Origin: a virus
Strand: one strand, 5' to 3'
IMG/VR virus record: IMGVR_UViG_3300005613_002762
Location: 62,001-126,000 of that record
DNA length: 64,000 nt
Part shown: positions 1-64,000 of the stretch, piece after piece
Position numbering within the stretch: position 1 is the first letter of the stretch
Layout of the letters: every line of letters begins with the position of its first letter
Notes under the pieces: model-generated
What the model was told of the DNA's origin: nothing
Databases searched by the model: none
The model's input: only the letters and a program-made list of their open reading frames with translations
Program-made: the position numbers and the translations under genes

Positions 1-2416
1 GACCGTTATAGTAGATTGCTTCAGAGTTAGTTCTTACATCAGATGCCAAAGTGAATTCTTTGTTAGTTCCATTAACTAAACCGCTAACAGAAACTCTCTT
101 GAAGTAAGTGTTCTCGAAATCATTTGTAATGTTTTCAAGTTCAGTTACAACTTCTGAGAAAGAGTCGATAGCTGTAAGATCTGTGTTTGAGATCAAGTTA
201 GCAACTTCAGTAGACAATGCCTCTTCTAACGATTCTTCAGCGGCCTCAGCTCTTGAAATTTCAGAAGATAATTGTGACATTAATCCTTCCTCTACTTCAC
301 CGATAAATACTTCAAGTGAGTTATCTTTAGCAAGTCTTGCAGACTCCTCATTAGAGATAGCACTATTAATAGAAGTTTTAGCGTCATTTAATGATGTTTC
401 TAATGAACTATCACCAACAACTCTTGAAGAAGCTTCAGTAGAAATAGCGGCATTTGCATCAGTTCTGTTAGTTGCAATTACGCTCTCTAATGAACTATCA
501 CCAACAACTCTTGAAGAAGCTTCAGCAGAGATAGCTGTGTTTGCGTCAGTTTTATTAGTAGCGATTACACTTGCTAATGAACCGTCAGCAGATTCCATAG
601 CATCCTCAACCTCATCGATTGTTAAACCAATAGAAGTTACGGCAGACAATAATGCGTTATCGTTTTCTAAGTCAATAGCATTAACGAAAGAAACGATTTC
701 GGCAAATTGATCTAAATCAACATCAGAACCATCAAGGATAGCATCGATACGTTCTTTTTCATCTTCGATTGCGTTAGCTAATGAAGTATCTGCCGATTGA
801 CGGTCAGTAATTTCTGTGCTGATTTTTCCGTTAATAGACTCCTTAGCTTCATTAATAGAAGATGCCAATGAAGTGTCACCAGAAATACGGTTAGAAATTT
901 CAACTGAAATTCTGTCGTCGATAGATTCATCTGCAGATGTGTGGATTGAGCAACACTCAGAGATTTCAATAGATAACTCATTATCTTTTGAGTTCATTGC
1001 AACCAAGTTAGAACTGATAACAGATTCTAATGAATCATCAGCATTGTTCATTGCAACCAAGTTAGAACTGATAACAGTTTCTAATGAATCATCAGCATTG
1101 TTCATTGCCACCAAGTTAGAACTAATAACAGTTTCTAATGAAGTGTCGGCAGTGTTCATTGCAGTCAAGTTAGCACCGATAACAGTTTCTAATGAAGTGT
1201 CCACGGCAAGACGTTCATCTTCTTCTCTAGATACGCGAGCGTCGATAGAAGCGTTAGCCGCGATGATTTCAGCGTCTACATAATCCTCCAAAGAGTTGTC
1301 TGCGGCCAAGCGAGTTGACTCTTCAGCAGTTAATCGAGTGTCAATTGAACCTTCAGCAGATACATGGTGAGCATGTTCTGTAGAGATTTCAATAGAAATC
1401 AATGTTGCCAATGAAGTGTCAGCAGTTGCACGAGCGGCCTCCTCAGTAGAAACACGAGAAGTTAAAGAAGTGTCAGCGGCTTCACGAGCAGCAACTTCAG
1501 TAGATACAGCAGATTCGCGGTTAACAACTTCAAGAGAAATGTCAGAAGACAATACTCCTTCAGCAGCAAGAGCACGAGTTTCTTCAGCGTCTACATCGGC
1601 AGCACGGTTAACGATTTCAGAAGAAAGGTTAGCGGCAATTGATGCCTCAGCGGCTGTTGCACGAGATACTTCAGCAGAAGTTGCGGTTGATGCGTTAGCA
1701 GCTAAAGTTGTGATTGCGTTGTTGATGTCACCATCAGCAGATTGGAATGCACCTACGATTTCAGTCAATGAATCAAGAGCGGCTGGATCTGTGTTAGAGA
1801 TCACGAAGTCAATCTTTGTGTTCAATGAAGTATCGGCAGCGGCACGGGCAGTTGCTTCGTCAGCTAAGTCACTTGCCAATGAACCTTCAGCTGCGACAGC
1901 ACGAGACTCTTCAGCGTCAACATCAGCAGTACGAGCAGTTACTTCAGCCGCCAATGCGTTTGCGATAGACGTTTCAGAAGATTGTGCACGAGACTCTTCA
2001 GCGGCTAAATCGTTAGTTAAAGATAACTCAGCAGCAAGTGCACGAGTTTCTTCAGCATCTACGTCAGCGATGCGATTTGCAACCTCAGTTGAAAGGTTAG
2101 TTGACAAAGTGTTGTCACCGGCGATACGAGCAGCCACTTCAGTAGAAACTGCCGCAGCACGATTAACAACTTCGCTTGACAAATTAAGAGCAACTGAATC
2201 ATCACCAACAACTCTTAATGAAGCTTCGGTAGAAACAGCAGTTGATCTATCAGCAACTTCTTGAGCGACGTTTGTAGACAACGTTCCTAACTCAGAGTCA
2301 ACGTTAGTTGAACCATAAGCGATGTCACCAGCAACGATACCCAATGGGGTTGTGATTGATGGACTGGTTAACACCAAGTCCGATTGTAAGTCTAAAACTA
2401 TTTTAGTAGTAGCCAT
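1..2416 (-). CDS. Long coiled repeat tail fibre/adhesin, C-terminus beyond window
   Basis: An open minus-strand frame runs without a stop from an ATG at 2414-2416 to the window edge (at least 805 residues). After an N-terminal head (MATTKIVLDL) the protein is almost entirely a degenerate repeat of about 20-25 residues of the type AADTSLxxxVSxEExxR, rich in Ala, Ser, Thr and Glu, as expected for a trimeric fibrous shaft. Three near-identical units (ETVISSNLVAMNNADDSL type) lie at about 1010-1200. Near the edge the repeat ends and a different domain starts (VNGTNKEFTLASDV, then SEAIYYNG); it matches the repeated domain of the next structural gene at 2947-3732. Plus-strand ORFs here are codon shadows. 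It is probably a virion fibre; the receptor-binding end is not visible. Confidence 0.8.
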   Translation of the reverse strand, partial: MATTKIVLDLQSDLVLTSPSITTPLGIVAGDIAYGSTNVDSELGTLSTNVAQEVADRSTAVSTEASLRVVGDDSVALNLSSEVVNRAAAVSTEVAARIAGDNTLSTNLSTEVANRIADVDAEETRALAAELSLTNDLAAEESRAQSSETSIANALAAEVTARTADVDAEESRAVAAEGSLASDLADEATARAAADTSLNTKIDFVISNTDPAALDSLTEIVGAFQSADGDINNAITTLAANASTATSAEVSRATAAEASIAANLSSEIVNRAADVDAEETRALAAEGVLSSDISLEVVNRESAVSTEVAAREAADTSLTSRVSTEEAARATADTSLATLISIEISTEHAHHVSAEGSIDTRLTAEESTRLAADNSLEDYVDAEIIAANASIDARVSREEDERLAVDTSLETVIGANLTAMNTADTSLETVISSNLVAMNNADDSLETVISSNLVAMNNADDSLESVISSNLVAMNSKDNELSIEISECCSIHTSADESIDDRISVEISNRISGDTSLASSINEAKESINGKISTEITDRQSADTSLANAIEDEKERIDAILDGSDVDLDQFAEIVSFVNAIDLENDNALLSAVTSIGLTIDEVEDAMESADGSLASVIATNKTDANTAISAEASSRVVGDSSLESVIATNRTDANAAISTEASSRVVGDSSLETSLNDAKTSINSAISNEESARLAKDNSLEVFIGEVEEGLMSQLSSEISRAEAAEESLEEALSTEVANLISNTDLTAIDSFSEVVTELENITNDFENTYFKRVSVSGLVNGTNKEFTLASDVRTNSEAIYYNG

Positions 2417-2465
2417 AAAAAAAATTATTTTTTATTTGTTAAAAAGTGTTCTTCACACCTCGACC

Positions 2466-2486
2466 CCAACTCTTGAGGCGAGTTGG
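2466..2486. other. Stem-loop in the fibre gene leader
   Basis: CCAACTC and GAGTTGG form a perfect 7-bp stem around a 7-base loop. It lies in a 190-base leader between the motif at 2608-2619 and the fibre start at 2416. There is no adjacent T-run, so it is not a standard terminator. Otherwise the 2417-2645 gap holds only AT-rich sequence. Confidence 0.4.
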
Positions 2487-2607
2487 CTGATACATACAAA
2501 TATTAACCTGAGTAACCCAATAGATTACTCACTAAATATTTTTATAAATTTAAATAGGAAGATTAATAAGAAATATTAATAATCGCCGAAAATTCGACTT
2601 TGATTTA

Positions 2608-2619
2608 CATATAAATATC
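2608..2619 (-). promoter_or_regulatory. Late-type promoter motif for the fibre gene
   Basis: Read on the minus strand this is GATATTTATATG, a member of the recurring (G/A)TATTTAT(T/A)A motif seen before many virion genes in the window. It would give the fibre transcript a leader of about 190 bases. Confidence 0.4.
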
Positions 2620-2645
2620 TCGTAAATTTGAAAAAGACAAACTTT

Positions 2646-2879
2646 TTACAAATTATATAATAAATTTTTCAAATTCTTAATTGAATTTGTATATAAGAGA
2701 GGTTCACAAGAACCGGTCTCGTTTAAATAATTATTTACTTCTTGTTGTAATTCTTCCGTTTTGTCAAAAATAAAAACTGCTTTATTTCTTTGCTTTTCAA
2801 CTGACATTTTAAATCCTTTCAATTTCAAGTAAGCTCCTAAATAAAGATCACTTGTTGTATATTTTTCTACTTGTTCCAT
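2646..2879 (-). CDS. DUF5659-like small phage protein
   Basis: A 77-residue protein. The segment TTSDLYLGAYLKLKGF followed by NKAVFIFDKTEELQQEV fits the DUF5659 pattern (a T-x-D-L-x-L-A-A-x-L-K-x-K-G start, an F-x-F strand and a short helix), a small family found mainly in phages. Its function is unknown. An ATATTTATA motif lies 17 bases upstream on the coding strand (2897-2905). It sits between two structural genes on the same strand, so it may travel with the tail operon. The assignment is by eye. Confidence 0.6.
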   Translation of the reverse strand: MEQVEKYTTSDLYLGAYLKLKGFKMSVEKQRNKAVFIFDKTEELQQEVNNYLNETGSCEPLLYTNSIKNLKNLLYNL

Positions 2880-2946
2880 TTTCTTTTTTTTCTTTATATA
2901 AATATGTTTAGTTTTTAAGTTATTTAGGTATTATGTTAAATTATTT

Positions 2947-3732
2947 TTAATAAAATCTATACGAACACGTTATTTTACTTGAGGATGGTGGTGAAATACT
3001 AAATGTTATTGTTTTTCCGTTAATAACATAATCATTATTTTCACCCTGATCTTGTAAAAGACCGTTTAGATATATATGTTCACTACCATTTTTTGGTAAT
3101 TCAGTTAATTCAAATACTTTATTTATCCCATTAATTTCACCAACAGGATATTCGTGATCAATAAAATTAATTTCACTATAAGTTCTATAAGAACAAAGTA
3201 ATTTACTTCCAATTTTTGGTGGATTGTTAAACGTAATTGTTTTTCCACTTATTATATAATCAAGATTAGACCCTCTATCTTGTAAGAGTCCATTATAATA
3301 AATGTGTTCTGAATTTAATTCTGGTGTAAAACGAAGTTGGAATTCTTTATTTACACTATCGATAGAACCCGAAATTAATTCACGATCAATAAATGTTGAT
3401 GAATTAACACCAGGAACTACTAAATTATTCGGTAAATTTTCAAGAACTTCTAATTGTGTGGAACTTAAAAAAAAGATCTCTTCCCAATCACTTAATTCGA
3501 AAGACCAAAAGATATTTTTAAGTTTGAAAAATCGAGAACCTCCGTCGACTCCGACAATCATACCAGGTCTTCGTCTGTCGTAGGGTATTAAATTTAAATC
3601 CGATTCTTCGTCTACATTACGTAATCCATCGATCCCATATAAAGGATCAATAACTGCATAAGTATCTAATGTGTCCATCGGGGAGATGAAGCCCATAATC
3701 CCCACCCCACCGATTTTACTAAAATCGGCCAT
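2947..3732 (-). CDS. Virion structural protein with two tandem tail-type domains
   Basis: A 261-residue protein. The N-terminal third (SKIGGVGIMGFISPMDT, then DTYAVIDPLYGIDGLRNV and RRRPGMIVGV) looks like a conserved attachment segment. The rest is two tandem copies of a domain of about 65 residues with the signature N-K-x-F-x-L, SEHIYxNGLLQD, DYxIxGKTITF and a final CSYR. The same domain begins at the window edge of the neighbouring long fibre protein, so the two are probably fibre or fibre-tip components. The domain resembles beta-sandwich units frequent in phage tail proteins. Exact role unknown. Confidence 0.65.
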   Translation of the reverse strand: MADFSKIGGVGIMGFISPMDTLDTYAVIDPLYGIDGLRNVDEESDLNLIPYDRRRPGMIVGVDGGSRFFKLKNIFWSFELSDWEEIFFLSSTQLEVLENLPNNLVVPGVNSSTFIDRELISGSIDSVNKEFQLRFTPELNSEHIYYNGLLQDRGSNLDYIISGKTITFNNPPKIGSKLLCSYRTYSEINFIDHEYPVGEINGINKVFELTELPKNGSEHIYLNGLLQDQGENNDYVINGKTITFSISPPSSSKITCSYRFY

Positions 3733-3758
3733 TTAAATTTCGATATACATATATAATA

Positions 3759-5315
3759 TTATTCACATAACCACACGTCAACTTTCGCAGAAGTCGATAC
3801 ATATGATCTATATATTGAATAAATAGTCGAATTACCTAAATTGTCAATTATATTTATGTCAGGTTTTGTTGTTATTGGAATAACATTACCATTACAACCC
3901 CAATTACTGTTTCTAAATATAGATGGTTGATTACTTGTGGATGGAATTAAAATATAAAAATAACCCGGCCCTGAAGGAATTTCCAAATATAAATTAGTTG
4001 TTTGTGAGGTATCAATTGTCGACAACAACAACTCATCTCCTGAATTAAAGTTTGAATTTACTGATTTTCCAAAATAAATTTTTGGAATAGTCGTTGGTGT
4101 TGATGTAGGTGTTGGTGTTGGGGTCGGTGTTTGAGTAATTGTGGTAGTTGGTGTTGGGGTCGGTGTTTCACTGATTGTTGGTGTCGGAGTTGGGGTTTCA
4201 GTTGATGTTGGTGTTGGGGTATTAGTCGGAGTTGATGTTAGTGTATTAGTTGGTGTTGGTGTAGGTGTTGCCGTTAAAGTATTAGTAGGTGTAACCGTAG
4301 GTGTTGTTGTTGGGGTATTTGTGGGTGTATTTGTAGGTGTTGTTGTCGGAGTATTTGTTGGTGTAACCGTAGGTGTTGGTGTATTTGTTGACGTTGGTGT
4401 TGGTGAAGCCCCTAAACTTGGTGTGACAGTAGGTGTTGGTGTATTTGTTGGTGTTGAAGTTGGCGTGTTTGTTGGAGTATTTGTTGGTGTATTTGTTGGT
4501 GTTGAAGTTGGCGTGTTTGTTGGAGTATTAGTCGGTGTATTTGTTGGGTCTGTAGTTTTAGTTGGTGTCGGAGTTGGTGTGGTTTGTTTTTGTGTCGAAA
4601 TTTTAAAATCAGGAATAATGTTTGAACCTAAAATTTTACTATTTTCTAGTATAACAACATCCTTTAATGAGTCAAAATCCATGTCAAGTCTTGTCTCAAA
4701 TATACCGTTCATGGTTCCTGCGTCAATTAAAATTTCTTTTGGGACAACAATTCTTTCATTTGTTTTCGTTGTTAATATCGCATCAAAGGAAATATATGTG
4801 TTAGTTGTTAGTGGTCTATTATAGGATATTGTTGATTTTAAAATTACAGATCCAGGCATTATCTCCAACATAATTATAACCTCAAATGGTGGTAACGGGG
4901 TAACACAAATATCCCAAGTTGGTGTCGGAGTTGGTGTGACACTAATTGTTGGTGTAGGTGTTGGTGTCTGAGTTGAAGTCGGTGTTGGACTCGGAACTTT
5001 ACAAGGATCAAATGTTGGAGTCGGTGTAACAGTTGAAGTAGGTGTAGGTGTAGGTGTTCTTGTCGGAGTAACTGTTGGTGTAGGTGTCGGTGTTGGTCTA
5101 ACAACATTTAAAAAATAAGGACAATTTGATGAAACAGGTTTAATCGTATATGTTCCGTATATTTCTCTTGGTGGATATAATAAATTAGGTTCAAATAAAA
5201 ATGGTAATGTTATTTCGTCAAAATTTAAAACAACATCATCGTTATCTGGTTTGAATAAGACTTCTGCCAATTCACCATCATAAAAAACACTATTAATTAA
5301 TATATTCTGACTCAT
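3759..5315 (-). CDS. Mucin-like Thr-Pro-rich virion protein
   Basis: A 518-residue protein made of three folded-looking parts joined by long Thr-Pro linkers. Residues 1-70 form an N-terminal domain; a short PTPTPT tract follows; residues about 150-240 form a beta-rich domain ([20 protein letters not shown]); then about 170 residues are almost pure (T/N)-P-T repeats; the last 90 residues form a C-terminal domain ending DVWLCE. Such tracts are extended and could carry O-glycans, which is notable given the phage's glycosyltransferases. Its start directly abuts the stop of the gene at 5316-7682, so the two are co-transcribed. Probably an exposed tail or fibre protein. Confidence 0.6.
4090..4580. 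repeat. Minisatellite coding the main Thr-Pro tract
   Basis: On the plus strand this is a run of GTNGGTGT-type units (such as GTATTTGTTGGTGT and GTTGGTGTTGGGGT), with 6- and 12-base periodicity and several exact longer duplications (for example at about 4440-4560). It encodes [12 protein letters not shown]. Such arrays can expand and contract by slippage. Confidence 0.8.
4915..5100. repeat. Second Thr-Pro coding repeat tract
   Basis: A shorter array of GTTGGTGTAGGTGT-like units in the same gene, encoding two PTPTPT linkers separated by FDPCKVPS. Confidence 0.7.
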
Positions 5316-7682
5316 CTATTCATTAATTATTGTATATGTAAAATCATTAGGAAGACAAGACGCCAAATCACAATTTGGACAATCGGGATCGAACATGTAG
5401 TAAGTATCTCTTAATAATTTGAAATTATGTTTCACTTCAGGTGAAGATAGTGGTTCTGTATAAAATCTAAGTTGTTGAATAGCTCCGTCAAAAGTTCCTG
5501 CAAAGTTTTCTTCTATTAGAATATGTGTTTTAAGTTTGTTTAATGTGGTTGCACTTAAAATGTTTTCAGGGAAACATTCCGGATCTTGAAGGTAATCGTC
5601 ACTCTTAAGATGATATTTTCCTGAAAAACTTAAAACATTATTTGGGTTTGAAACCGTAAATGCTGGTGTCGAATTTTTATCTACGATTATACTTCCTGTC
5701 GTATTTGTAAGACCAGTTAAAACGGCAGGATCATTATTACAATCGTTATATACTATATCAGTGACTGATGTCCCTGCAGTATAGTTCCAAATTTTACAGA
5801 AATTTAAAGTTAAATTTTCGTGAAGACCTTGAGTTCCACCACCCCAAGATATATTAAAAGGAACACCAAGTTGTCTTTCCTTATCGGTGTCTAATGCTCT
5901 TGGTATAACTTCTTCAAAATTTTCTATTGTATAAAATATTCGACCATTTATATAAATTTTTAATCGACCCATTCTAAACTTGGTATCGTCTAACCATCTT
6001 TGATTTAATTGGACGATCTCTATTTCGCCAGGAACTTCATAACCATTCGTGTATGGTGGAGCAATTAACGCTTGAGCATTGTTCGCTAAACTTTGTAATA
6101 ACTCAACTCTTGTTATATCATCTAAACCACCAAACCATTTTAGATCGCAATAGTCTAAATACGTATATCGTTCCCAAACAACATTAAGTAAAAACCAACG
6201 CTCAACTCCTAACCATGCAGGATTAACTTCTAAACAGTAAGGATATATTGGTGGAGTGCAAATATCAACAATCGTATAACCAGTGACATATGTCTGACCC
6301 GTTACACAAGAACCTGTTGTTTCACAATCACCTGTGATTTTAATTGCTCGTATACCGATTCCAGGATTTTGTGGATCACCACATAATCTAAATGAAATGT
6401 TGTTTGATAACGCATCAAATTTTGGATCTTTTTCACAAGTGTCTTCCACAGATGAAAAAGTTAATGACGGTGTTGTTGGAGGACATCCACATACATTACA
6501 ACCACAATTAGGACAAGACGAACAACATCCTGCCGTTGGGCTACATTCGATTATTCTTGGATATGTATCACAAGGTGGTGTTGATGTTGGGGTTGGAGTT
6601 GGTGTCGGTGTTGGGATATTAATATCAGAACAATCATGATTAAAACACATCCACCCACAAACTTCACATGGTGGTTTATCACAACCACAACCACAAGTTA
6701 ATTTTTTTTGATCGTCACCATGACATAAATCACAACCATAATTTACGTGAGGATCGTAAACACCACCTTTTGGTCTTGGTGGGTAAACGTATATACATCG
6801 ACTATTCTTAATTGAGTAATCACAACAAGCACAAGTTTCTTCTTTTGTTAATCCTGATGTAACTCTTGTATATCCTGTATCACATTTAGGTGATCCATCA
6901 GCATGGTGATAAAATTTATTTTCAGCTCTTGCCCCCATATAAAAAAATGTATTTTTATTGTTGGGGTATATTTGATTTAAAGTCGTATAACCTGGTGGTG
7001 GAGAAAATTCATCAACAAATCTTGGTTTTAATAACATTTCAACAGACCAACCTTTATTCATTCTTTCAGGTAAAATATCATAATCATATCCAAACAACTT
7101 ATAAAACCCTTGATAAAACCCACCATACAACTCAACGTATCTACCAAAAATAGGACTAACCTTTGATACCATTTGATATGTTGTATATTGAGATATTCCT
7201 GAAAATTTGTTATTGTCGGGAACATTTGTTGTGGGTTGAATAAATTTCATTCTTCTATCGTAATAGAACCTTTTGAATTTTTCACTATCGTCGAATAGTC
7301 CATTTGTGAATACTAAACTATCACCTTTAATTTTTGTCGTTAAACCATTATCAATACCTGTTAAACCAATATCACATGTTGTATTACTAGAAAAACAAAG
7401 TAAATTAAGATCTTTTGGTTGATAAAAATTTTCAGAGATAATAACATTGTTTGGATTATAGGATCCATATGTTAAAGTTAAATTTTGTGTTGTAAGAGGA
7501 CTATTTAAGTTGAGTGATAATGGTAGTCTTTCACCATTATCAATTCCTATTAGAAATGGTGAAAACACAACTTCTTGATTAAAATCAACCTCATCAGAAG
7601 CCAACGACATATCTTGCCCGTCATAAATGACTTGCATTTTTAATTTCTGATAATTATATTGATTTATATTTTGGTAAGCCAT
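5316..7682 (-). CDS. Large Cys-rich tail/adhesin protein with LamG-like C-terminus
   Basis: A 788-residue protein that I do not recognise as a named family. Residues 1-270 are beta-rich. A central part (about 280-430) is very cysteine-rich, with many CxxC, CC and CGCGC motifs, and contains a short [12 protein letters not shown] linker; it could bind metal or be held by disulfides. The C-terminal part (about 450-750) has the look of a concanavalin/LamG-like sandwich (RMGRLKIYINGRIFYTIENF and DGAIQQLRFYTEPLSSPEV). Its position beside the Thr-Pro protein and fibre genes suggests an exposed carbohydrate-binding tail component. The start is supported by a TATTTATTAT motif just upstream. Confidence 0.6.
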   Translation of the reverse strand: MAYQNINQYNYQKLKMQVIYDGQDMSLASDEVDFNQEVVFSPFLIGIDNGERLPLSLNLNSPLTTQNLTLTYGSYNPNNVIISENFYQPKDLNLLCFSSNTTCDIGLTGIDNGLTTKIKGDSLVFTNGLFDDSEKFKRFYYDRRMKFIQPTTNVPDNNKFSGISQYTTYQMVSKVSPIFGRYVELYGGFYQGFYKLFGYDYDILPERMNKGWSVEMLLKPRFVDEFSPPPGYTTLNQIYPNNKNTFFYMGARAENKFYHHADGSPKCDTGYTRVTSGLTKEETCACCDYSIKNSRCIYVYPPRPKGGVYDPHVNYGCDLCHGDDQKKLTCGCGCDKPPCEVCGWMCFNHDCSDINIPTPTPTPTPTSTPPCDTYPRIIECSPTAGCCSSCPNCGCNVCGCPPTTPSLTFSSVEDTCEKDPKFDALSNNISFRLCGDPQNPGIGIRAIKITGDCETTGSCVTGQTYVTGYTIVDICTPPIYPYCLEVNPAWLGVERWFLLNVVWERYTYLDYCDLKWFGGLDDITRVELLQSLANNAQALIAPPYTNGYEVPGEIEIVQLNQRWLDDTKFRMGRLKIYINGRIFYTIENFEEVIPRALDTDKERQLGVPFNISWGGGTQGLHENLTLNFCKIWNYTAGTSVTDIVYNDCNNDPAVLTGLTNTTGSIIVDKNSTPAFTVSNPNNVLSFSGKYHLKSDDYLQDPECFPENILSATTLNKLKTHILIEENFAGTFDGAIQQLRFYTEPLSSPEVKHNFKLLRDTYYMFDPDCPNCDLASCLPNDFTYTIINE

Positions 7683-7691
7683 CTGTTTTTA

Positions 7692-7701
7692 TAATAAATA
7701 C
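7692..7701 (-). promoter_or_regulatory. Late-type motif, minus-strand copy of a divergent pair
   Basis: Reads GTATTTATTA on the minus strand, 9 bases before the start of the 5316-7682 gene. It is the exact inverted copy of the element at 7713-7722, so each divergent gene has a copy in its own coding orientation. Confidence 0.55.
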
Positions 7702-7712
7702 CACAGATGAAA

Positions 7713-7722
7713 GTATTTATTA
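7713..7722 (+). promoter_or_regulatory. Late-type motif, plus-strand copy of a divergent pair
   Basis: Reads GTATTTATTA on the plus strand, 13 bases before the ATG at 7736. It forms a perfect 10-base inverted repeat with 7692-7701. Confidence 0.55.
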
Positions 7723-7735
7723 AGAAAGTTAAATC

Positions 7736-8623
7736 ATGATTAAACTTAACCAAGAATATTTTAACTCACCTTATTATTTTTATTTAAAAGATAAGGGTAG
7801 TAAAATTAATGTATATTACTCTGTATCGGAAACTATTGTCGAATCAAGAAAAAATGATGACGTTGTTGTTATTGATAAAAAAGATTTTGAAGATATCCAA
7901 AAAATGATTTCTAAAATTATGAAATCAGGAAAAAAATTAACAAAAAACCAAGTTCATAAACTTTTAGATTCCAAATCACAATCAACACAAAAACCTGATG
8001 GTGAATTAGGTGAGTTAGTTAATCCTGACGGGTCATTGATGGGGTCAAGTATTCCGATTTTAAATCAAAGAAATTTGGCAAAGAAAACTACAGACCAAAC
8101 GGTTCGTATGACAAAGGCAAATCAATTTCCATTTATTCGTGTTTATTATGGTGAAGGTGAAGAGGTTGATGGTAAATTATTAGATGAGGTTGACCAATCT
8201 GAATCATTTGGTTTTGAAGAAACTGAAGACGCTCCCACATATGATGTTGCGAACAAAATATTAAAAAAGATGGGTGTTGAAGATCCGTTTGAAAGAAATG
8301 AACGGTTAGAAAGATTAGGTTTTGATAGAAAATTAGACAAAGAATTAAAATACGAAAAGAAAAGAGGTGAATGTAAAAATTGTTTTACAAAAAGACGTTT
8401 ATCGGAACTTGAAAAACAAAAAATGGAAAAAATGATTGACGAGATATTATTATCAAAAAAATCAAAAGACAAAGAAGTTGTTAAAAAAACAAAAGAATCT
8501 AATGACGATGATAGTGTTATGTCAAAATTGTTAATTCGAAATATTGAGGCAATTAAAAAATTGGCCGATAGAGAAAACATAAGTATAGATAAGTTAGTTA
8601 AACATTTGAAACAAGGTGAATAG
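7736..8623 (+). CDS. Phage protein of unknown function, charged
   Basis: A 295-residue, Lys/Glu-rich protein, first gene of a plus-strand group of five. The N-terminus (MIKLNQEYFNSPYYFYLKD) looks folded. Residues about 95-110 are polar and Gly-rich, and the C-terminal half is helical and charged, with a single CKNCF pair. No catalytic motif is recognised. The late-type motif 13 bases upstream and the setting between tail genes suggest a virion or assembly role, which is inference only. Confidence 0.5.
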   Translation: MIKLNQEYFNSPYYFYLKDKGSKINVYYSVSETIVESRKNDDVVVIDKKDFEDIQKMISKIMKSGKKLTKNQVHKLLDSKSQSTQKPDGELGELVNPDGSLMGSSIPILNQRNLAKKTTDQTVRMTKANQFPFIRVYYGEGEEVDGKLLDEVDQSESFGFEETEDAPTYDVANKILKKMGVEDPFERNERLERLGFDRKLDKELKYEKKRGECKNCFTKRRLSELEKQKMEKMIDEILLSKKSKDKEVVKKTKESNDDDSVMSKLLIRNIEAIKKLADRENISIDKLVKHLKQGE

Positions 8624-9086
8624 TAGTTTATATAATAAAACAATAACATTACCAAAAGAGGTTATGGAATATCTTGAGACTTGTTTCGAGTATATACCAA
8701 ACTCAGATTCAACAATTGAAGGTCATAAACGAAATCAAGAACTGAGAGATTCTGGATACGTCACTTACCAACAATTAGGAAGAATTAAAAATTGGTTTGA
8801 TGAATATGAAGGTGATAAAACTGACGCTCCGTTTATTTTAAATGGTGCTGATTATATGAAAAATTGGGTTGAGTCGACAATACAACAACTAAGAAAAAAT
8901 GACTCATTTTCCAAAGATATGAAAGATGAATTTATGCCAGATCCGATTGATTCAAATTTAGTTAGTGATCTTGGACCATACGCTGATATGATTAGACCTT
9001 CTAAAGACCATAGCACCTTTACACAAGATGTTAGAATCAAAGAAGATTTAGACAGAATAAACCAAATAATTAAACAAATACTTTAA
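8616..9086 (+). CDS. Phage protein of unknown function
   Basis: A 156-residue protein. The longest frame starts with GTG at 8616 and overlaps the upstream gene by 8 bases; the first in-frame ATG is at 8664. The GTG start keeps a plausible coupled arrangement and the segment KTITLPKEVMEYLETCFEYI, which looks like one continuous helix, so I prefer it. The protein is mostly helical (QLGRIKNWFDEYEG). No family recognised. The next gene starts two bases after its stop. Confidence 0.5.
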   Translation: MNSSLYNKTITLPKEVMEYLETCFEYIPNSDSTIEGHKRNQELRDSGYVTYQQLGRIKNWFDEYEGDKTDAPFILNGADYMKNWVESTIQQLRKNDSFSKDMKDEFMPDPIDSNLVSDLGPYADMIRPSKDHSTFTQDVRIKEDLDRINQIIKQIL

Positions 9087-9088
9087 TT

Positions 9089-9373
9089 ATGCAAACAGAA
9101 AGATTAGATTTTAGTCAACCAGCAAACGACCTTACGGCAATTGCTGACTTACAAAGAAAAAGTTTGATTGTAAAAAATGATTACAAAAACGAAAACCCTT
9201 ATTCATCTACAAATCCTGATGCCATTTCTGATGGTGATGAATTCGGAAAAGGGACAGGTGTATTTTTAGATACAATCAATGGTGGATCTTCTTTAGATGT
9301 TATCGAAAGAAAGAACGAAATAAAAATCAATGAGTATCAACCAGACAAACCTTACACAACACCTTCTGCGTAA
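9089..9373 (+). CDS. Small phage protein of unknown function
   Basis: A 94-residue polar protein (MQTERLDFSQPANDL at the start), rich in Asn, Asp and Ser with a Gly-rich middle. No motif recognised. Its stop codon overlaps the next gene's ATG by one base, so translation is likely coupled to the WYL-like gene. Confidence 0.5.
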   Translation: MQTERLDFSQPANDLTAIADLQRKSLIVKNDYKNENPYSSTNPDAISDGDEFGKGTGVFLDTINGGSSLDVIERKNEIKINEYQPDKPYTTPSA

Positions 9374-9753
9374 TGAAACTTTACAACACTTTAAACACTC
9401 TTATATTAGAAGTAGCATCAAGAGACCAAGTTTTTGATGCTATTAAAAATAAACGTGTTTGTGTTATTAACTACAATGGTGATGAACCAGGTGGAAAGGG
9501 GTTAAGGGTTATTGAACCGGTTGCGTTTGGTTTAAGTAAAAAAGGAAATGCCGTTTTGAGAGCATGGGATAGAGAAGGAGCTTCACATACCGCATATAAA
9601 GGTGAAAAACCATTACCGGGGTGGAGACTTTTTAGATTGGATAAAATGGATTTCATTAGACCGACTCAAGAAACTTTTGACACACCAAAACCAGACTATA
9701 ACCCAAATGGGGATAAAAGTATGGAAAGAGTTTTTATAAACGCAGTGTTTTAA
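9373..9753 (+). CDS. WYL-domain-like small protein
   Basis: A 126-residue protein. From residue 20 it resembles a single WYL-type (SH3-like) domain: NKRVCVINYNGDEPGGKG, then RVIEPVAFGLSKKGNAVLRAW, then PGWRLFRLDKMDFIRP. WYL domains bind ligands or nucleic acid in bacterial regulators, and stand-alone versions occur in large phages. The first 13 residues (MKLYNTLNTLILE) end in I-L-E, similar to the proposed prohead-protease leaders elsewhere in the window, so it may be packaged in the head. The function is inferred from the fold pattern only. Confidence 0.6.
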   Translation: MKLYNTLNTLILEVASRDQVFDAIKNKRVCVINYNGDEPGGKGLRVIEPVAFGLSKKGNAVLRAWDREGASHTAYKGEKPLPGWRLFRLDKMDFIRPTQETFDTPKPDYNPNGDKSMERVFINAVF

Positions 9754-9768
9754 ATATTAAAATTAAAT

Positions 9769-10389
9769 ATGAATTCAGAAGCAGAATTATTACAAAAATT
9801 GATGATTTCAAAAAAAATCATGGAAAAACATAACGACATTGGTCGTGGTCAAGCAAGAAATATGACATCACAAGAAAGTTATTCATCACCGATGGTAGAA
9901 TCTTATGAAGCGATTCCAGCAACATATAATTTACCACAAGAGTTTTTAGAGGAACAAAGACCCGTTCAACAAGTTAATAACCAAGTTCCATTAGAAGATA
10001 GAATTTCAAATTCTAAATTACCTGACGATATAAAAAGGTTAATGATGGAACACCCAATTCAACAACCAACTATGGGTATGGGAACAAATGCGGTATTAAG
10101 TAATGAATTGGTTGAAAAAGCGTCTCGATTGATGAATGCTAACGCCAAAGGTGATGTTGTGAACGAATCAAAAACAAGAAGACAAGTTCAATCACAACCA
10201 TCACAACAAACATCTTCATTATCAGCACAACAAATCAAAGATATTGTTAGAGAAACTATGGAAGAAGTATTATCTGAAAATGGTTTATTAGTTGAATCTG
10301 AATCTAAAAGCGGTGAAATGTTTAAGTTTAGAGTAGGACAACATCTATTTGAAGGTAAGGTTCTAAAGGTTAAAAAAATGGCTAAATAA
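9769..10389 (+). CDS. Phage protein of unknown function, Gln-rich
   Basis: A 206-residue protein. The N-terminal 20 residues are helical (EAELLQKLMISKKIMEKH), the middle is Gln/Pro-rich and probably disordered, and the C-terminal 60 residues look folded (IKDIVRETMEEVLSENGLL, then MFKFRVGQHLFEGKVLKV, an SH3-like strand pattern). It is the last gene before a strong terminator. No family recognised; a virion or assembly role fits the context. Confidence 0.5.
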   Translation: MNSEAELLQKLMISKKIMEKHNDIGRGQARNMTSQESYSSPMVESYEAIPATYNLPQEFLEEQRPVQQVNNQVPLEDRISNSKLPDDIKRLMMEHPIQQPTMGMGTNAVLSNELVEKASRLMNANAKGDVVNESKTRRQVQSQPSQQTSSLSAQQIKDIVRETMEEVLSENGLLVESESKSGEMFKFRVGQHLFEGKVLKVKKMAK

Positions 10390-10415
10390 TACTTTTCAGG
10401 CGAACTCCTAATATT

Positions 10416-10446
10416 AAACCCACTTCATAAAAGGTGGGTTTTTTTA
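10416..10446 (+). terminator. Rho-independent terminator
   Basis: AAACCCAC pairs with GTGGGTTT around a 10-base loop, followed by a T-run. It ends the 7736-10389 group and lies inside the apparent N-terminal extension of the next ORF, which argues for that gene's later start. Confidence 0.8.
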
Positions 10447-10494
10447 TTGATTATTCTTTTGTTTTTATATTTTTACCTTTTGACACAACCTTTA

Positions 10495-10504
10495 ATATTT
10501 ATAA
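10495..10504 (+). promoter_or_regulatory. Late-type motif before the homing endonuclease
   Basis: ATATTTATAA on the coding strand, 13 bases before the ATG at 10518 and after the terminator. Confidence 0.4.
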
Positions 10505-10517
10505 TATAAAGTGTTAT

Positions 10518-11282
10518 ATGCCACCAAAACTAAATCTTAATGAAAATCTTATTATTAATGAATATAATAAAGGGAAAAGTTCTGTAGAAATTGGGGTTAT
10601 GTTGAATGTTTCAAAACCAACAATACTCGCCATTTTAAACAAACATAATCTTGTGAGAAAACGAAATCGATGTAAGTCTTTAAAGATTATTAAAAATAAT
10701 GATAAATACGTCATTATAAGAAAATGTCCAAAATGTGGACTTGATGTTGTTGTATCATCAAATAACTCATCAATTACTTGTAGAAATTATTACAAGTTAA
10801 AAGATTCGGTATGTAAAAAATGTAGTAATGACCAACAAAAAGGGGAATTAAATCCTTTTTTTGGTAAAAAACACACTGACGAAACATTAAAAAAAATATC
10901 TGAAAAAATATCAAAGAATTTTCCAAAACAAGGACCTGTTTCCAATAAAGAAAAAAAACTTTTGACAGAACTGAAAAAATTAAACCAATCCCCAAAGGGA
11001 TCATTTCCTGTTGATAAATATGTATGTGACATTTATATTGAAAAATATAATTTGATTATAGAGTTTAATGGTGATTATTGGCACTGTAACCCATTAATAT
11101 ATCATGGTGATTATTTTCATCCTCATAAAAAAAAGACAGCGAAAAATATTTGGGATGATGATAAGATAAGAGTTGATAAAATAAAAGAATATGGTTATAA
11201 TTTGGAAATAATATGGGAAAGTGATTTTAATGATCTTACCTATTTAAAAAAAATTATAAAAAAATATGAAAGAAAAAATTAA
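10518..11282 (+). CDS. Free-standing homing endonuclease (NUMOD3 plus Vsr/EDxHD-like nuclease)
   Basis: A 254-residue protein from the ATG at 10518; the longer frame from 10434 would include a terminator. Residues 1-50 are a helix-turn-helix (SSVEIGVMLNVSKPTILAIL). A Cys-rich zinc-ribbon-like part follows (CPKCG ... CKKC). GELNPFFGKKHTDETLKKIS is a NUMOD3 DNA-binding motif. The C-terminal part, with YVCDIYIEKYNLIIEFNGDY, WHCNP and a late IIWESDF, is a Vsr-like nuclease fold with the pattern of EDxHD-type homing endonucleases. Such genes spread by cutting phage genomes that lack them. It overlaps the next gene by 17 bases and precedes a GC-rich patch. Confidence 0.8.
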   Translation: MPPKLNLNENLIINEYNKGKSSVEIGVMLNVSKPTILAILNKHNLVRKRNRCKSLKIIKNNDKYVIIRKCPKCGLDVVVSSNNSSITCRNYYKLKDSVCKKCSNDQQKGELNPFFGKKHTDETLKKISEKISKNFPKQGPVSNKEKKLLTELKKLNQSPKGSFPVDKYVCDIYIEKYNLIIEFNGDYWHCNPLIYHGDYFHPHKKKTAKNIWDDDKIRVDKIKEYGYNLEIIWESDFNDLTYLKKIIKKYERKN

Positions 11283-12480
11283 AGTTTTAGTGACCCCCAG
11301 CGATACGTCGGGAGTTGGACGGTTTCGGTCGGTCGACCCCCACATCAAACTCCAAAATTTATACCCAAACGATTTTCATGTAGATATTGATTATCAACCA
11401 AGATTAAACGACCTAAACTATTGGAAAAAATACCAAATAGTTCATTTTCATCGAAGTATTGGTCCGATCGAAAGTTGCCCTTCTTTAATTAAAAGTCTTC
11501 AGAGTTTAGGTATTATTGTAATTGCTGATATCGACGATTATTGGTTACCAACAAAAGAACACCCAATACATCAGTTAATTGTTGAAAACAAAATTCATAC
11601 AAAAATTGTTGAGAATTTAAAAGTTGCTGATTATGTAACAACCACAACTGAGTTGTTTGCAAATGAGATTAGAAAATTCAACAAAAATGTTTTGGTATTA
11701 CCAAACGCAATAGATCCAAAAGAACCACAATTTAATGAACCAACATTAGATTCGGAAAAAATTCGAGTAGGTTGGTTAGGAGGATCATCACATTTACACG
11801 ATTTAAAACTTTTAGATGGGATGGTGTCAAAATTATCATCAATTCAGGATAAATTACAATATTATGTTTGTGGTTTTGATGTTAGAGGGACTGTAACAGA
11901 AATTAATAAAGAAACAGGACAACAAACACAAAGACCAATTAAACCACAAGAAACTGTGTGGGTTAGATATGAAGAAATTTTTACAAATAATTACAAAATT
12001 ATTTCTCCTGAATATAAAACTTACTTAGATAAATTTGAAGAGGGTGATTATCCTGCAATTCAAAAAGAAAATTACGTTAGAGTTTGGACTAGACCTGTTG
12101 ATTCATACGCAAGAAACTATGCAAAATTTGATATCTCTTTGGCACCAATTAAAAACCACATGTTTAATCGAATGAAATCTCAATTAAAAGTTATTGAGGC
12201 AGGATTTTATAAAAAAGCATTAATCGCATCAAATGTTGGTCCATACACAATCGATTTAAAACACGCATTACATCAAGGTAAATTTACCGACGGAAATGCG
12301 TTATTGGTGAATGAATCAAACAACCATAGTGATTGGGCAAAACATGTTAAAAAGTTAGTTGATAATCCTAATTTAATTACCGATCTTGGTGAAAGATTGT
12401 ATGAGACCGTAAAAGAAAGATATGATCTTAATTTGGTCACAAAAACAAGAGCAGATTTTTATAAATCTTTAATTAAATAA
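11266..12480 (+). CDS. GT-B glycosyltransferase (GT4-like)
   Basis: A 404-residue protein. The N-terminal Rossmann part starts KVLVTPSDTSGVGRFR; the C-terminal part has IRVGWLGGSSHLHDL and, later, KVIEAGFYKKALIASNVGPY, the usual donor-binding region with its Glu in family 4 enzymes. It probably transfers a sugar from a nucleotide donor. It opens a glycan operon of more than ten genes. About 60 bases at its start (11290-11350) are unusually GC-rich compared with the rest, with rare codons, just downstream of the homing endonuclease. Acceptor unknown. Confidence 0.75.
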   Translation: MKEKIKVLVTPSDTSGVGRFRSVDPHIKLQNLYPNDFHVDIDYQPRLNDLNYWKKYQIVHFHRSIGPIESCPSLIKSLQSLGIIVIADIDDYWLPTKEHPIHQLIVENKIHTKIVENLKVADYVTTTTELFANEIRKFNKNVLVLPNAIDPKEPQFNEPTLDSEKIRVGWLGGSSHLHDLKLLDGMVSKLSSIQDKLQYYVCGFDVRGTVTEINKETGQQTQRPIKPQETVWVRYEEIFTNNYKIISPEYKTYLDKFEEGDYPAIQKENYVRVWTRPVDSYARNYAKFDISLAPIKNHMFNRMKSQLKVIEAGFYKKALIASNVGPYTIDLKHALHQGKFTDGNALLVNESNNHSDWAKHVKKLVDNPNLITDLGERLYETVKERYDLNLVTKTRADFYKSLIK

Positions 12481-12482
12481 TA

Positions 12483-13184
12483 ATGATTAACATACCTTTA
12501 ACAAAAATTTTATTTTTGGATATTGAAACCGTTGGTGGATGTCCTGATTACACAACATGTAAAGATACAAGTCCAAAAGTTGCTGAACAATTTGAAAAAT
12601 ATTTTGATTGGTTCCAAAAAAGATTCCCTGAAGATTCAAATCTTGATTATGATGGAATGTTTAAAAACAGAGCGGCTTTGGTTCCTGAGTTTGCAAAAAT
12701 TGTTTGTGTTACCATGGCCTTTGTGTTAGACAACGGTGAGGTTAAAAAACAAACATTTTCAGGTGATGATGAAAATAAACTTCTTTTGGAAGTAAGAGAT
12801 TTATTAAACCGATGTCATAAATTAGATTTTTATTTATGTGGTCATAATTTAAAGAATTTTGATATTCCAATGTTAGCAAAACGAATGATAATTAATGGAA
12901 TTATGCCATCAAAATTATTACCTTCTTATGACACGAAGCCATGGGAAGTTAAAGCTATTGATACAAAAGAAATATGGCAATATGGATCATATACCGCAAT
13001 AGGATCGTTAGATTTATTATGTTCTTGTTTAGACATACCAACACCAAAAGATGGTGAAGTAACGGGTAGTCAAGTTCATAACGCATATTGGAATAAAAAT
13101 ATGTTAAAAGAAATTGCAGAATACTGCGAAAAAGATGTCTTAGTATTAGTTGATGCGATTATGAAGTTAAAAAGTTTAAAGTAA
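12483..13184 (+). CDS. DEDDy 3'-5' exonuclease (PolB-exonuclease-like)
   Basis: A 233-residue RNase H-fold exonuclease. Exo I is ILFLDIETVGG (Asp-Glu), Exo II is GHNLKNFDIPML (Asp), and Exo III is YCEKDVLVL (Tyr and Asp), giving the DEDDy set of the DNA polymerase B exonuclease family. It is free-standing, without a polymerase domain. A role in DNA repair, proofreading or end processing is expected. It overlaps the dUTPase gene by one base (TAATG), so the two are coupled, despite lying among glycan genes. Confidence 0.85.
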   Translation: MINIPLTKILFLDIETVGGCPDYTTCKDTSPKVAEQFEKYFDWFQKRFPEDSNLDYDGMFKNRAALVPEFAKIVCVTMAFVLDNGEVKKQTFSGDDENKLLLEVRDLLNRCHKLDFYLCGHNLKNFDIPMLAKRMIINGIMPSKLLPSYDTKPWEVKAIDTKEIWQYGSYTAIGSLDLLCSCLDIPTPKDGEVTGSQVHNAYWNKNMLKEIAEYCEKDVLVLVDAIMKLKSLK

Positions 13185-13792
13185 TGGAAGAATTTGACGA
13201 TATAAATGATAAGGATATAAAAGATCTTATGGATATTTTAGAATCCATGAGTGATGAAGAAACAGATGATGTTGACTATGATCTAATCATGAAAACATTT
13301 GGTTTAGATGTCCCTGAGTTAGAAAAAGAAATGGAGGAATACATTCCAACAATAGATTTGGGTTATACCAAATCGAATGAAAATGCTGTTGATCCAAAAT
13401 ACGCATATTATACCGACTCAGGATTTGACTTATATTCAACAGAAGATAAATGGATTCATCCGTTTGATAGAGCATTAATCCCAACAGGACTTCATTTTGA
13501 TATACCTAGCGGATATGAAATTCAAGTTAGATCTAAAAGTGGTTTGGCTTTAAATCAAGGTCTTATGGTTTTAAACTCACCAGGAACTGTTGATCAAGGA
13601 TATACAGGAGAAATTAAAATAATACTTTTTAACACAACAAATCAAAAAGTAAAAATTGAAAAAGGTCAAAAAATTGCTCAAGCAGTTTTATGTCCCGTGG
13701 TTTCAGGAAAATGGATAAAGATGGTTGAAAAAGATAAACTTGAAAATAAGGATAGAAACCAAAATGGTTTTGGTTCAACGGGAATAATATGA
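13184..13792 (+). CDS. dut: dUTPase with acidic N-terminal extension
   Basis: A 202-residue protein. All five trimeric dUTPase motifs are visible: DSGFDLYS, VRSKSGLA, NSPGTVDQGYTGEI, GQKIAQAVLCP and RNQNGFGSTG (the last closing over the active site). It hydrolyses dUTP to dUMP, limiting uracil in DNA and feeding dTMP synthesis. The first 70 residues (EEFDDINDKDIKDLMDILES and on) are an acidic extension not present in ordinary dUTPases and may be a protein-interaction region. It overlaps the next glycosyltransferase gene by four bases. Confidence 0.9.
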   Translation: MEEFDDINDKDIKDLMDILESMSDEETDDVDYDLIMKTFGLDVPELEKEMEEYIPTIDLGYTKSNENAVDPKYAYYTDSGFDLYSTEDKWIHPFDRALIPTGLHFDIPSGYEIQVRSKSGLALNQGLMVLNSPGTVDQGYTGEIKIILFNTTNQKVKIEKGQKIAQAVLCPVVSGKWIKMVEKDKLENKDRNQNGFGSTGII

Positions 13793-15285
13793 TAACGATA
13801 ATTTACTCAACACATAAAGATCAAGAATACAATAAAAAATTCCAACAACATTTATTAAATACCGTTGGGGTTAAAGACATTCAAATATTAGAATATGTAA
13901 ACCATAATCAATATTCATTAGCCCAAGTTTATAATAGTGGGTTAACTGAGTCGGTTTATGATATAGTGGTTTGTTGTCATAACGACATTAAGTTAGAAAA
14001 AAATTGGGGGAAAAAACTTTTAGAAGATTTCTCTAATAACCCCGAATTCGGTGTAATTGGAAAAGCAGGTTCTTGTTATTTCCCAAAGTCAGGAGTATAC
14101 TGGGAACGAATGCAACAAACGATGGTAGGTCAAGTTTATCATCACCCTGAAGGTCAAAAAAAATGGATTAATAGGTATTCCATAAAAATGGATAAACTTA
14201 TACCTGTAGTAACGATTGATGGTTTATTTATTTCATTTGATAAGACAAAAATAAAACACCATTTTGATGAAACAGTTGGGAAGTTCCATTTTTACGATCA
14301 TGGTTTTTGTGTTCCAAATTATATAGATGGTGTTAAACTTGGAATTACATCTTCATTTGAAATTACTCATGAATCTATTGGTAAACCAAATGATGAATTT
14401 TGGGTGAGTAAAGAAAAGTTTGTTGAGAAATGGGGTCATGTGTTACCATTAGATTTGAAACCCTCTGAAATCTTCGTTCCACTTATTAAAGAAAAACCAA
14501 TAAAAAATATTGGTAAAGTCGCAATAATAATACCAACGAAGGGTAATGTTGATATGTTATATGAGTGTGTTAAGTCTTTTTATGACCACTGTAATCAAGA
14601 CTATTTTGAAATTTTCATTGCCGACACAGGATCAACAGATTCCGAAAAAGAGTGGATTCAAAATAACATACTTAATTTAGGATTTATTAATTTTATCGAA
14701 TACGACTATTACAATTTTGCCAAAATAAATAACGATGTTGTTAAAAATCATTTAAACGATGATTATGAATTTATTTTGTTTTCAAATAACGATATTAAAA
14801 TATTAAATAATGTTGTTTATGGGATGTTAAAAATTATGAAGGAAAAACCTAAGGTAGGGACTGTAGGTTGCAGACTTCATTTCGAAGATAATACCGTTCA
14901 ACATGATGGGGTTATTTTTCAACAAATACCAAATTCCAAAAAAATTAACTTGACTCATGCGAATTTAGGTTCATATTATCAATATACGACATCAATTAAA
15001 GATGTTATGGGAAATACGGCAGCACTAATGATGATAAGAAAAAAAATATTTGAAAAAGTTGGAGGATTCAACGAAAAGTATAATACTTGTTTTGAAGATG
15101 TTGAGTTAAATTTAAGTGTGGGATTACAAGGTTTAAAGAATTACTATGATGGATCTTTAGTTTCTTATCATTTTGAAAGTAAAACAAGAACAAAATCCCA
15201 ACAAAATCAAAAGGGAGAATATGATGATTACATGCAAACTTTAATTCCTTTTATTGAAAAAAACTATAATAAACTATTTAAATAA
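13789..15285 (+). CDS. Two-domain glycosyltransferase (GT-A/GT2-like)
   Basis: A 498-residue protein. Residues 1-235 form a glycosyltransferase-like domain (MITIIYSTHKDQEYNKKF, later VVCCHNDIKLEKNWGKKL). Residues about 240-498 are a classic GT2 domain: VAIIIPTKGNVDMLYEC, IADTGSTDSEKEW, LFSNNDIKIL in the DxD position, and GGFNEKYNTCFEDVELNL. It may transfer two sugars in succession, like bifunctional capsule synthases. It lies in the glycan operon, coupled to dut by ATGA overlap. Confidence 0.75.
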   Translation: MITIIYSTHKDQEYNKKFQQHLLNTVGVKDIQILEYVNHNQYSLAQVYNSGLTESVYDIVVCCHNDIKLEKNWGKKLLEDFSNNPEFGVIGKAGSCYFPKSGVYWERMQQTMVGQVYHHPEGQKKWINRYSIKMDKLIPVVTIDGLFISFDKTKIKHHFDETVGKFHFYDHGFCVPNYIDGVKLGITSSFEITHESIGKPNDEFWVSKEKFVEKWGHVLPLDLKPSEIFVPLIKEKPIKNIGKVAIIIPTKGNVDMLYECVKSFYDHCNQDYFEIFIADTGSTDSEKEWIQNNILNLGFINFIEYDYYNFAKINNDVVKNHLNDDYEFILFSNNDIKILNNVVYGMLKIMKEKPKVGTVGCRLHFEDNTVQHDGVIFQQIPNSKKINLTHANLGSYYQYTTSIKDVMGNTAALMMIRKKIFEKVGGFNEKYNTCFEDVELNLSVGLQGLKNYYDGSLVSYHFESKTRTKSQQNQKGEYDDYMQTLIPFIEKNYNKLFK

Positions 15286-15289
15286 AATA

Positions 15290-15841
15290 ATGATAACATT
15301 TATTATTCCATCTTTGAATAGACCGACATTGGAAAGGTCCATAAATTCTTTGGTAAGTCAAACAAATCCAAATTGGGAGTGTATTGTTGTTTATGATGGT
15401 GTTGATGGTATTTCTTTTAATGACGATAGAATTAAAACAATAAAAATTGATAAACTTGGTGGTTTTAGTGATCATCATGGAAAATCAGGTTTAGTGAGGA
15501 ATGAAGGGATAAGATTGGTTAACACAGAATGGATTGGTTTTTTAGACGACGACGATTCAATTCATCATAAATATGTTGAGGATCTTTTTACAAAGTATTC
15601 GAATTTTGACTTTGTTCTTTGGAGAATGGTTTATGAAAATGGAATTGTATTACCACCACTAACAAGTAACCAAATAAAATTTGGTCAAGTAGGTATATCA
15701 TTTTGTTTTAAAAACAAATTTGAAAATTTATTATTCGACAATAATAGAGATGGTGAAGATTATGATTTTATAATTAAATTAAAATCTTTAACAAATAATT
15801 GGGTTGTAACACCTGAAATATATTATAACATAAATCACTAA
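15290..15841 (+). CDS. GT2 family glycosyltransferase
   Basis: A 183-residue protein from the ATG at 15290, placed after the upstream stop and giving the typical start MITFIIPSLNRPTLERSI. It has VVYDGVDG and GFLDDDDSIHHKYV (the DxD metal/donor site). It is shorter than most GT2 enzymes and seems to be essentially the nucleotide-binding GT-A core. Its stop overlaps the next ATG. Confidence 0.75.
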   Translation: MITFIIPSLNRPTLERSINSLVSQTNPNWECIVVYDGVDGISFNDDRIKTIKIDKLGGFSDHHGKSGLVRNEGIRLVNTEWIGFLDDDDSIHHKYVEDLFTKYSNFDFVLWRMVYENGIVLPPLTSNQIKFGQVGISFCFKNKFENLLFDNNRDGEDYDFIIKLKSLTNNWVVTPEIYYNINH

Positions 15842-16467
15842 TGAAAATAACAGAATTTTTTGATAAAACATATTGCGTAAATTTAGATCGTAGACCAGAT
15901 AGGTGGAGTGAATGTGTTGTTGAATTTGAAAATAAAGAATTAAAAAACATCGAAAGGGTTTCTGCAGTTGACGGAAAAGATTTAATGTTTTTTTCACAAA
16001 AAGTTAATTCTTCGGCTTTGGCTTTAATTTTAACCAACGAAAAAATATTTGAGTCCGCAATTAAAAATGATTACGAAACAATTCTAATTTTAGAAGATGA
16101 CGTAGAATTTACAGATCAAGTAAAAGATATCTCTTCTTTTGTTGAGAAATTACCTGAAAATTGGGACATGATATATTTTGGTGGTAATCACAATACACAT
16201 GTCGGATATAAATCTCCCGAAGTAATAAATGATAAAGTTGTTAAATTACATCACACTTTTAGCACGCATTGTATAGGTATAAATAAAAAAGCATACCAAC
16301 CCATATTAGATAGAATTAGGAAAATGGATCAACCATTAGATGTGATTTATAGTGATTTACAAAAAAAATTAAACGTATATTCTTTTTCACCTGCAATGGC
16401 AACACAAAGAGTGAGTTTTAGTGATATTGAAAATAAGGTTACGGATTATAAATGGTTAATTAAATAA
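15841..16467 (+). CDS. GT25-type glycosyltransferase
   Basis: A 208-residue protein with YCVNLDRRPDRWSEC at the N-terminus and ILILEDDVEF (acidic donor site) in the middle, the hallmarks of GT25 enzymes that add galactose-type sugars to LPS or proteins. SSALALILTNEKIF corresponds to the family's helix before the EDD motif. A second GT25 gene lies at 19273-20205. Confidence 0.8.
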   Translation: MKITEFFDKTYCVNLDRRPDRWSECVVEFENKELKNIERVSAVDGKDLMFFSQKVNSSALALILTNEKIFESAIKNDYETILILEDDVEFTDQVKDISSFVEKLPENWDMIYFGGNHNTHVGYKSPEVINDKVVKLHHTFSTHCIGINKKAYQPILDRIRKMDQPLDVIYSDLQKKLNVYSFSPAMATQRVSFSDIENKVTDYKWLIK

Positions 16468-16581
16468 ATCTTACAAATAAGGACATTCAATTTTTACCGA
16501 TATACACTATTAAATAAAAAAAAAATTAGATGAATAAATTATTTATTGACTAAATATAAAGTATCATTAAGTTATATTAAT

Positions 16582-17661
16582 ATGGACAAAAATATATCAA
16601 TAATCGGTGTTGGAAAATTAGGATTGTGTCTGGCACTAAATTTAGAACGAAAAGGATTTAATATTACCGGAATAGACGTTTCAGAAGAATATATATCATC
16701 TTTAAGAGAAAAAAATTTTATTTCGTCTGAACCCTACGTTTCATCTTATTTAAAAGACTCGAAAAATATTAATTTTTCTACAAATTTGGAGGACTCCTTA
16801 AAAAACAATATTATTTTTGTAGTCGTCAAAACCCCATCAACATCAGATTGGAAGTATGATCATACTCAAATAGACGAAATTGTTGATAATTTAATTAAAT
16901 TAGGTAAACAAGATCGTAGAAAAGAACTCATAATAAATTCGACTACGTTTCCTGGTTATTGTGATACCATCCAAAAAAAATTGGAGGATTTTAATTATAA
17001 AGTATCATACAATCCTGAATTTATTGCTCAAGGATCGATAATAAAAGATCAGTTGAATTGCGACTCAGTCTTGATTGGTCAAGCTGATAACGAGTCAGGT
17101 CAAATTATTGAGGAAATTTATCGAATAATGTGTGATTCAAACCCAATTATTAACAAAATGAGTAGAACAGAGGCTGAGTTAACGAAACTTTCTGTCAATT
17201 GTTATTTAACTACTAAAATAAGTTTTGCTAATATGGTTGGTGACATTTCGCAAAGATATAATTGTAATCCAGATGTGGTCCTTAATGCCATTGGTAGTGA
17301 CTCAAGAATTGGTAATAAATATTTGAAACACGGGTTTGGTTTTGGTGGTCCTTGTTTCCCAAGGGACAATAGGGCGCTGTCCAAATGTGCCGAAGAAGTT
17401 GGCATTGAAGCAATAATATCAAAAGCGACCGATGTGATGAATGACTATCACTTGACATATCAAGTAGAGGACTTTGTCAAAAAAAATCCTGAAAAACATA
17501 ATGAAGTAGTTTTTGATTACCTAACATATAAAAAAGAAAGTACCTTGTTGGAAGAATCTCAACAACTAAAGTTCGCATTGAAGCTTAAAGAAAAAGGATA
17601 TAAAATAAAAGTTTTAGACAACAGAGAAGAAGTTACTAAACAATTAAAAAATATTTTATGA
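16582..17661 (+). CDS. UDP-glucose/GDP-mannose dehydrogenase
   Basis: 359 residues from the ATG at 16582, chosen because it gives the canonical start ISIIGVGKLGLCLALNLERK (NAD-binding GxGxxG-like). NPEFIAQGS corresponds to the NPEF(L)REG substrate loop and GFGFGGPCFPRDNRAL carries the catalytic Cys. The enzyme oxidises a nucleotide hexose (probably UDP-glucose to UDP-glucuronate) with two NAD+. The C-terminal domain is somewhat short. It is immediately followed, with four bases of overlap, by an NAD synthetase gene. Confidence 0.85.
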   Translation: MDKNISIIGVGKLGLCLALNLERKGFNITGIDVSEEYISSLREKNFISSEPYVSSYLKDSKNINFSTNLEDSLKNNIIFVVVKTPSTSDWKYDHTQIDEIVDNLIKLGKQDRRKELIINSTTFPGYCDTIQKKLEDFNYKVSYNPEFIAQGSIIKDQLNCDSVLIGQADNESGQIIEEIYRIMCDSNPIINKMSRTEAELTKLSVNCYLTTKISFANMVGDISQRYNCNPDVVLNAIGSDSRIGNKYLKHGFGFGGPCFPRDNRALSKCAEEVGIEAIISKATDVMNDYHLTYQVEDFVKKNPEKHNEVVFDYLTYKKESTLLEESQQLKFALKLKEKGYKIKVLDNREEVTKQLKNIL

Positions 17662-18425
17662 TTTTATCTGAAAAAATAATCAATTGGTTGGCAAGTTATT
17701 TGGATGAAAACAACTTGTCTTGTTTTGTGGTAGGTATAAGTGGAGGAATTGATTCCGCAGTTGTATCTACATTATGTTCTTTGACAGGTAAAAAAACGAT
17801 TGTTGTCACATTACCAATACATCAGAACGAAAACCAATACAAATTAGCAAAAAAACATATTGATTGGTTGAGATTGAATTTTTCGAATGTGAGTTCTTTA
17901 GATATTGATTTAACCAATCTTTTTGAAAATTACAAGAAAATTTTTCCAGGGTCAGATGATTTGTCTCTAGCAAATACTAGATCGAGATTACGAATGACGA
18001 CTCTTTATCAAATAGCATCTATGAACAATAACAGAGGAATTGTTGTCGGCACTGGAAATAAAATTGAAGATTTTGGTATTGGGTTTTTTACAAAATATGG
18101 TGACGGTGGGGTTGATATTTCTCCAATTGGAGATCTAAATAAAAGTGAAGTAAGATCATTAGGAAAACAATTAGGTGTTATCGAAGAAATAATTTTGGCT
18201 AAACCAACTGATGGGTTGTGGGACGACAATAGAAATGATGAGGATCAAATAGGCGCAACTTATGAAGAATTAGAAAAAATTATGGATATGTTATCCTTAC
18301 ATTCAGAAAGTTATTTATATCAAAACTTAAAAGGAAGGGATCGAGAAGTTTTAATAACTTATTTAGATTTTCATAAAAAAAATAAACACAAAATGATAAA
18401 TATACCTGTATTCAAAAACAACTAA
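17658..18425 (+). CDS. nadE: NH3-dependent NAD+ synthetase
   Basis: A 255-residue protein. The PP-loop SGGIDSAVVST binds ATP; NTRSRLRMTTLYQIA, VVGTGNKIEDFGIGFFTKYG and KPTDGLWDD with DEDQIGATYEELE are the family's conserved segments. It makes NAD+ from deamido-NAD+, ATP and ammonia. The length fits the ammonia-dependent class, without a glutaminase domain. It overlaps the NAD-using dehydrogenase gene. It may feed that enzyme, restore NAD+ depleted by host defences, or (since related enzymes occur in glycan loci) act on a sugar acid. Confidence 0.85.
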   Translation: MILSEKIINWLASYLDENNLSCFVVGISGGIDSAVVSTLCSLTGKKTIVVTLPIHQNENQYKLAKKHIDWLRLNFSNVSSLDIDLTNLFENYKKIFPGSDDLSLANTRSRLRMTTLYQIASMNNNRGIVVGTGNKIEDFGIGFFTKYGDGGVDISPIGDLNKSEVRSLGKQLGVIEEIILAKPTDGLWDDNRNDEDQIGATYEELEKIMDMLSLHSESYLYQNLKGRDREVLITYLDFHKKNKHKMINIPVFKNN

Positions 18426-18426
18426 T

Positions 18427-19266
18427 ATGAAAGGGATTACAAATTTACAAATATTAAACCACAGAGAAGGAAGATTCGGTAACCAACTATTTAGGATAGC
18501 AACCTTGATTGGTCAATCTTTGGACAAAAATATAGATTATTTCATTCCTAAAGAATGGGAACATTGTGAATTATTCACAAACCTAAAAAATACTTTTTTA
18601 TCTGAAGATATAAAAAAAAATATAAATAAAAAACATCAGGAATCTAAGTTCGGATACCACGATATTGAAACTTCAGACAAGGTTACTGAAATTGTCGGTT
18701 ATTTTCAATCACATAGATTCTTTTCAAACCACGAATCGACCATAAAACACGATTTAGAACTCAATCAAGAATTGGTTGACAAAGTTAAAAAAAAGTTAAA
18801 TCCAAAAACTATTAAAGTTTGTATCCACATTAGATGGGGAGATCCATATGATAGAAACGTTGGGGGAGGACATAAAGGTGTTGAAAATCGACATCCCGTA
18901 ATGACTCTTAATTATTATGAAAAATCTTTGGAGTATATTTTGAACAACAGAAAAATTGATGAACTTTTGATCTTTACTGATAACGTTGATTCGAAGGACT
19001 TCATAAATAAAAAATTTGACAAATTCGAAGTTCCGATAGTTTATTTTGATTATAGCGATGATTATGTTTCCGATTTTATTGCACAATCCTTATGTGATCA
19101 TTTTATTATTGCAAATAGCACTTTTTCTTGGTGGTCGTCCTATCTGTCAAATAAAACAGACAAAATTGTTTGTTGCCCACAACCAAACGAGTGGTTTGGT
19201 CCTGAATATCGCCATTTCGACACATCAACCCTACTACCAAAAGATTGGATAAACATCAATCAGTAA
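18427..19266 (+). CDS. GT11-like fucosyltransferase
   Basis: A 279-residue protein. GRFGNQLFRIATLIG at the N-terminus, VCIHIRWGDPYDR in the middle (the HxRxGD motif that binds GDP-fucose) and FIIANSTFSWWSSYLS near the C-terminus are the three signature regions of alpha-1,2-fucosyltransferases. The donor in this family is GDP-L-fucose; here it could also be a GDP-L-galactose made by the epimerase encoded 1.7 kb downstream, since these sugars differ only at C6. That link is inference. Confidence 0.8.
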   Translation: MKGITNLQILNHREGRFGNQLFRIATLIGQSLDKNIDYFIPKEWEHCELFTNLKNTFLSEDIKKNINKKHQESKFGYHDIETSDKVTEIVGYFQSHRFFSNHESTIKHDLELNQELVDKVKKKLNPKTIKVCIHIRWGDPYDRNVGGGHKGVENRHPVMTLNYYEKSLEYILNNRKIDELLIFTDNVDSKDFINKKFDKFEVPIVYFDYSDDYVSDFIAQSLCDHFIIANSTFSWWSSYLSNKTDKIVCCPQPNEWFGPEYRHFDTSTLLPKDWININQ

Positions 19267-19272
19267 AAAAAT

Positions 19273-20205
19273 ATGTATGATTTAAATTTCATCGAGTTTA
19301 TAGAAAAAAACAATTTAGATTTTTTAAGTGGATCCGCAATTAAACACATTTTAGACTCAAAAAAAAATGATGAGGCTGATGAAATCAGAAGCGCAATTTC
19401 AATTTTAGAAAAAAAATTAGTTTATTTAGATAAAAATAGAATAAATTCTTCTGTTAATAACAAATACACTGAAAATCCGAAAATTTTATTAAAAAATATT
19501 GAATTTTATTTTATAAATTTAGATAAAAGGACTGATAGATTATCTCATGTCAAAAAAGAATTGTCAAAAATAAATTTGAGCGCCCAAAAATATAAAGCAA
19601 TTGATACTTTAGATGGATGCACAATCAATTTTGGAAAGGATTTTACCGAGGGTCAAAAAAAATGTTATTTATCTCATTATTCCTTAATCAAAAATTATAA
19701 CGTTAATAGTGATAAAATTTTAGGTATTTTTGAGGATGATGTCATTTTCTGTCAAGATTTTTTAGAAAGATTTAACTATGTTGAAAAATACTTTGACTTA
19801 GATTGGGATGTGTTTTATCTTTCATCTTTTTATCACTTAAATGATGACGAGAAAAGATGGAACAAAACTGGAGATTATGAAAAAACAAATGTAAAATACA
19901 TTCACAGAGTATATGGTTCTTTTTGTTGTCATTCTTATTTAATTAACCCAAGATCAATTCCAAAAATATTAAAATTATTAGACGAGGTTATTGACCAATC
20001 TAGAGCTATTGACCACTCATTTATTTTAATTCAACCTAAATTGAACTGTTTTTCATTCACACCTGGTATGACTAATCAGATAACAAACACAAGTGATACT
20101 GACGGAGGACTCCGTGATCAAACTCATTTTTTAAACATCCTTGGTCAACATTATTACATAAACAATCTTTCAGAGTTTGATTACGATGAATATTTTAAAA
20201 ATTAA
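19273..20205 (+). CDS. GT25-type glycosyltransferase with N-terminal extension
   Basis: A 310-residue protein. The first 75 residues are a charged, helical extension (SGSAIKHILDSKKNDEADEI). The GT25 domain follows: FYFINLDKRTDRLSHVKKEL, GQKKCYLSHYSLIKNY and LGIFEDDVIFCQDF, then VYGSFCCHSYLINPRSIPKI. It is likely to be a sugar transferase like the gene at 15841-16467 but is clearly diverged from it. Confidence 0.78.
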   Translation: MYDLNFIEFIEKNNLDFLSGSAIKHILDSKKNDEADEIRSAISILEKKLVYLDKNRINSSVNNKYTENPKILLKNIEFYFINLDKRTDRLSHVKKELSKINLSAQKYKAIDTLDGCTINFGKDFTEGQKKCYLSHYSLIKNYNVNSDKILGIFEDDVIFCQDFLERFNYVEKYFDLDWDVFYLSSFYHLNDDEKRWNKTGDYEKTNVKYIHRVYGSFCCHSYLINPRSIPKILKLLDEVIDQSRAIDHSFILIQPKLNCFSFTPGMTNQITNTSDTDGGLRDQTHFLNILGQHYYINNLSEFDYDEYFKN

Positions 20206-20215
20206 AAATTACACT

Positions 20216-20947
20216 ATGAACATTTCCAATAAAGTTAACAATTATATTTTTAGAAATAACGAACAAAAATACATAATAAAAAATTTTGATTACTTTAGCA
20301 CTGAATATAGAATTGACTCAAATGTTGTCCTAAATGAGTTACCCGATTATTCAATAATGATTGATCTCGTAAAAAAAATAGATAAAAGTAAAATAATTAT
20401 CGACATTGGTGCCAATTGCGGACTATTTTGTGTCCCAATTTCTTTGTCAGGTTATAAAACATATGCTTTTGAACCTATATCTTTGAATCTCGACTTACTA
20501 AAGTTGAATAAATCGGAAAATGATTGTGAAAAATTAGAAATAATAGATGTTGCATTGATGGATTTTAATGGTGTTAAAGACATTTATATACCCTATTGTC
20601 CTGACAATACCTCATTTAATAAATCAGTAGCAATATCTAACATGACAAAAAAAGATTTTGTTGTTGAAAACGTAAAATGTAAAACCTTCGACAGTTGGGT
20701 TTTAGAAAATGAAATTACAGATGTTGGTTTTATTAAAATTGACGTTCAGGGATTCGAATACAACGTTATCAAGGGTATGGGTGACTTCTTGGAGAACTCA
20801 AAAGATATATCTGTTTTATTAGAATGGGATGAAAAACACACTAGTAGTGCGGGTTACTCACTTGAAGAAATTTACAATTTTTTGACGGAAAAAGGGTTCA
20901 AAAATACATACTCTTTTTCGAACGATAAACTTTTTTATAAAGAATAA
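20216..20947 (+). CDS. FkbM-family methyltransferase
   Basis: 243 residues from the ATG at 20216; an upstream ATG at 20177 would overlap the previous gene by 29 bases. IIIDIGANCGLFCVPIS is the SAM-binding motif I, YAFEPISLNLDLLKLN motif II, and VGFIKIDVQGFEYNVIKGM the conserved FkbM segment. These enzymes O-methylate sugars in glycans and natural products, so it probably caps or decorates the phage-encoded glycan. Its stop overlaps the epimerase gene by one base. Confidence 0.85.
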   Translation: MNISNKVNNYIFRNNEQKYIIKNFDYFSTEYRIDSNVVLNELPDYSIMIDLVKKIDKSKIIIDIGANCGLFCVPISLSGYKTYAFEPISLNLDLLKLNKSENDCEKLEIIDVALMDFNGVKDIYIPYCPDNTSFNKSVAISNMTKKDFVVENVKCKTFDSWVLENEITDVGFIKIDVQGFEYNVIKGMGDFLENSKDISVLLEWDEKHTSSAGYSLEEIYNFLTEKGFKNTYSFSNDKLFYKE

Positions 20948-21984
20948 TGAATAAAAAAATTTTAGTATTAGGTGGTGGTGGTTTTATTGGAGGTCACTTG
21001 TCTAAACGATTATTTAAGGAAGGTAATTACGTTAGAGTTGTCGATATTAAACCAAAACATGAATATTTTGAAACTGAAGAGTTTTGTAGTGAATATATTT
21101 GTGGAGATTTGAGAGACGCTCAAATTGTGTCAAAAATTATGTTTGCCCCAAATCAAATATCAATTGACGATAAACAAACATCTTTTGATGAGGTTTATCA
21201 ACTAGCGGCAGACATGGGAGGTGCTGGATATATATTTACAGGTGAAAATGATGCGAATGTGATGCATAATTCAGCTTTAGTTAATTTGAATGTTGCGTAT
21301 TACGCATCAAAATTCAGTGTCAAAAAAATATTTTATTCGTCTTCTGCTTGTATGTATCCCGAACATAATCAACTAGACCCTGAAAACCCTAACTGTGAAG
21401 AATCATCAGCATATCCTGCAAATCCAGATTCGGAATACGGATGGGAAAAATTATTTAGTGAAAGATTATTCTTTGCGTTTGGTAGAAATTATAGATTAAA
21501 TATTAGAGTTGCAAGATTCCATAACATTTTTGGTCCTTATGGGACTTGGGATGGTGGGAAAGAAAAGGCACCTGCGGCGATGTGTCGTAAAGCGGCAGAA
21601 ACTCCCGATGGTGGTGAAATTGAAGTTTGGGGTGATGGTAAACAAACAAGATCATTTTTATATGTTGATGAATGTATTGAGGCGGTTTTAAAATTAATGG
21701 ATAGTGACTTTATTGGTCCTGTTAATATTGGATCTGAAGAAATGGTAACAATAAACGAACTGGCTCAAATGGCAATCGATATTTCACAGAAAAATATCAA
21801 TATCAATAATATTGACGGAAAGAATTTTTATGATAAATATGGGTTCAAATGTCCAGTTGGTGTTAGAGGTAGAACTTCTGATAATAAATTATATAATGAA
21901 AAAGTTGGTTGGGTCGTTTCCGAACCACTCAGAATAGGAATGGAAAAAACCTTCCAATGGATAAGTAAACAAGTAAATGGATAA
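20947..21984 (+). CDS. GDP-mannose 3,5-epimerase-like enzyme
   Basis: A 345-residue extended-SDR protein. LVLGGGGFIGGHLSKRL binds NAD. YSSSACMYPEHNQL carries the active-site Cys region, SEYGWEKL the Tyr-x3-Lys pair, RVARFHNIFGPYGTWDGG and GKEKAPAAMCRKA the catalytic Lys region, and WGDGKQTRSFLYVDE and VGVRGRTSDNKL complete a pattern very like plant GDP-mannose 3,5-epimerase. That enzyme converts GDP-D-mannose to GDP-L-galactose or GDP-L-gulose. A related NDP-sugar epimerase remains possible, but the SSAC-x-YP and EKAPAA motifs are diagnostic as I know them. Confidence 0.82.
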   Translation: MNKKILVLGGGGFIGGHLSKRLFKEGNYVRVVDIKPKHEYFETEEFCSEYICGDLRDAQIVSKIMFAPNQISIDDKQTSFDEVYQLAADMGGAGYIFTGENDANVMHNSALVNLNVAYYASKFSVKKIFYSSSACMYPEHNQLDPENPNCEESSAYPANPDSEYGWEKLFSERLFFAFGRNYRLNIRVARFHNIFGPYGTWDGGKEKAPAAMCRKAAETPDGGEIEVWGDGKQTRSFLYVDECIEAVLKLMDSDFIGPVNIGSEEMVTINELAQMAIDISQKNININNIDGKNFYDKYGFKCPVGVRGRTSDNKLYNEKVGWVVSEPLRIGMEKTFQWISKQVNG

Positions 21985-22423
21985 ACAAAATAGAGTTATC
22001 GGAATAACTTGTTCTACATTTGATCTTCTTCATGCGGGGCATATAATAATGTTAGAAGAATGTAAAAAGTATTGTGACTACCTAATATGTGCACTTCAAG
22101 TTGACCCGTCAATCGATCGACCTGAAAAAAACAAACCCATACAATCTTTAGTTGAAAGATACATTCAATTAAATGCCGTTCAATACGTAGATAAGATTAT
22201 TCCATACACTACCGAAGAAGAGTTGATAACTATATTTTCTTCATTAGATTTAGATGTAAGAATCATTGGTGAAGAATATAAAGACACTGAATTTACGGCT
22301 AAAAATATTTGTCAAAAACGAGGTATAAAATTAGTATACAATAAACGAGATCATGACTTTTCAACCACAAATTTAAGAGAAAGAATTTACAACCAAGAAT
22401 CAAATAAACGTTTTTTAAAATAA
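21977..22423 (+). CDS. TagD-like cytidylyltransferase
   Basis: A 148-residue protein. ITCSTFDLLHAGHIIML contains the HxGH nucleotide-binding motif; VERYIQLNAVQYVDKIIPY and DFSTTNLRERI (the STT-x-x-x-x-R motif) complete a glycerol-3-phosphate cytidylyltransferase-type fold. It would activate glycerol-3-phosphate or a related sugar phosphate as a CDP derivative. It overlaps the epimerase gene by 8 bases. Confidence 0.8.
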   Translation: MDKQNRVIGITCSTFDLLHAGHIIMLEECKKYCDYLICALQVDPSIDRPEKNKPIQSLVERYIQLNAVQYVDKIIPYTTEEELITIFSSLDLDVRIIGEEYKDTEFTAKNICQKRGIKLVYNKRDHDFSTTNLRERIYNQESNKRFLK

Positions 22424-22426
22424 TAC

Positions 22427-23158
22427 ATGGTAAGAAGAAAAACAAACACACCAACCGAGGAAATTAAAACCCCACAATCAAAAAAAGATTTTATAAACTC
22501 GGTAATAAAGAAAAAACAGAGGAGTAAATTTCTTACTGAAAATCAAAGAGAATATTATAATAAATTAATTTCAAACCAAATTACAATATGTTCAGGACCC
22601 GCAGGTGTTGGTAAGAGTTATATTGCAATGAAAGCGGCTGTTGATTTACTAATGGAACCTGATAATGGTTATGAGAAAATTATTATCGTAAGACCAGCAG
22701 TCGAAGCCGAAGAAAAATTAGGATCATTACCAGGAAATTTAGAAGAAAAGTTAGACCCTTACATTTTTCCATCTTATTATCTTTTAAATAAAATTATTGG
22801 AAAAGACGCAAGGGAAAAACTAAAAGAAGCTGAAATTATTGAGGTGTTTGCTTTGGCATATATGAGAGGAATGAATATTGATAATTCAATACTAATTTTT
22901 GAGGAAGCTCAAAACTCGACTCCAAACCAAATGAAACTTCTTTTAACCAGAATTGGATTTTCAAGTAAATTCTTTATATCAGGAGACTTGGAACAAACTG
23001 ATAGATATAAGGATAAAAAACAATCAGGTCTTTACGATGCGATAACAAGGTTTAATTTTATTAGTGATATTGGGACTTTTGAATTCAACGATAAAGATGT
23101 TGTAAGAAATCCATTAATTTCAAAAATACTTCAAAAATATGACGAGAATCGCGATTGA
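22427..23158 (+). CDS. phoH: PhoH-like ATPase
   Basis: A 243-residue protein. ICSGPAGVGKSYIAMKAA is the Walker A motif and NSILIFEEAQNSTPNQMKLLL the Walker B/sensor region typical of PhoH; IVRPAVEAEEKLGSLPGNL and FFISGDLEQTDR are further family segments. PhoH proteins are RNA-linked ATPase/helicase-like proteins common in T4-like phages of aquatic bacteria; their exact role is unknown. The basic N-terminal 40 residues may bind nucleic acid. It overlaps the next gene by 20 bases. Confidence 0.88.
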   Translation: MVRRKTNTPTEEIKTPQSKKDFINSVIKKKQRSKFLTENQREYYNKLISNQITICSGPAGVGKSYIAMKAAVDLLMEPDNGYEKIIIVRPAVEAEEKLGSLPGNLEEKLDPYIFPSYYLLNKIIGKDAREKLKEAEIIEVFALAYMRGMNIDNSILIFEEAQNSTPNQMKLLLTRIGFSSKFFISGDLEQTDRYKDKKQSGLYDAITRFNFISDIGTFEFNDKDVVRNPLISKILQKYDENRD

Positions 23159-23804
23159 TATTAACGGTGTTCTAAGAGATACTATTGGTAAGTTTGATCA
23201 ATTATATGAGAAACATTTAATTGAAAAAAATGAAGATCAATTTTTAGGTCAAACTTATGAACTTGATATGTCAGGTAATACCGAAATTATTGAAACCTCA
23301 GAAGATAACTTTAAGTATGAAAAATTATCTGATGTTACCACTCTTAATTTAAACGATCATTATACATTTAAGAGTTCAGAAGAACTTTTTAATTTTATGT
23401 TTGAAGAATATGCTATGGAATTATTTGGTCACGCTCCGTCCACCGAAATGACAACATTTAATATGTTAAATGACTTGTATTTTGATTTAAGAGATGATAA
23501 CGAACTTTTAGTAGTGTCTCGAGAGATTGGTAAATCAAAACCATCATCACTATTTTTTCTATCTAAATTCGGATGTCTTTTAGAAAAAGTTGTATTTTTT
23601 AGTGATATCACAACTAATGATATGTGGAATCAAGTAGATATTTTACTTACCGCAGATCCTATGTTATTATTAGATAAACCAACAAACAAAATTGTTGTAA
23701 AATTTAACACATCCTACAATAAACAAATTTCGTCTGAATATGAGGTATCATCTTTATCTGAGTTTGGCGAAATACTAAAAAAATTAAAAGAAAATGTTAT
23801 TTAA
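23139..23804 (+). CDS. HAD-like protein
   Basis: A 221-residue protein. The start MTRIAIDINGVLRDT has the HAD motif I shape D-x-N-G-V-L, with Asn in place of the usual second Asp. LLVVSREIGKSKPSSLFFLS fits motif II followed by the conserved Lys region, and VDILLTADP fits motif III. The replaced acid means phosphatase activity is uncertain. Position between PhoH and a small gene suggests a nucleotide or nucleic-acid role, but this is inference. Confidence 0.55.
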   Translation: MTRIAIDINGVLRDTIGKFDQLYEKHLIEKNEDQFLGQTYELDMSGNTEIIETSEDNFKYEKLSDVTTLNLNDHYTFKSSEELFNFMFEEYAMELFGHAPSTEMTTFNMLNDLYFDLRDDNELLVVSREIGKSKPSSLFFLSKFGCLLEKVVFFSDITTNDMWNQVDILLTADPMLLLDKPTNKIVVKFNTSYNKQISSEYEVSSLSEFGEILKKLKENVI

Positions 23805-24051
23805 TATATTTGGTGAAAATTATTACATAGATATCGACAAAGTAGAAAAAGAAGTCGAGATGGCAAATTTAAGTGGAGAATCACAAATTCATTTAGTCAA
23901 ATACGAATTAATTAAAACTATGATTGAGGTTTTGATAACAGAATCAGAACCAGTTGATGAAAAAATGGGACCAACTAATAGTGAATTAACTATTCCCTTT
24001 AAAATATCATTTAATAGTTTAGTAATGAAAAACATAATAAATAAAATATAA
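23794..24051 (+). CDS. Small phage protein of unknown function
   Basis: An 85-residue protein overlapping the HAD-like gene by 11 bases. It is helical in the middle (ESQIHLVKYELIKTMIEVLI) with a beta-rich C-terminus (SELTIPFKISFNSLVM). No family recognised. Tight packing on both sides supports that it is a real gene. Confidence 0.5.
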   Translation: MLFNIFGENYYIDIDKVEKEVEMANLSGESQIHLVKYELIKTMIEVLITESEPVDEKMGPTNSELTIPFKISFNSLVMKNIINKI

Positions 24052-24057
24052 TACAAT

Positions 24058-25116
24058 ATGAGCAACGACAATTTTGAAAAGTTAGAAAACTCCATAAATA
24101 GAATGAAAGAAAAACTTTCACGAATCTATTTTATGGTTCAAGACACTAAAGGGAATGCGAAAGCATCGGTTCGTTATATCTACCAAATGGCTTTGACATT
24201 AAAAAGAAATGGATATAACTCAATAATTCTACACGAAAAACCTGAATACTTTGGTGTATCATCTTGGTTAGGTGAAGAGTATATGACAGAACTTGATCAC
24301 AGAGCAATCGAAGGAACGAGTTTGGAAATTTCTCCTGATGATTTAATTATCATTCCTGAAATCTACGGATTTATCATGGATCAAATTACAAAACTTCCTT
24401 GTGGAAAAATTGTTTTAAGTCAGGCATTTGATCACATATTTGAAACTTTACAACCAGGACAATCTTGGTCACAATTAGGTTTTTATAAGTGTATTACAAC
24501 ATCTGAAAAACAAAAAGAATTAATTGAATCTGTTATGAGAAATATTAGTGTTGATGTTGTTGAACCTTACATTTCTGAAAACTTTCAAAAAAATGAGTTC
24601 CCACCAAAAACAATCATTAATATTCACACAAGAGATCAAAGAGACACAGCAAACTTAATTAAAAGTTTCTATGTTAAATTTCCACAATATAGATGGATTA
24701 CTTTTAGAGATTTAAGAGGTCTTAGTGAATCTGAGTTTTCTGAAGCAATGAAAGACAGTTTTATTTCTGTTTGGATTGATCAAACAAGTTCATATGGAAC
24801 TTTTCCTTTAGAATCAATGAAGATGGGTATTCCAGTGTTAGGTTTAGTTCCTGACATTGTTCCTTCTTGGATGAATGAAAATAACGGTTTATGGGTTAAT
24901 AATAAAACGATTATTGTAGATGTATTAGCAGACTTCATTCAAAATTGGTTGGAGGATAATTTAAATCCTGAACTTTTTGATCAAATGGAAAATACACTTG
25001 GTAATATTAGCACAAAAGAAAGTTTCGAGAATAACACATTATCACTATTCTCAAACATTTTTGAAAAACGAATCACTTCTTTTGAAGATCAACTTTCTAA
25101 ATTTGAAACAATATAA
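24058..25116 (+). CDS. GT-B-like glycosyltransferase
   Basis: A 352-residue protein. RIYFMVQDTKGNAKASVRY starts a Rossmann domain; a second begins near KTIINIHTRDQRDTANLI, and SSYGTFPLESMKMGIPVLGLVPDIVPSWM is the donor-site region of GT-B enzymes, with Glu in the expected place. It lies in the glycan operon beside a GT2-like gene. Sequence similarity to named families is weak by eye, so the substrate is unknown. Confidence 0.65.
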   Translation: MSNDNFEKLENSINRMKEKLSRIYFMVQDTKGNAKASVRYIYQMALTLKRNGYNSIILHEKPEYFGVSSWLGEEYMTELDHRAIEGTSLEISPDDLIIIPEIYGFIMDQITKLPCGKIVLSQAFDHIFETLQPGQSWSQLGFYKCITTSEKQKELIESVMRNISVDVVEPYISENFQKNEFPPKTIINIHTRDQRDTANLIKSFYVKFPQYRWITFRDLRGLSESEFSEAMKDSFISVWIDQTSSYGTFPLESMKMGIPVLGLVPDIVPSWMNENNGLWVNNKTIIVDVLADFIQNWLEDNLNPELFDQMENTLGNISTKESFENNTLSLFSNIFEKRITSFEDQLSKFETI

Positions 25117-25118
25117 TT

Positions 25119-25925
25119 ATGAATACAGAACAAAAAATTTCAGTAATTTTACCGATTAAATCGGCAAAAGCAATCGGATTTGAAGACTTTTTTGATAAGT
25201 CAATTCAGTCCGTAAAAAATCAAAAAGATCACTTGAACGAATTAATAATTGTTCACGGCAATGAAGAACTATTAATCAATCACTTAACATCATATGATTT
25301 TGGTGATTTAAATGTGGTTTTAGAAAATTGGACTCAGGAACCTAACTTCGCAAAACAAGTCAATCACGGAGTATCAATTTCAAATTCTAATTGGTGTTCA
25401 ATTTTAGAGTTTGATGATGAGTATTCAAATATTTGGTTCAAAAACGCAACAAAATATATGGGAATCTATAAAAATGTTGAGGTATTTTTACCGATCGTTG
25501 TTGATATTGATGATAAAATGGTATTTGCTGGTTTCACAAATGAAGCAACATTTGCACAAAATATTTCTTCTGAAATGGGTATTTTAACAAATGAAACCTT
25601 ACAAAATTTTCAAAACTTTCAAATTTCAGGAATGGTTTTCCAAAAAGAAAAATTCTTAGAAGTTGGTGGTATTAAATCAAATCTTAAATTAACTTTTGGT
25701 TATGAATTATTTTTAAGATTGACACATAACTCGGCAAGAATTATGACAATTCCAAGAATCGGATACAAACATATGAATCTTAGAGAAGGATCTATTTTTT
25801 GGAATTACAAAAATGGTGAAAATAGATTAACTCAAGACGAAGCGAGATTTTGGATCGAAACTGCAAAAAAAGAATATTTTTTCAACTCTGAAAGAGATAT
25901 ACAGTATGAATCACAAGAAGTTTAA
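25119..25925 (+). CDS. GT2-like glycosyltransferase
   Basis: A 268-residue protein. KISVILPIKSAKAIGFEDFF is a GT2-like start, LEFDDEYSNIWFKNA the DxD region, and the remainder resembles the GT-A acceptor part. It is the last gene of the glycan block and overlaps the sigma factor gene by one base, so glycan and late-transcription genes share a transcript. Confidence 0.65.
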   Translation: MNTEQKISVILPIKSAKAIGFEDFFDKSIQSVKNQKDHLNELIIVHGNEELLINHLTSYDFGDLNVVLENWTQEPNFAKQVNHGVSISNSNWCSILEFDDEYSNIWFKNATKYMGIYKNVEVFLPIVVDIDDKMVFAGFTNEATFAQNISSEMGILTNETLQNFQNFQISGMVFQKEKFLEVGGIKSNLKLTFGYELFLRLTHNSARIMTIPRIGYKHMNLREGSIFWNYKNGENRLTQDEARFWIETAKKEYFFNSERDIQYESQEV

Positions 25926-26668
25926 TGTCAGAAATCCAAACGGAAATATCGAACGAAAAGAAAAAGAAAGGAAGAAAACCGAGCACATTAAATTACTTCG
26001 CAGAAAGAGAAGAAAAAGCTGTTAGAGATTTTTTAACAGCGGAGACTTTTGAAGAACGAAATAAGATTTATAATGAATTCTTAAAAGATCCTTTAGATAA
26101 AATGATATCATCTATAATTAGAAGATATAAATTATATAGAAAAGACATGAACTACGAAGAAATTCATGTTGATACACATTCATTTCTTATGACCAAAATA
26201 GAAAAGTTTAAGCCTTCAAAAGAGAAGAAGGCTTATTCTTATCTTGGGACAATTTGTAAAAATTATCTGATGGGACAAATTATGAAGGACCAAAAAGAAA
26301 TGAATAGAAAAATTCCTTACGAAGATATATCTTCAGATTTAACCAACAGACCTGAAATGTCATATGTTATTGATAATGATGATCTTAGTTCGGAATATGT
26401 TATTAAAAAATTTCTTGATAAATTAAAAAATGAACTAAATAATGATGATTGTAGCGATCAAGAATTTAAATTAGGATCGGCAATCTACGACTTATTTGAA
26501 AATTATGGAACTATATTTCCAGACACAAATAACAATAAATTTAACAAAAATATTATTTTATTTGAGTTAAGAGAAATGACAAATTTGTCCACCAAAGAAA
26601 TCAGAAATTCTATAAAAAAGTATAAAAAACTATATTTTGATTTAGTTCAAGATTTACTCAAAAGTTAA
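25925..26668 (+). CDS. Late-transcription sigma factor (T4 gp55-like)
   Basis: A 247-residue protein. The N-terminus is basic (EKKKKGRKPSTLNYFAE). The core MISSIIRRYKLYRKDMNYEE, then KFKPSKEKKAYSYLGTICKN, matches the diverged sigma region 2 of gp55-type factors, which recruit RNA polymerase to late promoters with the sliding clamp. A short C-terminal helix pair (LSTKEIRNSIKKYKKL) follows. T4 gp55 is 185 residues, so this one is longer. It stands directly before baseplate and head genes. It is the obvious reader of the AT-rich motif found before virion genes. Confidence 0.8.
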   Translation: MSEIQTEISNEKKKKGRKPSTLNYFAEREEKAVRDFLTAETFEERNKIYNEFLKDPLDKMISSIIRRYKLYRKDMNYEEIHVDTHSFLMTKIEKFKPSKEKKAYSYLGTICKNYLMGQIMKDQKEMNRKIPYEDISSDLTNRPEMSYVIDNDDLSSEYVIKKFLDKLKNELNNDDCSDQEFKLGSAIYDLFENYGTIFPDTNNNKFNKNIILFELREMTNLSTKEIRNSIKKYKKLYFDLVQDLLKS

Positions 26669-26680
26669 TATTTATTTATT

Positions 26681-27052
26681 ATGCCAAGACCACCAAAAAA
26701 AGAGATTAATTTAAGCAAAGAGTCAATGTTATCATTGATGCAAGAAATATACAATGAACTTGTAGAACAAAGAAATACCGCAATTAGAATTCAAAATAAA
26801 ATGTTAACTATGATGAAAGAACCTGAAGATATGACTCTGATTGGTCCTGTAATCGAAAAACAACAAAAAATAATTAATGACTGTGTGGATAAGAAATTAA
26901 CTCTTTCTAAACTTCAAGCACAAATGTGGCAAAAAAATACGGAAAAAGAAGAAGATTTCACACTTTCTGATTTAGATATTGATGATGAAACTTTTCAAAA
27001 TTTACTAAAAAAAGATATGAACAAAGATGAGTCATATAAAATGAAAAAATAA
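26681..27052 (+). CDS. Small helical protein downstream of the sigma factor
   Basis: A 123-residue, strongly helical, charged protein (MLSLMQEIYNELVEQRNTAI) with an acidic C-terminal part. The ATG directly follows an ATATTTATTTATT motif. The position after the sigma factor makes a late-transcription partner such as gp33, or a tail-assembly chaperone, conceivable, but no sequence signature supports either. Confidence 0.5.
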   Translation: MPRPPKKEINLSKESMLSLMQEIYNELVEQRNTAIRIQNKMLTMMKEPEDMTLIGPVIEKQQKIINDCVDKKLTLSKLQAQMWQKNTEKEEDFTLSDLDIDDETFQNLLKKDMNKDESYKMKK

Positions 27053-27058
27053 TAAATT

Positions 27059-28987
27059 ATGGCAGTCGATATTAATAGTGAATTAAAAAAAGCAGCCAAT
27101 AAGACTAATGTTTATAAAACCTATAAGGAATATAAACAAGGATATGACGATTTAAAAAAGAAGGCCGGAGACTCGCAAGAACCGGCAAATAAGTTTTTGT
27201 CAAATCAGTTAGGTAAATTTGTTGAAAATAGAAAAAAACATACCTCAAACGCAAAGACTTTCATTGATGAACTAATAACTCAACTTAAAGAATTAAAAGG
27301 GTCGGGATTAGAAACCGATACATTAATAAAAAGAATTTTTGTTAATTCATTAAAAAAAATTAAACCAGAACTTAAGGATTTAATTATTAGTGAGGCTCAG
27401 AAGGCTTTAGCGTGTAGTAATTTACAAGAATATCAGTTCAACACCACTTATTATATACCAGTTAAATCTGTTGATTTATTTGGTATTTTGGAGTCATCAC
27501 CTCAAGAACGAGTTGGTAAGTTATTTTACGAAAAAGACCCAATTTCATTTAATTCTTTTCCTTTTTCCATGAATAAAGAATTATATGACAGAATACAAAA
27601 TTTAAATCAACCATATACCGCAGTTGCAGGAACCGATTATTTAGGAACATCACAACAAAATTTATTTGACATCAGTTATGTTGAAAGTTACTTTGACATT
27701 CCAACTCAACAAACCATACAAGGTAGCTTTTTTAAAGTGGATTTAAAACCAAGACAAACAGCACCTGTTATTGATGAATTTTTAAATGACTACTATAGCA
27801 CAATAGACATATTAGATTATAAAACATTTTTTACAAATTTAACTGATTACGTTACAGGGGCAATATCTTTTAGTAGAGGTGATGGTAAATTAAAATTAGC
27901 ATCAATTCAAAAGTCACTTATGATAATGCAAAGAATTTTGGGATTATGTTCAGATTCAAATAAAGAAATAAATGTTGGTGGGACATCTAAAGTATCAGAA
28001 GTTGACAACATTGACGAATCTTTCTATGAATTTACTGATATCGATTTAAGAATAATAGATCAAATCACATCTGATATTAAGTTAGGTGTCGTTGAATTTG
28101 AGGATTGTGATAATATAAAAGTTCCCATGAATGTTGATGCGGTTTTAACAGCATTAGATGATTTAGTATTTAATGAAGATACTTCGGATGTTAATGAAAT
28201 TAATAACGCTTTAGGTGTTATCTATCCTGTAGTTGATGAGGACCCTACTTTCAAACTGGCAATCGATGCTGGGTTCTTTCAACAATTTATAAAAGCACTA
28301 ACTAATACTGTTTTATCACCAAAGGCAGTATTACCGATTATGATTGCAGCTGGTATGGTAAATCAACCAATTTTCAATCAAATAGGTAATTTGGAAGATT
28401 TTTTAAAAAGATTTAAAAATTTCTTTAATGAATTTTTAACAAAAATCGCATCAGTTTTTACAAAGGCCGTATTTGACGAACTTAAAAAAGAAATTAAAGT
28501 TTTGGTAAGTCTTCTTTTGAAGGATATTGCAGATGAAAAAACTAAAAAGAAATATCGTATGATTTTGTCTATTGTTGCAATTTTACCAGCATTAACTCAA
28601 GTGGTTAAAGATTTTAGAGAATGTAAAAGTGTCTTAGATGAATTATTACAATTGTTAAATATTGGTGTTAGAAAACGACTTGACGTTTTATCTGCTGCGG
28701 GTGGTGATTTACCATTACCACTTTTACTATCCGCAAGACTCTTAGATGGTTATTCGCCGACAAGATCTTTTTTGAATACGGTTCAAAATTTACAAGAGTT
28801 AGGAATACCAACAGGGCCAATGCCAGATGGAAGTCCAAATAAGTTTTTAGCATCAATAAAAGCAATGATTGACGGTAATTCACAAGAAATTGCGGAAAAT
28901 GGAAAAGTCGCGATCGGAATAGGTCCATTAACAATTACTCCTGCGGGAGTTACAATACCAAAAGATGCATATGGAAAGTTCATTTAA
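27059..28987 (+). CDS. Large tail/baseplate-region structural protein
   Basis: A 642-residue protein. The first 120 residues are charged and helical (KTYKEYKQGYDDLKKKAGD). The central part is mixed. A hydrophobic stretch from about 410 to 520 (LPIMIAAGMVNQPIF, IDELLQLLNIG-type helices) could be a membrane-interacting or coiled segment. The end is a conserved-looking Gly/Pro-rich tail (NGKVAIGIGPLTITPAGVTI). It lies just before the gp5-like gene, so a baseplate or tape-like role is likely but unproven. Confidence 0.5.
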   Translation: MAVDINSELKKAANKTNVYKTYKEYKQGYDDLKKKAGDSQEPANKFLSNQLGKFVENRKKHTSNAKTFIDELITQLKELKGSGLETDTLIKRIFVNSLKKIKPELKDLIISEAQKALACSNLQEYQFNTTYYIPVKSVDLFGILESSPQERVGKLFYEKDPISFNSFPFSMNKELYDRIQNLNQPYTAVAGTDYLGTSQQNLFDISYVESYFDIPTQQTIQGSFFKVDLKPRQTAPVIDEFLNDYYSTIDILDYKTFFTNLTDYVTGAISFSRGDGKLKLASIQKSLMIMQRILGLCSDSNKEINVGGTSKVSEVDNIDESFYEFTDIDLRIIDQITSDIKLGVVEFEDCDNIKVPMNVDAVLTALDDLVFNEDTSDVNEINNALGVIYPVVDEDPTFKLAIDAGFFQQFIKALTNTVLSPKAVLPIMIAAGMVNQPIFNQIGNLEDFLKRFKNFFNEFLTKIASVFTKAVFDELKKEIKVLVSLLLKDIADEKTKKKYRMILSIVAILPALTQVVKDFRECKSVLDELLQLLNIGVRKRLDVLSAAGGDLPLPLLLSARLLDGYSPTRSFLNTVQNLQELGIPTGPMPDGSPNKFLASIKAMIDGNSQEIAENGKVAIGIGPLTITPAGVTIPKDAYGKFI

Positions 28988-29207
28988 TATTAACGAAAAG
29001 AAAATAAGGGCTGGTGAAGTTTTAGAAATTATTAAAGACTACAAAGAAAAGTCTAATAAAGATTTAAAAATTGCCATGGACTTTATTCAAGAAGATTTCA
29101 CTTTAACAAAAGAGTCAATATTAAAATTGACACATCATTTAGATAAGTTAGAAAATACATATAATTTACTATATAAAGAATATACTGAGAGGACTAAAAT
29201 AAAATGA
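28971..29207 (+). CDS. Small helical protein between structural genes
   Basis: A 78-residue helical protein (MESSFNINEKKIRAGEVLEI). I chose the ATG at 28971 over the one six bases upstream; either overlaps the large structural gene. It overlaps the following gp5-like gene by four bases. No family recognised; the tight coupling suggests an assembly partner. Confidence 0.5.
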   Translation: MESSFNINEKKIRAGEVLEIIKDYKEKSNKDLKIAMDFIQEDFTLTKESILKLTHHLDKLENTYNLLYKEYTERTKIK

Positions 29208-30754
29208 ATGACGATAAATTAATATCACAAGGATTTGTAATTAACAATCAAGACCCTTTAATGTTAGGAAGAATTAGAGCGGTTCCTGTTGAGGAGCTAG
29301 AATCTGCTTTATTACCTGAAGATTGGAATGAGGAGACTGATATATGGACAGAAAAAGATCCTCTAATTTATTTACCCCTTTTACCGTATTACATTAGTCA
29401 AGTCCCAAAAGTTGATGAATATATACACATATTCTATTACAACAAAAGACAAGTAATTGACAATTCAAAGTTTTATATTCAAGGTCCAATCACAAGACCG
29501 CAAAATAATAGTTTTGAATACTATAAAAATTCAGAATCAATGCTTGCAAGTGGGACATTTTTAAAACAAGCGAATAACATAAAAGATCCTTTAACTTTTG
29601 AATTAAAAGGTCAATCACAAGGGATTTACCCTGAACCTGGTGACAATTCTATTTTAGGAAGGGGAACGTCTGATGTAATTGTTAAAGAAAATGACGTTTT
29701 AATTAGAGCAGGAAAAAATATAAAAAGTCAAACCGCAGGGTTTAATCTACCGACACCAAGACAAAATAGAAGTTTTTTACAAATATCACTATACGATCAA
29801 GAAAAAAAAGAATTAGAACCAATAAATCGAAGAGTCTTTTCAAACAAACCCCAATTAGTTAAAAAATTAATAGAATGGGATATTACCGATGAGTTTATTT
29901 TGACAGGTTTTACAAGTGGAGGTGGGGTTACAGGAACAACAACATATAATGGTAATATTAAGTTATATTCTTTATTACCAAAAGATCAAACAAAAACTAC
30001 CGAAATTGATATGACCACACCTTTAGATTCTTTTAAAAGTGGTCCTGAATATACTTTAGACTTTACAGGTAAGACTTTAGATGAGGGTGTTAAAATAATT
30101 AATCAATTTATAAATGGTGTTAATCAAGGTAAAATAAATGTTGATGGATATACCCAATTTCCATTAGAGAATGATACCAAATTAGAAAAACAATTTCCAT
30201 TCTATTTTAGACCTTCAAAAGATAGTATTGACAAGTTGTCATCAACAGGGTCAACCGATTTTAACATGATTAACAATTTCTTTAGACGAATTAAATTATT
30301 ACCATCAGATCGTCAATTTGGAAGTGTTTTAGTTTGGTCAAAAAACGTTGTAGGGGAACAACTTACATTACAAAAGGAAACTTTAAGACAAAGTGTTTAT
30401 ACACCAAATCCGGTGTCGTATGGAACAATCGCCTCTGATTTTGTTTATTTATTATCACATAAATCAGATATACCATCAAAACAAAAAATTAATCTCGAAC
30501 CGAAAGAAACTCTATATGGGATTTCACAAGAATATTTTACGGAGCAAATTTTACCAAATACCGACCCAATGGTTAGAGGAAACGAACTTATGAAACTTCT
30601 AACATTGATTGTCAATTTTTTAGCATCACATGTTCACAATATTAATGAGGCTCCGATTCCAATTGGAACTGATGGGACTCAATTAGAAGATATAAGAAAA
30701 ATCTTACAAGACGCAGATAATTCAATTTTAAATCAAAATATTCGAATCAATTGA
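29204..30754 (+). CDS. Baseplate hub/spike protein (gp5-like OB-fold)
   Basis: A 516-residue protein. The N-terminus, ISQGFVINNQDPLMLGRIRA then PYYISQVPKVDEYIHIFYYN, matches the OB-fold of gp5-like hub proteins and phage VgrG-type spikes. The C-terminus (LIVNFLASHVHNINEAPIPI, then NSILNQNIRIN) is a conserved tail seen in large aquatic T4-like phages. No lysozyme domain is evident, unlike T4 gp5. A role in the central baseplate needle complex is the best reading. Confidence 0.7.
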   Translation: MNDDKLISQGFVINNQDPLMLGRIRAVPVEELESALLPEDWNEETDIWTEKDPLIYLPLLPYYISQVPKVDEYIHIFYYNKRQVIDNSKFYIQGPITRPQNNSFEYYKNSESMLASGTFLKQANNIKDPLTFELKGQSQGIYPEPGDNSILGRGTSDVIVKENDVLIRAGKNIKSQTAGFNLPTPRQNRSFLQISLYDQEKKELEPINRRVFSNKPQLVKKLIEWDITDEFILTGFTSGGGVTGTTTYNGNIKLYSLLPKDQTKTTEIDMTTPLDSFKSGPEYTLDFTGKTLDEGVKIINQFINGVNQGKINVDGYTQFPLENDTKLEKQFPFYFRPSKDSIDKLSSTGSTDFNMINNFFRRIKLLPSDRQFGSVLVWSKNVVGEQLTLQKETLRQSVYTPNPVSYGTIASDFVYLLSHKSDIPSKQKINLEPKETLYGISQEYFTEQILPNTDPMVRGNELMKLLTLIVNFLASHVHNINEAPIPIGTDGTQLEDIRKILQDADNSILNQNIRIN

Positions 30755-30765
30755 TATTTATAAAG
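30753..30765 (+). promoter_or_regulatory. Late-type promoter motif
   Basis: GATATTTATAAAG on the coding strand, ending 9 bases before the ATG at 30775. Confidence 0.45.
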
Positions 30766-30774
30766 AAAAAGTAA

Positions 30775-32244
30775 ATGTCGATTCACAATTCCTACTTTAG
30801 TAGAAATAATACAATAGTATACAACAGTTATGTAAATACGGGAAGAAACCCTGTAATGCAACTGTATTACGGTGAAGGTGGTTTAGTTAGTCCTATTGGA
30901 TATTCTAGATTCATTTTTGATTTAGATCTAACATCTTTACGTGAAAAAATTGCTGACGGAACAATTTCTACAAATTGCCAAAATTCAAGTTTGACTCACA
31001 TATTGAAAATGACGAATACATCGTCGTTTAATAACGAATTATTAAACACATCGATGCCCGATGGTAGTTTAAGATCAACGTCATTCGATTTAATTTTATT
31101 TAGAATACCACCAATTAATTTTGATCCTGCATTTCCACAAATATGGGATGAGGGAGTTGGGTATGACTTTTATGATGTTCCTGATCAATTAGGACCAAAT
31201 AGAGATTATTCAGTAAGACCTTCAAATTGGTTTCAAAGAACAACAATTAATAATTGGCAACAAGCAGGAATTTATGACAATACAAACGGAGGTTTAGTTC
31301 CTTTTTCATCAATAACAATCGTTGACATCCAACATTTTGAATTTGGGAATGAAAACATCGAATTTGATATGTCCACAGAAATAAATGATGTTTTAAGTGG
31401 AGCAATACAAAACCCAACAGGGTGGGGAATTGCATATCTACCACAGGTTGAAAATTTATCAGGAACTACAGGGACATATTCAGTTGGGTTTTTCACACGA
31501 CACACACAAACATTTTATGAACCATATCTTCAAACAACATATAACGATTTAATTGATGATAGTAGAAATAATTTTTCTATGGGTAGATCTAATAAGTTAT
31601 ATTTATACGCATATGAAGATGGTGATTTTGTTAATTTAGATCAAAATCCTTTGGTATCACTTTCAGATTCTTCAGGAACCCCAATTGTTGGTCTTCAAAA
31701 TCTAACAACATGCAGAAGAACAAAAGGAGTTTATGAGGTGACGATTCCACCATTAATTGGTTATCAAACACCTTGCACATTCACAGATACTTGGTCTAAC
31801 ATTGAATTGAATGGATTTAATTTACCAAATCAAGTTAATGAATTTGTTTTATATCCATTTAAAAAAACAATACAAATCGGAACAAATACAAATGATCCAG
31901 CTCAATACGGATTTTCATATTATGGAATCAAACAAGATGAAAGAATATTAAATACCGATATTAGAAAAGTTGGGGTTGTTATTAAACAAGCATATACAAC
32001 AAACAAACAACTTCCAAACATAGATGGTCAATATAGGGTTTATGTAAAGGAGGGAACAACTGAAGTTATTGTTCAAGATTGGACAACTTTAAATAAAACA
32101 CCAAATGAATATTATTTCATATTTGACACAAGAGACAAAATTGCAAATGAATATTTCATTGACATTAAGGTTACAACTTCAGGACAAGTTAATGTTTATA
32201 AACAACAAATTAATTTCTTTATTGTTAATGTTAAACCAGAATAA
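30775..32244 (+). CDS. Tail/baseplate structural protein
   Basis: A 489-residue, Asn/Tyr/Thr-rich, beta-type protein (MSIHNSYFSRNNTIVYNSYV, later GRNPVMQLYYGEGG). Several long beta segments (YFIDIKVTTSGQVNVYKQQI) end the chain. No enzymatic motif is seen. Composition and setting after the gp5-like gene point to a wedge, connector or fibre component. It is separated from its neighbours by short gaps that each carry a late-type motif. Confidence 0.55.
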   Translation: MSIHNSYFSRNNTIVYNSYVNTGRNPVMQLYYGEGGLVSPIGYSRFIFDLDLTSLREKIADGTISTNCQNSSLTHILKMTNTSSFNNELLNTSMPDGSLRSTSFDLILFRIPPINFDPAFPQIWDEGVGYDFYDVPDQLGPNRDYSVRPSNWFQRTTINNWQQAGIYDNTNGGLVPFSSITIVDIQHFEFGNENIEFDMSTEINDVLSGAIQNPTGWGIAYLPQVENLSGTTGTYSVGFFTRHTQTFYEPYLQTTYNDLIDDSRNNFSMGRSNKLYLYAYEDGDFVNLDQNPLVSLSDSSGTPIVGLQNLTTCRRTKGVYEVTIPPLIGYQTPCTFTDTWSNIELNGFNLPNQVNEFVLYPFKKTIQIGTNTNDPAQYGFSYYGIKQDERILNTDIRKVGVVIKQAYTTNKQLPNIDGQYRVYVKEGTTEVIVQDWTTLNKTPNEYYFIFDTRDKIANEYFIDIKVTTSGQVNVYKQQINFFIVNVKPE

Positions 32245-32247
32245 AGA

Positions 32248-32260
32248 GATATTTATAAAA
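32248..32260 (+). promoter_or_regulatory. Late-type promoter motif
   Basis: GATATTTATAAAA on the coding strand, ending 9 bases before the ATG at 32270, almost identical to the element at 30753-30765. Confidence 0.45.
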
Positions 32261-32269
32261 TAAAATATT

Positions 32270-32875
32270 ATGGCAGATTATTATTATTCAGGTCAAAGTT
32301 GCGTTGACAATTCGGTTATTGCGGTATTGAGCGCTATGACACCATACAATATTGGTGATGTTGTTGGTGCAATTGGTCCATTTGATTGTTTTACTATTAC
32401 ATCTTTAGCAAATTCTGGAGACACAGGAACTTTAAGTATTGTTGATAGTTATGACGATTGTATTTCTTGTATTAAAGATGGAGGTGGTGTTTTTATTTTC
32501 TCAGAATGTTCAGATCCTACGTCATTATTTAGCATTGATGTTAATGAATTTAACACGGTTCCATCATTTCTTCAATCATATTATTTAGAATTAACAGGAT
32601 CGACAGGTTGTTTTGTATTTCAAGAATGGAACCCGTCAGATATTCCAGATGAATCTATATCGTTAATATTAGGACCATACGAAGAATGTAATGTATGTGA
32701 AGGATATAACATCCCAACTTCAGCAAATACCGAATACACACTGTGCACAACCGACTGTGATGGAAATCCTGTAGAGTTAGAATTTCCTCATCCTGTGTAT
32801 ACAAATAATTATGGAAATGCAGTTACTCAATTAAACGCAGTTCAATTAGGAGGACCAAACGGATTAAATAATTAA
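32270..32875 (+). CDS. Small Cys-containing structural protein
   Basis: A 201-residue acidic protein with two copies of a loose module (VVGAIGPFDCFTITSL ... YDDCISCI and the later LGPYEECNVCEGYN), each about 75-100 residues and with paired cysteines. It has no catalytic motif. It is probably a virion component encoded with the baseplate genes. The copies suggest internal duplication. Confidence 0.5.
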   Translation: MADYYYSGQSCVDNSVIAVLSAMTPYNIGDVVGAIGPFDCFTITSLANSGDTGTLSIVDSYDDCISCIKDGGGVFIFSECSDPTSLFSIDVNEFNTVPSFLQSYYLELTGSTGCFVFQEWNPSDIPDESISLILGPYEECNVCEGYNIPTSANTEYTLCTTDCDGNPVELEFPHPVYTNNYGNAVTQLNAVQLGGPNGLNN

Positions 32876-32879
32876 TAAT

Positions 32880-33332
32880 ATGAGAAATTTAGATTCAATT
32901 ATTAGAAGAGTTATTAAAGAAACTCACGAAGAAAAATCTTCACGATATATGTTCTTTTCAAATTTAGAACAAATGAGAAGACAATGTGACTTACTTTTAG
33001 ATTTAGATAGAGATATGGTTGAGGAAATACTAGAACATGGACACGATTGGGCTCAAGACCATATTAGTGAAGCAAAAAATAATATGGATCAAGTTTTTGA
33101 TTTTTTAATGAATGAAACCAATTCCGATTCTGATATGGAAATGGAAGACAATATCATGATGGAAGGTAGAAAAAAAACAGGAACAAAACTTTGTGCGAGA
33201 GGAAAAGCCGCCGCTAAAGCCAAATATGACGTATACCCCTCGGCATATGCTAATGGTTACGCTGTTCAAGTCTGTAAAGGAAAAAAACCTGGTTTAGACG
33301 GAAAAAGAAGGTGTTCAGGGGTTTATTGCTAA
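32880..33332 (+). CDS. Candidate internal head protein with basic Cys-rich C-terminus
   Basis: A 150-residue protein. The first 14 residues (MRNLDSIIRRVIKE) closely match the start of the protein encoded at 33835-34512 and end in I-K-E, the expected prohead-protease site. A helical acidic region follows. The last 50 residues are basic with three cysteines (GTKLCARGKAAAKAKYDVYP, then RRCSGVYC), resembling DUF5872-type tails. Packaging in the head is my inference; the function after entry is unknown. Confidence 0.55.
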   Translation: MRNLDSIIRRVIKETHEEKSSRYMFFSNLEQMRRQCDLLLDLDRDMVEEILEHGHDWAQDHISEAKNNMDQVFDFLMNETNSDSDMEMEDNIMMEGRKKTGTKLCARGKAAAKAKYDVYPSAYANGYAVQVCKGKKPGLDGKRRCSGVYC

Positions 33333-33347
33333 ATTTTTTTTTAAAAA

Positions 33348-33379
33348 ATTTTTTTTATTCACTTTATATCATATATTTG
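33348..33379 (+). promoter_or_regulatory. Host-like promoter
   Basis: A -7 element TATATTTG (33372-33379) 26 bases before the ATG at 33406; the -33 position is only a T-run, so it is weak. An A/T hairpin just upstream may terminate the preceding gene. Confidence 0.4.
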
Positions 33380-33405
33380 TAGAACAAAATAAAAACTACA
33401 AATAC

Positions 33406-33834
33406 ATGAAAAAATTTTTCAAACGAATTTATAAGAGATTTAAAGTTAAAATGGCTCGAAGAATGCGAAATAACATGGTCACACATGAAGAAGTTGAGTT
33501 ACATGAAAAAACCGCATTTAAAATTTGTGTTAAAGTTATATCACACCCTTCTTCAGATTTTATGATTGCGCCACTATCGGATAAAAGATATGTGATTAAC
33601 GAAGATCTTAATCTTTTTATTATTATAAATTGGAATAAAGTTGAGATTACAAATCACATATTTCATTATGATGTTGTTTTATCAAAAAGGGATCACGAAA
33701 GAGTTATATATTTATACGATACGGAAACAGAAAAAAGAAGAACAAATACTGAGGCCAATGTAAAAGCAAATATTAAAAATTCTTTAGATACTCTATTATC
33801 CAAGATAAATCAGAATATGGAAAATAATAAATAA
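33406..33834 (+). CDS. Small basic protein of unknown function
   Basis: A 142-residue protein with a very basic, amphipathic N-terminus (KKFFKRIYKRFKVKMARRMR) followed by a mixed alpha/beta part (NLFIIINWNKVEITNHIFHY). It has its own host-like promoter, unlike the virion genes around it, so it is probably expressed early. Its stop abuts the end of the convergent gene at 33835. No family recognised. Confidence 0.5.
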   Translation: MKKFFKRIYKRFKVKMARRMRNNMVTHEEVELHEKTAFKICVKVISHPSSDFMIAPLSDKRYVINEDLNLFIIINWNKVEITNHIFHYDVVLSKRDHERVIYLYDTETEKRRTNTEANVKANIKNSLDTLLSKINQNMENNK

Positions 33835-34512
33835 TTATTTTTTTCTTGGTTTATAACTTGTCATTACAGGTTTTTGACCTTTACCCCTTTGTGGATCTTT
33901 CTTTTCGGCAGTCCTTTTTTGTTGACAAGCCGATCTTTTTTGAGAATCCGACATTTTACTAGCAACGCCAGCAGCCCTACATTTTGGATAAGCACCTTTA
34001 GAAGTGTCGGATCTTCCACATGGGGGGTGTTTTCCGTCGACTTTTCTACAAATGTTAACCCAAGGACCTTTTGGTTGAGAAGATCCCTTAGGTTTCTTCT
34101 TTTTACCAAACCAAACTGCCAAGTCTTCATTTAGAATACCTTTATCACTTACCTCAACCCACTCATTAAATGGAACTTTTTGTAAAAATGGCGGAGTTTT
34201 TTTATACTTTATAGATCGATTAATATTTTTACCATCATTTTGGTGATGTTTGATGTAATCTTGTGCTTTGGCTGCTGTTCTTTCTAATTTAACAATTTGA
34301 TTGTGTCTTAAACTTAAGTCATTATCGTAACTGTCATATTGAACTAAGGGACTTTTATAATCTGATACAGGTTGGTTAAAAGGTTCTAAAGAAGATTTTT
34401 CAAAGGGACGAAGACCAGGTTGTATTGGTGGTATATAACCCCCCCTACTACCACTAGCATCACTAGTTGCTTCTTTAATAACTCTTTTAATTATCTTATT
34501 AAGTCTATCCAT
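33835..34512 (-). CDS. Candidate internal head protein (DUF5872-like C-terminus)
   Basis: A 225-residue, very basic protein. The leader MDRLNKIIKRVIKE is followed by ATSDASG; the capsid protein of the same phage has LINE followed by ATSDGSS at its predicted cleavage point, which strongly suggests the same protease processes both. The C-terminal 80 residues (WVNICRKVDGKHPPCGRSD, AYPKCRAAGVASKMSDSQKR) form a conserved basic Cys-containing domain found in many phage proteins. Likely a DNA-associated internal protein. Confidence 0.65.
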   Translation of the reverse strand: MDRLNKIIKRVIKEATSDASGSRGGYIPPIQPGLRPFEKSSLEPFNQPVSDYKSPLVQYDSYDNDLSLRHNQIVKLERTAAKAQDYIKHHQNDGKNINRSIKYKKTPPFLQKVPFNEWVEVSDKGILNEDLAVWFGKKKKPKGSSQPKGPWVNICRKVDGKHPPCGRSDTSKGAYPKCRAAGVASKMSDSQKRSACQQKRTAEKKDPQRGKGQKPVMTSYKPRKK

Positions 34513-34547
34513 TTGATTATATATAATAAATATCTTATATTTTAAAT

Positions 34548-34757
34548 ATGGAACAAGAAAATGAAAAATATGGTAATCTATTTGGATCTATAGATTTATT
34601 AAGTGAGGATCACCTTGAGATTATACTATCGACAATGGATTCTGAAACTGCATTATATTACATAATTGAATCGGTAAAATCTGCACATAGAAAAGGTGCT
34701 TATTCGATTGGTGAAACTGAAGTCATATCAAAGGCGATTAGGGTTTTAATTAAATAA
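34548..34757 (+). CDS. Small acidic protein of unknown function
   Basis: A 69-residue protein (MEQENEKYGNLFGSIDLLSE at the start), helical, with no recognised motif. It is a lone plus-strand gene in the minus-strand head module; its stop lies next to the capsid gene's terminator, which it may share. Confidence 0.45.
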   Translation: MEQENEKYGNLFGSIDLLSEDHLEIILSTMDSETALYYIIESVKSAHRKGAYSIGETEVISKAIRVLIK

Positions 34758-34759
34758 AA

Positions 34760-34783
34760 AAAGGGACAATTTCTTGTCCCTTT
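34760..34783 (-). terminator. Terminator of the major capsid transcript
   Basis: AAAGGGACAA and TTGTCCCTTT form a 10-bp stem; on the minus strand it is followed by a T-run. It lies 24 bases past the capsid stop and also ends the convergent small gene. Confidence 0.8.
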
Positions 34784-34806
34784 AATGTTATTCTTTAAGA
34801 TTTTGA

Positions 34807-36723
34807 TTATCTCAATTCTCTTAAATCGAATGTTCTAACACCATCCACGGTAATTCTACCATAGAAGCGATTATTTACCATCTTTTTCGCGTATCTGGTC
34901 ATAATACCTTTGATTGGCGTAAAGTTGAATGGGTTATACATTGTAGGTGTTAATTGTAGAGGAACATACGGTGCGTAAATGTAACCTGTGTCTAACAATG
35001 AAGTTCCTTTGTGTCCGATCAAAACTTGGTTTGGTGGGAAGTAAGGATCACGATAAACTTGGTAACGACCTGATAATGTTCCAACTCTTTCAATACCCAT
35101 GTTGTATTGGTCTTGATCTGGAGCTGCGTTAGATACGTGGAAGTATTCTAAATCATCAAAGATAGCAGAAACCTCAGAAGATACAACGATCCAGTTAGCA
35201 CCACCTCTCAAAGTAGATTTGTGGATTTGTGCTGACAATTGGTTGATAGCTGTAATCAAAGTTTGGTTCCAGTCTTTTTGAGTGTAAGATGTAGTAGCGT
35301 TAATTCTTCTCCATCCGTTGTAGTCCCAACGTAAGTTCCAAGCCGCACCTTTACGTAAGTCACGTAAAATTTCACGGTCGATCTCAGCTGCAACTTGCTC
35401 TGACAACAATGCTGTCAATTCAGCTTCAGCGTCGATGTTATGGAATGCAGCAACGTCTTGAGCTAATTCAGGAGACCATTGTGCTCTTAGTTTTCTTTCT
35501 GTAACAGATACAGTAACTGACTCAAGGTCAAAAGAAACTTCACCGATCTCATCTTCGAACTCAAGGTTAGCATATCTTCTATAATAAGCCGTAAAAGAAG
35601 TTCCTGATGCACCTGAAACAATAGTTGTTCCTGTGTAACCATCTAATGATGTTGAGTTACAATCTGCACATACTGGACAAGATAAATCAACTTCTAAATA
35701 GATACAACCTTGTTGATCACAAATATCATTGTAACTTCCACCGTTACCCGTAGTAGTTCCATTGGCACTACCTGAGTTACCGAATACAGTTGCTGTATTT
35801 GTAGAGGTTGGTTGAACAATTCCTTTTCCGTAGATTTGAGTTACAACTCTAAATAACAATGGTAAGTATTGTCCTGCGGCATTTTGAATAACGTCACATG
35901 GTGTTGTAGATACATCTAATCCAGCTCCACCATATATTCTAAGATCCGAAAGGAAAGATTCTGTATCCATTTCATTACCATCAGGTCCGATTAGTTTTCC
36001 AACACCTGCGTTTGCAAAACCACAAAGTTTAACAATTACTTTTCTTGTATTTCCTGAAGGAATTAATGCCCCGCCAGCCGGTGTTCCAGCTGCAATACTT
36101 GCATCAACAAGAGCTGAACCTGCCCATGCTTGTATAAGTGTGTTTGCTGTAACTGCGGTAAACTTACCTTTAGAATAGTCAAACAATCCTGGAGGATCTA
36201 GACTAGCCTCATTTCCTTCATAAAATAAATCATAAAGATTTTTTTGGTAAGGGTATCCGGTGTTATAACCTTGGTTAGGATCATCTTGACCTGAATTTAC
36301 AGCTTCAGGAGAACCAATTGGTGGATAATGTTCACCACCTGTTGGGTTGTTAGGGAAGTTAGCAACTGACCCTGCGTTTTGATAACCTTGAATTTTAGGT
36401 ACGAAGTAGAACAATTTACCGATTGGTAAGTTCATAGCTTGTACTGATACGATATCGTTAGCCAACAATTTAGAGAATACACGTCTTACGATTGGGAAAA
36501 CAACAGTTTCGAATGCTCCGTTAGAAGATCCGTCAGAAGTTGCTTCGTTAATTAAGTAAGATGCTTGGTTTTCGTACAATTGTGCTACGTTTTCTTTTAA
36601 GTGACCTCTTAGACCATCTAAAAAGCCTAATTTGTCCCATTTGTTGATTGTGTCTTCTTTGATAACTTTAAGGTGCTTAAGACCGATGTTACCAACTAGA
36701 CCTGATTCTAATAATGCTCCCAT
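34807..36723 (-). CDS. 23: Major capsid protein (T4 gp23-like)
   Basis: A 638-residue protein. The N-terminal 60 residues form a helical propeptide ending ASYLINE followed by ATSDGSS, the expected cut site for the gp21-type protease (T4 gp23 is cut after residue 65). FPIVRRVFSKLLANDIVSVQ and the region RKLRAQWSPELAQDVAAFHN to IDREILRDLRKGAAWNL are strongly gp23-like. It is about 115 residues longer than T4 gp23; an inserted segment near the middle with CDQQGC and CPVCADC is a candidate surface domain. It is the last gene of the head operon, with a strong terminator. Confidence 0.93.
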   Translation of the reverse strand: MGALLESGLVGNIGLKHLKVIKEDTINKWDKLGFLDGLRGHLKENVAQLYENQASYLINEATSDGSSNGAFETVVFPIVRRVFSKLLANDIVSVQAMNLPIGKLFYFVPKIQGYQNAGSVANFPNNPTGGEHYPPIGSPEAVNSGQDDPNQGYNTGYPYQKNLYDLFYEGNEASLDPPGLFDYSKGKFTAVTANTLIQAWAGSALVDASIAAGTPAGGALIPSGNTRKVIVKLCGFANAGVGKLIGPDGNEMDTESFLSDLRIYGGAGLDVSTTPCDVIQNAAGQYLPLLFRVVTQIYGKGIVQPTSTNTATVFGNSGSANGTTTGNGGSYNDICDQQGCIYLEVDLSCPVCADCNSTSLDGYTGTTIVSGASGTSFTAYYRRYANLEFEDEIGEVSFDLESVTVSVTERKLRAQWSPELAQDVAAFHNIDAEAELTALLSEQVAAEIDREILRDLRKGAAWNLRWDYNGWRRINATTSYTQKDWNQTLITAINQLSAQIHKSTLRGGANWIVVSSEVSAIFDDLEYFHVSNAAPDQDQYNMGIERVGTLSGRYQVYRDPYFPPNQVLIGHKGTSLLDTGYIYAPYVPLQLTPTMYNPFNFTPIKGIMTRYAKKMVNNRFYGRITVDGVRTFDLRELR

Positions 36724-36756
36724 TTTTTTTGAGTTTTTATTAATTTATGTTTATGT

Positions 36757-38262
36757 TTATTTTAACTTTGTCATCAAATCCTTCATTCTCATGAATTGAG
36801 GATTCTCATAAGTTTTTGATTCAATCAAATTCACTGCCGATCCTGTTGATACGGTTTTAACTGTTCTTTCAATTGATTCGTTAATTTTGTTTTCCACATT
36901 TGAACCTGAATTCAATTCATTTTTGATGGCTCTATATAGATTTTTTGATTCTTTCAAAGATTCAACATTATCAAATCTTTTAAGAATATTTATTTTTTCT
37001 TGTTTTGTTGTTGAGTGTTCTGTAAAAAGTCTAGTAGCGTAAGCTAAGTTTGAATTAAACACGGCAACCTCATTCAACTTAGTTCTAAAAACGTCGAGTG
37101 CTTGTTTGTATTCTTCGTTTTTCTCTCTTAACAAATTAACTTCGTTAATTGATGATTCAGAAAGTTTGAATGGATTGAATTCCATATTTCTGTTATTCAA
37201 TCTTGCTTTTCTTAAACCTCTACTACCATTTTTTGATCCATTACCGTAAGTTCTTGAAGCTTCTTTCGTCTCAACTTTTTTCATAGATTCTTTTTTCATA
37301 TTCACACCCTCTTTATATTCAAATTTGGCTTTACCTGTACCCATCGCTTTGATACCTTTTTTGAACGCTGGTGGTTGTTTTTTTACAGGTAAGTTTTGGT
37401 TAGGTTTTTTGTCGTAATTGAATTTTGGACCTCTTCTTGACTCAAGACCTTTAGATTTCATAGATTTTTTTGACTCGTAAAGATCTTCTTCTAGTTCATC
37501 GGCGTATGGATCACTTTCTTCGTCAAATTCAGAATACATACCTTCTTCTAAATCTTCCTCATAAACTTCCATACCATGAATTGACATGTCGTCTTCTTCT
37601 TCCATTTCAATTTCGTAAACAACTTTATCTTCCATGTCATCCTCTTCACTAAGACCAAGACCTCCTTCGACAGCACCCATTGCGGCACCACCCCAAGACC
37701 ATTCTTCATCTATTTCACCCATGTCTTCCATGTCGTCGCCTTCTTCTTCTTCCATTTCAATTTCATACATTGTTTCGGTCACATCTTCTTGAGATTCTCC
37801 CAACTGAATCATGTATTCGTTATCATCGTCAGTTAAGTGAATATATTCACCTTCTTTTTTAACGATAATACCGTCTTCATCACCCATTGCTTTGAATACT
37901 CGAAGAACTTCTTCGTCTGATGCTCCTGTCATGTCGATAGTTTCCTCATCGTCCATTGACATTTCATCGTCATCCATAGCCATTTCCTCATCGTCCATTT
38001 CCATGTCTTCATCATCCATTGTCATGTCTTCATCATCCATTGTCATGTCTTCATCATCCATTGTCATGTCCTCGTCGTCCATTGCCATGTCTTCATCACT
38101 AACCTCTTCGTCTTCTTGTTCTTTAAGAGATTCTTTTACTAATTGTCTGATTTCTTCACTCATTGTAGACTGAAGTATTCCTTTTGCATTCTCTTGTAGA
38201 GTCTCTTCCAAATTTCTGATTTGGAATAGAGCTTCTTCTACTACGTTTTTGTTATTTGTCAT
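36757..38262 (-). CDS. 22: Prohead scaffold protein (gp22-like), acidic repeat
   Basis: 501 residues from the ATG at 38262; the frame opens at 38334 but that part overlaps a terminator and the late-type motif. Residues about 55-100 are a tandem MTMDDEDMTMDDED repeat, and much of the first 260 residues is extremely acidic (Glu, Asp, Met). The C-terminal 150 residues are a gp22-like coiled coil (ESSINEVNLLREKNEEYKQA). Gene order (protease, scaffold, capsid) matches T4. It should form the core around which the capsid assembles and then be degraded. It is almost twice the T4 length. Confidence 0.8.
   Translation of the reverse strand: MTNNKNVVEEALFQIRNLEETLQENAKGILQSTMSEEIRQLVKESLKEQEDEEVSDEDMAMDDEDMTMDDEDMTMDDEDMTMDDEDMEMDDEEMAMDDDEMSMDDEETIDMTGASDEEVLRVFKAMGDEDGIIVKKEGEYIHLTDDDNEYMIQLGESQEDVTETMYEIEMEEEEGDDMEDMGEIDEEWSWGGAAMGAVEGGLGLSEEDDMEDKVVYEIEMEEEDDMSIHGMEVYEEDLEEGMYSEFDEESDPYADELEEDLYESKKSMKSKGLESRRGPKFNYDKKPNQNLPVKKQPPAFKKGIKAMGTGKAKFEYKEGVNMKKESMKKVETKEASRTYGNGSKNGSRGLRKARLNNRNMEFNPFKLSESSINEVNLLREKNEEYKQALDVFRTKLNEVAVFNSNLAYATRLFTEHSTTKQEKINILKRFDNVESLKESKNLYRAIKNELNSGSNVENKINESIERTVKTVSTGSAVNLIESKTYENPQFMRMKDLMTKLK
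37943..38102. repeat. Tandem 21-base repeat in the scaffold gene
   Basis: Repeated CATTGTCATGTCTTCATCATC-type units on the plus strand, encoding D-E-D-M-x-M-D. Several units are identical at the DNA level, so copy number may vary. Confidence 0.75.
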
Positions 38263-38282
38263 ACTTTTTATAAAATATTTTC

Positions 38283-38293
38283 TAATAAATATC
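38283..38293 (-). promoter_or_regulatory. Late-type motif before the scaffold gene
   Basis: GATATTTATTA on the minus strand, 20 bases upstream of the ATG at 38262 and downstream of a terminator, so a fresh start of transcription is expected here. Confidence 0.5.
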
Positions 38294-38338
38294 ATAGAAA
38301 ACGAAAAAAGTTCTATTTTTGAATATAAAAGCACAAAA

Positions 38339-38369
38339 AAAAGGGAAAAGACCTAAATCATTTCCCTTT
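38339..38369 (-). terminator. Terminator between DUF4494-like and scaffold genes
   Basis: On the minus strand AAAGGGAAA and TTTTCCCTTT pair, followed by eight T residues. It separates the protease/DUF4494 transcript from the scaffold-capsid transcript. Confidence 0.7.
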
Positions 38370-38391
38370 TATTAGAGTTATTGTGTTTGGT

Positions 38392-38604
38392 TTACCCTTC
38401 GATTACCTCATCAATTTTCGATTCAACAATTGCAGTGATTCTCCAATCCATAGAATAGTTCTCATAAACCTTTGTTACTTTTGCTTCAACATCGGTAGGT
38501 GAATACCCTCTAACCAATTTTTCTTCTCTCATTTTTTTTATCTTTCCTGTGTTCTCATCAACCATATCAGTTGTGATTCTTGCTATAAAATACTTTTCGT
38601 CCAT
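38392..38604 (-). CDS. DUF4494-like small protein
   Basis: A 70-residue protein. YFIARITTDMVDENTGKIKK, then EKLVRGYSPTDVEAKVTKVY and WRITAIVESKIDEVI follow the pattern of DUF4494, a small family largely found in Bacteroidota (a strand, a linker, Y-L-V-x-A-x-S-x-T-E-A-E, then two strands). Function unknown. Finding it in the head operon supports a Bacteroidota host. Confidence 0.65.
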   Translation of the reverse strand: MDEKYFIARITTDMVDENTGKIKKMREEKLVRGYSPTDVEAKVTKVYENYSMDWRITAIVESKIDEVIEG

Positions 38605-38614
38605 AATTATTTTT

Positions 38615-39343
38615 TTATTTATTCAAATAATCGGATAATCTATTCATTAAGTCAAGCGATTTTGAACCAGTTTCGCCAACATGTCTTTCGGCATTCATTT
38701 TTTTCTCTTCATCTAAGTTTTCTTCAAATTGTGATCTATCTTCTTTATTTGAAAATAAATAAGCCCCTGGCGTAGATGGCGATGATACTAAGTCAAAACA
38801 AATTAATTCAAAATCATCCTGAACTTCATTTTGTTCACCAACCTTTTTAAGTGACCCAACACCACGAGAAGAAATACCCAATGTAACTCCTTGACGAAGG
38901 TAGTTTGCAGCTAAATCACCTTTTGTTGAAACGATCCCTCTTTCATGAAAACCAGGTGATGTAAGTAATTTTAATTTACCTAACAATACAGGACCCTCCC
39001 ACCATATATCAGTGATTGCGTGTGATACTCTATCTAAATCAATTAAAGAAGACTCAGGGTGGTTTAACTCAGATAGAGCGGTTCCTTTTTGAATCATTTT
39101 TTTATAGTTTTCTGATTCGCGCTTTAATATCTTTTCGGGATATATTCTACCATTTCTATTTGGTGTGTTATATTTTTGAAGAACCGCATAAAACTCAAAT
39201 GGTTTAGAATGGTCTAACATATCACGATTTTCTCTAATCATTGATAAGTTTCTTCTTTCATTTGGGTCAATATATCCAGCATCATACTCAACAAGTATTC
39301 CCTTACCAATCTCTCTTGGTCCTAATATTTTTAAATTTTCCAT
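38615..39343 (-). CDS. 21: Prohead core protease (gp21-like, S21/S78 type)
   Basis: A 242-residue protein. NTPNRNGRIYPEKIL, then ALSELNHPESS (catalytic His region) and VTLGISSRGVGSLKKV (catalytic Ser region) are the conserved segments of T4 gp21-type prohead proteases; DLVSSPSTPGAYL follows as usual. It is expected to cut scaffold, capsid and internal proteins at (L/I)-x-E sites during maturation. It sits immediately before scaffold and capsid genes. Confidence 0.92.
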   Translation of the reverse strand: MENLKILGPREIGKGILVEYDAGYIDPNERRNLSMIRENRDMLDHSKPFEFYAVLQKYNTPNRNGRIYPEKILKRESENYKKMIQKGTALSELNHPESSLIDLDRVSHAITDIWWEGPVLLGKLKLLTSPGFHERGIVSTKGDLAANYLRQGVTLGISSRGVGSLKKVGEQNEVQDDFELICFDLVSSPSTPGAYLFSNKEDRSQFEENLDEEKKMNAERHVGETGSKSLDLMNRLSDYLNK

Positions 39344-39364
39344 TTAGTATTTTCTATATAAATA

Positions 39365-39832
39365 TTAAATAGTTTCGGTTTCTTTTTTTATTGGTTTTTG
39401 ATTTCCGTTTTTTGTTAGATAAAATTTGAAATATTTGTTCTTATTCATTACATCACCATAAACTGACTTGATTAAATTTTTTACATATTTTTTTAATTTT
39501 GGTGATTTAAAATCCATAGGTTCTAAAACGAACAAATTTATTTCTAAATTCATAAAGGATTTTTTATTGAGTTGAAGTCCGCTTGTTCTAAGGTCTAAAT
39601 CAACAATAAACTTTGTATCGAAGACTTCTTTATTTATGTTTTCTAAAACTGTGTGTTTAACTGATCGTGTCATGTTTAAAACAACTCGATTCCAATTTTC
39701 TATATCATCTTTGGGTTCAACCCAACTTTGAATATTTATAAAAATTGATTTTAAATTTGTGGAATCGATTGTTCCATAATGAGATTTGAATGTTCTATAA
39801 CCACTCAATTTAATTGTTTTTCCTTTTTTCAT
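39365..39832 (-). CDS. Conserved head-module protein of unknown function
   Basis: A 155-residue, basic, beta-rich protein (TFKSHYGTIDSTNLKSIFIN; KFIVDLDLRTSGLQLNKKSF). The regular strand pattern suggests a compact fold. No catalytic motif. Position between portal and protease genes suggests a head-assembly role. Confidence 0.55.
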   Translation of the reverse strand: MKKGKTIKLSGYRTFKSHYGTIDSTNLKSIFINIQSWVEPKDDIENWNRVVLNMTRSVKHTVLENINKEVFDTKFIVDLDLRTSGLQLNKKSFMNLEINLFVLEPMDFKSPKLKKYVKNLIKSVYGDVMNKNKYFKFYLTKNGNQKPIKKETETI

Positions 39833-39860
39833 AGATTTTTTTCATACCTGAACTGTTTAT

Positions 39861-39892
39861 TTTGGTATAATTGTAGACAAATATTATATTTA
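39861..39892 (+). promoter_or_regulatory. Host-like promoter of the bS21 gene
   Basis: TTTG, 20-bp spacer, TATATTTA; 20 bases before the ATG. It directs plus-strand transcription inside the minus-strand head module. Confidence 0.6.
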
Positions 39893-39912
39893 TATCAACA
39901 AACGAAAAAAAT

Positions 39913-40101
39913 ATGTTAAAAGTAGAAGTTAAAAAAGGTAATATCGAAAAAGCTTTAAAAGAACTTAAGGGTAAGGTTATTAAAACAAAACAAAATGCGA
40001 TTCTTTTTGATCGAAAAGAATTCACTAAACCGTCAATCACTAAACGTGAGGAAAATAAAAAGGCGGTCTATATTCAAAAAGTTAGATCTAAAAAAGATTA
40101 A
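39913..40101 (+). CDS. rpsU: Ribosomal protein bS21 homologue
   Basis: A 62-residue protein. KVEVKKGNIEKALKELKGK, then DRKEFTKPSITKREENKKAV match bacterial bS21 over its full length. bS21 sits at the small-subunit site of mRNA entry and initiation; in Bacteroidota it helps mask the anti-Shine-Dalgarno sequence, and a conserved Tyr of the KAxYIQ segment takes part in this as I recall. That Tyr is present here (VYIQKVR). Phage bS21 has been reported in large phages. It has its own host-like promoter and overlaps the convergent gene by four bases. Confidence 0.88.
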   Translation: MLKVEVKKGNIEKALKELKGKVIKTKQNAILFDRKEFTKPSITKREENKKAVYIQKVRSKKD

Positions 40102-40811
40102 AGACCCTCGTTAAGTTGTTTTAATTTGTAGTAATTCAGTTCTGAAAATGATTCCGTCTGCAATTTATTTAAAACTTGGTCTATTGTTGATATTGTGTCA
40201 GAATCAGACTCGTTATTTTTTTGTTTTGTCAATTTAGAAATAACATTTTCTTTTTCTATGTTATAACTTTCAATCAAGGTTTCCTTTGGTTTTGACAAAA
40301 TAGTTTTCAATTCTTTTCGTTCTGATTCCGTTAAAGAGGCTATGTATTTATCTATTGTTTTGTTTGCAACATTAACCATAGATTTTAAAGGAACTTTGAT
40401 AATTTCTTTTTGATCTTCTTTTTTGGTTTTTAGATTTTCTAAAATAACTTTTTTACTTTTAATCTTATTTTCTAACGTTAAAACATTTGTGGAGAATAAG
40501 TTGTCAATTTCTTGATATTTGTTTTCACAAACAACATGACCAACCCAAGCGTTAAGTTCTTGAATGTGAACAGGTTTTACCTTATTAATTAAATTTTCGT
40601 AAGCTGTAATTGATTCATGAATGAATTCATTTGCAACAGATTCATTTAATCCTTTTTGATCTTTAAGTTCATCATATAAGAAAAATATTTTTGATATATT
40701 CTTATTTTTCAATACCAATTCTTCAAAAACAAATAAACTTGATTTGAATCTATTTTCTTTATACGACTCAGATAAATAAGTCTCTATTTTTGATTTTATT
40801 TCTCCAAACAT
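40098..40811 (-). CDS. Helical head-module protein of unknown function
   Basis: A 237-residue, helical, Lys/Glu-rich protein, with long coiled-coil-like parts (NLFSTNVLTLENKIKSKKVI; LTESERKELKTILSKPKETL). TYLSESYKE near the start has a possible (L/I)-x-E cleavage site. It stands directly after portal in the transcription order, where T4 has its small prohead core genes 67 and 68, so a core-protein role is plausible. A GATATTTATTATT motif lies at 40825-40837. Confidence 0.5.
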   Translation of the reverse strand: MFGEIKSKIETYLSESYKENRFKSSLFVFEELVLKNKNISKIFFLYDELKDQKGLNESVANEFIHESITAYENLINKVKPVHIQELNAWVGHVVCENKYQEIDNLFSTNVLTLENKIKSKKVILENLKTKKEDQKEIIKVPLKSMVNVANKTIDKYIASLTESERKELKTILSKPKETLIESYNIEKENVISKLTKQKNNESDSDTISTIDQVLNKLQTESFSELNYYKLKQLNEGL

Positions 40812-40861
40812 TTTTTTCTAATTTAATAATAAATATCAACTAATTTTGTTTAAGAAAATAA

Positions 40862-42655
40862 TTAATCATTTATCAATTTATTTAATCGATCTTCAAGATC
40901 ACCCAGAGAACCATTTATCTTTTGAAAATCTAAAAATTCATCTTCATCAAAATCATCATTCATTGATTCCAATATTAATTTACTTTTATCTTTTTTATAT
41001 GATTCAGGAATTGGTGGTTCTCCTCCTGCCGGTGGCGGTGGTGCTCCTCCTTCTGCAGGTGCTCCTCCTTCTGCAGGTGCTCCTGCACTTAATGTTCCAC
41101 CTGTTACAGGTTTGTATAACTTATCAACAGTATCAAAAATACCTGTTTTAGTGATTATAGTTGCAGTATTATCAAGTTCGGCTGAAACTGCTCGTTCCAT
41201 TCTAATTTGTTGAAGTTCAAGTTTAATTTCATCATCAGAAAACCCAAATATATGTTTTTTCGCCCATGTGGCTGATGTTGGTTGAATTGATTTTGCAATC
41301 TCTGTAACCATATCTTTATATAACGTAACTTTTTCTTTCCATACATCGATCATCAATAAATCAGCTTGTTTCGATGGGTTTGTAAGTTGTAAAGTAAAGT
41401 TAGACAACTCATCCTCGAATCCCATTAAAAATAAGTGAATGATTGCAATTTTATTCATTTCAGATAATGCCGATTTTTGAATTCTATTGATAGTTCTTGC
41501 AAATCTAATATCTAACAACGACAAGTTTTTACCATCACCAACAGGTTCCTCAAATCCTAAATAAGCTTTAGGTATTCTAAGTGCTGTAACCAATTTCTTT
41601 TGGATATATTCAATATCGGCAATTTCAGATAAATTAGTTCCACCTGGTAAAGTATCAATTGGACTTCCTTGAGCGGCATCACGAACAGGAATAAAGTAAT
41701 CTTGATCTACCGCCATTTGATTAAATCTCAAATCCACATTTCCTGTGTTTTTATCAACAACTTGATCTCTTTTGAATTTGTTGGCGACCCTTTGAACGTA
41801 AGCTTCAACATCTTTATCATCCATATTACCAACAAACACTTTAAACACCCTTCTTTCAGGAGCTCTTGATGTTCGATAAATTAACATCGCATCTTCTGCC
41901 AAAACTAATTGTTTCCAAATACGACGAGCTTTTTCTAACATTGACGTTCCATAAGGAAGTTTTCTATCATCACCCAATAATCTAAAGTGGGCAACTTCCC
42001 ATGTGTTAAATTCTGCGTCTCTTGCTTTCCATACAAATTTTAACGCCTTTCTATTTAGATTTATCGTTGACTGAAATGTTCTTGAGTCAATACCTCTTTC
42101 TAATCGTTCGATTTCTATATTCGGTAATTGTAAACAACCAGTAACACCTTTTTCAGGATCCAATTTTAAATAAACAAAATTATCACCATACTTACACATG
42201 TTTCTAATCCACATTGGTAAATTGGTGTTAATATCTAATATGTTCACAAATAAATCTACAAGAATACTTTTAATTCTTTTTGATTCTGAATATACTTGTA
42301 ATACATATCCGTCTTGATTTGGTGTTGTTGATTCTTCTGCATATATGTCTAATGCCGTTGAGATCTCAGGGGTATATTCCATAGATTCGTAGTCATAAAA
42401 TGCCGCCAACCTTGTTGGTTCATAATATATTGCCTGAGTATAAAGATTATTTTCAACTTTAGCCCAATTTGTGCTTAAATAAAGGGATTGTTGATTTTGT
42501 AATTTAGCCCTTTCATATTCGGCCTTATCTTGTGTTTTTAAAAGTTCTGATTTATCTAACTTATAATCTGGTTGACCTTGACCTAATGTTGAATTAGGAC
42601 CAAAGGTCTTTGATAACTTCTGCCAAACTGTTAGATTTTGATTATTATTTTCCAT
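40862..42655 (-). CDS. 20: Portal protein (gp20-like)
   Basis: A 597-residue protein. FYDYESMEYTPEISTALDIY, then WIRNMCKYGDNFVYLKLDPE, PYGTSMLEKARRIWKQLVLA, EDAMLIYRTSRAPERRVFKV and LSLLDIRFARTINRIQKSAL are the conserved regions of T4-type portal proteins, which form the dodecameric DNA gate. The C-terminal 80 residues include an Ala-Gly-Pro-rich linker (GAPAEGGAPAEGGAPPPP). It is longer than T4 gp20 (524). A GAAATATTTATATC motif lies 18 bases upstream. Confidence 0.92.
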   Translation of the reverse strand: MENNNQNLTVWQKLSKTFGPNSTLGQGQPDYKLDKSELLKTQDKAEYERAKLQNQQSLYLSTNWAKVENNLYTQAIYYEPTRLAAFYDYESMEYTPEISTALDIYAEESTTPNQDGYVLQVYSESKRIKSILVDLFVNILDINTNLPMWIRNMCKYGDNFVYLKLDPEKGVTGCLQLPNIEIERLERGIDSRTFQSTINLNRKALKFVWKARDAEFNTWEVAHFRLLGDDRKLPYGTSMLEKARRIWKQLVLAEDAMLIYRTSRAPERRVFKVFVGNMDDKDVEAYVQRVANKFKRDQVVDKNTGNVDLRFNQMAVDQDYFIPVRDAAQGSPIDTLPGGTNLSEIADIEYIQKKLVTALRIPKAYLGFEEPVGDGKNLSLLDIRFARTINRIQKSALSEMNKIAIIHLFLMGFEDELSNFTLQLTNPSKQADLLMIDVWKEKVTLYKDMVTEIAKSIQPTSATWAKKHIFGFSDDEIKLELQQIRMERAVSAELDNTATIITKTGIFDTVDKLYKPVTGGTLSAGAPAEGGAPAEGGAPPPPAGGEPPIPESYKKDKSKLILESMNDDFDEDEFLDFQKINGSLGDLEDRLNKLIND

Positions 42656-42703
42656 ATTAATAATTTAACTATAGATATAAATATTTCAATAGTTATTTAA
42701 TGA

Positions 42704-43483
42704 TTATGGTGCAGGTGCGGTATTTAATGGACTATTAACTCTCATTTTTAAACTAAATGTTATAGGACCACCACCATAACCATATGCTGTTGTAAAATAT
42801 GGGGTGGCTGGTGGAGACACACAAGGATCTACCCCATTGGCCAATGATGATGTTTCAAAAACTAATGTGTCATCACCACTTCTAACTTGAATATACACCG
42901 ATTGACCAGTTAGTAAACCAATTTGACCAAATGATGTATATGAATTACATTGAGCAGGTATTTGAGAACTACCTAATTTAGTCCACGTTAATCCTGGTGG
43001 ATATGGTTGAGTTGGGTTAAATGGACCCACAATATAAGAATACCACACCGAACAATTTGTATTTGTCAATGGAGACTGAAGAGCTAACTCAATAGGTAAA
43101 TAAGCATCATAATTTGGACTTGGTGTTGGGGTTGGTGTGCTCGTAGGTGTGTTGGTTGGAGTGTTCGTAGGTGTTACTGTAGGTGTGTTGGTCGGTGTGT
43201 TAGTTGGTGTGTTGGTTGGTGTATTAGTTGGTGTTTGTGATGGTTGAAATGTTGGTGTAGGGGTTGGTGTATTCGTTGGTGTAGGGGTTGGTGTTGAAGT
43301 TGGAGTTGGGGTCGGAGTTAAAAACGGTAAAATTTGTTCCAATATATCATTATCTCTTGGTGCAGACACCTTGAATCTAAAAGTGGGTGAAAACACTTTT
43401 TGACCTGTTGTTGGTTGTCCATCAACAATAAGTCTTGATCCATTTGCAATTCTTCCCGTTCTTTTTCTAAAATCTAATCCCAT
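42704..43483 (-). CDS. Thr-Pro-rich structural protein between portal and terminase
   Basis: A 259-residue protein. An N-terminal domain ([20 protein letters not shown]) is followed by a tract of about 70 residues of [10 protein letters not shown] repeats and a beta-rich C-terminal domain of about 130 residues. It begins five bases after the terminase stop. It lies where T4 has its tail sheath and tube genes, but it has no similarity to them that I can see. The tract is like those in the tail genes at 3759 and 5316, so these proteins may share a way of being displayed, perhaps as head decoration. Confidence 0.6.
43110..43320. repeat. Thr-Pro coding repeat tract
   Basis: GTGTTGGTNGGTGT-type units on the plus strand, related to those at 4090-4580 and 4915-5100, 38 kb away. 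Confidence 0.7.
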
Positions 43484-43488
43484 ATTAT

Positions 43489-45264
43489 TTATCTTTTTGA
43501 ATTACCAAATAACCAACCATAAGTCATATAATCATTTCTTGTTGGTCCTGTTTGTAAACCAGCTCTTTCTCTTAAAACATTTTCATTAGGTATAACTGGA
43601 TTAAAATGTGCTTCTTTTGTGACCGCCTCATTATTAACAACCGCCCATGAATCAATCATTGATTTTGCTTGTTCGGTCGCCTTCTCCAATTTTGAAAATG
43701 ATGATTCTGCAACATAAATCGCCATCGATATACCCATGATTAAATCATCATGTTGACCTTTTTGGTGATCTGGTCTTCCGTTTATATATACAAAAGTATT
43801 CATCTCGTTATATAAACGAACACTCTTAATTTTAAATTTGTGTCTAACTCCTTCTTCAAATGCTGCAATGATCTGAACTCGTTTATTGTTAAAATTTAAA
43901 CCAGGAATTTTTTCAACAGAACTTTTATTTGAAGCCCAAATATTCATAGAATCAACTCCGTCAACATATAAATTTTTGTAACCAAGTTCTTGCATTTTTC
44001 TAACTGTTGTTATACCCATTCCTCCTGTAATATCCACAACAACAAACGCACTATACATCATTCCCCACTTATACGCAATTTCCGCTAAAGTATCAGGTGG
44101 TATTTTTCCAACATATTCTAATACTTGTTCTCTTTCATCAAAATCGATAATTTGAATTGATGAAAAGTCTTCACTATCCCCACGAGATACGTCAACACCC
44201 ATGATATATTTATGACCCTCAACAGGTTCTTTCCATATCCATAAAGAATTACCCATTAATTTAGAAGGAGGATCTTGTAATGAATTATTTTTAATATCTT
44301 CAAGTTGTTTGTTATCAAATACGTTATCACCCGATCCTAAGAATTCACAATTTAACTCTTGGTTGATTTTTCTCTTATCATATTTGAGTTTTTTAACCAT
44401 CTTCTCATACCAAGTAGAACATGGTCTATATCCTTGATTAAAGAAAAGTTGTAATTCTTCGTAATCTCTATCATATGGATCGATATGAGCAAAAGAAATA
44501 TTTTTTGATTCGTCATATTCTTCTTTATTTAAAAGATAGTGAATCAAATCATCGGTTTTAACTAAATAAAGATCTTTAGCGTATCTTGGATCTCGATACC
44601 AATACATCTCAGAGATCTTAAAGTTATTCATCCCTTTTAATGACTGATCGTATATTTCATAATAAATTGGGTCATATCCGTTAGGAGTTGAGACCACGAT
44701 TACCTTACCACCCGTAGATAAGGATGCCATACAAGCCGCCCAAAAATCACTATCGGCTTCGATAAACGCAGCCTCATCAAATACAAGTATTGTAGGTGTA
44801 AATCCACGAAGGGCATCTTTTGATGTTGCAACTGCTTTAACTTCAGAACCATTATTTAATTTATAATGTCGTTGTGAGTTTTTTTCAGCTGCAAATCCAG
44901 CACCAACCCAAGAAGGCCATTGATCGACAAATGCTCTAATTTTATTTGCCATTTCCATCGATGTATCAAGTTTGTTGGCAATAATCAATATTTTTTCAGG
45001 TTGAGTTTTTTTAGCAAATACCAATCTTTTTGATACCCAAGCTGCAGTTACGGTAGATACACCAGCCTGACGATATTTTAACGCAATATTTTCTTCATAA
45101 TCTTCATAATCTTGAAGTAATGAAATTTGATCGGGAAATAATTCTAATGGAACGTATTTTGATACTGTGTTGTCGTAAGTTTGTAAATAGGTTCTTAATG
45201 CGTATGTTGTATCAGACATACACTTAGCATATTCAATTAAAACTTGTTCTCTAGTTAAACCCAT
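43489..45264 (-). CDS. terL: Terminase large subunit (gp17-like)
   Basis: A 591-residue protein. The ATPase half has [17 protein letters not shown] (Walker A variant) and [20 protein letters not shown] (Walker B with the catalytic Glu), then [10 protein letters not shown] (motif III). The nuclease half begins [20 protein letters not shown] (first acidic residues) and includes [11 protein letters not shown] and [11 protein letters not shown]. It packages DNA into the prohead with the portal. Length is near T4 gp17 (610). GATATTTATTT lies only three bases before the ATG. Confidence 0.95.
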
Positions 45265-45302
45265 ATTAAATAAATATCAATTCGGGTTTTTTATTCTTAG
45301 AC

Positions 45303-46133
45303 TTATTTTTTTCCAATCGAAAACATTTGACCAATTGGTAAATTCATTGGTGCTTCGTCAGAAAACATTGTTAGTTTTTTTGGATTTCTTAAAATCATTG
45401 AGTCATTATTTTTGACTTTTTTTTTGATTGTTTTAACTAAATCCTTTTTTTTCATTTTTGGCTCAATTTTTTCATCGACCATTTTAGCAATTTTTTCTTC
45501 TAAAAATTTTTGAAAATTTTCGTTAGCCTTTTCTTTTTTGGTTTTTACGGTTTTTTCAGGGTGTTTTTTTTCTGGCATTTTTTTGTATTGTTTTTTTGAC
45601 GTAGAATCAGAAAATTCTTTTGCCATTTTACACCATTTACAATTTTTAGAAGAACATTTATTACAACGAGCCCAAAATAAACCTTGTTGTGCTTTAGATT
45701 CGAATTTTTCACTAATTTCTGATTCTGCCATACCCATCATAGATCGATCTTCACCTGAGTCATCACCCATACCATCATCCGCCATGTCATTTGCATCATG
45801 TGGAGCTTCTTGTCCCGTATATGCCTGTTCAGCGTCTTTACCGAGAGCATTTGATGTTGTTAGATCATCGGTTTCATCTTCAGTCATTTCAGTTTCTTTG
45901 ACTTGAATGTTTTGACCTTGTAATTTTGATGGTTCTTTTAACGCCTGATTTAAGTTTTTCACATCTTCAGGATTTTTTGTGTCATAAACCTGAGTTACAA
46001 CTTGAGTTTGTTCTTTATTTTCTCTTTTAAACTTCTCAACCAAAATTTTAACTTGACGATCCGAAAAAGATGAAATGGTTGACAAAGACAACCCATTTTC
46101 AGTTAAAAATAAAATATCCTTTTTAGTTTTCAT
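45303..46133 (-). CDS. Head-module protein of unknown function
   Basis: 276 residues from the ATG at 46133 (an upstream in-frame ATG at 46151 would increase the overlap with the preceding gene from 11 to 29 bases). It is Lys/Glu-rich and largely disordered in the middle, with a small Cys cluster (CNKCSSKNCKWCKMAKEF) that could bind zinc, and a conserved-looking end (PMNLPIGQMFSIGKK). It precedes the terminase gene. Not recognised. Confidence 0.5.
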   Translation of the reverse strand: MKTKKDILFLTENGLSLSTISSFSDRQVKILVEKFKRENKEQTQVVTQVYDTKNPEDVKNLNQALKEPSKLQGQNIQVKETEMTEDETDDLTTSNALGKDAEQAYTGQEAPHDANDMADDGMGDDSGEDRSMMGMAESEISEKFESKAQQGLFWARCNKCSSKNCKWCKMAKEFSDSTSKKQYKKMPEKKHPEKTVKTKKEKANENFQKFLEEKIAKMVDEKIEPKMKKKDLVKTIKKKVKNNDSMILRNPKKLTMFSDEAPMNLPIGQMFSIGKK

Positions 46134-46530
46134 AAACCACTTTTTTTTCAAATTGTAATACTATATCTCTTTCATATAGTTTGTTTTTAACTTCTTCTTC
46201 AGTTTCACCAAAATGAAATACCAATCTTTTAACTAAAGAAAAATCAACATTGTCAGTTTCTTTTTCCCAACCTAATGATATTACACCATCCATAGAATCA
46301 ATTAAAGAAAATACGTCCGAATCTTGAACGAGTTCGAACGCAACTTCCTCATTAATCATTGTCCCAACTTTTTTTATATATTCCAAGTCAGGAGGTGATG
46401 GATAACCATTTGCTGGTTTAGATTCCCAATTTTCACCAAAAACATCTATGGTGTCCGAAAAAATAAATTCATAAATATTATCACCTTTATAGTTCGGACC
46501 TAAACCATTGACATAAATCAATCGATTCAT
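46123..46530 (-). CDS. Head-module protein of unknown function
   Basis: A 135-residue protein (MNRLIYVNGLGPNYKGDNIY; FSDTIDVFGENWESKPANGY) with an alpha/beta look. It overlaps its upstream neighbour by four bases. No catalytic motif recognised. Conservation of the aromatic and Gly/Pro residues suggests a folded small domain, but no family name can be given. Confidence 0.5.
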   Translation of the reverse strand: MNRLIYVNGLGPNYKGDNIYEFIFSDTIDVFGENWESKPANGYPSPPDLEYIKKVGTMINEEVAFELVQDSDVFSLIDSMDGVISLGWEKETDNVDFSLVKRLVFHFGETEEEVKNKLYERDIVLQFEKKVVYEN

Positions 46531-47999
46531 AAAATTCTTCCACTTTTTGTGATTTTAGTTTCAGTTAAACCTTCTTTAAAAACAAGATTTCCTTTTGTAG
46601 ATAACCCGATCAATTTTGTTCTTGGGTTTTCTCTAATAAAATCTAACGCCACATCAAGTTGTTCTGTTGATTCAGATAACCGAACAATATTTTCTTTATT
46701 TTGTTTGAATAGATCGCTTGTTCTTCTTTCTTTTCTTTTTTGGTTTTCTAAATCTTCTGTTTCATTAGAAACAAAATATCTTGACAATACTCTATCCACG
46801 GCAGATTCACTAAAAGTTCCATGTTCGAATCGATCTACATTTGGGTAGTGTTTTCTACCTTTTCTTCTTTCTCTATGGTATTCATCATCCTCTTCTTCAC
46901 TAGTTAACTTATTTGCTGACCCAGCGGTATAAGATCCCATAAATTTATTTACAAAAGCATCACCCAAACTATCATAACCTTCGGCCATTTCAGGTTCTTG
47001 TGGTGGTTCAGGAGCAACTTCAGTTTCTTCAACGTCTATTTCCTCTTCACTTCCACCTTCTTCATCTTCAACACCTTCTAGTTTATTAATAATTTGTTCA
47101 ATATCGTCTTCATCTAAAACATCAACATCAATTGCTGATAAAATAGAATTAATAATATATTTGATATCTTTTGGATCCAAATCTTTTTCTTCTTCGTATG
47201 ATCTAATTTTTTGTGCCAGTTTACCTGTTAAAATTTGAATTCTTTTAAGATCCGATACCTTCTTTTCTTTTGGTTTTTTCTCAACATCAATTTCTTCCTC
47301 TTCTTCAAATCCCATATCAGGCATTTCACCACCCATATTAGGATCGGGAGCACCTGCATCTGCCGGTGGCATACCCATATCACCACCCATATTAGGATCT
47401 GGTGCAACTGCATCTGCCGGTGGCATACCCATATCACCACCCATATTCGGATCAGGAGCGCCGGCGTCTGCCGGTGGCATACCCATATCAGGCATCGGTG
47501 GTTCCATACCAGGTTCAGCACCCATATCAGGCATCGGTGGAGTTGGTGGGGTTTCAGGAGCAGGTGCTACTTCAGGAGCAGGTGCTTCAGCAGCCGGAGA
47601 TTCAACTTCTTTAGGTTTTTTAGTCTTTAGTATGAACTTTTTTTTTTGCTCCCCTAAAAGCGGAGTTCCTTCTTCGTTCTCAAATAACGTATTGATTTCT
47701 TTAGTCATAAGATTCAAACGCTTCAAAGCTTGTGAATATGAAGAATAGTATTTTCTACTTTTCATAGGTTCAATATAATCTGAAACAGATTCATTGATTG
47801 ACATTTTTACAATATAACCTTGTCTTTCTTTAACAATCTCATAAGTGTTACCATCGGCCAAAGTGATTTTGTATTCACTTGAGTCGGTTTCATTTATATT
47901 TTGTGGAATATTCTCATTATAACGAGAAATTTCTATCATTCGTCTAATTTTGTCCATCCCTTGAAGTTTTTCGCTTCCAATAGGTTTTAATCCTGCCAT
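46527..47999 (-). CDS. Acidic repeat-containing structural or scaffold-like protein
   Basis: A 490-residue protein. The N-terminal 120 residues are mixed. Residues about 135-235 are Pro/Ala/Met-rich with three near-perfect copies of PADAGAPDPNMGGDMGMP. A charged helical part (SDLKRIQILTGKLAQKIRSY) and a very acidic stretch (EDEEGGSEEEIDVEETEV) follow. The ending is helical. The composition resembles the scaffold at 36757-38262. It is the first gene of the head operon, 31 bases after a GATATATTTATTAAG motif. Function unknown. Confidence 0.55.
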   Translation of the reverse strand: MAGLKPIGSEKLQGMDKIRRMIEISRYNENIPQNINETDSSEYKITLADGNTYEIVKERQGYIVKMSINESVSDYIEPMKSRKYYSSYSQALKRLNLMTKEINTLFENEEGTPLLGEQKKKFILKTKKPKEVESPAAEAPAPEVAPAPETPPTPPMPDMGAEPGMEPPMPDMGMPPADAGAPDPNMGGDMGMPPADAVAPDPNMGGDMGMPPADAGAPDPNMGGEMPDMGFEEEEEIDVEKKPKEKKVSDLKRIQILTGKLAQKIRSYEEEKDLDPKDIKYIINSILSAIDVDVLDEDDIEQIINKLEGVEDEEGGSEEEIDVEETEVAPEPPQEPEMAEGYDSLGDAFVNKFMGSYTAGSANKLTSEEEDDEYHRERRKGRKHYPNVDRFEHGTFSESAVDRVLSRYFVSNETEDLENQKRKERRTSDLFKQNKENIVRLSESTEQLDVALDFIRENPRTKLIGLSTKGNLVFKEGLTETKITKSGRIL

Positions 48000-48030
48000 A
48001 ATATTATTGTTTTGTAATAAATTATTTTTT

Positions 48031-48045
48031 CTTAATAAATATATC
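48031..48045 (-). promoter_or_regulatory. Late-type motif before the head operon
   Basis: GATATATTTATTAAG on the minus strand, 31 bases before the ATG at 47999. Confidence 0.4.
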
Positions 48046-48076
48046 GATTTATAAGAATATTTTATTTTTTAAGGTA

Positions 48077-48811
48077 TTATTGTTTCATTGATAAACCTTT
48101 TTCTAAAACTTTGGTTCCTGCACTCATCAATTTTTCTAAATAACCGTTTCTTCTTAGTATTTTAAAGACCAAATTCTCTGATGAATATTCACCATTTTTT
48201 TCAAGACCACAAGTTCTAAACTTTTTAAGTTTATCTTTATATTTGGATAATAATTCTTTAGCATCTTCAATAGATTCATCTTCAATATTTTCTAATACAC
48301 CATCGATAATTTCCATCCATTGTTTTGCCTTTCTTTCAATAGTGTTTTTATCAATCTTGACTTGTTCTTTTTCAGGTTCATGTTGCCATTCATCATATAA
48401 CAAAGAATAAACTCCACTTGAAAAATGAGCTTCGTCTTCTGATTCAACATATAACTCAGTTTCATAACCAAAAAGTTTTATATCATGGTTTTTGTTAAAT
48501 AAGGCTTTTTTTAACATAAAAAACTCTTTATATAGATCAACATGTGATTGAGGAAATTGATTGAAATTGGTAATGATATGAATATCAAAATCTGAATACT
48601 TTGACCAGTTGTAATTTGCCAAAGATCCTGTTAAAACTACATCGGTGATGATAATTTCAATTTTTAAATAATCAATAAATTCGTTTGCAATTTCTAAAAG
48701 TCTTTCTCTAACTTCAGGTTTCATCACATATGATTTACCTTTCTTTTCCCAAATTTTAGGATTTAATTCATTTTGAGGTTCGAAACTTTTTAGAATTTCT
48801 TTAGTATTCAT
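48077..48811 (-). CDS. Nucleotidyltransferase-like protein
   Basis: A 244-residue protein. VVLTGSLANYNWSKYSDFDI is the GS-x10-DxD core of the polymerase-beta-type nucleotidyltransferase fold, with the third acid likely in ETELYVE. The C-terminal part is helical. Such proteins are common in large phages; substrates (tRNA, small molecules or proteins) are unknown. GTATTTATTAA lies one base before the ATG. Confidence 0.7.
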   Translation of the reverse strand: MNTKEILKSFEPQNELNPKIWEKKGKSYVMKPEVRERLLEIANEFIDYLKIEIIITDVVLTGSLANYNWSKYSDFDIHIITNFNQFPQSHVDLYKEFFMLKKALFNKNHDIKLFGYETELYVESEDEAHFSSGVYSLLYDEWQHEPEKEQVKIDKNTIERKAKQWMEIIDGVLENIEDESIEDAKELLSKYKDKLKKFRTCGLEKNGEYSSENLVFKILRRNGYLEKLMSAGTKVLEKGLSMKQ

Positions 48812-48830
48812 ATTAATAAATACTTAGAAA

Positions 48831-49073
48831 TTAGAGTTTTCTATAAGTGTGATTTTTAGAAATGTTTTTGTTAAAGAAATTTCCTTGAGATTCTGCAGAT
48901 CTAAATGAGGTATATAGTTGATGAGGAACATCATCATATTCGTATCTTATTCCATTTTTAAATTCTGCTATCATTTTTTTTGTGATGGTATCGTATTCCG
49001 TTTTAACCAAATTTGAGGACTCAATTTCATTTATAATTTTAGTCCCAACGTATTCTTCTTTTGTAATTGCCAT
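48831..49073 (-). CDS. KTSC-domain protein
   Basis: An 80-residue protein. SSNLVKTEYDTITKKMIAEF, NGIRYEYDDVPHQLY and SAESQGNFFNKNISKNHTYR give the KTSC pattern (named for its conserved Lys, Thr, Ser and Cys; Cys is lacking here). This small domain is common in phages and prophages. A nucleic-acid role has been suggested, but nothing here proves it. Confidence 0.75.
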   Translation of the reverse strand: MAITKEEYVGTKIINEIESSNLVKTEYDTITKKMIAEFKNGIRYEYDDVPHQLYTSFRSAESQGNFFNKNISKNHTYRKL

Positions 49074-49075
49074 TA

Positions 49076-49369
49076 TTATTGTTTTAATGGGGTTATGTCA
49101 TCTATATGACGAAGTTTATCTATAATGTAATAACTAACTTCATCTTCGTCAACATCAAAACCATAATCTCTTATTGTTTGGTCTGTTTCTTGAATCAATT
49201 TTTGGACCTTTGAATGTAAAGACATTAAATCCGTTGGATAATATGGAGGTCTTTCAATATCTTTTTGTGTCCAACCTTCTCTTTGAAAGATTTCTCTAAT
49301 TTTGAAATATGTATTTTCTAACTCTCTTGTTAATTCTAAAGTCTCCGCGAATTTTATCCAAGCTTTCAT
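49076..49369 (-). CDS. Small phage protein of unknown function
   Basis: A 97-residue helical protein (KFAETLELTRELENTYFKIR; EIFQREGWTQKDIERPPYYP). It sits between a terminator and the KTSC gene, with GTATATTTATAG only two bases before its ATG, so the transcript may be nearly leaderless. No family recognised. Confidence 0.5.
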   Translation of the reverse strand: MKAWIKFAETLELTRELENTYFKIREIFQREGWTQKDIERPPYYPTDLMSLHSKVQKLIQETDQTIRDYGFDVDEDEVSYYIIDKLRHIDDITPLKQ

Positions 49370-49384
49370 AACTATAAATATACG

Positions 49385-49413
49385 AAAAAAAAATCCACCG
49401 ATGAGGTGGATTT
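49385..49413 (-). terminator. Terminator
   Basis: AAATCCACC and GGTGGATTT form a 9-bp stem with a 5-base loop, followed on the minus strand by a T-run. The hairpin is identical to the one at 49978-50006. Confidence 0.85.
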
Positions 49414-49434
49414 AATAATTTATAATTTTGTTTT

Positions 49435-49944
49435 TTATTTTTGTGTTGGTTGTATCTCTTTATAATATACCTTGGGTGAACCTATAACTGTGTTAGCTTC
49501 AGGACCTTGTGTGGATATCTTCATCCCCAAACTACCAGAACTATCTGTTTGACCTACCCAAGTTTTTAAAACATTTAACAATTTTTGGTCTGCATAAATA
49601 CTCCCAACTATATTTCCTTGATCATCTTTTTTACTTGTCTTCAAACAACCAGATGGTTTAGAGCATTCAATATCCCCAAATTTTAAAGACAAAAAGTTAG
49701 TTTCGTTCATTAAACTAGACATTCCATTTTTTCCTGGTTCATTTTTTGCAAAATAAGATAAGTATGCGGTATCTCTTTTTGGTTCCAGTTTACCTGTTTT
49801 TTGATTTTTAACGGCAGGAATTGCAATTTCTATAGGAATTACTTTTCTGACATCATCTTCCATTAAATATTGTCTTGATGTTGCATTTTGGTGCATTTCC
49901 AAAATACGTTGTTTTTCTGATTCTGAGATTATAAACTTGTTCAT
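49435..49944 (-). CDS. Candidate internal or virion-associated protein
   Basis: 169 residues from the ATG at 49944. The start MNKFIISESEKQRILEMHQ followed by SRQYLMEDD is a type of leader common in phages of this group and contains I-x-E/L-x-E sites. The rest (IPIEIAIPAVKNQKTGKLEP; LSLKFGDIECSKPSGCLKTS) looks like a compact beta domain. The C-terminus PTQK matches that of the protein at 53117-53611. It is a single-gene transcript between two identical terminators. Function unknown. Confidence 0.5.
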   Translation of the reverse strand: MNKFIISESEKQRILEMHQNATSRQYLMEDDVRKVIPIEIAIPAVKNQKTGKLEPKRDTAYLSYFAKNEPGKNGMSSLMNETNFLSLKFGDIECSKPSGCLKTSKKDDQGNIVGSIYADQKLLNVLKTWVGQTDSSGSLGMKISTQGPEANTVIGSPKVYYKEIQPTQK

Positions 49945-49977
49945 AATTTTTTTATTTAATAATAAATACACACATAT

Positions 49978-50006
49978 AAAAAAAAATCCACCGATGAGGT
50001 GGATTT
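49978..50006 (-). terminator. Terminator
   Basis: Same hairpin as at 49385-49413, eight bases past the stop of the UVR-motif gene; T-run on the minus strand. Confidence 0.85.
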
Positions 50007-50013
50007 AATCGTT

Positions 50014-50376
50014 TTATTTAAGAGACCTAATTTTATCACGATATTCAATCGCACTTTCAAAGTCTTGGTTTTTTACACAATCATTTAGTTTAGATTGCAA
50101 CTTTGATATTTCTTCTCTGTTTTTCTCTAACTTTTTTATTTGGTCTCTTAACGTAACAGCATCCTCAAATTTTTCTTCTTTAATTGATAGATTTAATTTT
50201 TCTTTTAACACATCAACCTCATCGACTTGGTTAGATTTATTAAAATTTTTTGTCATATAAGACATACTAAAAGATCCGTCAGGTGATGTATATGATCTTT
50301 TATTCCAATTTTTATCATCAAATGATGATGAAAGTAATTCATTAAATAATTTGTCAAATTCGTTCCAATTAAACAT
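50014..50376 (-). CDS. UVR-motif protein (possible McsA-like Clp adaptor)
   Basis: A 120-residue protein with two UVR-type helical hairpins: KLNLSIKEEKFEDAVTLRDQ and KLNDCVKNQDFESAIEYRDK. UVR motifs occur in UvrB/UvrC, ClpC and the ClpC adaptor McsA. The N-terminal part lacks the zinc fingers of McsA. It is divergently transcribed from a ClpC-type gene, itself UVR-containing, across 172 bases with an inverted repeat, which favours a Clp-linked role over DNA repair. Adaptor function is inference. Confidence 0.65.
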   Translation of the reverse strand: MFNWNEFDKLFNELLSSSFDDKNWNKRSYTSPDGSFSMSYMTKNFNKSNQVDEVDVLKEKLNLSIKEEKFEDAVTLRDQIKKLEKNREEISKLQSKLNDCVKNQDFESAIEYRDKIRSLK

Positions 50377-50441
50377 TTTTTATTTTTTTATCGTTTATTT
50401 TAACTCAAAAAACAACCAATAAAATACCAATACATAAAATA

Positions 50442-50454
50442 TGACAATATGTCA
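50442..50454. promoter_or_regulatory. Inverted repeat between divergent UVR and ClpC genes
   Basis: TGACAATATGTCA is a perfect 5-3-5 inverted repeat; another TGACA lies at about 50482. It is placed where a repressor could control both genes. Confidence 0.35.
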
Positions 50455-50548
50455 GTATATTTACAAAAATTTTAATATCAAACTGACAAAAAGACAATGT
50501 TGGACTTTTTAAATCATTAATCTTATTATTTATAAAAAACGAAAAAAT

Positions 50549-52588
50549 ATGTTAGAATTTATGGACGATAGCAACGAAAAATCCAAGAAAAAAACAGATA
50601 GTGGAACACCTGTTTTAGATAACTTTAGTAAAGATTTAAATAAATTAGCTCAAGACGGAAAATTAGATCCCGTTATTGGTAGACAAAGTGAGATATTTAG
50701 AATTGCTCAAATTTTATCAAGAAGAAAAAAGAATAACCCAATTATTATTGGTGAACCAGGAGCCGGAAAAACCGCAATAGTGGAAGGTTTAGCAATGATG
50801 ATCCATAACGGAGAATGTCCCAAAAATTTAATGGATAAAAGGATTGTTTCTTTAGATATGAATTCATTGGTTGCAGGAACCAAATATCGAGGTCAGTTCG
50901 AAGAAAGAATGAAAGCGATAATCGAAGAACTACAAGTTGCCCCAAATATAATTTTATTCATAGATGAAATTCATACTATGGTTGGTGCTGGAAACAGTTC
51001 AGGATCGTTAGATGCTTCAAACATTTTAAAACCAGCGCTTTCTCGAGGAGATATACAATGTGTTGGAGCAACAACTTTAGATGAATATAGAAAACATTTT
51101 GAAAAGGATGGAGCTTTAGATAGACGATTCCAAAAAGTCATTGTCGACCCTTCTTCAAAGGAAGAGACATTTGAAATTCTAAAACAAAGTAAATCAAAAT
51201 ATGAAGACCATCACAAAGTTTCTTATGATGATAAAACTTTATGGATATTTGTTGAGTTAGCTGATCGATATATTACAGATCGTGAGTTTCCCGATAAAGC
51301 GTTTGATATTTTAGATGAGGTTGGGTCGAGAATGCAAGTTGATATAAAACTACCTGAAGAAATTGAAAAATTAAAGGATGAGGCGGCAGCAATTAAACAA
51401 GAAAAATATACTGTAATTAAACAACAAAAATACGAACTTGCCGCAGAACTAAGAGATCGAGAAAGAAATGTTATTTCGAAACTTGAGGAAGAAAAAAAGA
51501 AATTTGAACTTAGTCTATTAACTAGTAAAAGAAGTATTCCTGAAGAATTGATATATGAAGTTGTTTCAAACATGACAAAAATTCCAATTTCAAATATTAA
51601 TTTAGACGAAAGAAACTCTCTAATTAATTTGAATGATAATTTGAATTCAAAGGTGATTGGTCAAGAGGAAGCCGTTAATAAAATTGTCAAATCGATTAGA
51701 AGAAATAGAATCGGAATTAAAGATCCAAATAAACCAATTGGTTCATTTATTTTCTTAGGTTCTACTGGTGTTGGTAAAACATATTTGGCAAAACAATTGG
51801 CAAAAGAAATTTTTGGAAGTGAAGAGAACATGATCCGTGTGGATATGAGTGAATACCAAGAAAAACACACCATCTCTCGTTTAATTGGTTCACCTCCAGG
51901 ATATGTTGGTCACGATGAAGGTGGTCAGTTAACCGAACAAGTTAAAAACAAACCTTATTCTGTTGTATTGTTTGATGAGATTGAAAAGGCACATAAAGAC
52001 ATCTTTTCAACATTACTTCAGTTGTTAGACGATGGTCATATCACAGATTCTTTAGGTCGTAAGATCAACTTCAAAAACTGCTTAATCATTATGACATCTA
52101 ACATTGGTGTTAAGAAATTACAAGATTTTGGAACTGGAATGGGATTTCAGACCAGCAAAAGTGAAGTGGTTAAAGAAGAAGAAAAACAAGAAGTCTTAAA
52201 AAAAGAAATGAAAAAGTTTTTCGCTCCTGAATTTTTAAATAGAATTGATGATGTTGTTATCTTTAATTCTTTGGACAAAGAACATATTGATGTTATTACA
52301 AAATTAGAAATTGACAAACTCTTAAAAAGAGTGTCTGAAAAAAACTACCACTTCACATATGATCAAGACTTAGTCGACTATATTTCAAAAGTTGGATTTG
52401 ACGAAACATTTGGAGCAAGACCAATCAAAAGAGCTATTCAAAATAATATTGAAGATCTAATTTCAGAAAAAATCCTAATGATGGAGATTGAAGAACATAA
52501 AGACTATGTTTTAAAAATTGAAAATGATGTGGTGGTGGTATCAAATAAAGAAGAAAAAGTAAAAAGAGGTAGAAAAAAGAAAGAATAA
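50549..52588 (+). CDS. clpC: ClpC-type AAA+ unfoldase lacking the N-domain
   Basis: A 679-residue protein. D1: GEPGAGKTAIVEGLA (Walker A), IILFIDEIHTMVGAG (Walker B). A middle region with a UVR motif (KQQKYELAAELRDRERNV) marks it as ClpC-like. D2: FLGSTGVGKTYLAKQLAKEI, YSVVLFDEIEKAH, FLNRIDDVVIF and GARPIKRAIQ. DFGTGMGFQTSK carries an MGF tripeptide at the ClpP-binding loop, so docking on host ClpP is plausible. The usual N-terminal Clp repeat domain is missing (D1 starts near residue 30), so substrate choice must differ from host ClpC. Confidence 0.92.
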   Translation: MLEFMDDSNEKSKKKTDSGTPVLDNFSKDLNKLAQDGKLDPVIGRQSEIFRIAQILSRRKKNNPIIIGEPGAGKTAIVEGLAMMIHNGECPKNLMDKRIVSLDMNSLVAGTKYRGQFEERMKAIIEELQVAPNIILFIDEIHTMVGAGNSSGSLDASNILKPALSRGDIQCVGATTLDEYRKHFEKDGALDRRFQKVIVDPSSKEETFEILKQSKSKYEDHHKVSYDDKTLWIFVELADRYITDREFPDKAFDILDEVGSRMQVDIKLPEEIEKLKDEAAAIKQEKYTVIKQQKYELAAELRDRERNVISKLEEEKKKFELSLLTSKRSIPEELIYEVVSNMTKIPISNINLDERNSLINLNDNLNSKVIGQEEAVNKIVKSIRRNRIGIKDPNKPIGSFIFLGSTGVGKTYLAKQLAKEIFGSEENMIRVDMSEYQEKHTISRLIGSPPGYVGHDEGGQLTEQVKNKPYSVVLFDEIEKAHKDIFSTLLQLLDDGHITDSLGRKINFKNCLIIMTSNIGVKKLQDFGTGMGFQTSKSEVVKEEEKQEVLKKEMKKFFAPEFLNRIDDVVIFNSLDKEHIDVITKLEIDKLLKRVSEKNYHFTYDQDLVDYISKVGFDETFGARPIKRAIQNNIEDLISEKILMMEIEEHKDYVLKIENDVVVVSNKEEKVKRGRKKKE

Positions 52589-52589
52589 A

Positions 52590-52621
52590 TTTGGTAAATT
52601 AAATTTTGTCGTGTATATTTG
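52590..52621 (+). promoter_or_regulatory. Host-like promoter
   Basis: TTTG, 20-bp spacer, TATATTTG, an exact fit to the Bacteroidota consensus, 23 bases before the ATG at 52645 and just after the clpC stop. Confidence 0.75.
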
Positions 52622-52644
52622 TAGAAATAATAAAACAATATACG

Positions 52645-53067
52645 ATGAAAACAATTTTGGCAACCTTAACTTTTTTACTCAGTTTTTTAACCTTTAGTCA
52701 AAAACTAATTATTCACGTCTTTGAAAGACAAGAAATGGTGTCTTTTTCAAAAACGACAATCGATTCGGTATTATTGAGTCCTGATATTGTGATGGATAAA
52801 AACACCGATTACACCAAATATGTGATTGATCTTAATCAAGAGACTTCAACGTATTTTCTAAATAATGAAGAACTTAGCACTTTACCAATCAAATGTCAAA
52901 ATCTTGGTAATGGAATTTTAAAAATTAACATTATGGAAGAAGGTTTTGATTATGGACTATTAGTTCAGACGGATTACCAAAATGAATCAGTCACTTGGTT
53001 TTGGTTTACTGAATATTCAACAACAGTGAAAAACATCACTAAGTTTAAATTTGAGAAACCTTCATGA
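52645..53067 (+). CDS. Secreted protein of unknown function
   Basis: 140 residues from the ATG at 52645, which is downstream of the promoter; the longer frame from 52606 begins upstream of the likely start of transcription. MKTILATLTFLLSFLTFSQ is a clear Sec signal peptide. The mature part is beta-rich (IIHVFERQEMVSFSKTTIDS). No family recognised. With its own host-like promoter and a terminator, it is an independent, probably early, exported phage protein. Confidence 0.65.
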   Translation: MKTILATLTFLLSFLTFSQKLIIHVFERQEMVSFSKTTIDSVLLSPDIVMDKNTDYTKYVIDLNQETSTYFLNNEELSTLPIKCQNLGNGILKINIMEEGFDYGLLVQTDYQNESVTWFWFTEYSTTVKNITKFKFEKPS

Positions 53068-53070
53068 AAC

Positions 53071-53102
53071 AAAAAACCCCATCTTTTCAGGTGGGGTTTT
53101 TT
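53071..53102. terminator. Bidirectional terminator
   Basis: AAAACCCCATC pairs with GGTGGGGTTTT; A- and T-runs flank both sides, so it can end both the secreted-protein gene and the convergent gene at 53117. Confidence 0.8.
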
Positions 53103-53116
53103 ATTAGTTATTTTTT

Positions 53117-53611
53117 TTATTTTTGTGTTGGGGATAATTGTTTTTTAACCGCATCAACTCCACTTCTTACTGCAGTAGCTAGTTGGTTTTTTACAGTTGC
53201 ATCGGCAGTATTTAAAACATTTATTAAACTATTTTTGAATTGTATAAGTTTACCATCAACTAATTGTGTGGTATAATTATCTAACGGATCTTTTTCTTGT
53301 TGGACACCTGGTGATAAATTTGCTGTAACTGCAATACCAAAATCTTGTGGTGATTTAACTAATTCTTTACCATCTTTGTAAATAACAATATTTCCGTGAT
53401 AATCATCAGCTCCTTTTACAAATTTTGCGGTGTATGCGGGTAATTTATATGCCGTCATAACTCTATTAAATTCATTAACAAATGCAGGTGCTTGAGTGGT
53501 AGCAATAGATTGCTCCATCAACAAATGTTTTGATTTTTCTTCCAATCTTCTATTTTCTAACACCAAGTTTGCTTCTTGAATGTGTCTAATTTTACTAAAA
53601 CTTTTATTCAT
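53117..53611 (-). CDS. Candidate virion-associated protein with leader
   Basis: A 164-residue protein. The N-terminus (MNKSFSKIRHIQEANLVLEN, then KSKHLLMEQ) contains possible I-Q-E and L-x-E processing sites. The middle (KFVKGADDYHGNIVIYKDGK) is a beta-type domain and the C-terminus is helical, ending SPTQK like the gene at 49435. GTATTTATTAAG lies 15 bases upstream. Function unknown; delivery with the virion is a guess from these features. Confidence 0.5.
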   Translation of the reverse strand: MNKSFSKIRHIQEANLVLENRRLEEKSKHLLMEQSIATTQAPAFVNEFNRVMTAYKLPAYTAKFVKGADDYHGNIVIYKDGKELVKSPQDFGIAVTANLSPGVQQEKDPLDNYTTQLVDGKLIQFKNSLINVLNTADATVKNQLATAVRSGVDAVKKQLSPTQK

Positions 53612-53637
53612 GTCTTTATATTTTACTTAATAAATAC

Positions 53638-53668
53638 TTTGTATATTGAAAAAATAAAGTTATCTTTG
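53638..53668 (+). promoter_or_regulatory. Host-like promoter
   Basis: TTTG, 19-bp spacer, TATCTTTG, 19 bases before the CAP-like gene. It is nearly repeated at 54225-54255. Confidence 0.75.
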
Positions 53669-53687
53669 TAGAAATTAAACAAACACT

Positions 53688-54200
53688 ATGAAATCATTAG
53701 TAATTTTATTTTTATTCTTTTTCTCTTTTGGTTTAACCCAAACTCTTAATGAGTTGGTTATTAAAAAAATAAACAACTATAGAAAAGAATATGGATTACC
53801 TTCATTATTATATGCACCTGAAGCTAAATTGGCGAATGATCAAATGTTGAATTATATGACTCAAACTTGCACCGTTCCGTTAGATCATTCTCAAAGAATA
53901 CCAACCAGTTTTCCTGTCACATTTGAAACATTCCAAGAAAGATATGAATACCTTTATAAAAACACATCATGTATTGCTCTTGGTGAAAATTTATGTTCAT
54001 TCGTTGATTTAAAGACAGATGAGGAAAGAGCAAATATGATACTTAATTTATGGAAAAATTCTCAATCCCATAATGCACTATTATTAAGTTTAAGATTTAC
54101 CGGTATTTGTGTTGGTAATAAAACTACTAATAAGATTATTATAGATGGTATAACATTTAATGATAAGATTCGTTATTGTGTCTTAACAGTGTATAAATAA
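53688..54200 (+). CDS. Secreted CAP/SCP-domain protein
   Basis: A 170-residue protein. MKSLVILFLFFFSFGLTQT is a signal peptide. LNELVIKKINNYRKEYGLPS, VPLDHSQRIPTSF, IALGENLCSF and NLWKNSQSHNALLLS follow the CAP-superfamily pattern (two His, two acidic residues around a cleft). Such domains in bacteria are secreted and of largely unknown activity. It has three cysteines. A phage-encoded exported CAP protein might act on the cell envelope or outside the cell. Confidence 0.75.
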   Translation: MKSLVILFLFFFSFGLTQTLNELVIKKINNYRKEYGLPSLLYAPEAKLANDQMLNYMTQTCTVPLDHSQRIPTSFPVTFETFQERYEYLYKNTSCIALGENLCSFVDLKTDEERANMILNLWKNSQSHNALLLSLRFTGICVGNKTTNKIIIDGITFNDKIRYCVLTVYK

Positions 54201-54224
54201 AAAACACGATTTAACAACAAATAC

Positions 54225-54255
54225 TTTGTATGTTGGAAAAATAAACCTATCTTTA
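54225..54255 (+). promoter_or_regulatory. Host-like promoter
   Basis: TTTG, 19-bp spacer, TATCTTTA, 16 bases before the peptidase gene; the segment is very similar to the promoter at 53638-53668. Confidence 0.65.
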
Positions 54256-54271
54256 CAATAAAATACATATA

Positions 54272-55303
54272 ATGGATCTAAATAAATTTAAAGAACTTCT
54301 TTCAGTCCCGTCTAAAACTTATCAAGAAGATAGAATGGTTAATTATCTTATTGATGAACTTTCACAAATTAACGGGATTGAGGTGGTCTGTGATGAACAT
54401 AACAATATCTATGTCACCAAAGGAACATTAGATGAAGGTGAATTTTACCCAATGTTTATCTCACACACCGACACGGTTCATAATATCGTTGATGAAATTA
54501 TAGTTAAAGAAGAACACCTTCTTCGTCCTTATACATTCGGAAAAGACTTTGGGTCTGAACAAGTATTATGTTTAAAGGCTTACGATAAAGATGACAAACC
54601 AACTGGTATTGGTGGTGACGACAAATGTGGAATCTTTATTTGTTTAGAATTACTTAAACAATTAGACAAAGTTAAGATCGCATTTTTTGTTTCAGAAGAA
54701 ACAGGATGTCATGGGTCAAAAATGGTTGATTTAAACTTTTTAAAAGATGTTGGTTATTGCTCCCAATACGATGCACCTGGTGATCACTTGATTTCATATA
54801 GTTGTATGGGAACCGTGTTATTTGATGAAAACTCTGAGTTTTTTGATGTCGCATATAGATCCATTTCAGAAGGTTTTAAAAACGAAATGATGGTTCAAGC
54901 TCACCCATATACAGATATTATGATGATTAAACAAAAATCAAATCTATCTTGTATTAATATGTCTTGTGGTTATTACAACATGCACACATCAAATGAGTTT
55001 GTTTGTATTTCTGATGTTGAGAGAGCAATTGTTGCAGGAAAAAACATGGTTGATAATTTGGGTTTAAAAAAATATGAATTTAGATCTGAACCAAAATCAA
55101 CAACAACCACAACAACTTTATTTGATTTTGAGGATCAGGATCCATTTTACGATGAGGTTCATCAACTTACATCTATTGATGTTATTGAGGATAAGGATGG
55201 TATTGTAATTGTTGATTTCTACGACGACAATAAATTCTATATTGACGATGAAGATGGTTATAAATTATACGAGATTTTAAAGAACCGTTATTCTTTAGAT
55301 TAA
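54272..55303 (+). CDS. M20-family metallopeptidase (peptidase T-like)
   Basis: A 343-residue protein. MFISHTDTVH carries the first metal His/Asp, GIGGDDKCGIF the bridging Asp, FFVSEETGCHGS the Glu pair, QYDAPGD another metal acid, and YYNMHTSNEF the final His. This is the complete di-zinc set of M20 aminopeptidases/tripeptidases. A Thr run near residue 282 leads into a small acidic C-terminal part. It would hydrolyse short peptides in the cytoplasm. It has its own host-like promoter, next to secreted-protein genes. Confidence 0.85.
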   Translation: MDLNKFKELLSVPSKTYQEDRMVNYLIDELSQINGIEVVCDEHNNIYVTKGTLDEGEFYPMFISHTDTVHNIVDEIIVKEEHLLRPYTFGKDFGSEQVLCLKAYDKDDKPTGIGGDDKCGIFICLELLKQLDKVKIAFFVSEETGCHGSKMVDLNFLKDVGYCSQYDAPGDHLISYSCMGTVLFDENSEFFDVAYRSISEGFKNEMMVQAHPYTDIMMIKQKSNLSCINMSCGYYNMHTSNEFVCISDVERAIVAGKNMVDNLGLKKYEFRSEPKSTTTTTTLFDFEDQDPFYDEVHQLTSIDVIEDKDGIVIVDFYDDNKFYIDDEDGYKLYEILKNRYSLD

Positions 55304-55305
55304 TG

Positions 55306-56439
55306 TTAATTAATTCTATACTCAGTCGGGTCAAATAAACCTGGCTGAGTTGCCATTGCAATCACACTATCAACATCAGAAACACCTATTTTAGAGTTCC
55401 AATTTTGTCGTGAGGTTCCAACTCTAAATGTTACTTTGAGTGTTTCAGGATCCACCTTTTCAACTTTAAGGTAATGTTTTTTATCGGGTAATTGTTTAAA
55501 TTGAAATAAATCCAACTTTCCAAGTTTTTGCATTACTTCAATATAATCTGAATCAATTTCTTCATGAGCTTTTTCAATATACTCATCCATCAGATCTTCA
55601 AGTTTTTCACAAGTTTCAGATTCAAAAATTTCATTATCCCAAACATTATATTCAATTTCGTAATACTCAGGTGGGTGATTATTAAAACCTCTTTCTATCG
55701 CACTGAATAATAGATCTAAAACATTCTCATCAAAGTCCCCTTTATCTATATATAACTGAACAAGATTTCCCCAAGTTATAAAGTAGGTTCTAAAACAATT
55801 TGTAAAATTACTCTTTCCCCAATTTTCAATACCAAATTGTTTTAGACCATCACAATAGGTTTTCTCCATTAGTTCTTGAGCTCCACTTGAAACCGCACGA
55901 TCTTTTCCCATACAAACGATTTCATCAATTGCATCACCAAGTCTAGGAAAAAACTTATCTAATATTGTTGGTAGATCACCTCCGCCATCATATCTTATAC
56001 GACCGTTATTTGTTCGTATAAAATCTTTACTTGTAGATGGGTCTAAAAACTCGGCAAGTTGTTTTAGTTTTAACATCGCAGAATCACAAAAATAACCTAA
56101 GGTATATCCCTCACTCCAATCATCGTATGCTCTATCTTGACACTCACTATAAAAGTCCCACTGACCGTAATACATTCTATCGTAATTTACGGCCTCCCAC
56201 TCACCATCACTACCTTCTTCATATGTCTCTTGAAAGAAAAACTTTAAAAACTGTTCTAAATCATCAAAATGAAACAATAGACCATGTTTGGTTACTTCAA
56301 TAGTATCTCTGAAGTTATTTCCATCTTTATCATAGAAATCAACGTCATTATAATCCAACTTATTTTTATTTAAAAGTAGAATTTTTCTAAAATCTTCTAG
56401 TTCATCTATGTCGTTTTCTATAAGAAGTCTTTTTTTCAT
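55306..56439 (-). CDS. Large acidic phage protein of unknown function
   Basis: A 377-residue, acidic, Tyr/Trp-rich, largely helical protein (EWEAVNYDRMYYGQWDFYSE; CQDRAYDDWSEGYTLGYFCD). The start MKKRLLIE is a possible short leader with an L-x-E site. The C-terminal 60 residues look beta-rich (KVEKVDPETLKVTFRVG). No family recognised. It is convergent with the M20 peptidase gene, two bases away, and divergent from the tmRNA gene. Confidence 0.5.
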   Translation of the reverse strand: MKKRLLIENDIDELEDFRKILLLNKNKLDYNDVDFYDKDGNNFRDTIEVTKHGLLFHFDDLEQFLKFFFQETYEEGSDGEWEAVNYDRMYYGQWDFYSECQDRAYDDWSEGYTLGYFCDSAMLKLKQLAEFLDPSTSKDFIRTNNGRIRYDGGGDLPTILDKFFPRLGDAIDEIVCMGKDRAVSSGAQELMEKTYCDGLKQFGIENWGKSNFTNCFRTYFITWGNLVQLYIDKGDFDENVLDLLFSAIERGFNNHPPEYYEIEYNVWDNEIFESETCEKLEDLMDEYIEKAHEEIDSDYIEVMQKLGKLDLFQFKQLPDKKHYLKVEKVDPETLKVTFRVGTSRQNWNSKIGVSDVDSVIAMATQPGLFDPTEYRIN

Positions 56440-56454
56440 ATATTTATAAATATA

Positions 56455-56485
56455 TTGAATAATACAAATCTTTGTATTATATTTG
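56455..56485 (+). promoter_or_regulatory. Promoter of the tmRNA gene
   Basis: TTGA, 19-bp spacer, TATATTTG. The expected start is about 30 bases before the mature 5' end, so a short leader would be removed by processing. Confidence 0.6.
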
Positions 56486-56522
56486 TATTATAGTTCTTTG
56501 AAAATAGTCATTTAAGATATAT

Positions 56523-56941
56523 GGGCCTATATCGGATTTGACGGGCGTTGGTTGGATAAAAGAAGCATGTAGGGACTAAGTTAATCTCTTTAAAAACTGA
56601 CTTAGAAAACAACTGGCAATGTGCTAAACAAAATGGAAACTCTTGGTTTACTAAGAGGTTCTGAAGTTACTGTAGCTTAATAAGATACGGAAACGGGGGG
56701 TCGGTCAGACAGATAACCTAGCAACAGAAGTCGTAGATGAGTTGGTTTTCACTCTAAAAGAAAACAACGGTCTCGTTCAGAGGGCTACCGTAACAAAAGT
56801 GAACTCGACACAGTTTTTGGTAACAATGTCAAAATAGGAACCAAATATTTTGGAAGGTATGAAAAACCTTAACCTAAACATGTAGTTGTCTTTTTGACAA
56901 AACGAGCCGGACGAGGGAGTCGGAGCCCTCTAGGTCCACCA
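56523..56941 (+). ncRNA. ssrA: tmRNA with atypical, long tag
   Basis: The 5' end GGGCCTA pairs with TAGGTCC before the encoded ACCA at the 3' end (56938-56941), a full acceptor stem. The GATTTGACGGG segment after it and the late AACATGTAG, then GGACGAGGG, are typical of tmRNA. The tag frame ends at tandem TAA stops (56678-56683). Reading back, the in-frame tag from a likely GGC resume codon at 56615 is 21 residues, starting GNVLN and ending GSEVTVA. Typical tags are about 10 residues and end in ALAA. It tags proteins on stalled ribosomes; the different tail may send them to another protease. Confidence 0.9.
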
Positions 56942-56945
56942 ATTG

Positions 56946-56977
56946 ATCCCATCATTTAATTATGATGGGATTTTTTT
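56946..56977 (+). terminator. tmRNA terminator
   Basis: ATCCCATCAT and ATGATGGGAT form a perfect 10-bp stem with a 6-base loop, followed by seven T residues, five bases after the encoded CCA. Confidence 0.9.
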
Positions 56978-57022
56978 ATGCATTAAAATTATTGTGTATT
57001 TGATTGTGATTTTTTTGAGCAC

Positions 57023-57046
57023 AAAAAAAGGGACAACTAAGTCCCT
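57023..57046 (-). terminator. Terminator of the large RNA
   Basis: AGGGAC and GTCCCT form a 6-bp stem with a 6-base loop, with seven T residues following on the minus strand. Confidence 0.75.
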
Positions 57047-57989
57047 AAATGTTTTTGCCGGTCGCTCCATCTTTTTAAAAAAGAAACGCTGAGATTACAC
57101 GTTTGTTGCGAGAACCTTTAGAGTCATTATTGTTTCTACTCTTATCCACTTTCTTTTGGAAAGTATTTCTCAGTGTTGGTTATTTAGGTGAACCACTCCT
57201 TGAGATCTTATCTACACTCTTACTACTTGACTCTCTTCGAGGATGCCTCCCCAACTCGTCCTTGCGGGATTAGAGATCTTTGGTAAAAATACACTTGGTC
57301 TTGGGAACCTCATGTGCCACGGACAGCCCGTGACTAAGTAAACACCTTTCGACAAGATCTGACAGACACTTTTCCTTATTTTATTAATTAATTTGACTTA
57401 ATACAATAGTCATAAGTTTGTGTCGTGGATTATCGAAGTAGTGGTCTGCCAACCGAGCCAACCCATTTTTTGAACGAGTCGATACTCAACTACTCCGTGA
57501 AATGTCCCCATTTCCATATTTCAAGACTACTTCGAAACTAACCCCTTGGTAGAAGTTGGTTAAGGTTAGTAACGACACCACTCGTACACTAACATACCTT
57601 TCGGCTTTAAGTATCCTTTTATATTGGGAAACGCAATAATGAAATCGGATAATCTCATGTTTTGCAATATCCCTACGAGTTATTCCTATTGTTGTTCCCA
57701 ACTCAACTGAACGACCCACATCGCCCAATCATCTAACCACTTTCCCTACAGCGTTGCCCTCGGTACTAAAGGTTAAACGGTATCCCGCTTGTGTACTCAA
57801 GCTCCTAAAAGAAGCCGCAAATCATCTAACACAAATGACTCACTTTATCCTACTTTCGTAGTTTATTTTATGGACCATACACAGCCCAATATCTTTATCA
57901 TTCAAAGATGGAAATTTTATTCCAATTACTTGTCAAAGAATCTGACAAAACTTTTCCTGAACGGATAATCTATTTCTTCAAAGAACGTT

Positions 57990-58003
57990 TCGGACTTTTC
58001 CGA
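57990..58003 (-). other. Small hairpin near the 5' end of the large RNA
   Basis: TCGGAAAAGTCCGA on the minus strand, just downstream of the proximal promoter. A matching TCGGAAACAACCGA hairpin (58075-58088) follows the distal promoter, so promoter plus hairpin are duplicated 84 bases apart. Confidence 0.55.
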
Positions 58004-58012
58004 TTTGTTTTA

Positions 58013-58043
58013 CAAAGTTAAGACATTTATTTTGATCTGTCAA
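58013..58043 (-). promoter_or_regulatory. Proximal promoter of the large RNA
   Basis: TTGA, 19-bp spacer, TAACTTTG on the minus strand; same geometry as the tmRNA promoter. Confidence 0.65.
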
Positions 58044-58096
58044 GTACTTTGTGAACTTTTTTTTTAATTTTTTTTCGGTTGTTTCCGATTGTTTTA

Positions 58097-58127
58097 CAAA
58101 TGTAAAAAACTTTTTTTAATTATTCAA
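58097..58127 (-). promoter_or_regulatory. Distal promoter of the large RNA
   Basis: TTGA, 19-bp spacer, TACATTTG on the minus strand. Its TTGA overlaps the final codons of the 58-residue gene at 58116-58292. Confidence 0.6.
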
Positions 58128-58292
58128 GTCCTTTACAATATTTTTTTCTACATACACATCATATGTTCCGTAGAATCGTGCTCTTAATTGTGCAAACTCC
58201 AAATTTGATGTCCACAATGTTTTTCCGTTTGAAATATATGAATACATCTCAACGTCTTTAACTTCTTTTTCTTGTTTTATTTCTTCACTCAT
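58116..58292 (-). CDS. Small protein (58 residues) of unknown function
   Basis: An ATG at 58290-58292 opens a 58-residue frame: an acidic, Lys/Glu-rich start (MSEEIKQEKEVKDVEMYSYI), then GKTLWTSNLEFAQLRARFY and a Tyr/Val-rich end. The second half resembles small beta-alpha phage proteins in which a Trp-containing strand is followed by a helix. A TATATTTATAC motif lies 30 bases upstream (58322-58332). Codon use fits neighbouring genes, so I consider it real. Function unknown. Confidence 0.55.
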   Translation of the reverse strand: MSEEIKQEKEVKDVEMYSYISNGKTLWTSNLEFAQLRARFYGTYDVYVEKNIVKDLNN

Positions 58293-58348
58293 GTTATTAT
58301 TGTATTACAAGTGAAATGATAGTATAAATATAAAAATGAGTCAAATAT

Positions 58349-59017
58349 TTAAAGAACTTTTTTCATGATTTCTTTAATTCTTACCACATCTTCATTTACA
58401 GATTCTTTTTTCAAACTCGCAATCCCTTTGAAAAAATCGGTCATTGGTCCTAAATCGAACAATTGAAAATCATCGTCACCCCCAAAATCTATCTTTTTAT
58501 CGGTGTCATCTTTTTTTTCATCGTCAGAAAAATCGTCCGTTTCAATTTCATTACTTTTACCACTGAAAATTGACTTAGAATTTTTTAATAAATCTCTTAA
58601 GTGTTTACCAAAAGGAAGACCAATATGGACATGAGTCATTTTATCGTGACCAACCCATTCAGAAACTACACCTATTCTATCACCAACTTTGACTTTATCA
58701 CCAGCACTTAATTTAACATCTTTAAGGTGTGTATAAAAAATTTCAGGAAATCCATCCGTTCCTGAAACTGTGACTTGAGTTCCATATATTTTACCTGAAT
58801 TTTTTCCTGTATCTCTAACTTTTTTGACCGTTCCATTTGTGTATGAATTAACAACCGAACCTGCAGGCGCAAATACGTCCCAAGCATTATCTGATTGCCA
58901 ATTCCCTAAAGCTCTTGATCCGTGATTTTTTGGACCATTTTCTAAATCGGTACGAAATGGACCACCTATATTGGTTGAACCTTCAGATATTATTTTTTTT
59001 GAAGTATTTCTATTCAT
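58349..59017 (-). CDS. M23/LytM-like metallopeptidase
   Basis: A 222-residue protein. NAWDVFAPAGSVV (metal Asp), EIFYTHLKDVKLSAGDKVKV, GDRIGVVSEW and MTHVHIGLP (HxH) give the M23 lysostaphin-type fold; the usual first His of the HxxxD motif is Asp here (DNAWD), so activity needs care. M23 enzymes cut peptidoglycan cross-links. A Lys/Asp-rich linker and a short C-terminal helix (DVVRIKEIMKKVL) follow. The start MNRNTSKKIISE followed by GSTN fits a prohead-protease leader. It may be a packaged entry enzyme or the lysin. Confidence 0.78.
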   Translation of the reverse strand: MNRNTSKKIISEGSTNIGGPFRTDLENGPKNHGSRALGNWQSDNAWDVFAPAGSVVNSYTNGTVKKVRDTGKNSGKIYGTQVTVSGTDGFPEIFYTHLKDVKLSAGDKVKVGDRIGVVSEWVGHDKMTHVHIGLPFGKHLRDLLKNSKSIFSGKSNEIETDDFSDDEKKDDTDKKIDFGGDDDFQLFDLGPMTDFFKGIASLKKESVNEDVVRIKEIMKKVL

Positions 59018-59061
59018 AAGTTTGGATCTTATAGACTTATTTTAATATAAATACTTCTATA

Positions 59062-59532
59062 TTATAAAAACCATTCAGGGATATCTCTATTTTTCCATTT
59101 ACAAAAATCTTTTTTTGCTCCTACGTAATAATTTCTGTATGATTGTATTACATCACCAACTTTATATTCGTCAGGCATTGCCTTTGGTGGTGTGGTGAAG
59201 TCTTTATCAACAATATCAGGTTTATTCATTAAACACCATTCAATCACATCTTGAGATTTATGACGTTTTCCATAACGATATGTATATTCCTTACACAACT
59301 CTAATCCAAGATCACAAAGGTATAAGTAATTAGATAAACTCTCACGAGTCCATATAGCACATGGGTGATTTTTGTGAGATAACTTGTAGGGTACTTGGGG
59401 AGTAACTTGGGGGGTCATATGATGAACACCACACAGAAGTTGTGCTGTTTCCAATATCATTTTAACCACATGTTTATCACAATGGTATTTAGCACATTTT
59501 TTGGTGTCAAAATCTAAAAAGAAAATATTCAT
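59062..59532 (-). CDS. Conserved phage protein of unknown function
   Basis: A 156-residue protein. MNIFFLDFDTKKCAKYHCDK, HVVKMILETAQLLCGVHHM, KNHPCAIWTRESLSNYLYL and EYTYRYGKRHKSQDVI are strongly patterned, with conserved His, Cys and Trp residues, and resemble a protein found in many T4-like phages whose function I do not know. The conserved polar residues suggest an enzyme. A host-like promoter lies just upstream. Confidence 0.65.
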   Translation of the reverse strand: MNIFFLDFDTKKCAKYHCDKHVVKMILETAQLLCGVHHMTPQVTPQVPYKLSHKNHPCAIWTRESLSNYLYLCDLGLELCKEYTYRYGKRHKSQDVIEWCLMNKPDIVDKDFTTPPKAMPDEYKVGDVIQSYRNYYVGAKKDFCKWKNRDIPEWFL

Positions 59533-59536
59533 ATCA

Positions 59537-59568
59537 CAAAGATATGAAAAAATCTTTACTGATTCAAA
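59537..59568 (-). promoter_or_regulatory. Host-like promoter
   Basis: TTTG, 20-bp spacer, TATCTTTG on the minus strand. The -7 element ends four bases before the ATG at 59532, so the transcript would be nearly leaderless. Confidence 0.65.
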
Positions 59569-60170
59569 TAACTCATTAAAACACCGCCGATTGATGATGC
59601 GTGAACTTGAAGATGGGTAATTTCTTCAACGTTTAGATCTTTTTTGTCTTTAACGTAATCAACAGATAAAACCCCAATAAATTTATCTTCAATTGTTTTA
59701 ATTGCAAATAAATAAGACGACTTACATCCTGTTTCTTCTGCAACATACTTTAATCCAAAAGTTGGTATTTCTTCATTAGTATAATCAGAGATTTCGATTG
59801 CATCGTTATTTAATAATTCATTAATAGACTTAGAAAATAAATTAACAGGAATGTTTTTAAAATTAGTTTGAACAGATTGTGCGTGTTGACCAACGGTTTC
59901 ATACATTATTGAAAATTTCGCCATTGATTTTCCTGTTGGGTAAAAATTTCCTCCATTATGAAATTGAGAAACCCAAACTCTGTCAGCATCAAATTCTTCT
60001 TTAATGTGTTCGATTTTTGAGTTTATTAACTCACTAACCCTTAATGTGTCCATAACCATGTCTGGTTTTGGTTTCTTTTTAGATTCTAAATAGTGTTTTA
60101 TAAACATTATTAAAATAGGCCCCAAAACACCTGTTAAAAAGGCCACCATTACTGTTGAGAAATTATCCAT
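59556..60170 (-). CDS. Membrane-anchored GAF-like domain protein
   Basis: 204 residues from the ATG at 60170 (the frame also has an upstream TTG at 60176). VMVAFLTGVLGPILIMFIKH is a membrane helix. DADRVWVSQFHNGGNFYPTG through SSYLFAIKTIEDKFIGVLSV has the GAF-like sensor pattern. GAF domains bind small molecules or mediate dimers. It faces the cytoplasm if the short N-terminus is outside. It lies beside lysis-type genes, so a role in sensing or timing is possible but unproven. Confidence 0.65.
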   Translation of the reverse strand: MDNFSTVMVAFLTGVLGPILIMFIKHYLESKKKPKPDMVMDTLRVSELINSKIEHIKEEFDADRVWVSQFHNGGNFYPTGKSMAKFSIMYETVGQHAQSVQTNFKNIPVNLFSKSINELLNNDAIEISDYTNEEIPTFGLKYVAEETGCKSSYLFAIKTIEDKFIGVLSVDYVKDKKDLNVEEITHLQVHASSIGGVLMSYLNQ

Positions 60171-60196
60171 ATTCAATTAATAAATATTATAAATTA

Positions 60197-60224
60197 AAAA
60201 AGCCCACATAAAATGTGAGCTTTT
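60197..60224 (-). terminator. Terminator after the holin-like gene
   Basis: AGCTCACAT and ATGTGGGCT pair on the minus strand and are followed by a T-run. Confidence 0.75.
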
Positions 60225-60235
60225 AGTGAAAATAA

Positions 60236-60409
60236 TTAAGCGTTGTTTTTAACGATTATCGACCAGATTGCACCTGCCAATGTAGTAACACCACCGATGA
60301 TTTCGGTAAGGATCGTCTCGTCAATTAATCCTTTTGTTATTAGAATACCACCAACAAAAGTTAATGTGTGTCTAAGAATACCTAATAATTGTTCTTTAGA
60401 TAATTTCAT
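60236..60409 (-). CDS. Holin-like small membrane protein
   Basis: A 57-residue frame from the ATG at 60407-60409 (the plus-strand ORF here is its shadow). KEQLLGILRHTLTFVGGILI, then LIDETILTEIIGG and GAIWSIIVKNN show two hydrophobic helices with the pattern of Pam3-gp28-type putative holins. Holins permeabilise the membrane at lysis. A GATATTTATG motif lies upstream near 60436-60445 and a terminator follows. Neighbouring small membrane genes and the M23 peptidase support a lysis cassette. Confidence 0.72.
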   Translation of the reverse strand: MKLSKEQLLGILRHTLTFVGGILITKGLIDETILTEIIGGVTTLAGAIWSIIVKNNA

Positions 60410-60460
60410 GTCAAAATATTTATTGTTTATTTAAACATAAATATCTTAAAGTTTGTAAAA

Positions 60461-60553
60461 CTACTTCTCTTTTTTAAATTGTAAAGACTTAAGTAAAACA
60501 AATCCAAGTAGTATAATTGGAAATAAAATAGCGATTAAGACAGATGTATTCAT
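60461..60553 (-). CDS. Single-pass membrane peptide (30 residues)
   Basis: An ATG at 60551-60553 opens MNTSVLIAILFPIILLGFVL followed by a short basic tail KSLQFKKEK. One membrane helix with positive C-terminus. It lies between the holin-like and the 65-residue membrane protein genes. Very short, so judged by context: it may be an antiholin, spanin-like or regulatory peptide. Confidence 0.45.
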   Translation of the reverse strand: MNTSVLIAILFPIILLGFVLLKSLQFKKEK

Positions 60554-60599
60554 GTTTTTTTGATTTTTATATTGACGAAAAAAAAGTTAAAATTTTATA

Positions 60600-60797
60600 T
60601 TATTTTTTAATAAACCCCTTGAAATAGTTTTCCCATTTATCAGTTGCAGGTGAAATAATAAAGTATCCAATTAAACCAAGAATAATACTTGTGAATGAGA
60701 CTTGATTAGTCACGTAGAATGATAGAAAATAAATCCCAATCATTACAAATATGATTGACATAAAGGACATTAAAAAATTTAAAATAGTGTTTTTCAT
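60600..60797 (-). CDS. Small two-helix membrane protein
   Basis: A 65-residue protein with two membrane helices (LMSFMSIIFVMIGIYFLSFY and FTSIILGLIGYFIISPATD) and a Lys-rich end. It is encoded beside the holin-like gene, so a lysis role (holin or antiholin) is possible. There is no recognised family signature. Confidence 0.55.
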   Translation of the reverse strand: MKNTILNFLMSFMSIIFVMIGIYFLSFYVTNQVSFTSIILGLIGYFIISPATDKWENYFKGFIKK

Positions 60798-60831
60798 AAA
60801 AAAGTTAGTTTATAAGTTATTTGTTTGTTTG

Positions 60832-60905
60832 TGGTCCCTGTTGGGATCGAACCAACCACCTACTGATTATGAGTCAGTTGCTCTAACCGAATGAGCTAAG
60901 AGACC
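60832..60905 (-). tRNA. tRNA-Met (CAT)
   Basis: Acceptor GGTCTCT pairs with AGGGACC; D-stem GCTC/GAGC; anticodon arm CTGACTCATAATCAG with anticodon CAT; T-loop TTCGATC. CCA is not encoded. It is probably elongator Met, although a CAT anticodon modified to read AUA (Ile) cannot be excluded. Confidence 0.85.
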
Positions 60906-60914
60906 AAAAGGAAA

Positions 60915-61145
60915 TTAGGCCTTTGCCAAATGTTTTTCCATCATTTCATTTGCTTTAGTTATTGCCAAATCTTTCGTTTTAAATCCTTTCTCCTTTAAAG
61001 ATTTTGCATGATAGATATCATAATCGGTTGATGCAACCTGAGGTTTTGAACCTCGTCCTTTACTTGTTCTCATGGTGTCTTTAGCGTAGATATCATAAAA
61101 ACCTACTTTACAAATGTAACGTCCTCTTGTTTGTCCTTTACTCAT
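60915..61145 (-). CDS. Small basic protein of unknown function
   Basis: A 76-residue basic protein (MSKGQTRGRYICKVGFYDIY; TMRTSKGRGSKPQVASTDYD). Its stop is only nine bases from the Met tRNA 5' end, so gene and tRNA are likely co-transcribed. A TATATTTG -7 element (61178-61185, minus) lies 33 bases before the ATG. No family recognised. Confidence 0.5.
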   Translation of the reverse strand: MSKGQTRGRYICKVGFYDIYAKDTMRTSKGRGSKPQVASTDYDIYHAKSLKEKGFKTKDLAITKANEMMEKHLAKA

Positions 61146-61216
61146 TTTTCTTTTTTTTTATTTAGTGATACAATTATACAAATATACGATTAAAAAATCA
61201 AATAACCAATTTTTTT

Positions 61217-61498
61217 TTAAAAAGTTTCATCCCATTCTGAGATCACAAATGATAAAGAAATGAAATCATCTTTTTTATTATAATGAACTCTAAAACCCCC
61301 TGTTCCAATACTAACTTTTTGATTAATAGAATCTTCCATTAATCTTCTTGCCATTTCCCTTATTTCAGGTTCAGTTGGGATTCCATCTTCTGCAGATGCC
61401 CATTTCCATTCTAACGCAACCATGGTTCGGTGAACTTTGGAAAAGTCAAACCAATCCATAATTTTATCAATAGCTTTTTTGTGTTTATTTTTCATCAT
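61217..61498 (-). CDS. Small conserved phage protein
   Basis: A 93-residue protein (DWFDFSKVHRTMVALEWKWA; EPEIREMARRLMEDSINQKV; ISLSFVISEWDETF). The Trp-rich helix-strand pattern is a type I associate with small conserved proteins of large phages; no function is known. It overlaps the upstream gene by four bases. Confidence 0.55.
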   Translation of the reverse strand: MMKNKHKKAIDKIMDWFDFSKVHRTMVALEWKWASAEDGIPTEPEIREMARRLMEDSINQKVSIGTGGFRVHYNKKDDFISLSFVISEWDETF

Positions 61499-61767
61499 TT
61501 TAATTCTTGAACTTGTTTCATAATATTAGTTACATCTTCTTCAGTTAAGTATCCGATCACATCGTTAGTCACAGGAGTCTCGTAAGTAAGATTACCATCA
61601 GAGTCCAATACTGCAACTTCATAAAGACCATTACGACCTCCGTATGAATGAGTGTGTGAAATAACAGATACACCATATCCATTGTCAAATTGCATACGAG
61701 ACTTTTTACCAACCATATATGGAGGATCATTTAATTGTTCAAATTCTAGATCTTCAAAAGTTTTCAT
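61495..61767 (-). CDS. Small conserved phage protein
   Basis: A 90-residue protein. SRMQFDNGYGVSVISHTHSY, then LYEVAVLDSDGNLTYETPVT and DVIGYLTEEDVTNIMKQVQE form a beta sheet followed by a helix, a pattern that recurs in phages as a short conserved protein of unknown role. It is translationally coupled to the gene at 61217. Confidence 0.6.
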   Translation of the reverse strand: MKTFEDLEFEQLNDPPYMVGKKSRMQFDNGYGVSVISHTHSYGGRNGLYEVAVLDSDGNLTYETPVTNDVIGYLTEEDVTNIMKQVQELK

Positions 61768-61798
61768 AGTTTTTAATTTAATATATCATTTTTTTTTG

Positions 61799-61881
61799 AA
61801 GTCAGGGTAGGATTCGAACCTACAATGAGCAACCATCTATAACAGATGGATTCAACACCATGTCTCTTTACACTCCTGACC
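61799..61881 (-). tRNA. Atypical tRNA, anticodon uncertain
   Basis: Acceptor GGTCAGG pairs with CCTGACT (one G-T) and the T-arm GTAGG-TTCGAAT-CCTAC is standard. The anticodon stem CCATC/GATGG is perfect, but encloses TGTTATA, so position 33 is G rather than the near-universal U, and the triplet is TTA, which would read UAA. A GTT (Asn) reading needs a poor stem. The D-arm is also unusual. It may be degenerate, or a suppressor-type tRNA. Confidence 0.55.
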
Positions 61882-61906
61882 TTCCTGTGTTACCTTAACA
61901 GGTTTG

Positions 61907-61978
61907 TAGCCCCACCGGGAGTCGAACCCGACTTTCCAGGATGAAAACCTGGCGTCCTAACCGATAGACGATGGGGCC
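61907..61978 (-). tRNA. tRNA-Glu (TTC)
   Basis: Acceptor GGCCCCA/TGGGGCT, anticodon arm CCAGG-TTTTCAT-CCTGG with anticodon TTC, and T-arm CGGG-TTCGACT-CCCG. CCA is not encoded. Confidence 0.9.
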
Positions 61979-62008
61979 ATTTAACAAATCTTTCTTTAAC
62001 TTTTTTTG

Positions 62009-62082
62009 CGGTCTGGACGGGACTCGAACCCGCGACCCCCTGCGTGACAGGCAGGTATTCTAACCAACTGAACTACCAGACC
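62009..62082 (-). tRNA. tRNA-Asp (GTC)
   Basis: Acceptor GGTCTGG/CCAGACC with discriminator G, anticodon arm CCTGC-CTGTCAC-GCAGG with anticodon GTC, T-loop TTCGAGT. CCA is not encoded. Confidence 0.9.
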
Positions 62083-62088
62083 GAGTTG

Positions 62089-62163
62089 TGGTATGGGAAT
62101 GGAATCGAACCATCGGCACAAGGGGTTTCCGTCCCTTTGCTCTACCTTCTGAGCTACCACACC
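62089..62163 (-). tRNA. Atypical tRNA, anticodon uncertain (GGA or GAA)
   Basis: Acceptor GGTGTGG/CCATACC, D-stem GCTC/GAGC and T-loop TTCGATT are normal, with one extra C between T-stem and acceptor. The anticodon stem AAGGG/CCCTT encloses eight bases, ACGGAAAC, without U at position 33. The reading could be GGA (Ser, but no long variable arm) or GAA (Phe). It is first in the tRNA transcript. Confidence 0.6.
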
Positions 62164-62164
62164 A

Positions 62165-62340
62165 TTTATTTGTAGTTAAGTAGTTGACACACACTCTCGT
62201 TTCACCATCTTATGTCAACAGGTTAATGCACTTAACGAGTTTCCCTTTTCTTACCACCACAATATTTTAAATCAAAGAACTTTTTCCCTCTCGTGTGGGG
62301 GTGAGTCCACCATCACATTTTCTCACCCCCGTTTGTTTTA
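62165..62340 (-). ncRNA. Structured leader upstream of the tRNA cluster
   Basis: Between the promoter at 62341-62372 and the first tRNA there is no ORF but three perfect helices: GGGGGTGAG/CTCACCCCC (62297-62330, 9 bp), GTTAA/TTAAC (62222-62236) and GTTGACA/TGTCAAC (62183-62219). It may be a separate small RNA processed from the tRNA precursor or a leader guiding tRNA maturation. Confidence 0.5.
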
Positions 62341-62372
62341 CAAATATAAGAACTTTATTTTAATTTACCAAA
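62341..62372 (-). promoter_or_regulatory. Promoter of the tRNA cluster
   Basis: TTTG, 20-bp spacer, TATATTTG on the minus strand, a perfect consensus match; it overlaps the end of the gene at 62360-62698. Confidence 0.75.
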
Positions 62373-62698
62373 CACTTTATAAAATATTTTTTACCAATTT
62401 TTTCTAACTTTCCAACATAGTCGTTTTTGTGATCAATTCCTGTCCAAAAACCGCTACCATCACTCCAAAGACCACGTTTATTATTTTTATAAACTTCTTC
62501 ACCAAATGTAATGTAATCAGGCTGATCGTGCTCAAGTAAAAATGTTGCTCTTGTCATTTCACGTTTTTCTTGTGGTGTGTAATTTCCTGACCAATCTTGT
62601 TTACATAAAAAAGTAGCTTCACCAACCTTAACTTCTTGTCCATTAAGAATTGCTTTTTTATCTAATTTTTTCTTGTAAGTGTAAATGTAAGTTCCCAT
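62360..62698 (-). CDS. Small phage protein of unknown function
   Basis: A 112-residue protein, beta-rich at the start (MGTYIYTYKKKLDKKAILNG) with a helix (TPQEKREMTRATFLLEHDQP) and an aromatic, Gly-rich end (RGLWSDGSGFWTGIDHKNDY). It has its own host-like promoter and its 3' end overlaps the tRNA promoter. No family recognised. Confidence 0.55.
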   Translation of the reverse strand: MGTYIYTYKKKLDKKAILNGQEVKVGEATFLCKQDWSGNYTPQEKREMTRATFLLEHDQPDYITFGEEVYKNNKRGLWSDGSGFWTGIDHKNDYVGKLEKIGKKYFIKCLVN

Positions 62699-62715
62699 AT
62701 GTTTTATTGTTTCTA

Positions 62716-62747
62716 CAAATATATGGACTTCATTTCAATTGGCCAAA
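62716..62747 (-). promoter_or_regulatory. Host-like promoter
   Basis: TTTG, 20-bp spacer, TATATTTG on the minus strand, 17 bases before the ATG at 62698. Confidence 0.75.
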
Positions 62748-62774
62748 TATTTTGTAAAATATTTTAAAACAAAA

Positions 62775-62800
62775 AACCCCTCTTTTTTGAAGAAGGGGTT
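62775..62800 (-). terminator. Terminator
   Basis: AACCCC and GGGGTT with extra pairs form a stem followed by a T-run on the minus strand; it ends the gene at 62844-63362. Confidence 0.7.
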
Positions 62801-62843
62801 ATTTGACAATACGGGATGATAATGATTGTGTAAGTCTTTTTTT

Positions 62844-63362
62844 TTAATCTTGGGATTTCTTTGGATACATTATATGTTCTAAATAACTTGTGTATTCAAA
62901 ATTTAAAACACTAAGAACGTCCTTAATCCCTGATTCTATTTCTGAATTTTCACCAACTAAGTCATATTTTCTTTCATAATGATCAATTAATTCTTCGAAA
63001 AGTTTCCCAATTTTTTTAATGTTTGTATTTTTCAAATCAATCAACTCTTCTTGTTCGTTTTTTGAAAGTTCGTCATATTCGATTTCATCATCAAATCTTT
63101 TTGATGGTCTTCGTGTATATTTAGACATGTTCTTTTTTCTCCAAAGATTATAACTGTGTTGGATATCGTTATAACGTAAATAATTTTCTGGATTCATTTT
63201 TCCTAAAATATGTCCATTGAGTAATTTTAACAAATCCATTTTAAAATTTTCAATTTCTTCATCTGTAATTACTTTGTAAATTTCAGAGATGGATCCTTCC
63301 ATAATCACACGTCTAATAATACGAGCAAGATCTGATTCTGTAAGTCTTATAATTTTTTTCAT
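62844..63362 (-). CDS. Candidate internal head protein, helical
   Basis: A 172-residue helical, charged protein. The leader MKKIIRLTESDLARIIRRVI is followed by ME and GSIS, giving an I-M-E cut site like those of the internal head protein candidates at 32880 and 33835. The rest is coiled and acidic/basic (EIEYDELSKNEQEELIDLKN). A TATATTTATAATA motif precedes the gene near 63372-63386. Packaging is inference; function unknown. Confidence 0.55.
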   Translation of the reverse strand: MKKIIRLTESDLARIIRRVIMEGSISEIYKVITDEEIENFKMDLLKLLNGHILGKMNPENYLRYNDIQHSYNLWRKKNMSKYTRRPSKRFDDEIEYDELSKNEQEELIDLKNTNIKKIGKLFEELIDHYERKYDLVGENSEIESGIKDVLSVLNFEYTSYLEHIMYPKKSQD

Positions 63363-63388
63363 GAATTATTTTTATTATAAATATATTG

Positions 63389-63535
63389 TTAATTTATTAA
63401 AATTATACTATAAGGACATTTTACGTTTCTTGGTAAACGCAAGAGAGGCATCCAATCGTTCGGTTCAATTTTAATGTACGCATCAATTTTCGCTTGAAAA
63501 TTCACCTCTAATTTTTCTAGTGTTTTAGTTTCCAT
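63389..63535 (-). CDS. Small protein (48 residues) of unknown function
   Basis: An ATG at 63533-63535 opens METKTLEKLEVNFQAKIDAY followed by IKIEPNDWMPLLRLPR and a short hydrophobic end. GTATTTATTAA (63537-63547, minus strand) stands one base before the ATG, the same arrangement as at 48811. Context and motif make it likely to be real, but it is short. Confidence 0.5.
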   Translation of the reverse strand: METKTLEKLEVNFQAKIDAYIKIEPNDWMPLLRLPRNVKCPYSIILIN

Positions 63536-63536
63536 A

Positions 63537-63547
63537 TTAATAAATAC
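63537..63547 (-). promoter_or_regulatory. Late-type motif abutting the start codon
   Basis: GTATTTATTAA on the minus strand, one base before the ATG at 63535; if a -10 element, the transcript would be leaderless. Confidence 0.4.
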
Positions 63548-63579
63548 CAACTTAAAATATTAGAAATTACACCTACATA

Positions 63580-64000
63580 TTAACGACAATGAAAATCAGC
63601 CGCCTTTGTTGCAATTTGGTTATCAGGTTTAATATTCGCCTTATAACCCAAAGAATTGACCCACCCAACTGCAGGTCCAACCAATTTTGAACTAAAGTAT
63701 TGTTCTTGAGCGTTATAATCAAGATCAATCTCAAGTTTAACATTTACCTTACTTGTTAAAAAGTTTGCAACCTCAATTGAATAATCCACTTCATTCCATA
63801 ACCTCGTCCACTTATCACGAATTTTTTTAACCTTATGTTTGTGATATATGTAGTGGACTCCTCGGTTTCCATACCGATATGCAATTGCGGTCACATATAC
63901 GGTTGATCTTCTGTGGTTTTGAGAATCAGTTCCGACATGAATTTCAACATAAGGACATTCATTTAAAATATCCAAAGTATGTTTTGATATGTCAGAAACC
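63580..64000 (-). CDS. YkuK/DUF458-like RNase H-fold protein, N-terminus beyond window
   Basis: The minus-strand frame is open to the window edge (at least 140 residues seen), so the true start lies outside; a TTG at 63975 is not a convincing start because the preceding codons also fit the family. VEIHVGTDSQNHRRSTVYVT has the acidic GTDSQ strand of the RNase H fold, followed by AIAYRYGNRGVHYIYHKHK and the later LEIDLDYN. DUF458 (YkuK-type) proteins have unclear function; nuclease activity is suggested by the fold only. Confidence 0.75.
   Translation of the reverse strand, partial: VSDISKHTLDILNECPYVEIHVGTDSQNHRRSTVYVTAIAYRYGNRGVHYIYHKHKVKKIRDKWTRLWNEVDYSIEVANFLTSKVNVKLEIDLDYNAQEQYFSSKLVGPAVGWVNSLGYKANIKPDNQIATKAADFHCR

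What the first reader, a model, noticed from the sequence alone, without database searches (positions are those of the whole stretch)
57023..58043. A nearly 1 kb non-coding RNA gene beside tmRNA
Seen: about 985 bases without a credible ORF, with duplicated minus-strand promoters at one end and a terminator at the other, and many short local and long-range helices (for example 57318-57332, 57476-57487, and 57420-57426 with 57572-57578). Known: very large ornate RNAs such as GOLLD and ROOL occur in phages near tRNAs and can form RNA-only assemblies. Inference: this is a member of such a class or a new one, highly expressed early in infection.
Basis: partly seen in the sequence, partly recalled or inferred. 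Interest (0 to 1): 0.92.

Follow-up and report, generated by a model that had tools for sequence, protein, structure and literature searches.

The report
GOLLD cage RNA with rRNA-style leader
The 1 kb gene beside tmRNA is a real GOLLD RNA, a known giant phage RNA that builds hollow RNA cages; new here are an rRNA-like start signal and a small protein gene that always sits next to it in related phages, both of which offer handles on its unknown function.

Summary
Rfam RF02032 matches 57497-57086 (-) over the whole model, 308 bits, E 8e-89. The upstream 5' half lies outside the Rfam model but is conserved in dozens of related phage contigs: 72 of 102 pairs show compensatory changes, 0 of 500 shuffles. 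No ORF is conserved inside. The RNA runs about 58008-57023, from two Bacteroidota-type promoters to an intrinsic terminator.

GOLLD is known, so the RNA is a new member. Three things around it are, as far as I could check, unreported. (1) A boxA-like rRNA antitermination motif, GTTCTTTGA, follows the promoter in 58 of 58 related GOLLD loci; it also precedes the tmRNA and the tRNA cluster in this window and occurs in many Bacteroidota rRNA leaders. (2) A new 45-58 aa protein family lies just upstream; searched by protein alone, 51 of 52 loci have GOLLD directly downstream and the exception is a contig end. (3) tmRNA converges on GOLLD in 53 of 56 loci holding both.

'Highly expressed' and 'early' are untested. 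Function remains unknown; a translation-linked role is inference.

The parts
57023..58008 (-). GOLLD RNA gene, inferred transcript of about 985 nt
   Evidence: Promoter, terminator, Rfam match and covarying homologues; 5' end inferred from the -7 box
57086..57497 (-). Conserved GOLLD 3' domain, all of the RF02032 model
   Evidence: 308.3 bits, gathering score 150, E 7.9e-89, model 1-416
57498..57970 (-). GOLLD 5' domain, outside the Rfam model; includes a covarying GAAA-loop hairpin at 57861-57850
   Evidence: 50-sequence alignment A1; 72 of 102 pairs with compensatory change, 0/500 shuffles
58013..58043 (-). Proximal promoter TTG-N20-TAACTTTG (Bacteroidota type)
   Evidence: Sequence; same TAnnTTTG box at this place in nearly all homologues; consensus in PMC7366714
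58097..58127 (-). Distal promoter TTG-N20-TACATTTG
   Evidence: Sequence; homologues carry 1-4 such promoters
57990..58003 (-). Leader hairpin TCGGAAAAGTCCGA, just 5' of boxA
   Evidence: stem changes in step in homologues (TCAGG..CCTGA, CTTGG..CCAAG), absent in some
57978..57986 (-). boxA-like motif GTTCTTTGA
   Evidence: 58 of 58 related loci; same motif in tmRNA and tRNA leaders and in Bacteroidota rrn leaders
57022..57046 (-). Intrinsic terminator of GOLLD
58116..58292 (-). Small protein gene (58 aa), new family always directly upstream of GOLLD
   Evidence: 74 of 74 hits directly upstream; 51 of 52 loci in a GOLLD-blind search; dN/dS 0.43
56523..56941 (+). tmRNA gene, convergent with GOLLD
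   Evidence: RF00023 73.1 bits, full model; convergent in 53 of 56 relatives
56455..56501 (+). tmRNA promoter TTG-N20-TATATTTG and boxA-like GTTCTTTGA (56493-56501)
62272..62371 (-). tRNA-cluster leader: promoter TTG-N20-TATATTTG, hairpin, boxA-like GTTCTTTGA (62280-62272)

Best explanation
The feature is a GOLLD RNA gene of a large T4-like phage of Bacteroidota. Host RNA polymerase starts at one of two host-type promoters, and within about 20 nt transcribes a boxA that recruits NusB/S10 as on ribosomal RNA genes. This lets the untranslated ~985 nt RNA be made whole and fold. The RNA then assembles with copies of itself into a multimeric cage, as env-38 GOLLD does. The same leader type on tmRNA and on the tRNA cluster suggests one stable-RNA regulon serving translation during infection, and the small protein encoded next door probably acts on or with GOLLD. 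Shown: identity, structure conservation, the boxA sequence and its distribution, the linkages. Inferred: that boxA acts as boxA here, cage assembly, and the role of the protein and of GOLLD.
For: Rfam match. 5' domain covariation with shuffle and slide controls. boxA in 58/58 GOLLD leaders. Of 98 distinct GTTCTTTGA sites in about 0.96 Mb of these loci, 60 lie at GOLLD, 14 at tmRNA and 9 at tRNA leaders; permuted 9-mers give a median of 9 sites, maximum 41. The exact motif is in 9 of 21 Bacteroidota rrn leaders against 0.03 expected, with variants in others. tmRNA leaders use variants also seen in rrn leaders (GTTCATTGA, GTTCTTTAA). Promoter consensus TAnnTTTG (PMC7366714). boxA is necessary and sufficient for rrn antitermination complexes in E. 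coli (PMC10250234). GOLLD 14-mer cage (PMC12286853).
Against: No transcript, binding or structural data exist for this phage. Five boxA bases (CTTTG) could pair with CGAAG at 57534-57530, so part of the conservation might be a closing helix; that helix shows almost no covariation (helix 1). boxA was not found in GOLLD leaders of Acinetobacter, Mycobacterium or Streptococcus phages or in one of two huge phages, so it is a feature of this clade and not of GOLLD. Many of the loci are close relatives, so counts are not independent events.
Confidence: 0.72

Rival explanations
1. GTTCTTTGA is not boxA but the 5' strand of the helix that closes the GOLLD 5' domain, so the RNA is an ordinary GOLLD with ordinary transcription.
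For: RNAalifold pairs CTTTG with CGAAG in all sequences.
Against: That helix has practically no compensatory changes while its neighbours have many. GTT and GAA outside the helix are just as conserved. The same motif precedes tmRNA and tRNAs, where no GOLLD partner strand exists.
Confidence: 0.15
2. The small ORF upstream is only a stable neighbour with no link to GOLLD function.
For: It has its own promoter in many loci. Ten of 78 loci with 700 nt upstream lack it, so GOLLD can do without it.
Against: 74 of 74 hits lie directly upstream of GOLLD and none elsewhere; a search blind to GOLLD found 51 of 52 with GOLLD next door.
Confidence: 0.45
3. The region is a translated or decayed protein-coding stretch.
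For: An 80 aa ORF is open in the window.
Against: 35 of 49 homologues have stops in that frame; substitutions keep helices.
Confidence: 0.01
4. It is ROOL or another giant RNA family.
For: Similar length and context near tRNAs.
Against: Only GOLLD matches; no ROOL, OLE or other large RNA at E up to 1.
Confidence: 0.005

Closest known systems
GOLLD RNA (Rfam RF02032; env-38 cryo-EM 14-mer, PMC12286853)
   Same: Full 3' domain match, variable 5' domain, phage location near tRNAs, GAAA-loop hairpin in the 5' domain, length near 0.8-1 kb
rrn leader boxA (Nus-factor antitermination; PMC10250234)
   Same: Same motif soon after the promoter, often with a hairpin 5' of it (the boxB-boxA order of rrn), on long untranslated RNA
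   Different: On a phage RNA; boxC was not looked for and factor binding is untested
ICP1 ~800 nt abundant noncoding RNA (PMC7567579)
   Same: Large ORF-less phage RNA, compared by its authors with GOLLD and ROOL
   Different: ICP1 has no tRNAs and its RNA was not assigned to GOLLD there

Membership tests
GOLLD RNA (RF02032) | Match of sequence and structure to the curated model above its gathering score | tested here: met
   308.3 bits against 150, model 1-416
GOLLD RNA (RF02032) | Structured but less conserved 5' half | tested here: met
   length and 5' helices vary among 50 homologues
GOLLD RNA (RF02032) | Phage or prophage location, often near tRNAs | tested here: met
   149,190-base virus record; tRNAs at 60.8-62.2 kb
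GOLLD RNA (RF02032) | Homo-14-mer cage | not testable with these tools
   Shown only for env-38 (PMC12286853)
ROOL RNA | Match to the ROOL model | tested here: not met
   Not among matches up to E = 1
rrn-type boxA antitermination site | boxA sequence as in rrn leaders of the likely host phylum | tested here: met
   GTTCTTTGA in GOLLD leaders and in 9 of 21 rrn leaders
rrn-type boxA antitermination site | Binding of NusB/S10 and read-through of terminators | not testable with these tools
   Needs an experiment
tmRNA (RF00023) | Match to the curated model with tRNA-like ends | tested here: met
   73.1 bits against 47, full model, CCA end

The most novel reading that the evidence does not exclude
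In Bacteroidota phages GOLLD is the core of a dedicated ribonucleoprotein: a nanocage RNA made by host rRNA-type antitermination, with its own small partner protein, co-regulated with phage tmRNA and tRNAs to take over translation.
Probability: 0.3. Interest if true: 0.85.

Novelty: new variant of a known kind. Interest (0 to 1): 0.6.

Why it matters
GOLLD cages were solved in 2025 but their function is unknown; one study found GOLLD dispensable for production of a Lactobacillus brevis prophage (cited in PMC7567579). A protein gene found only next to GOLLD is a direct handle on function. A boxA leader would answer how a phage makes a kilobase of untranslated RNA without early termination, and shared leaders tie GOLLD to tmRNA and tRNAs, pointing to translation.

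Tried and rejected
ROOL and other RNA families: no match. Coding origin: rejected. Sigma-70 promoter scan: no excess over shuffles (10 against 7.4), because the promoters are of Bacteroidota type. The small protein: no Pfam or PHROG family for the window's copy, scattered weak hits only in the set; AlphaFold gives strand-strand-helix-strand at pLDDT 77, no fold match at E <= 0.001 in PDB or viral models, no credible match in phage records. The pattern scan of bacterial genomes gave eight hits; of the seven checked only one is a GOLLD (Mycobacterium). Nine of the loci from the DNA patterns are chance matches without GOLLD.

Full report
What it is. The Rfam GOLLD model (RF02032) matches window 57497-57086 on the minus strand over its whole length with 308.3 bits, gathering score 150, E 7.9e-89; no other large RNA family matches up to E = 1. 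The model covers only the 3' domain. The rest of the transcript, from the proximal promoter to 57498, is the 5' domain, which in GOLLD is known to be less conserved (PMC12286853).

Boundaries. Both minus-strand promoters have the form TTG-N20-TAnnTTTG (58127-58097, TACATTTG; 58043-58013, TAACTTTG), read from the sequence. TAnnTTTG with an upstream TTTG is the Bacteroidota primary sigma factor consensus (PMC7366714). A hairpin at 57046-57029 followed by seven T ends the gene. The predicted RNA is about 985 nt. The tmRNA (56523-56941, plus strand) faces it, with its own terminator at 56945-56972.

Relatives. Two DNA patterns from the 3' domain found 107 loci among viral contigs; 98 of these match this GOLLD. 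Full-length relatives run from 91% identity down to under 70%. The large terminase of this phage is closest, among isolates, to T4-like Flavobacterium phages at 25% identity; the record is a 149,190-base virus contig. Two huge phages, LR745206 and LR756502, also carry GOLLD.

Structure of the 5' domain. An alignment of 50 different 5' domains gives 102 pairs, 72 with at least one compensatory change. 97.6% of cells are paired against 85.7% in shuffles, and 614 cells changed on both sides against 162; 0 of 500 shuffles reach the observed values, and sliding the partner strand by one base drops pairing to about 43%. The structure was derived from the same alignment, so the slide control leans in its favour, but the margin is very large. 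A GAAA-loop hairpin (57861-57850) is conserved with a covarying stem; the cryo-EM paper names a conserved GAAA loop, L11a, in the 5' domain. I could not map the two residue by residue. The longest ORF inside is not conserved (35 of 49 homologues have stops in frame).

Leader. Just after the promoter lie a small hairpin (58003-57990) and GTTCTTTGAA (from 57986). The octamer GTTCTTTG was found in 58 of 58 relatives of this type with an upstream region (the two Acinetobacter phages in that list lack it). It occurs at the same place before the tmRNA (56493) and before the tRNA cluster (62280) of the window; the only two other sites in the window have no such promoter before them and lie within, or antisense to, long ORFs. 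Over all these loci 83 of 98 distinct GTTCTTTGA sites lie in leaders of GOLLD, tmRNA or tRNA. Permuted 9-mers occur a median of 9 times, at most 41. In 21 rRNA leaders from Bacteroidota genomes 9 carry the exact motif against 0.03 expected, and several others a variant. The motif is what I know as boxA of Gram-positive rrn leaders (from memory: TGTTCTTTGAAAACT in Bacillus subtilis). In E. coli boxA is necessary and sufficient to recruit the antitermination complex, and in rrn a boxB hairpin precedes boxA (PMC10250234), as the hairpin does here. The reading as boxA is therefore strong by sequence and context and untested by experiment. The alternative, a closing helix with CGAAG (57534-57530), has almost no covariation (helix 1). 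One huge phage GOLLD (LR745206) has the motif too; the other, and GOLLD of Acinetobacter, Mycobacterium and Streptococcus phages, show none, so the feature belongs to a clade.

Small protein. The 58 aa ORF at 58292-58116 belongs to a family found in 75 loci; all 74 hits outside the window lie directly upstream of GOLLD on the same strand, none elsewhere, and 68 of 78 loci with enough upstream sequence have it. These loci had been chosen for GOLLD, so I repeated the test blind: loci found by the protein alone have the GOLLD 5' domain directly downstream in 51 of 52 cases, and the exception is a contig that ends at the ORF. Part of these 52 contigs overlap the first set and all are fairly close relatives, so the counts are not independent. 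Median dN/dS is 0.43, with dS near saturation, so it is a real gene. It has no named family. AlphaFold predicts strand-strand-helix-strand, pLDDT 77, with no confident fold match. A role as GOLLD partner is inference from linkage.

tmRNA. Of 98 loci, 56 hold a tmRNA within the fetched stretch, 53 of them convergent with GOLLD and 3 on the same strand; in many others the contig or the fetched stretch ends soon after GOLLD. The tag frame reads GNVLNKMETLGLLRGSEVTVA and stays open and similar in relatives with synonymous changes (for example GNVINKLSAVGLVRTEEVAVA in L056; read). It ends in VA and not in the usual LAA; the resume codon is inferred from the model alignment.

How it most likely works. 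Host polymerase, host promoters and a host antitermination signal make a complete, untranslated RNA, which folds and, by analogy with env-38, closes into a cage. Shared leaders and gene order tie it to tmRNA and tRNAs, so I think it acts on or beside translation. The 2025 paper reports that ribosomes bind GOLLD in pull-downs and suggests tRNAs as cargo. This last step is inference.

Novelty. The RNA is a new member of a known family. A search of the open library found no paper joining GOLLD with boxA or with a linked protein; the original 2009 description is not held there, so I cannot exclude earlier remarks.

Noticed in passing
window 56523-56941 (+): Phage tmRNA missed by ARAGORN, with a 21-residue tag frame ending in VA instead of LAA, conserved in relatives; this might protect tagged proteins from ClpXP.
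   Followed up: partly
window 62290-62164 (-): The stretch between the tRNA-cluster boxA and tRNA-Phe is conserved in 10 other loci (about 120 nt) and has complementary segments; possibly a small unnamed RNA.
   Followed up: partly
window 61880-61799 (-): A tRNA-like sequence (GTCAGGA...TAGGTTCGAATCCTACCCTGACTTC) that neither ARAGORN nor Rfam calls; the anticodon is unclear.
   Followed up: no
L110:8253-8474: A group I intron match overlaps the 3' end of the tmRNA match in this relative; the tmRNA gene may be intron-containing.
   Followed up: no
L055, L059, L088, L103 and others, upstream of GOLLD: Promoter plus leader units are repeated in tandem (up to four TAnnTTTG promoters), some with short conserved stretches between them.
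   Followed up: partly
window 54272-55303 and 58349-59532: Neighbours include an M20/M42-like peptidase, an M23 peptidase and a pyrimidine-dimer-glycosylase-like protein.
   Followed up: no
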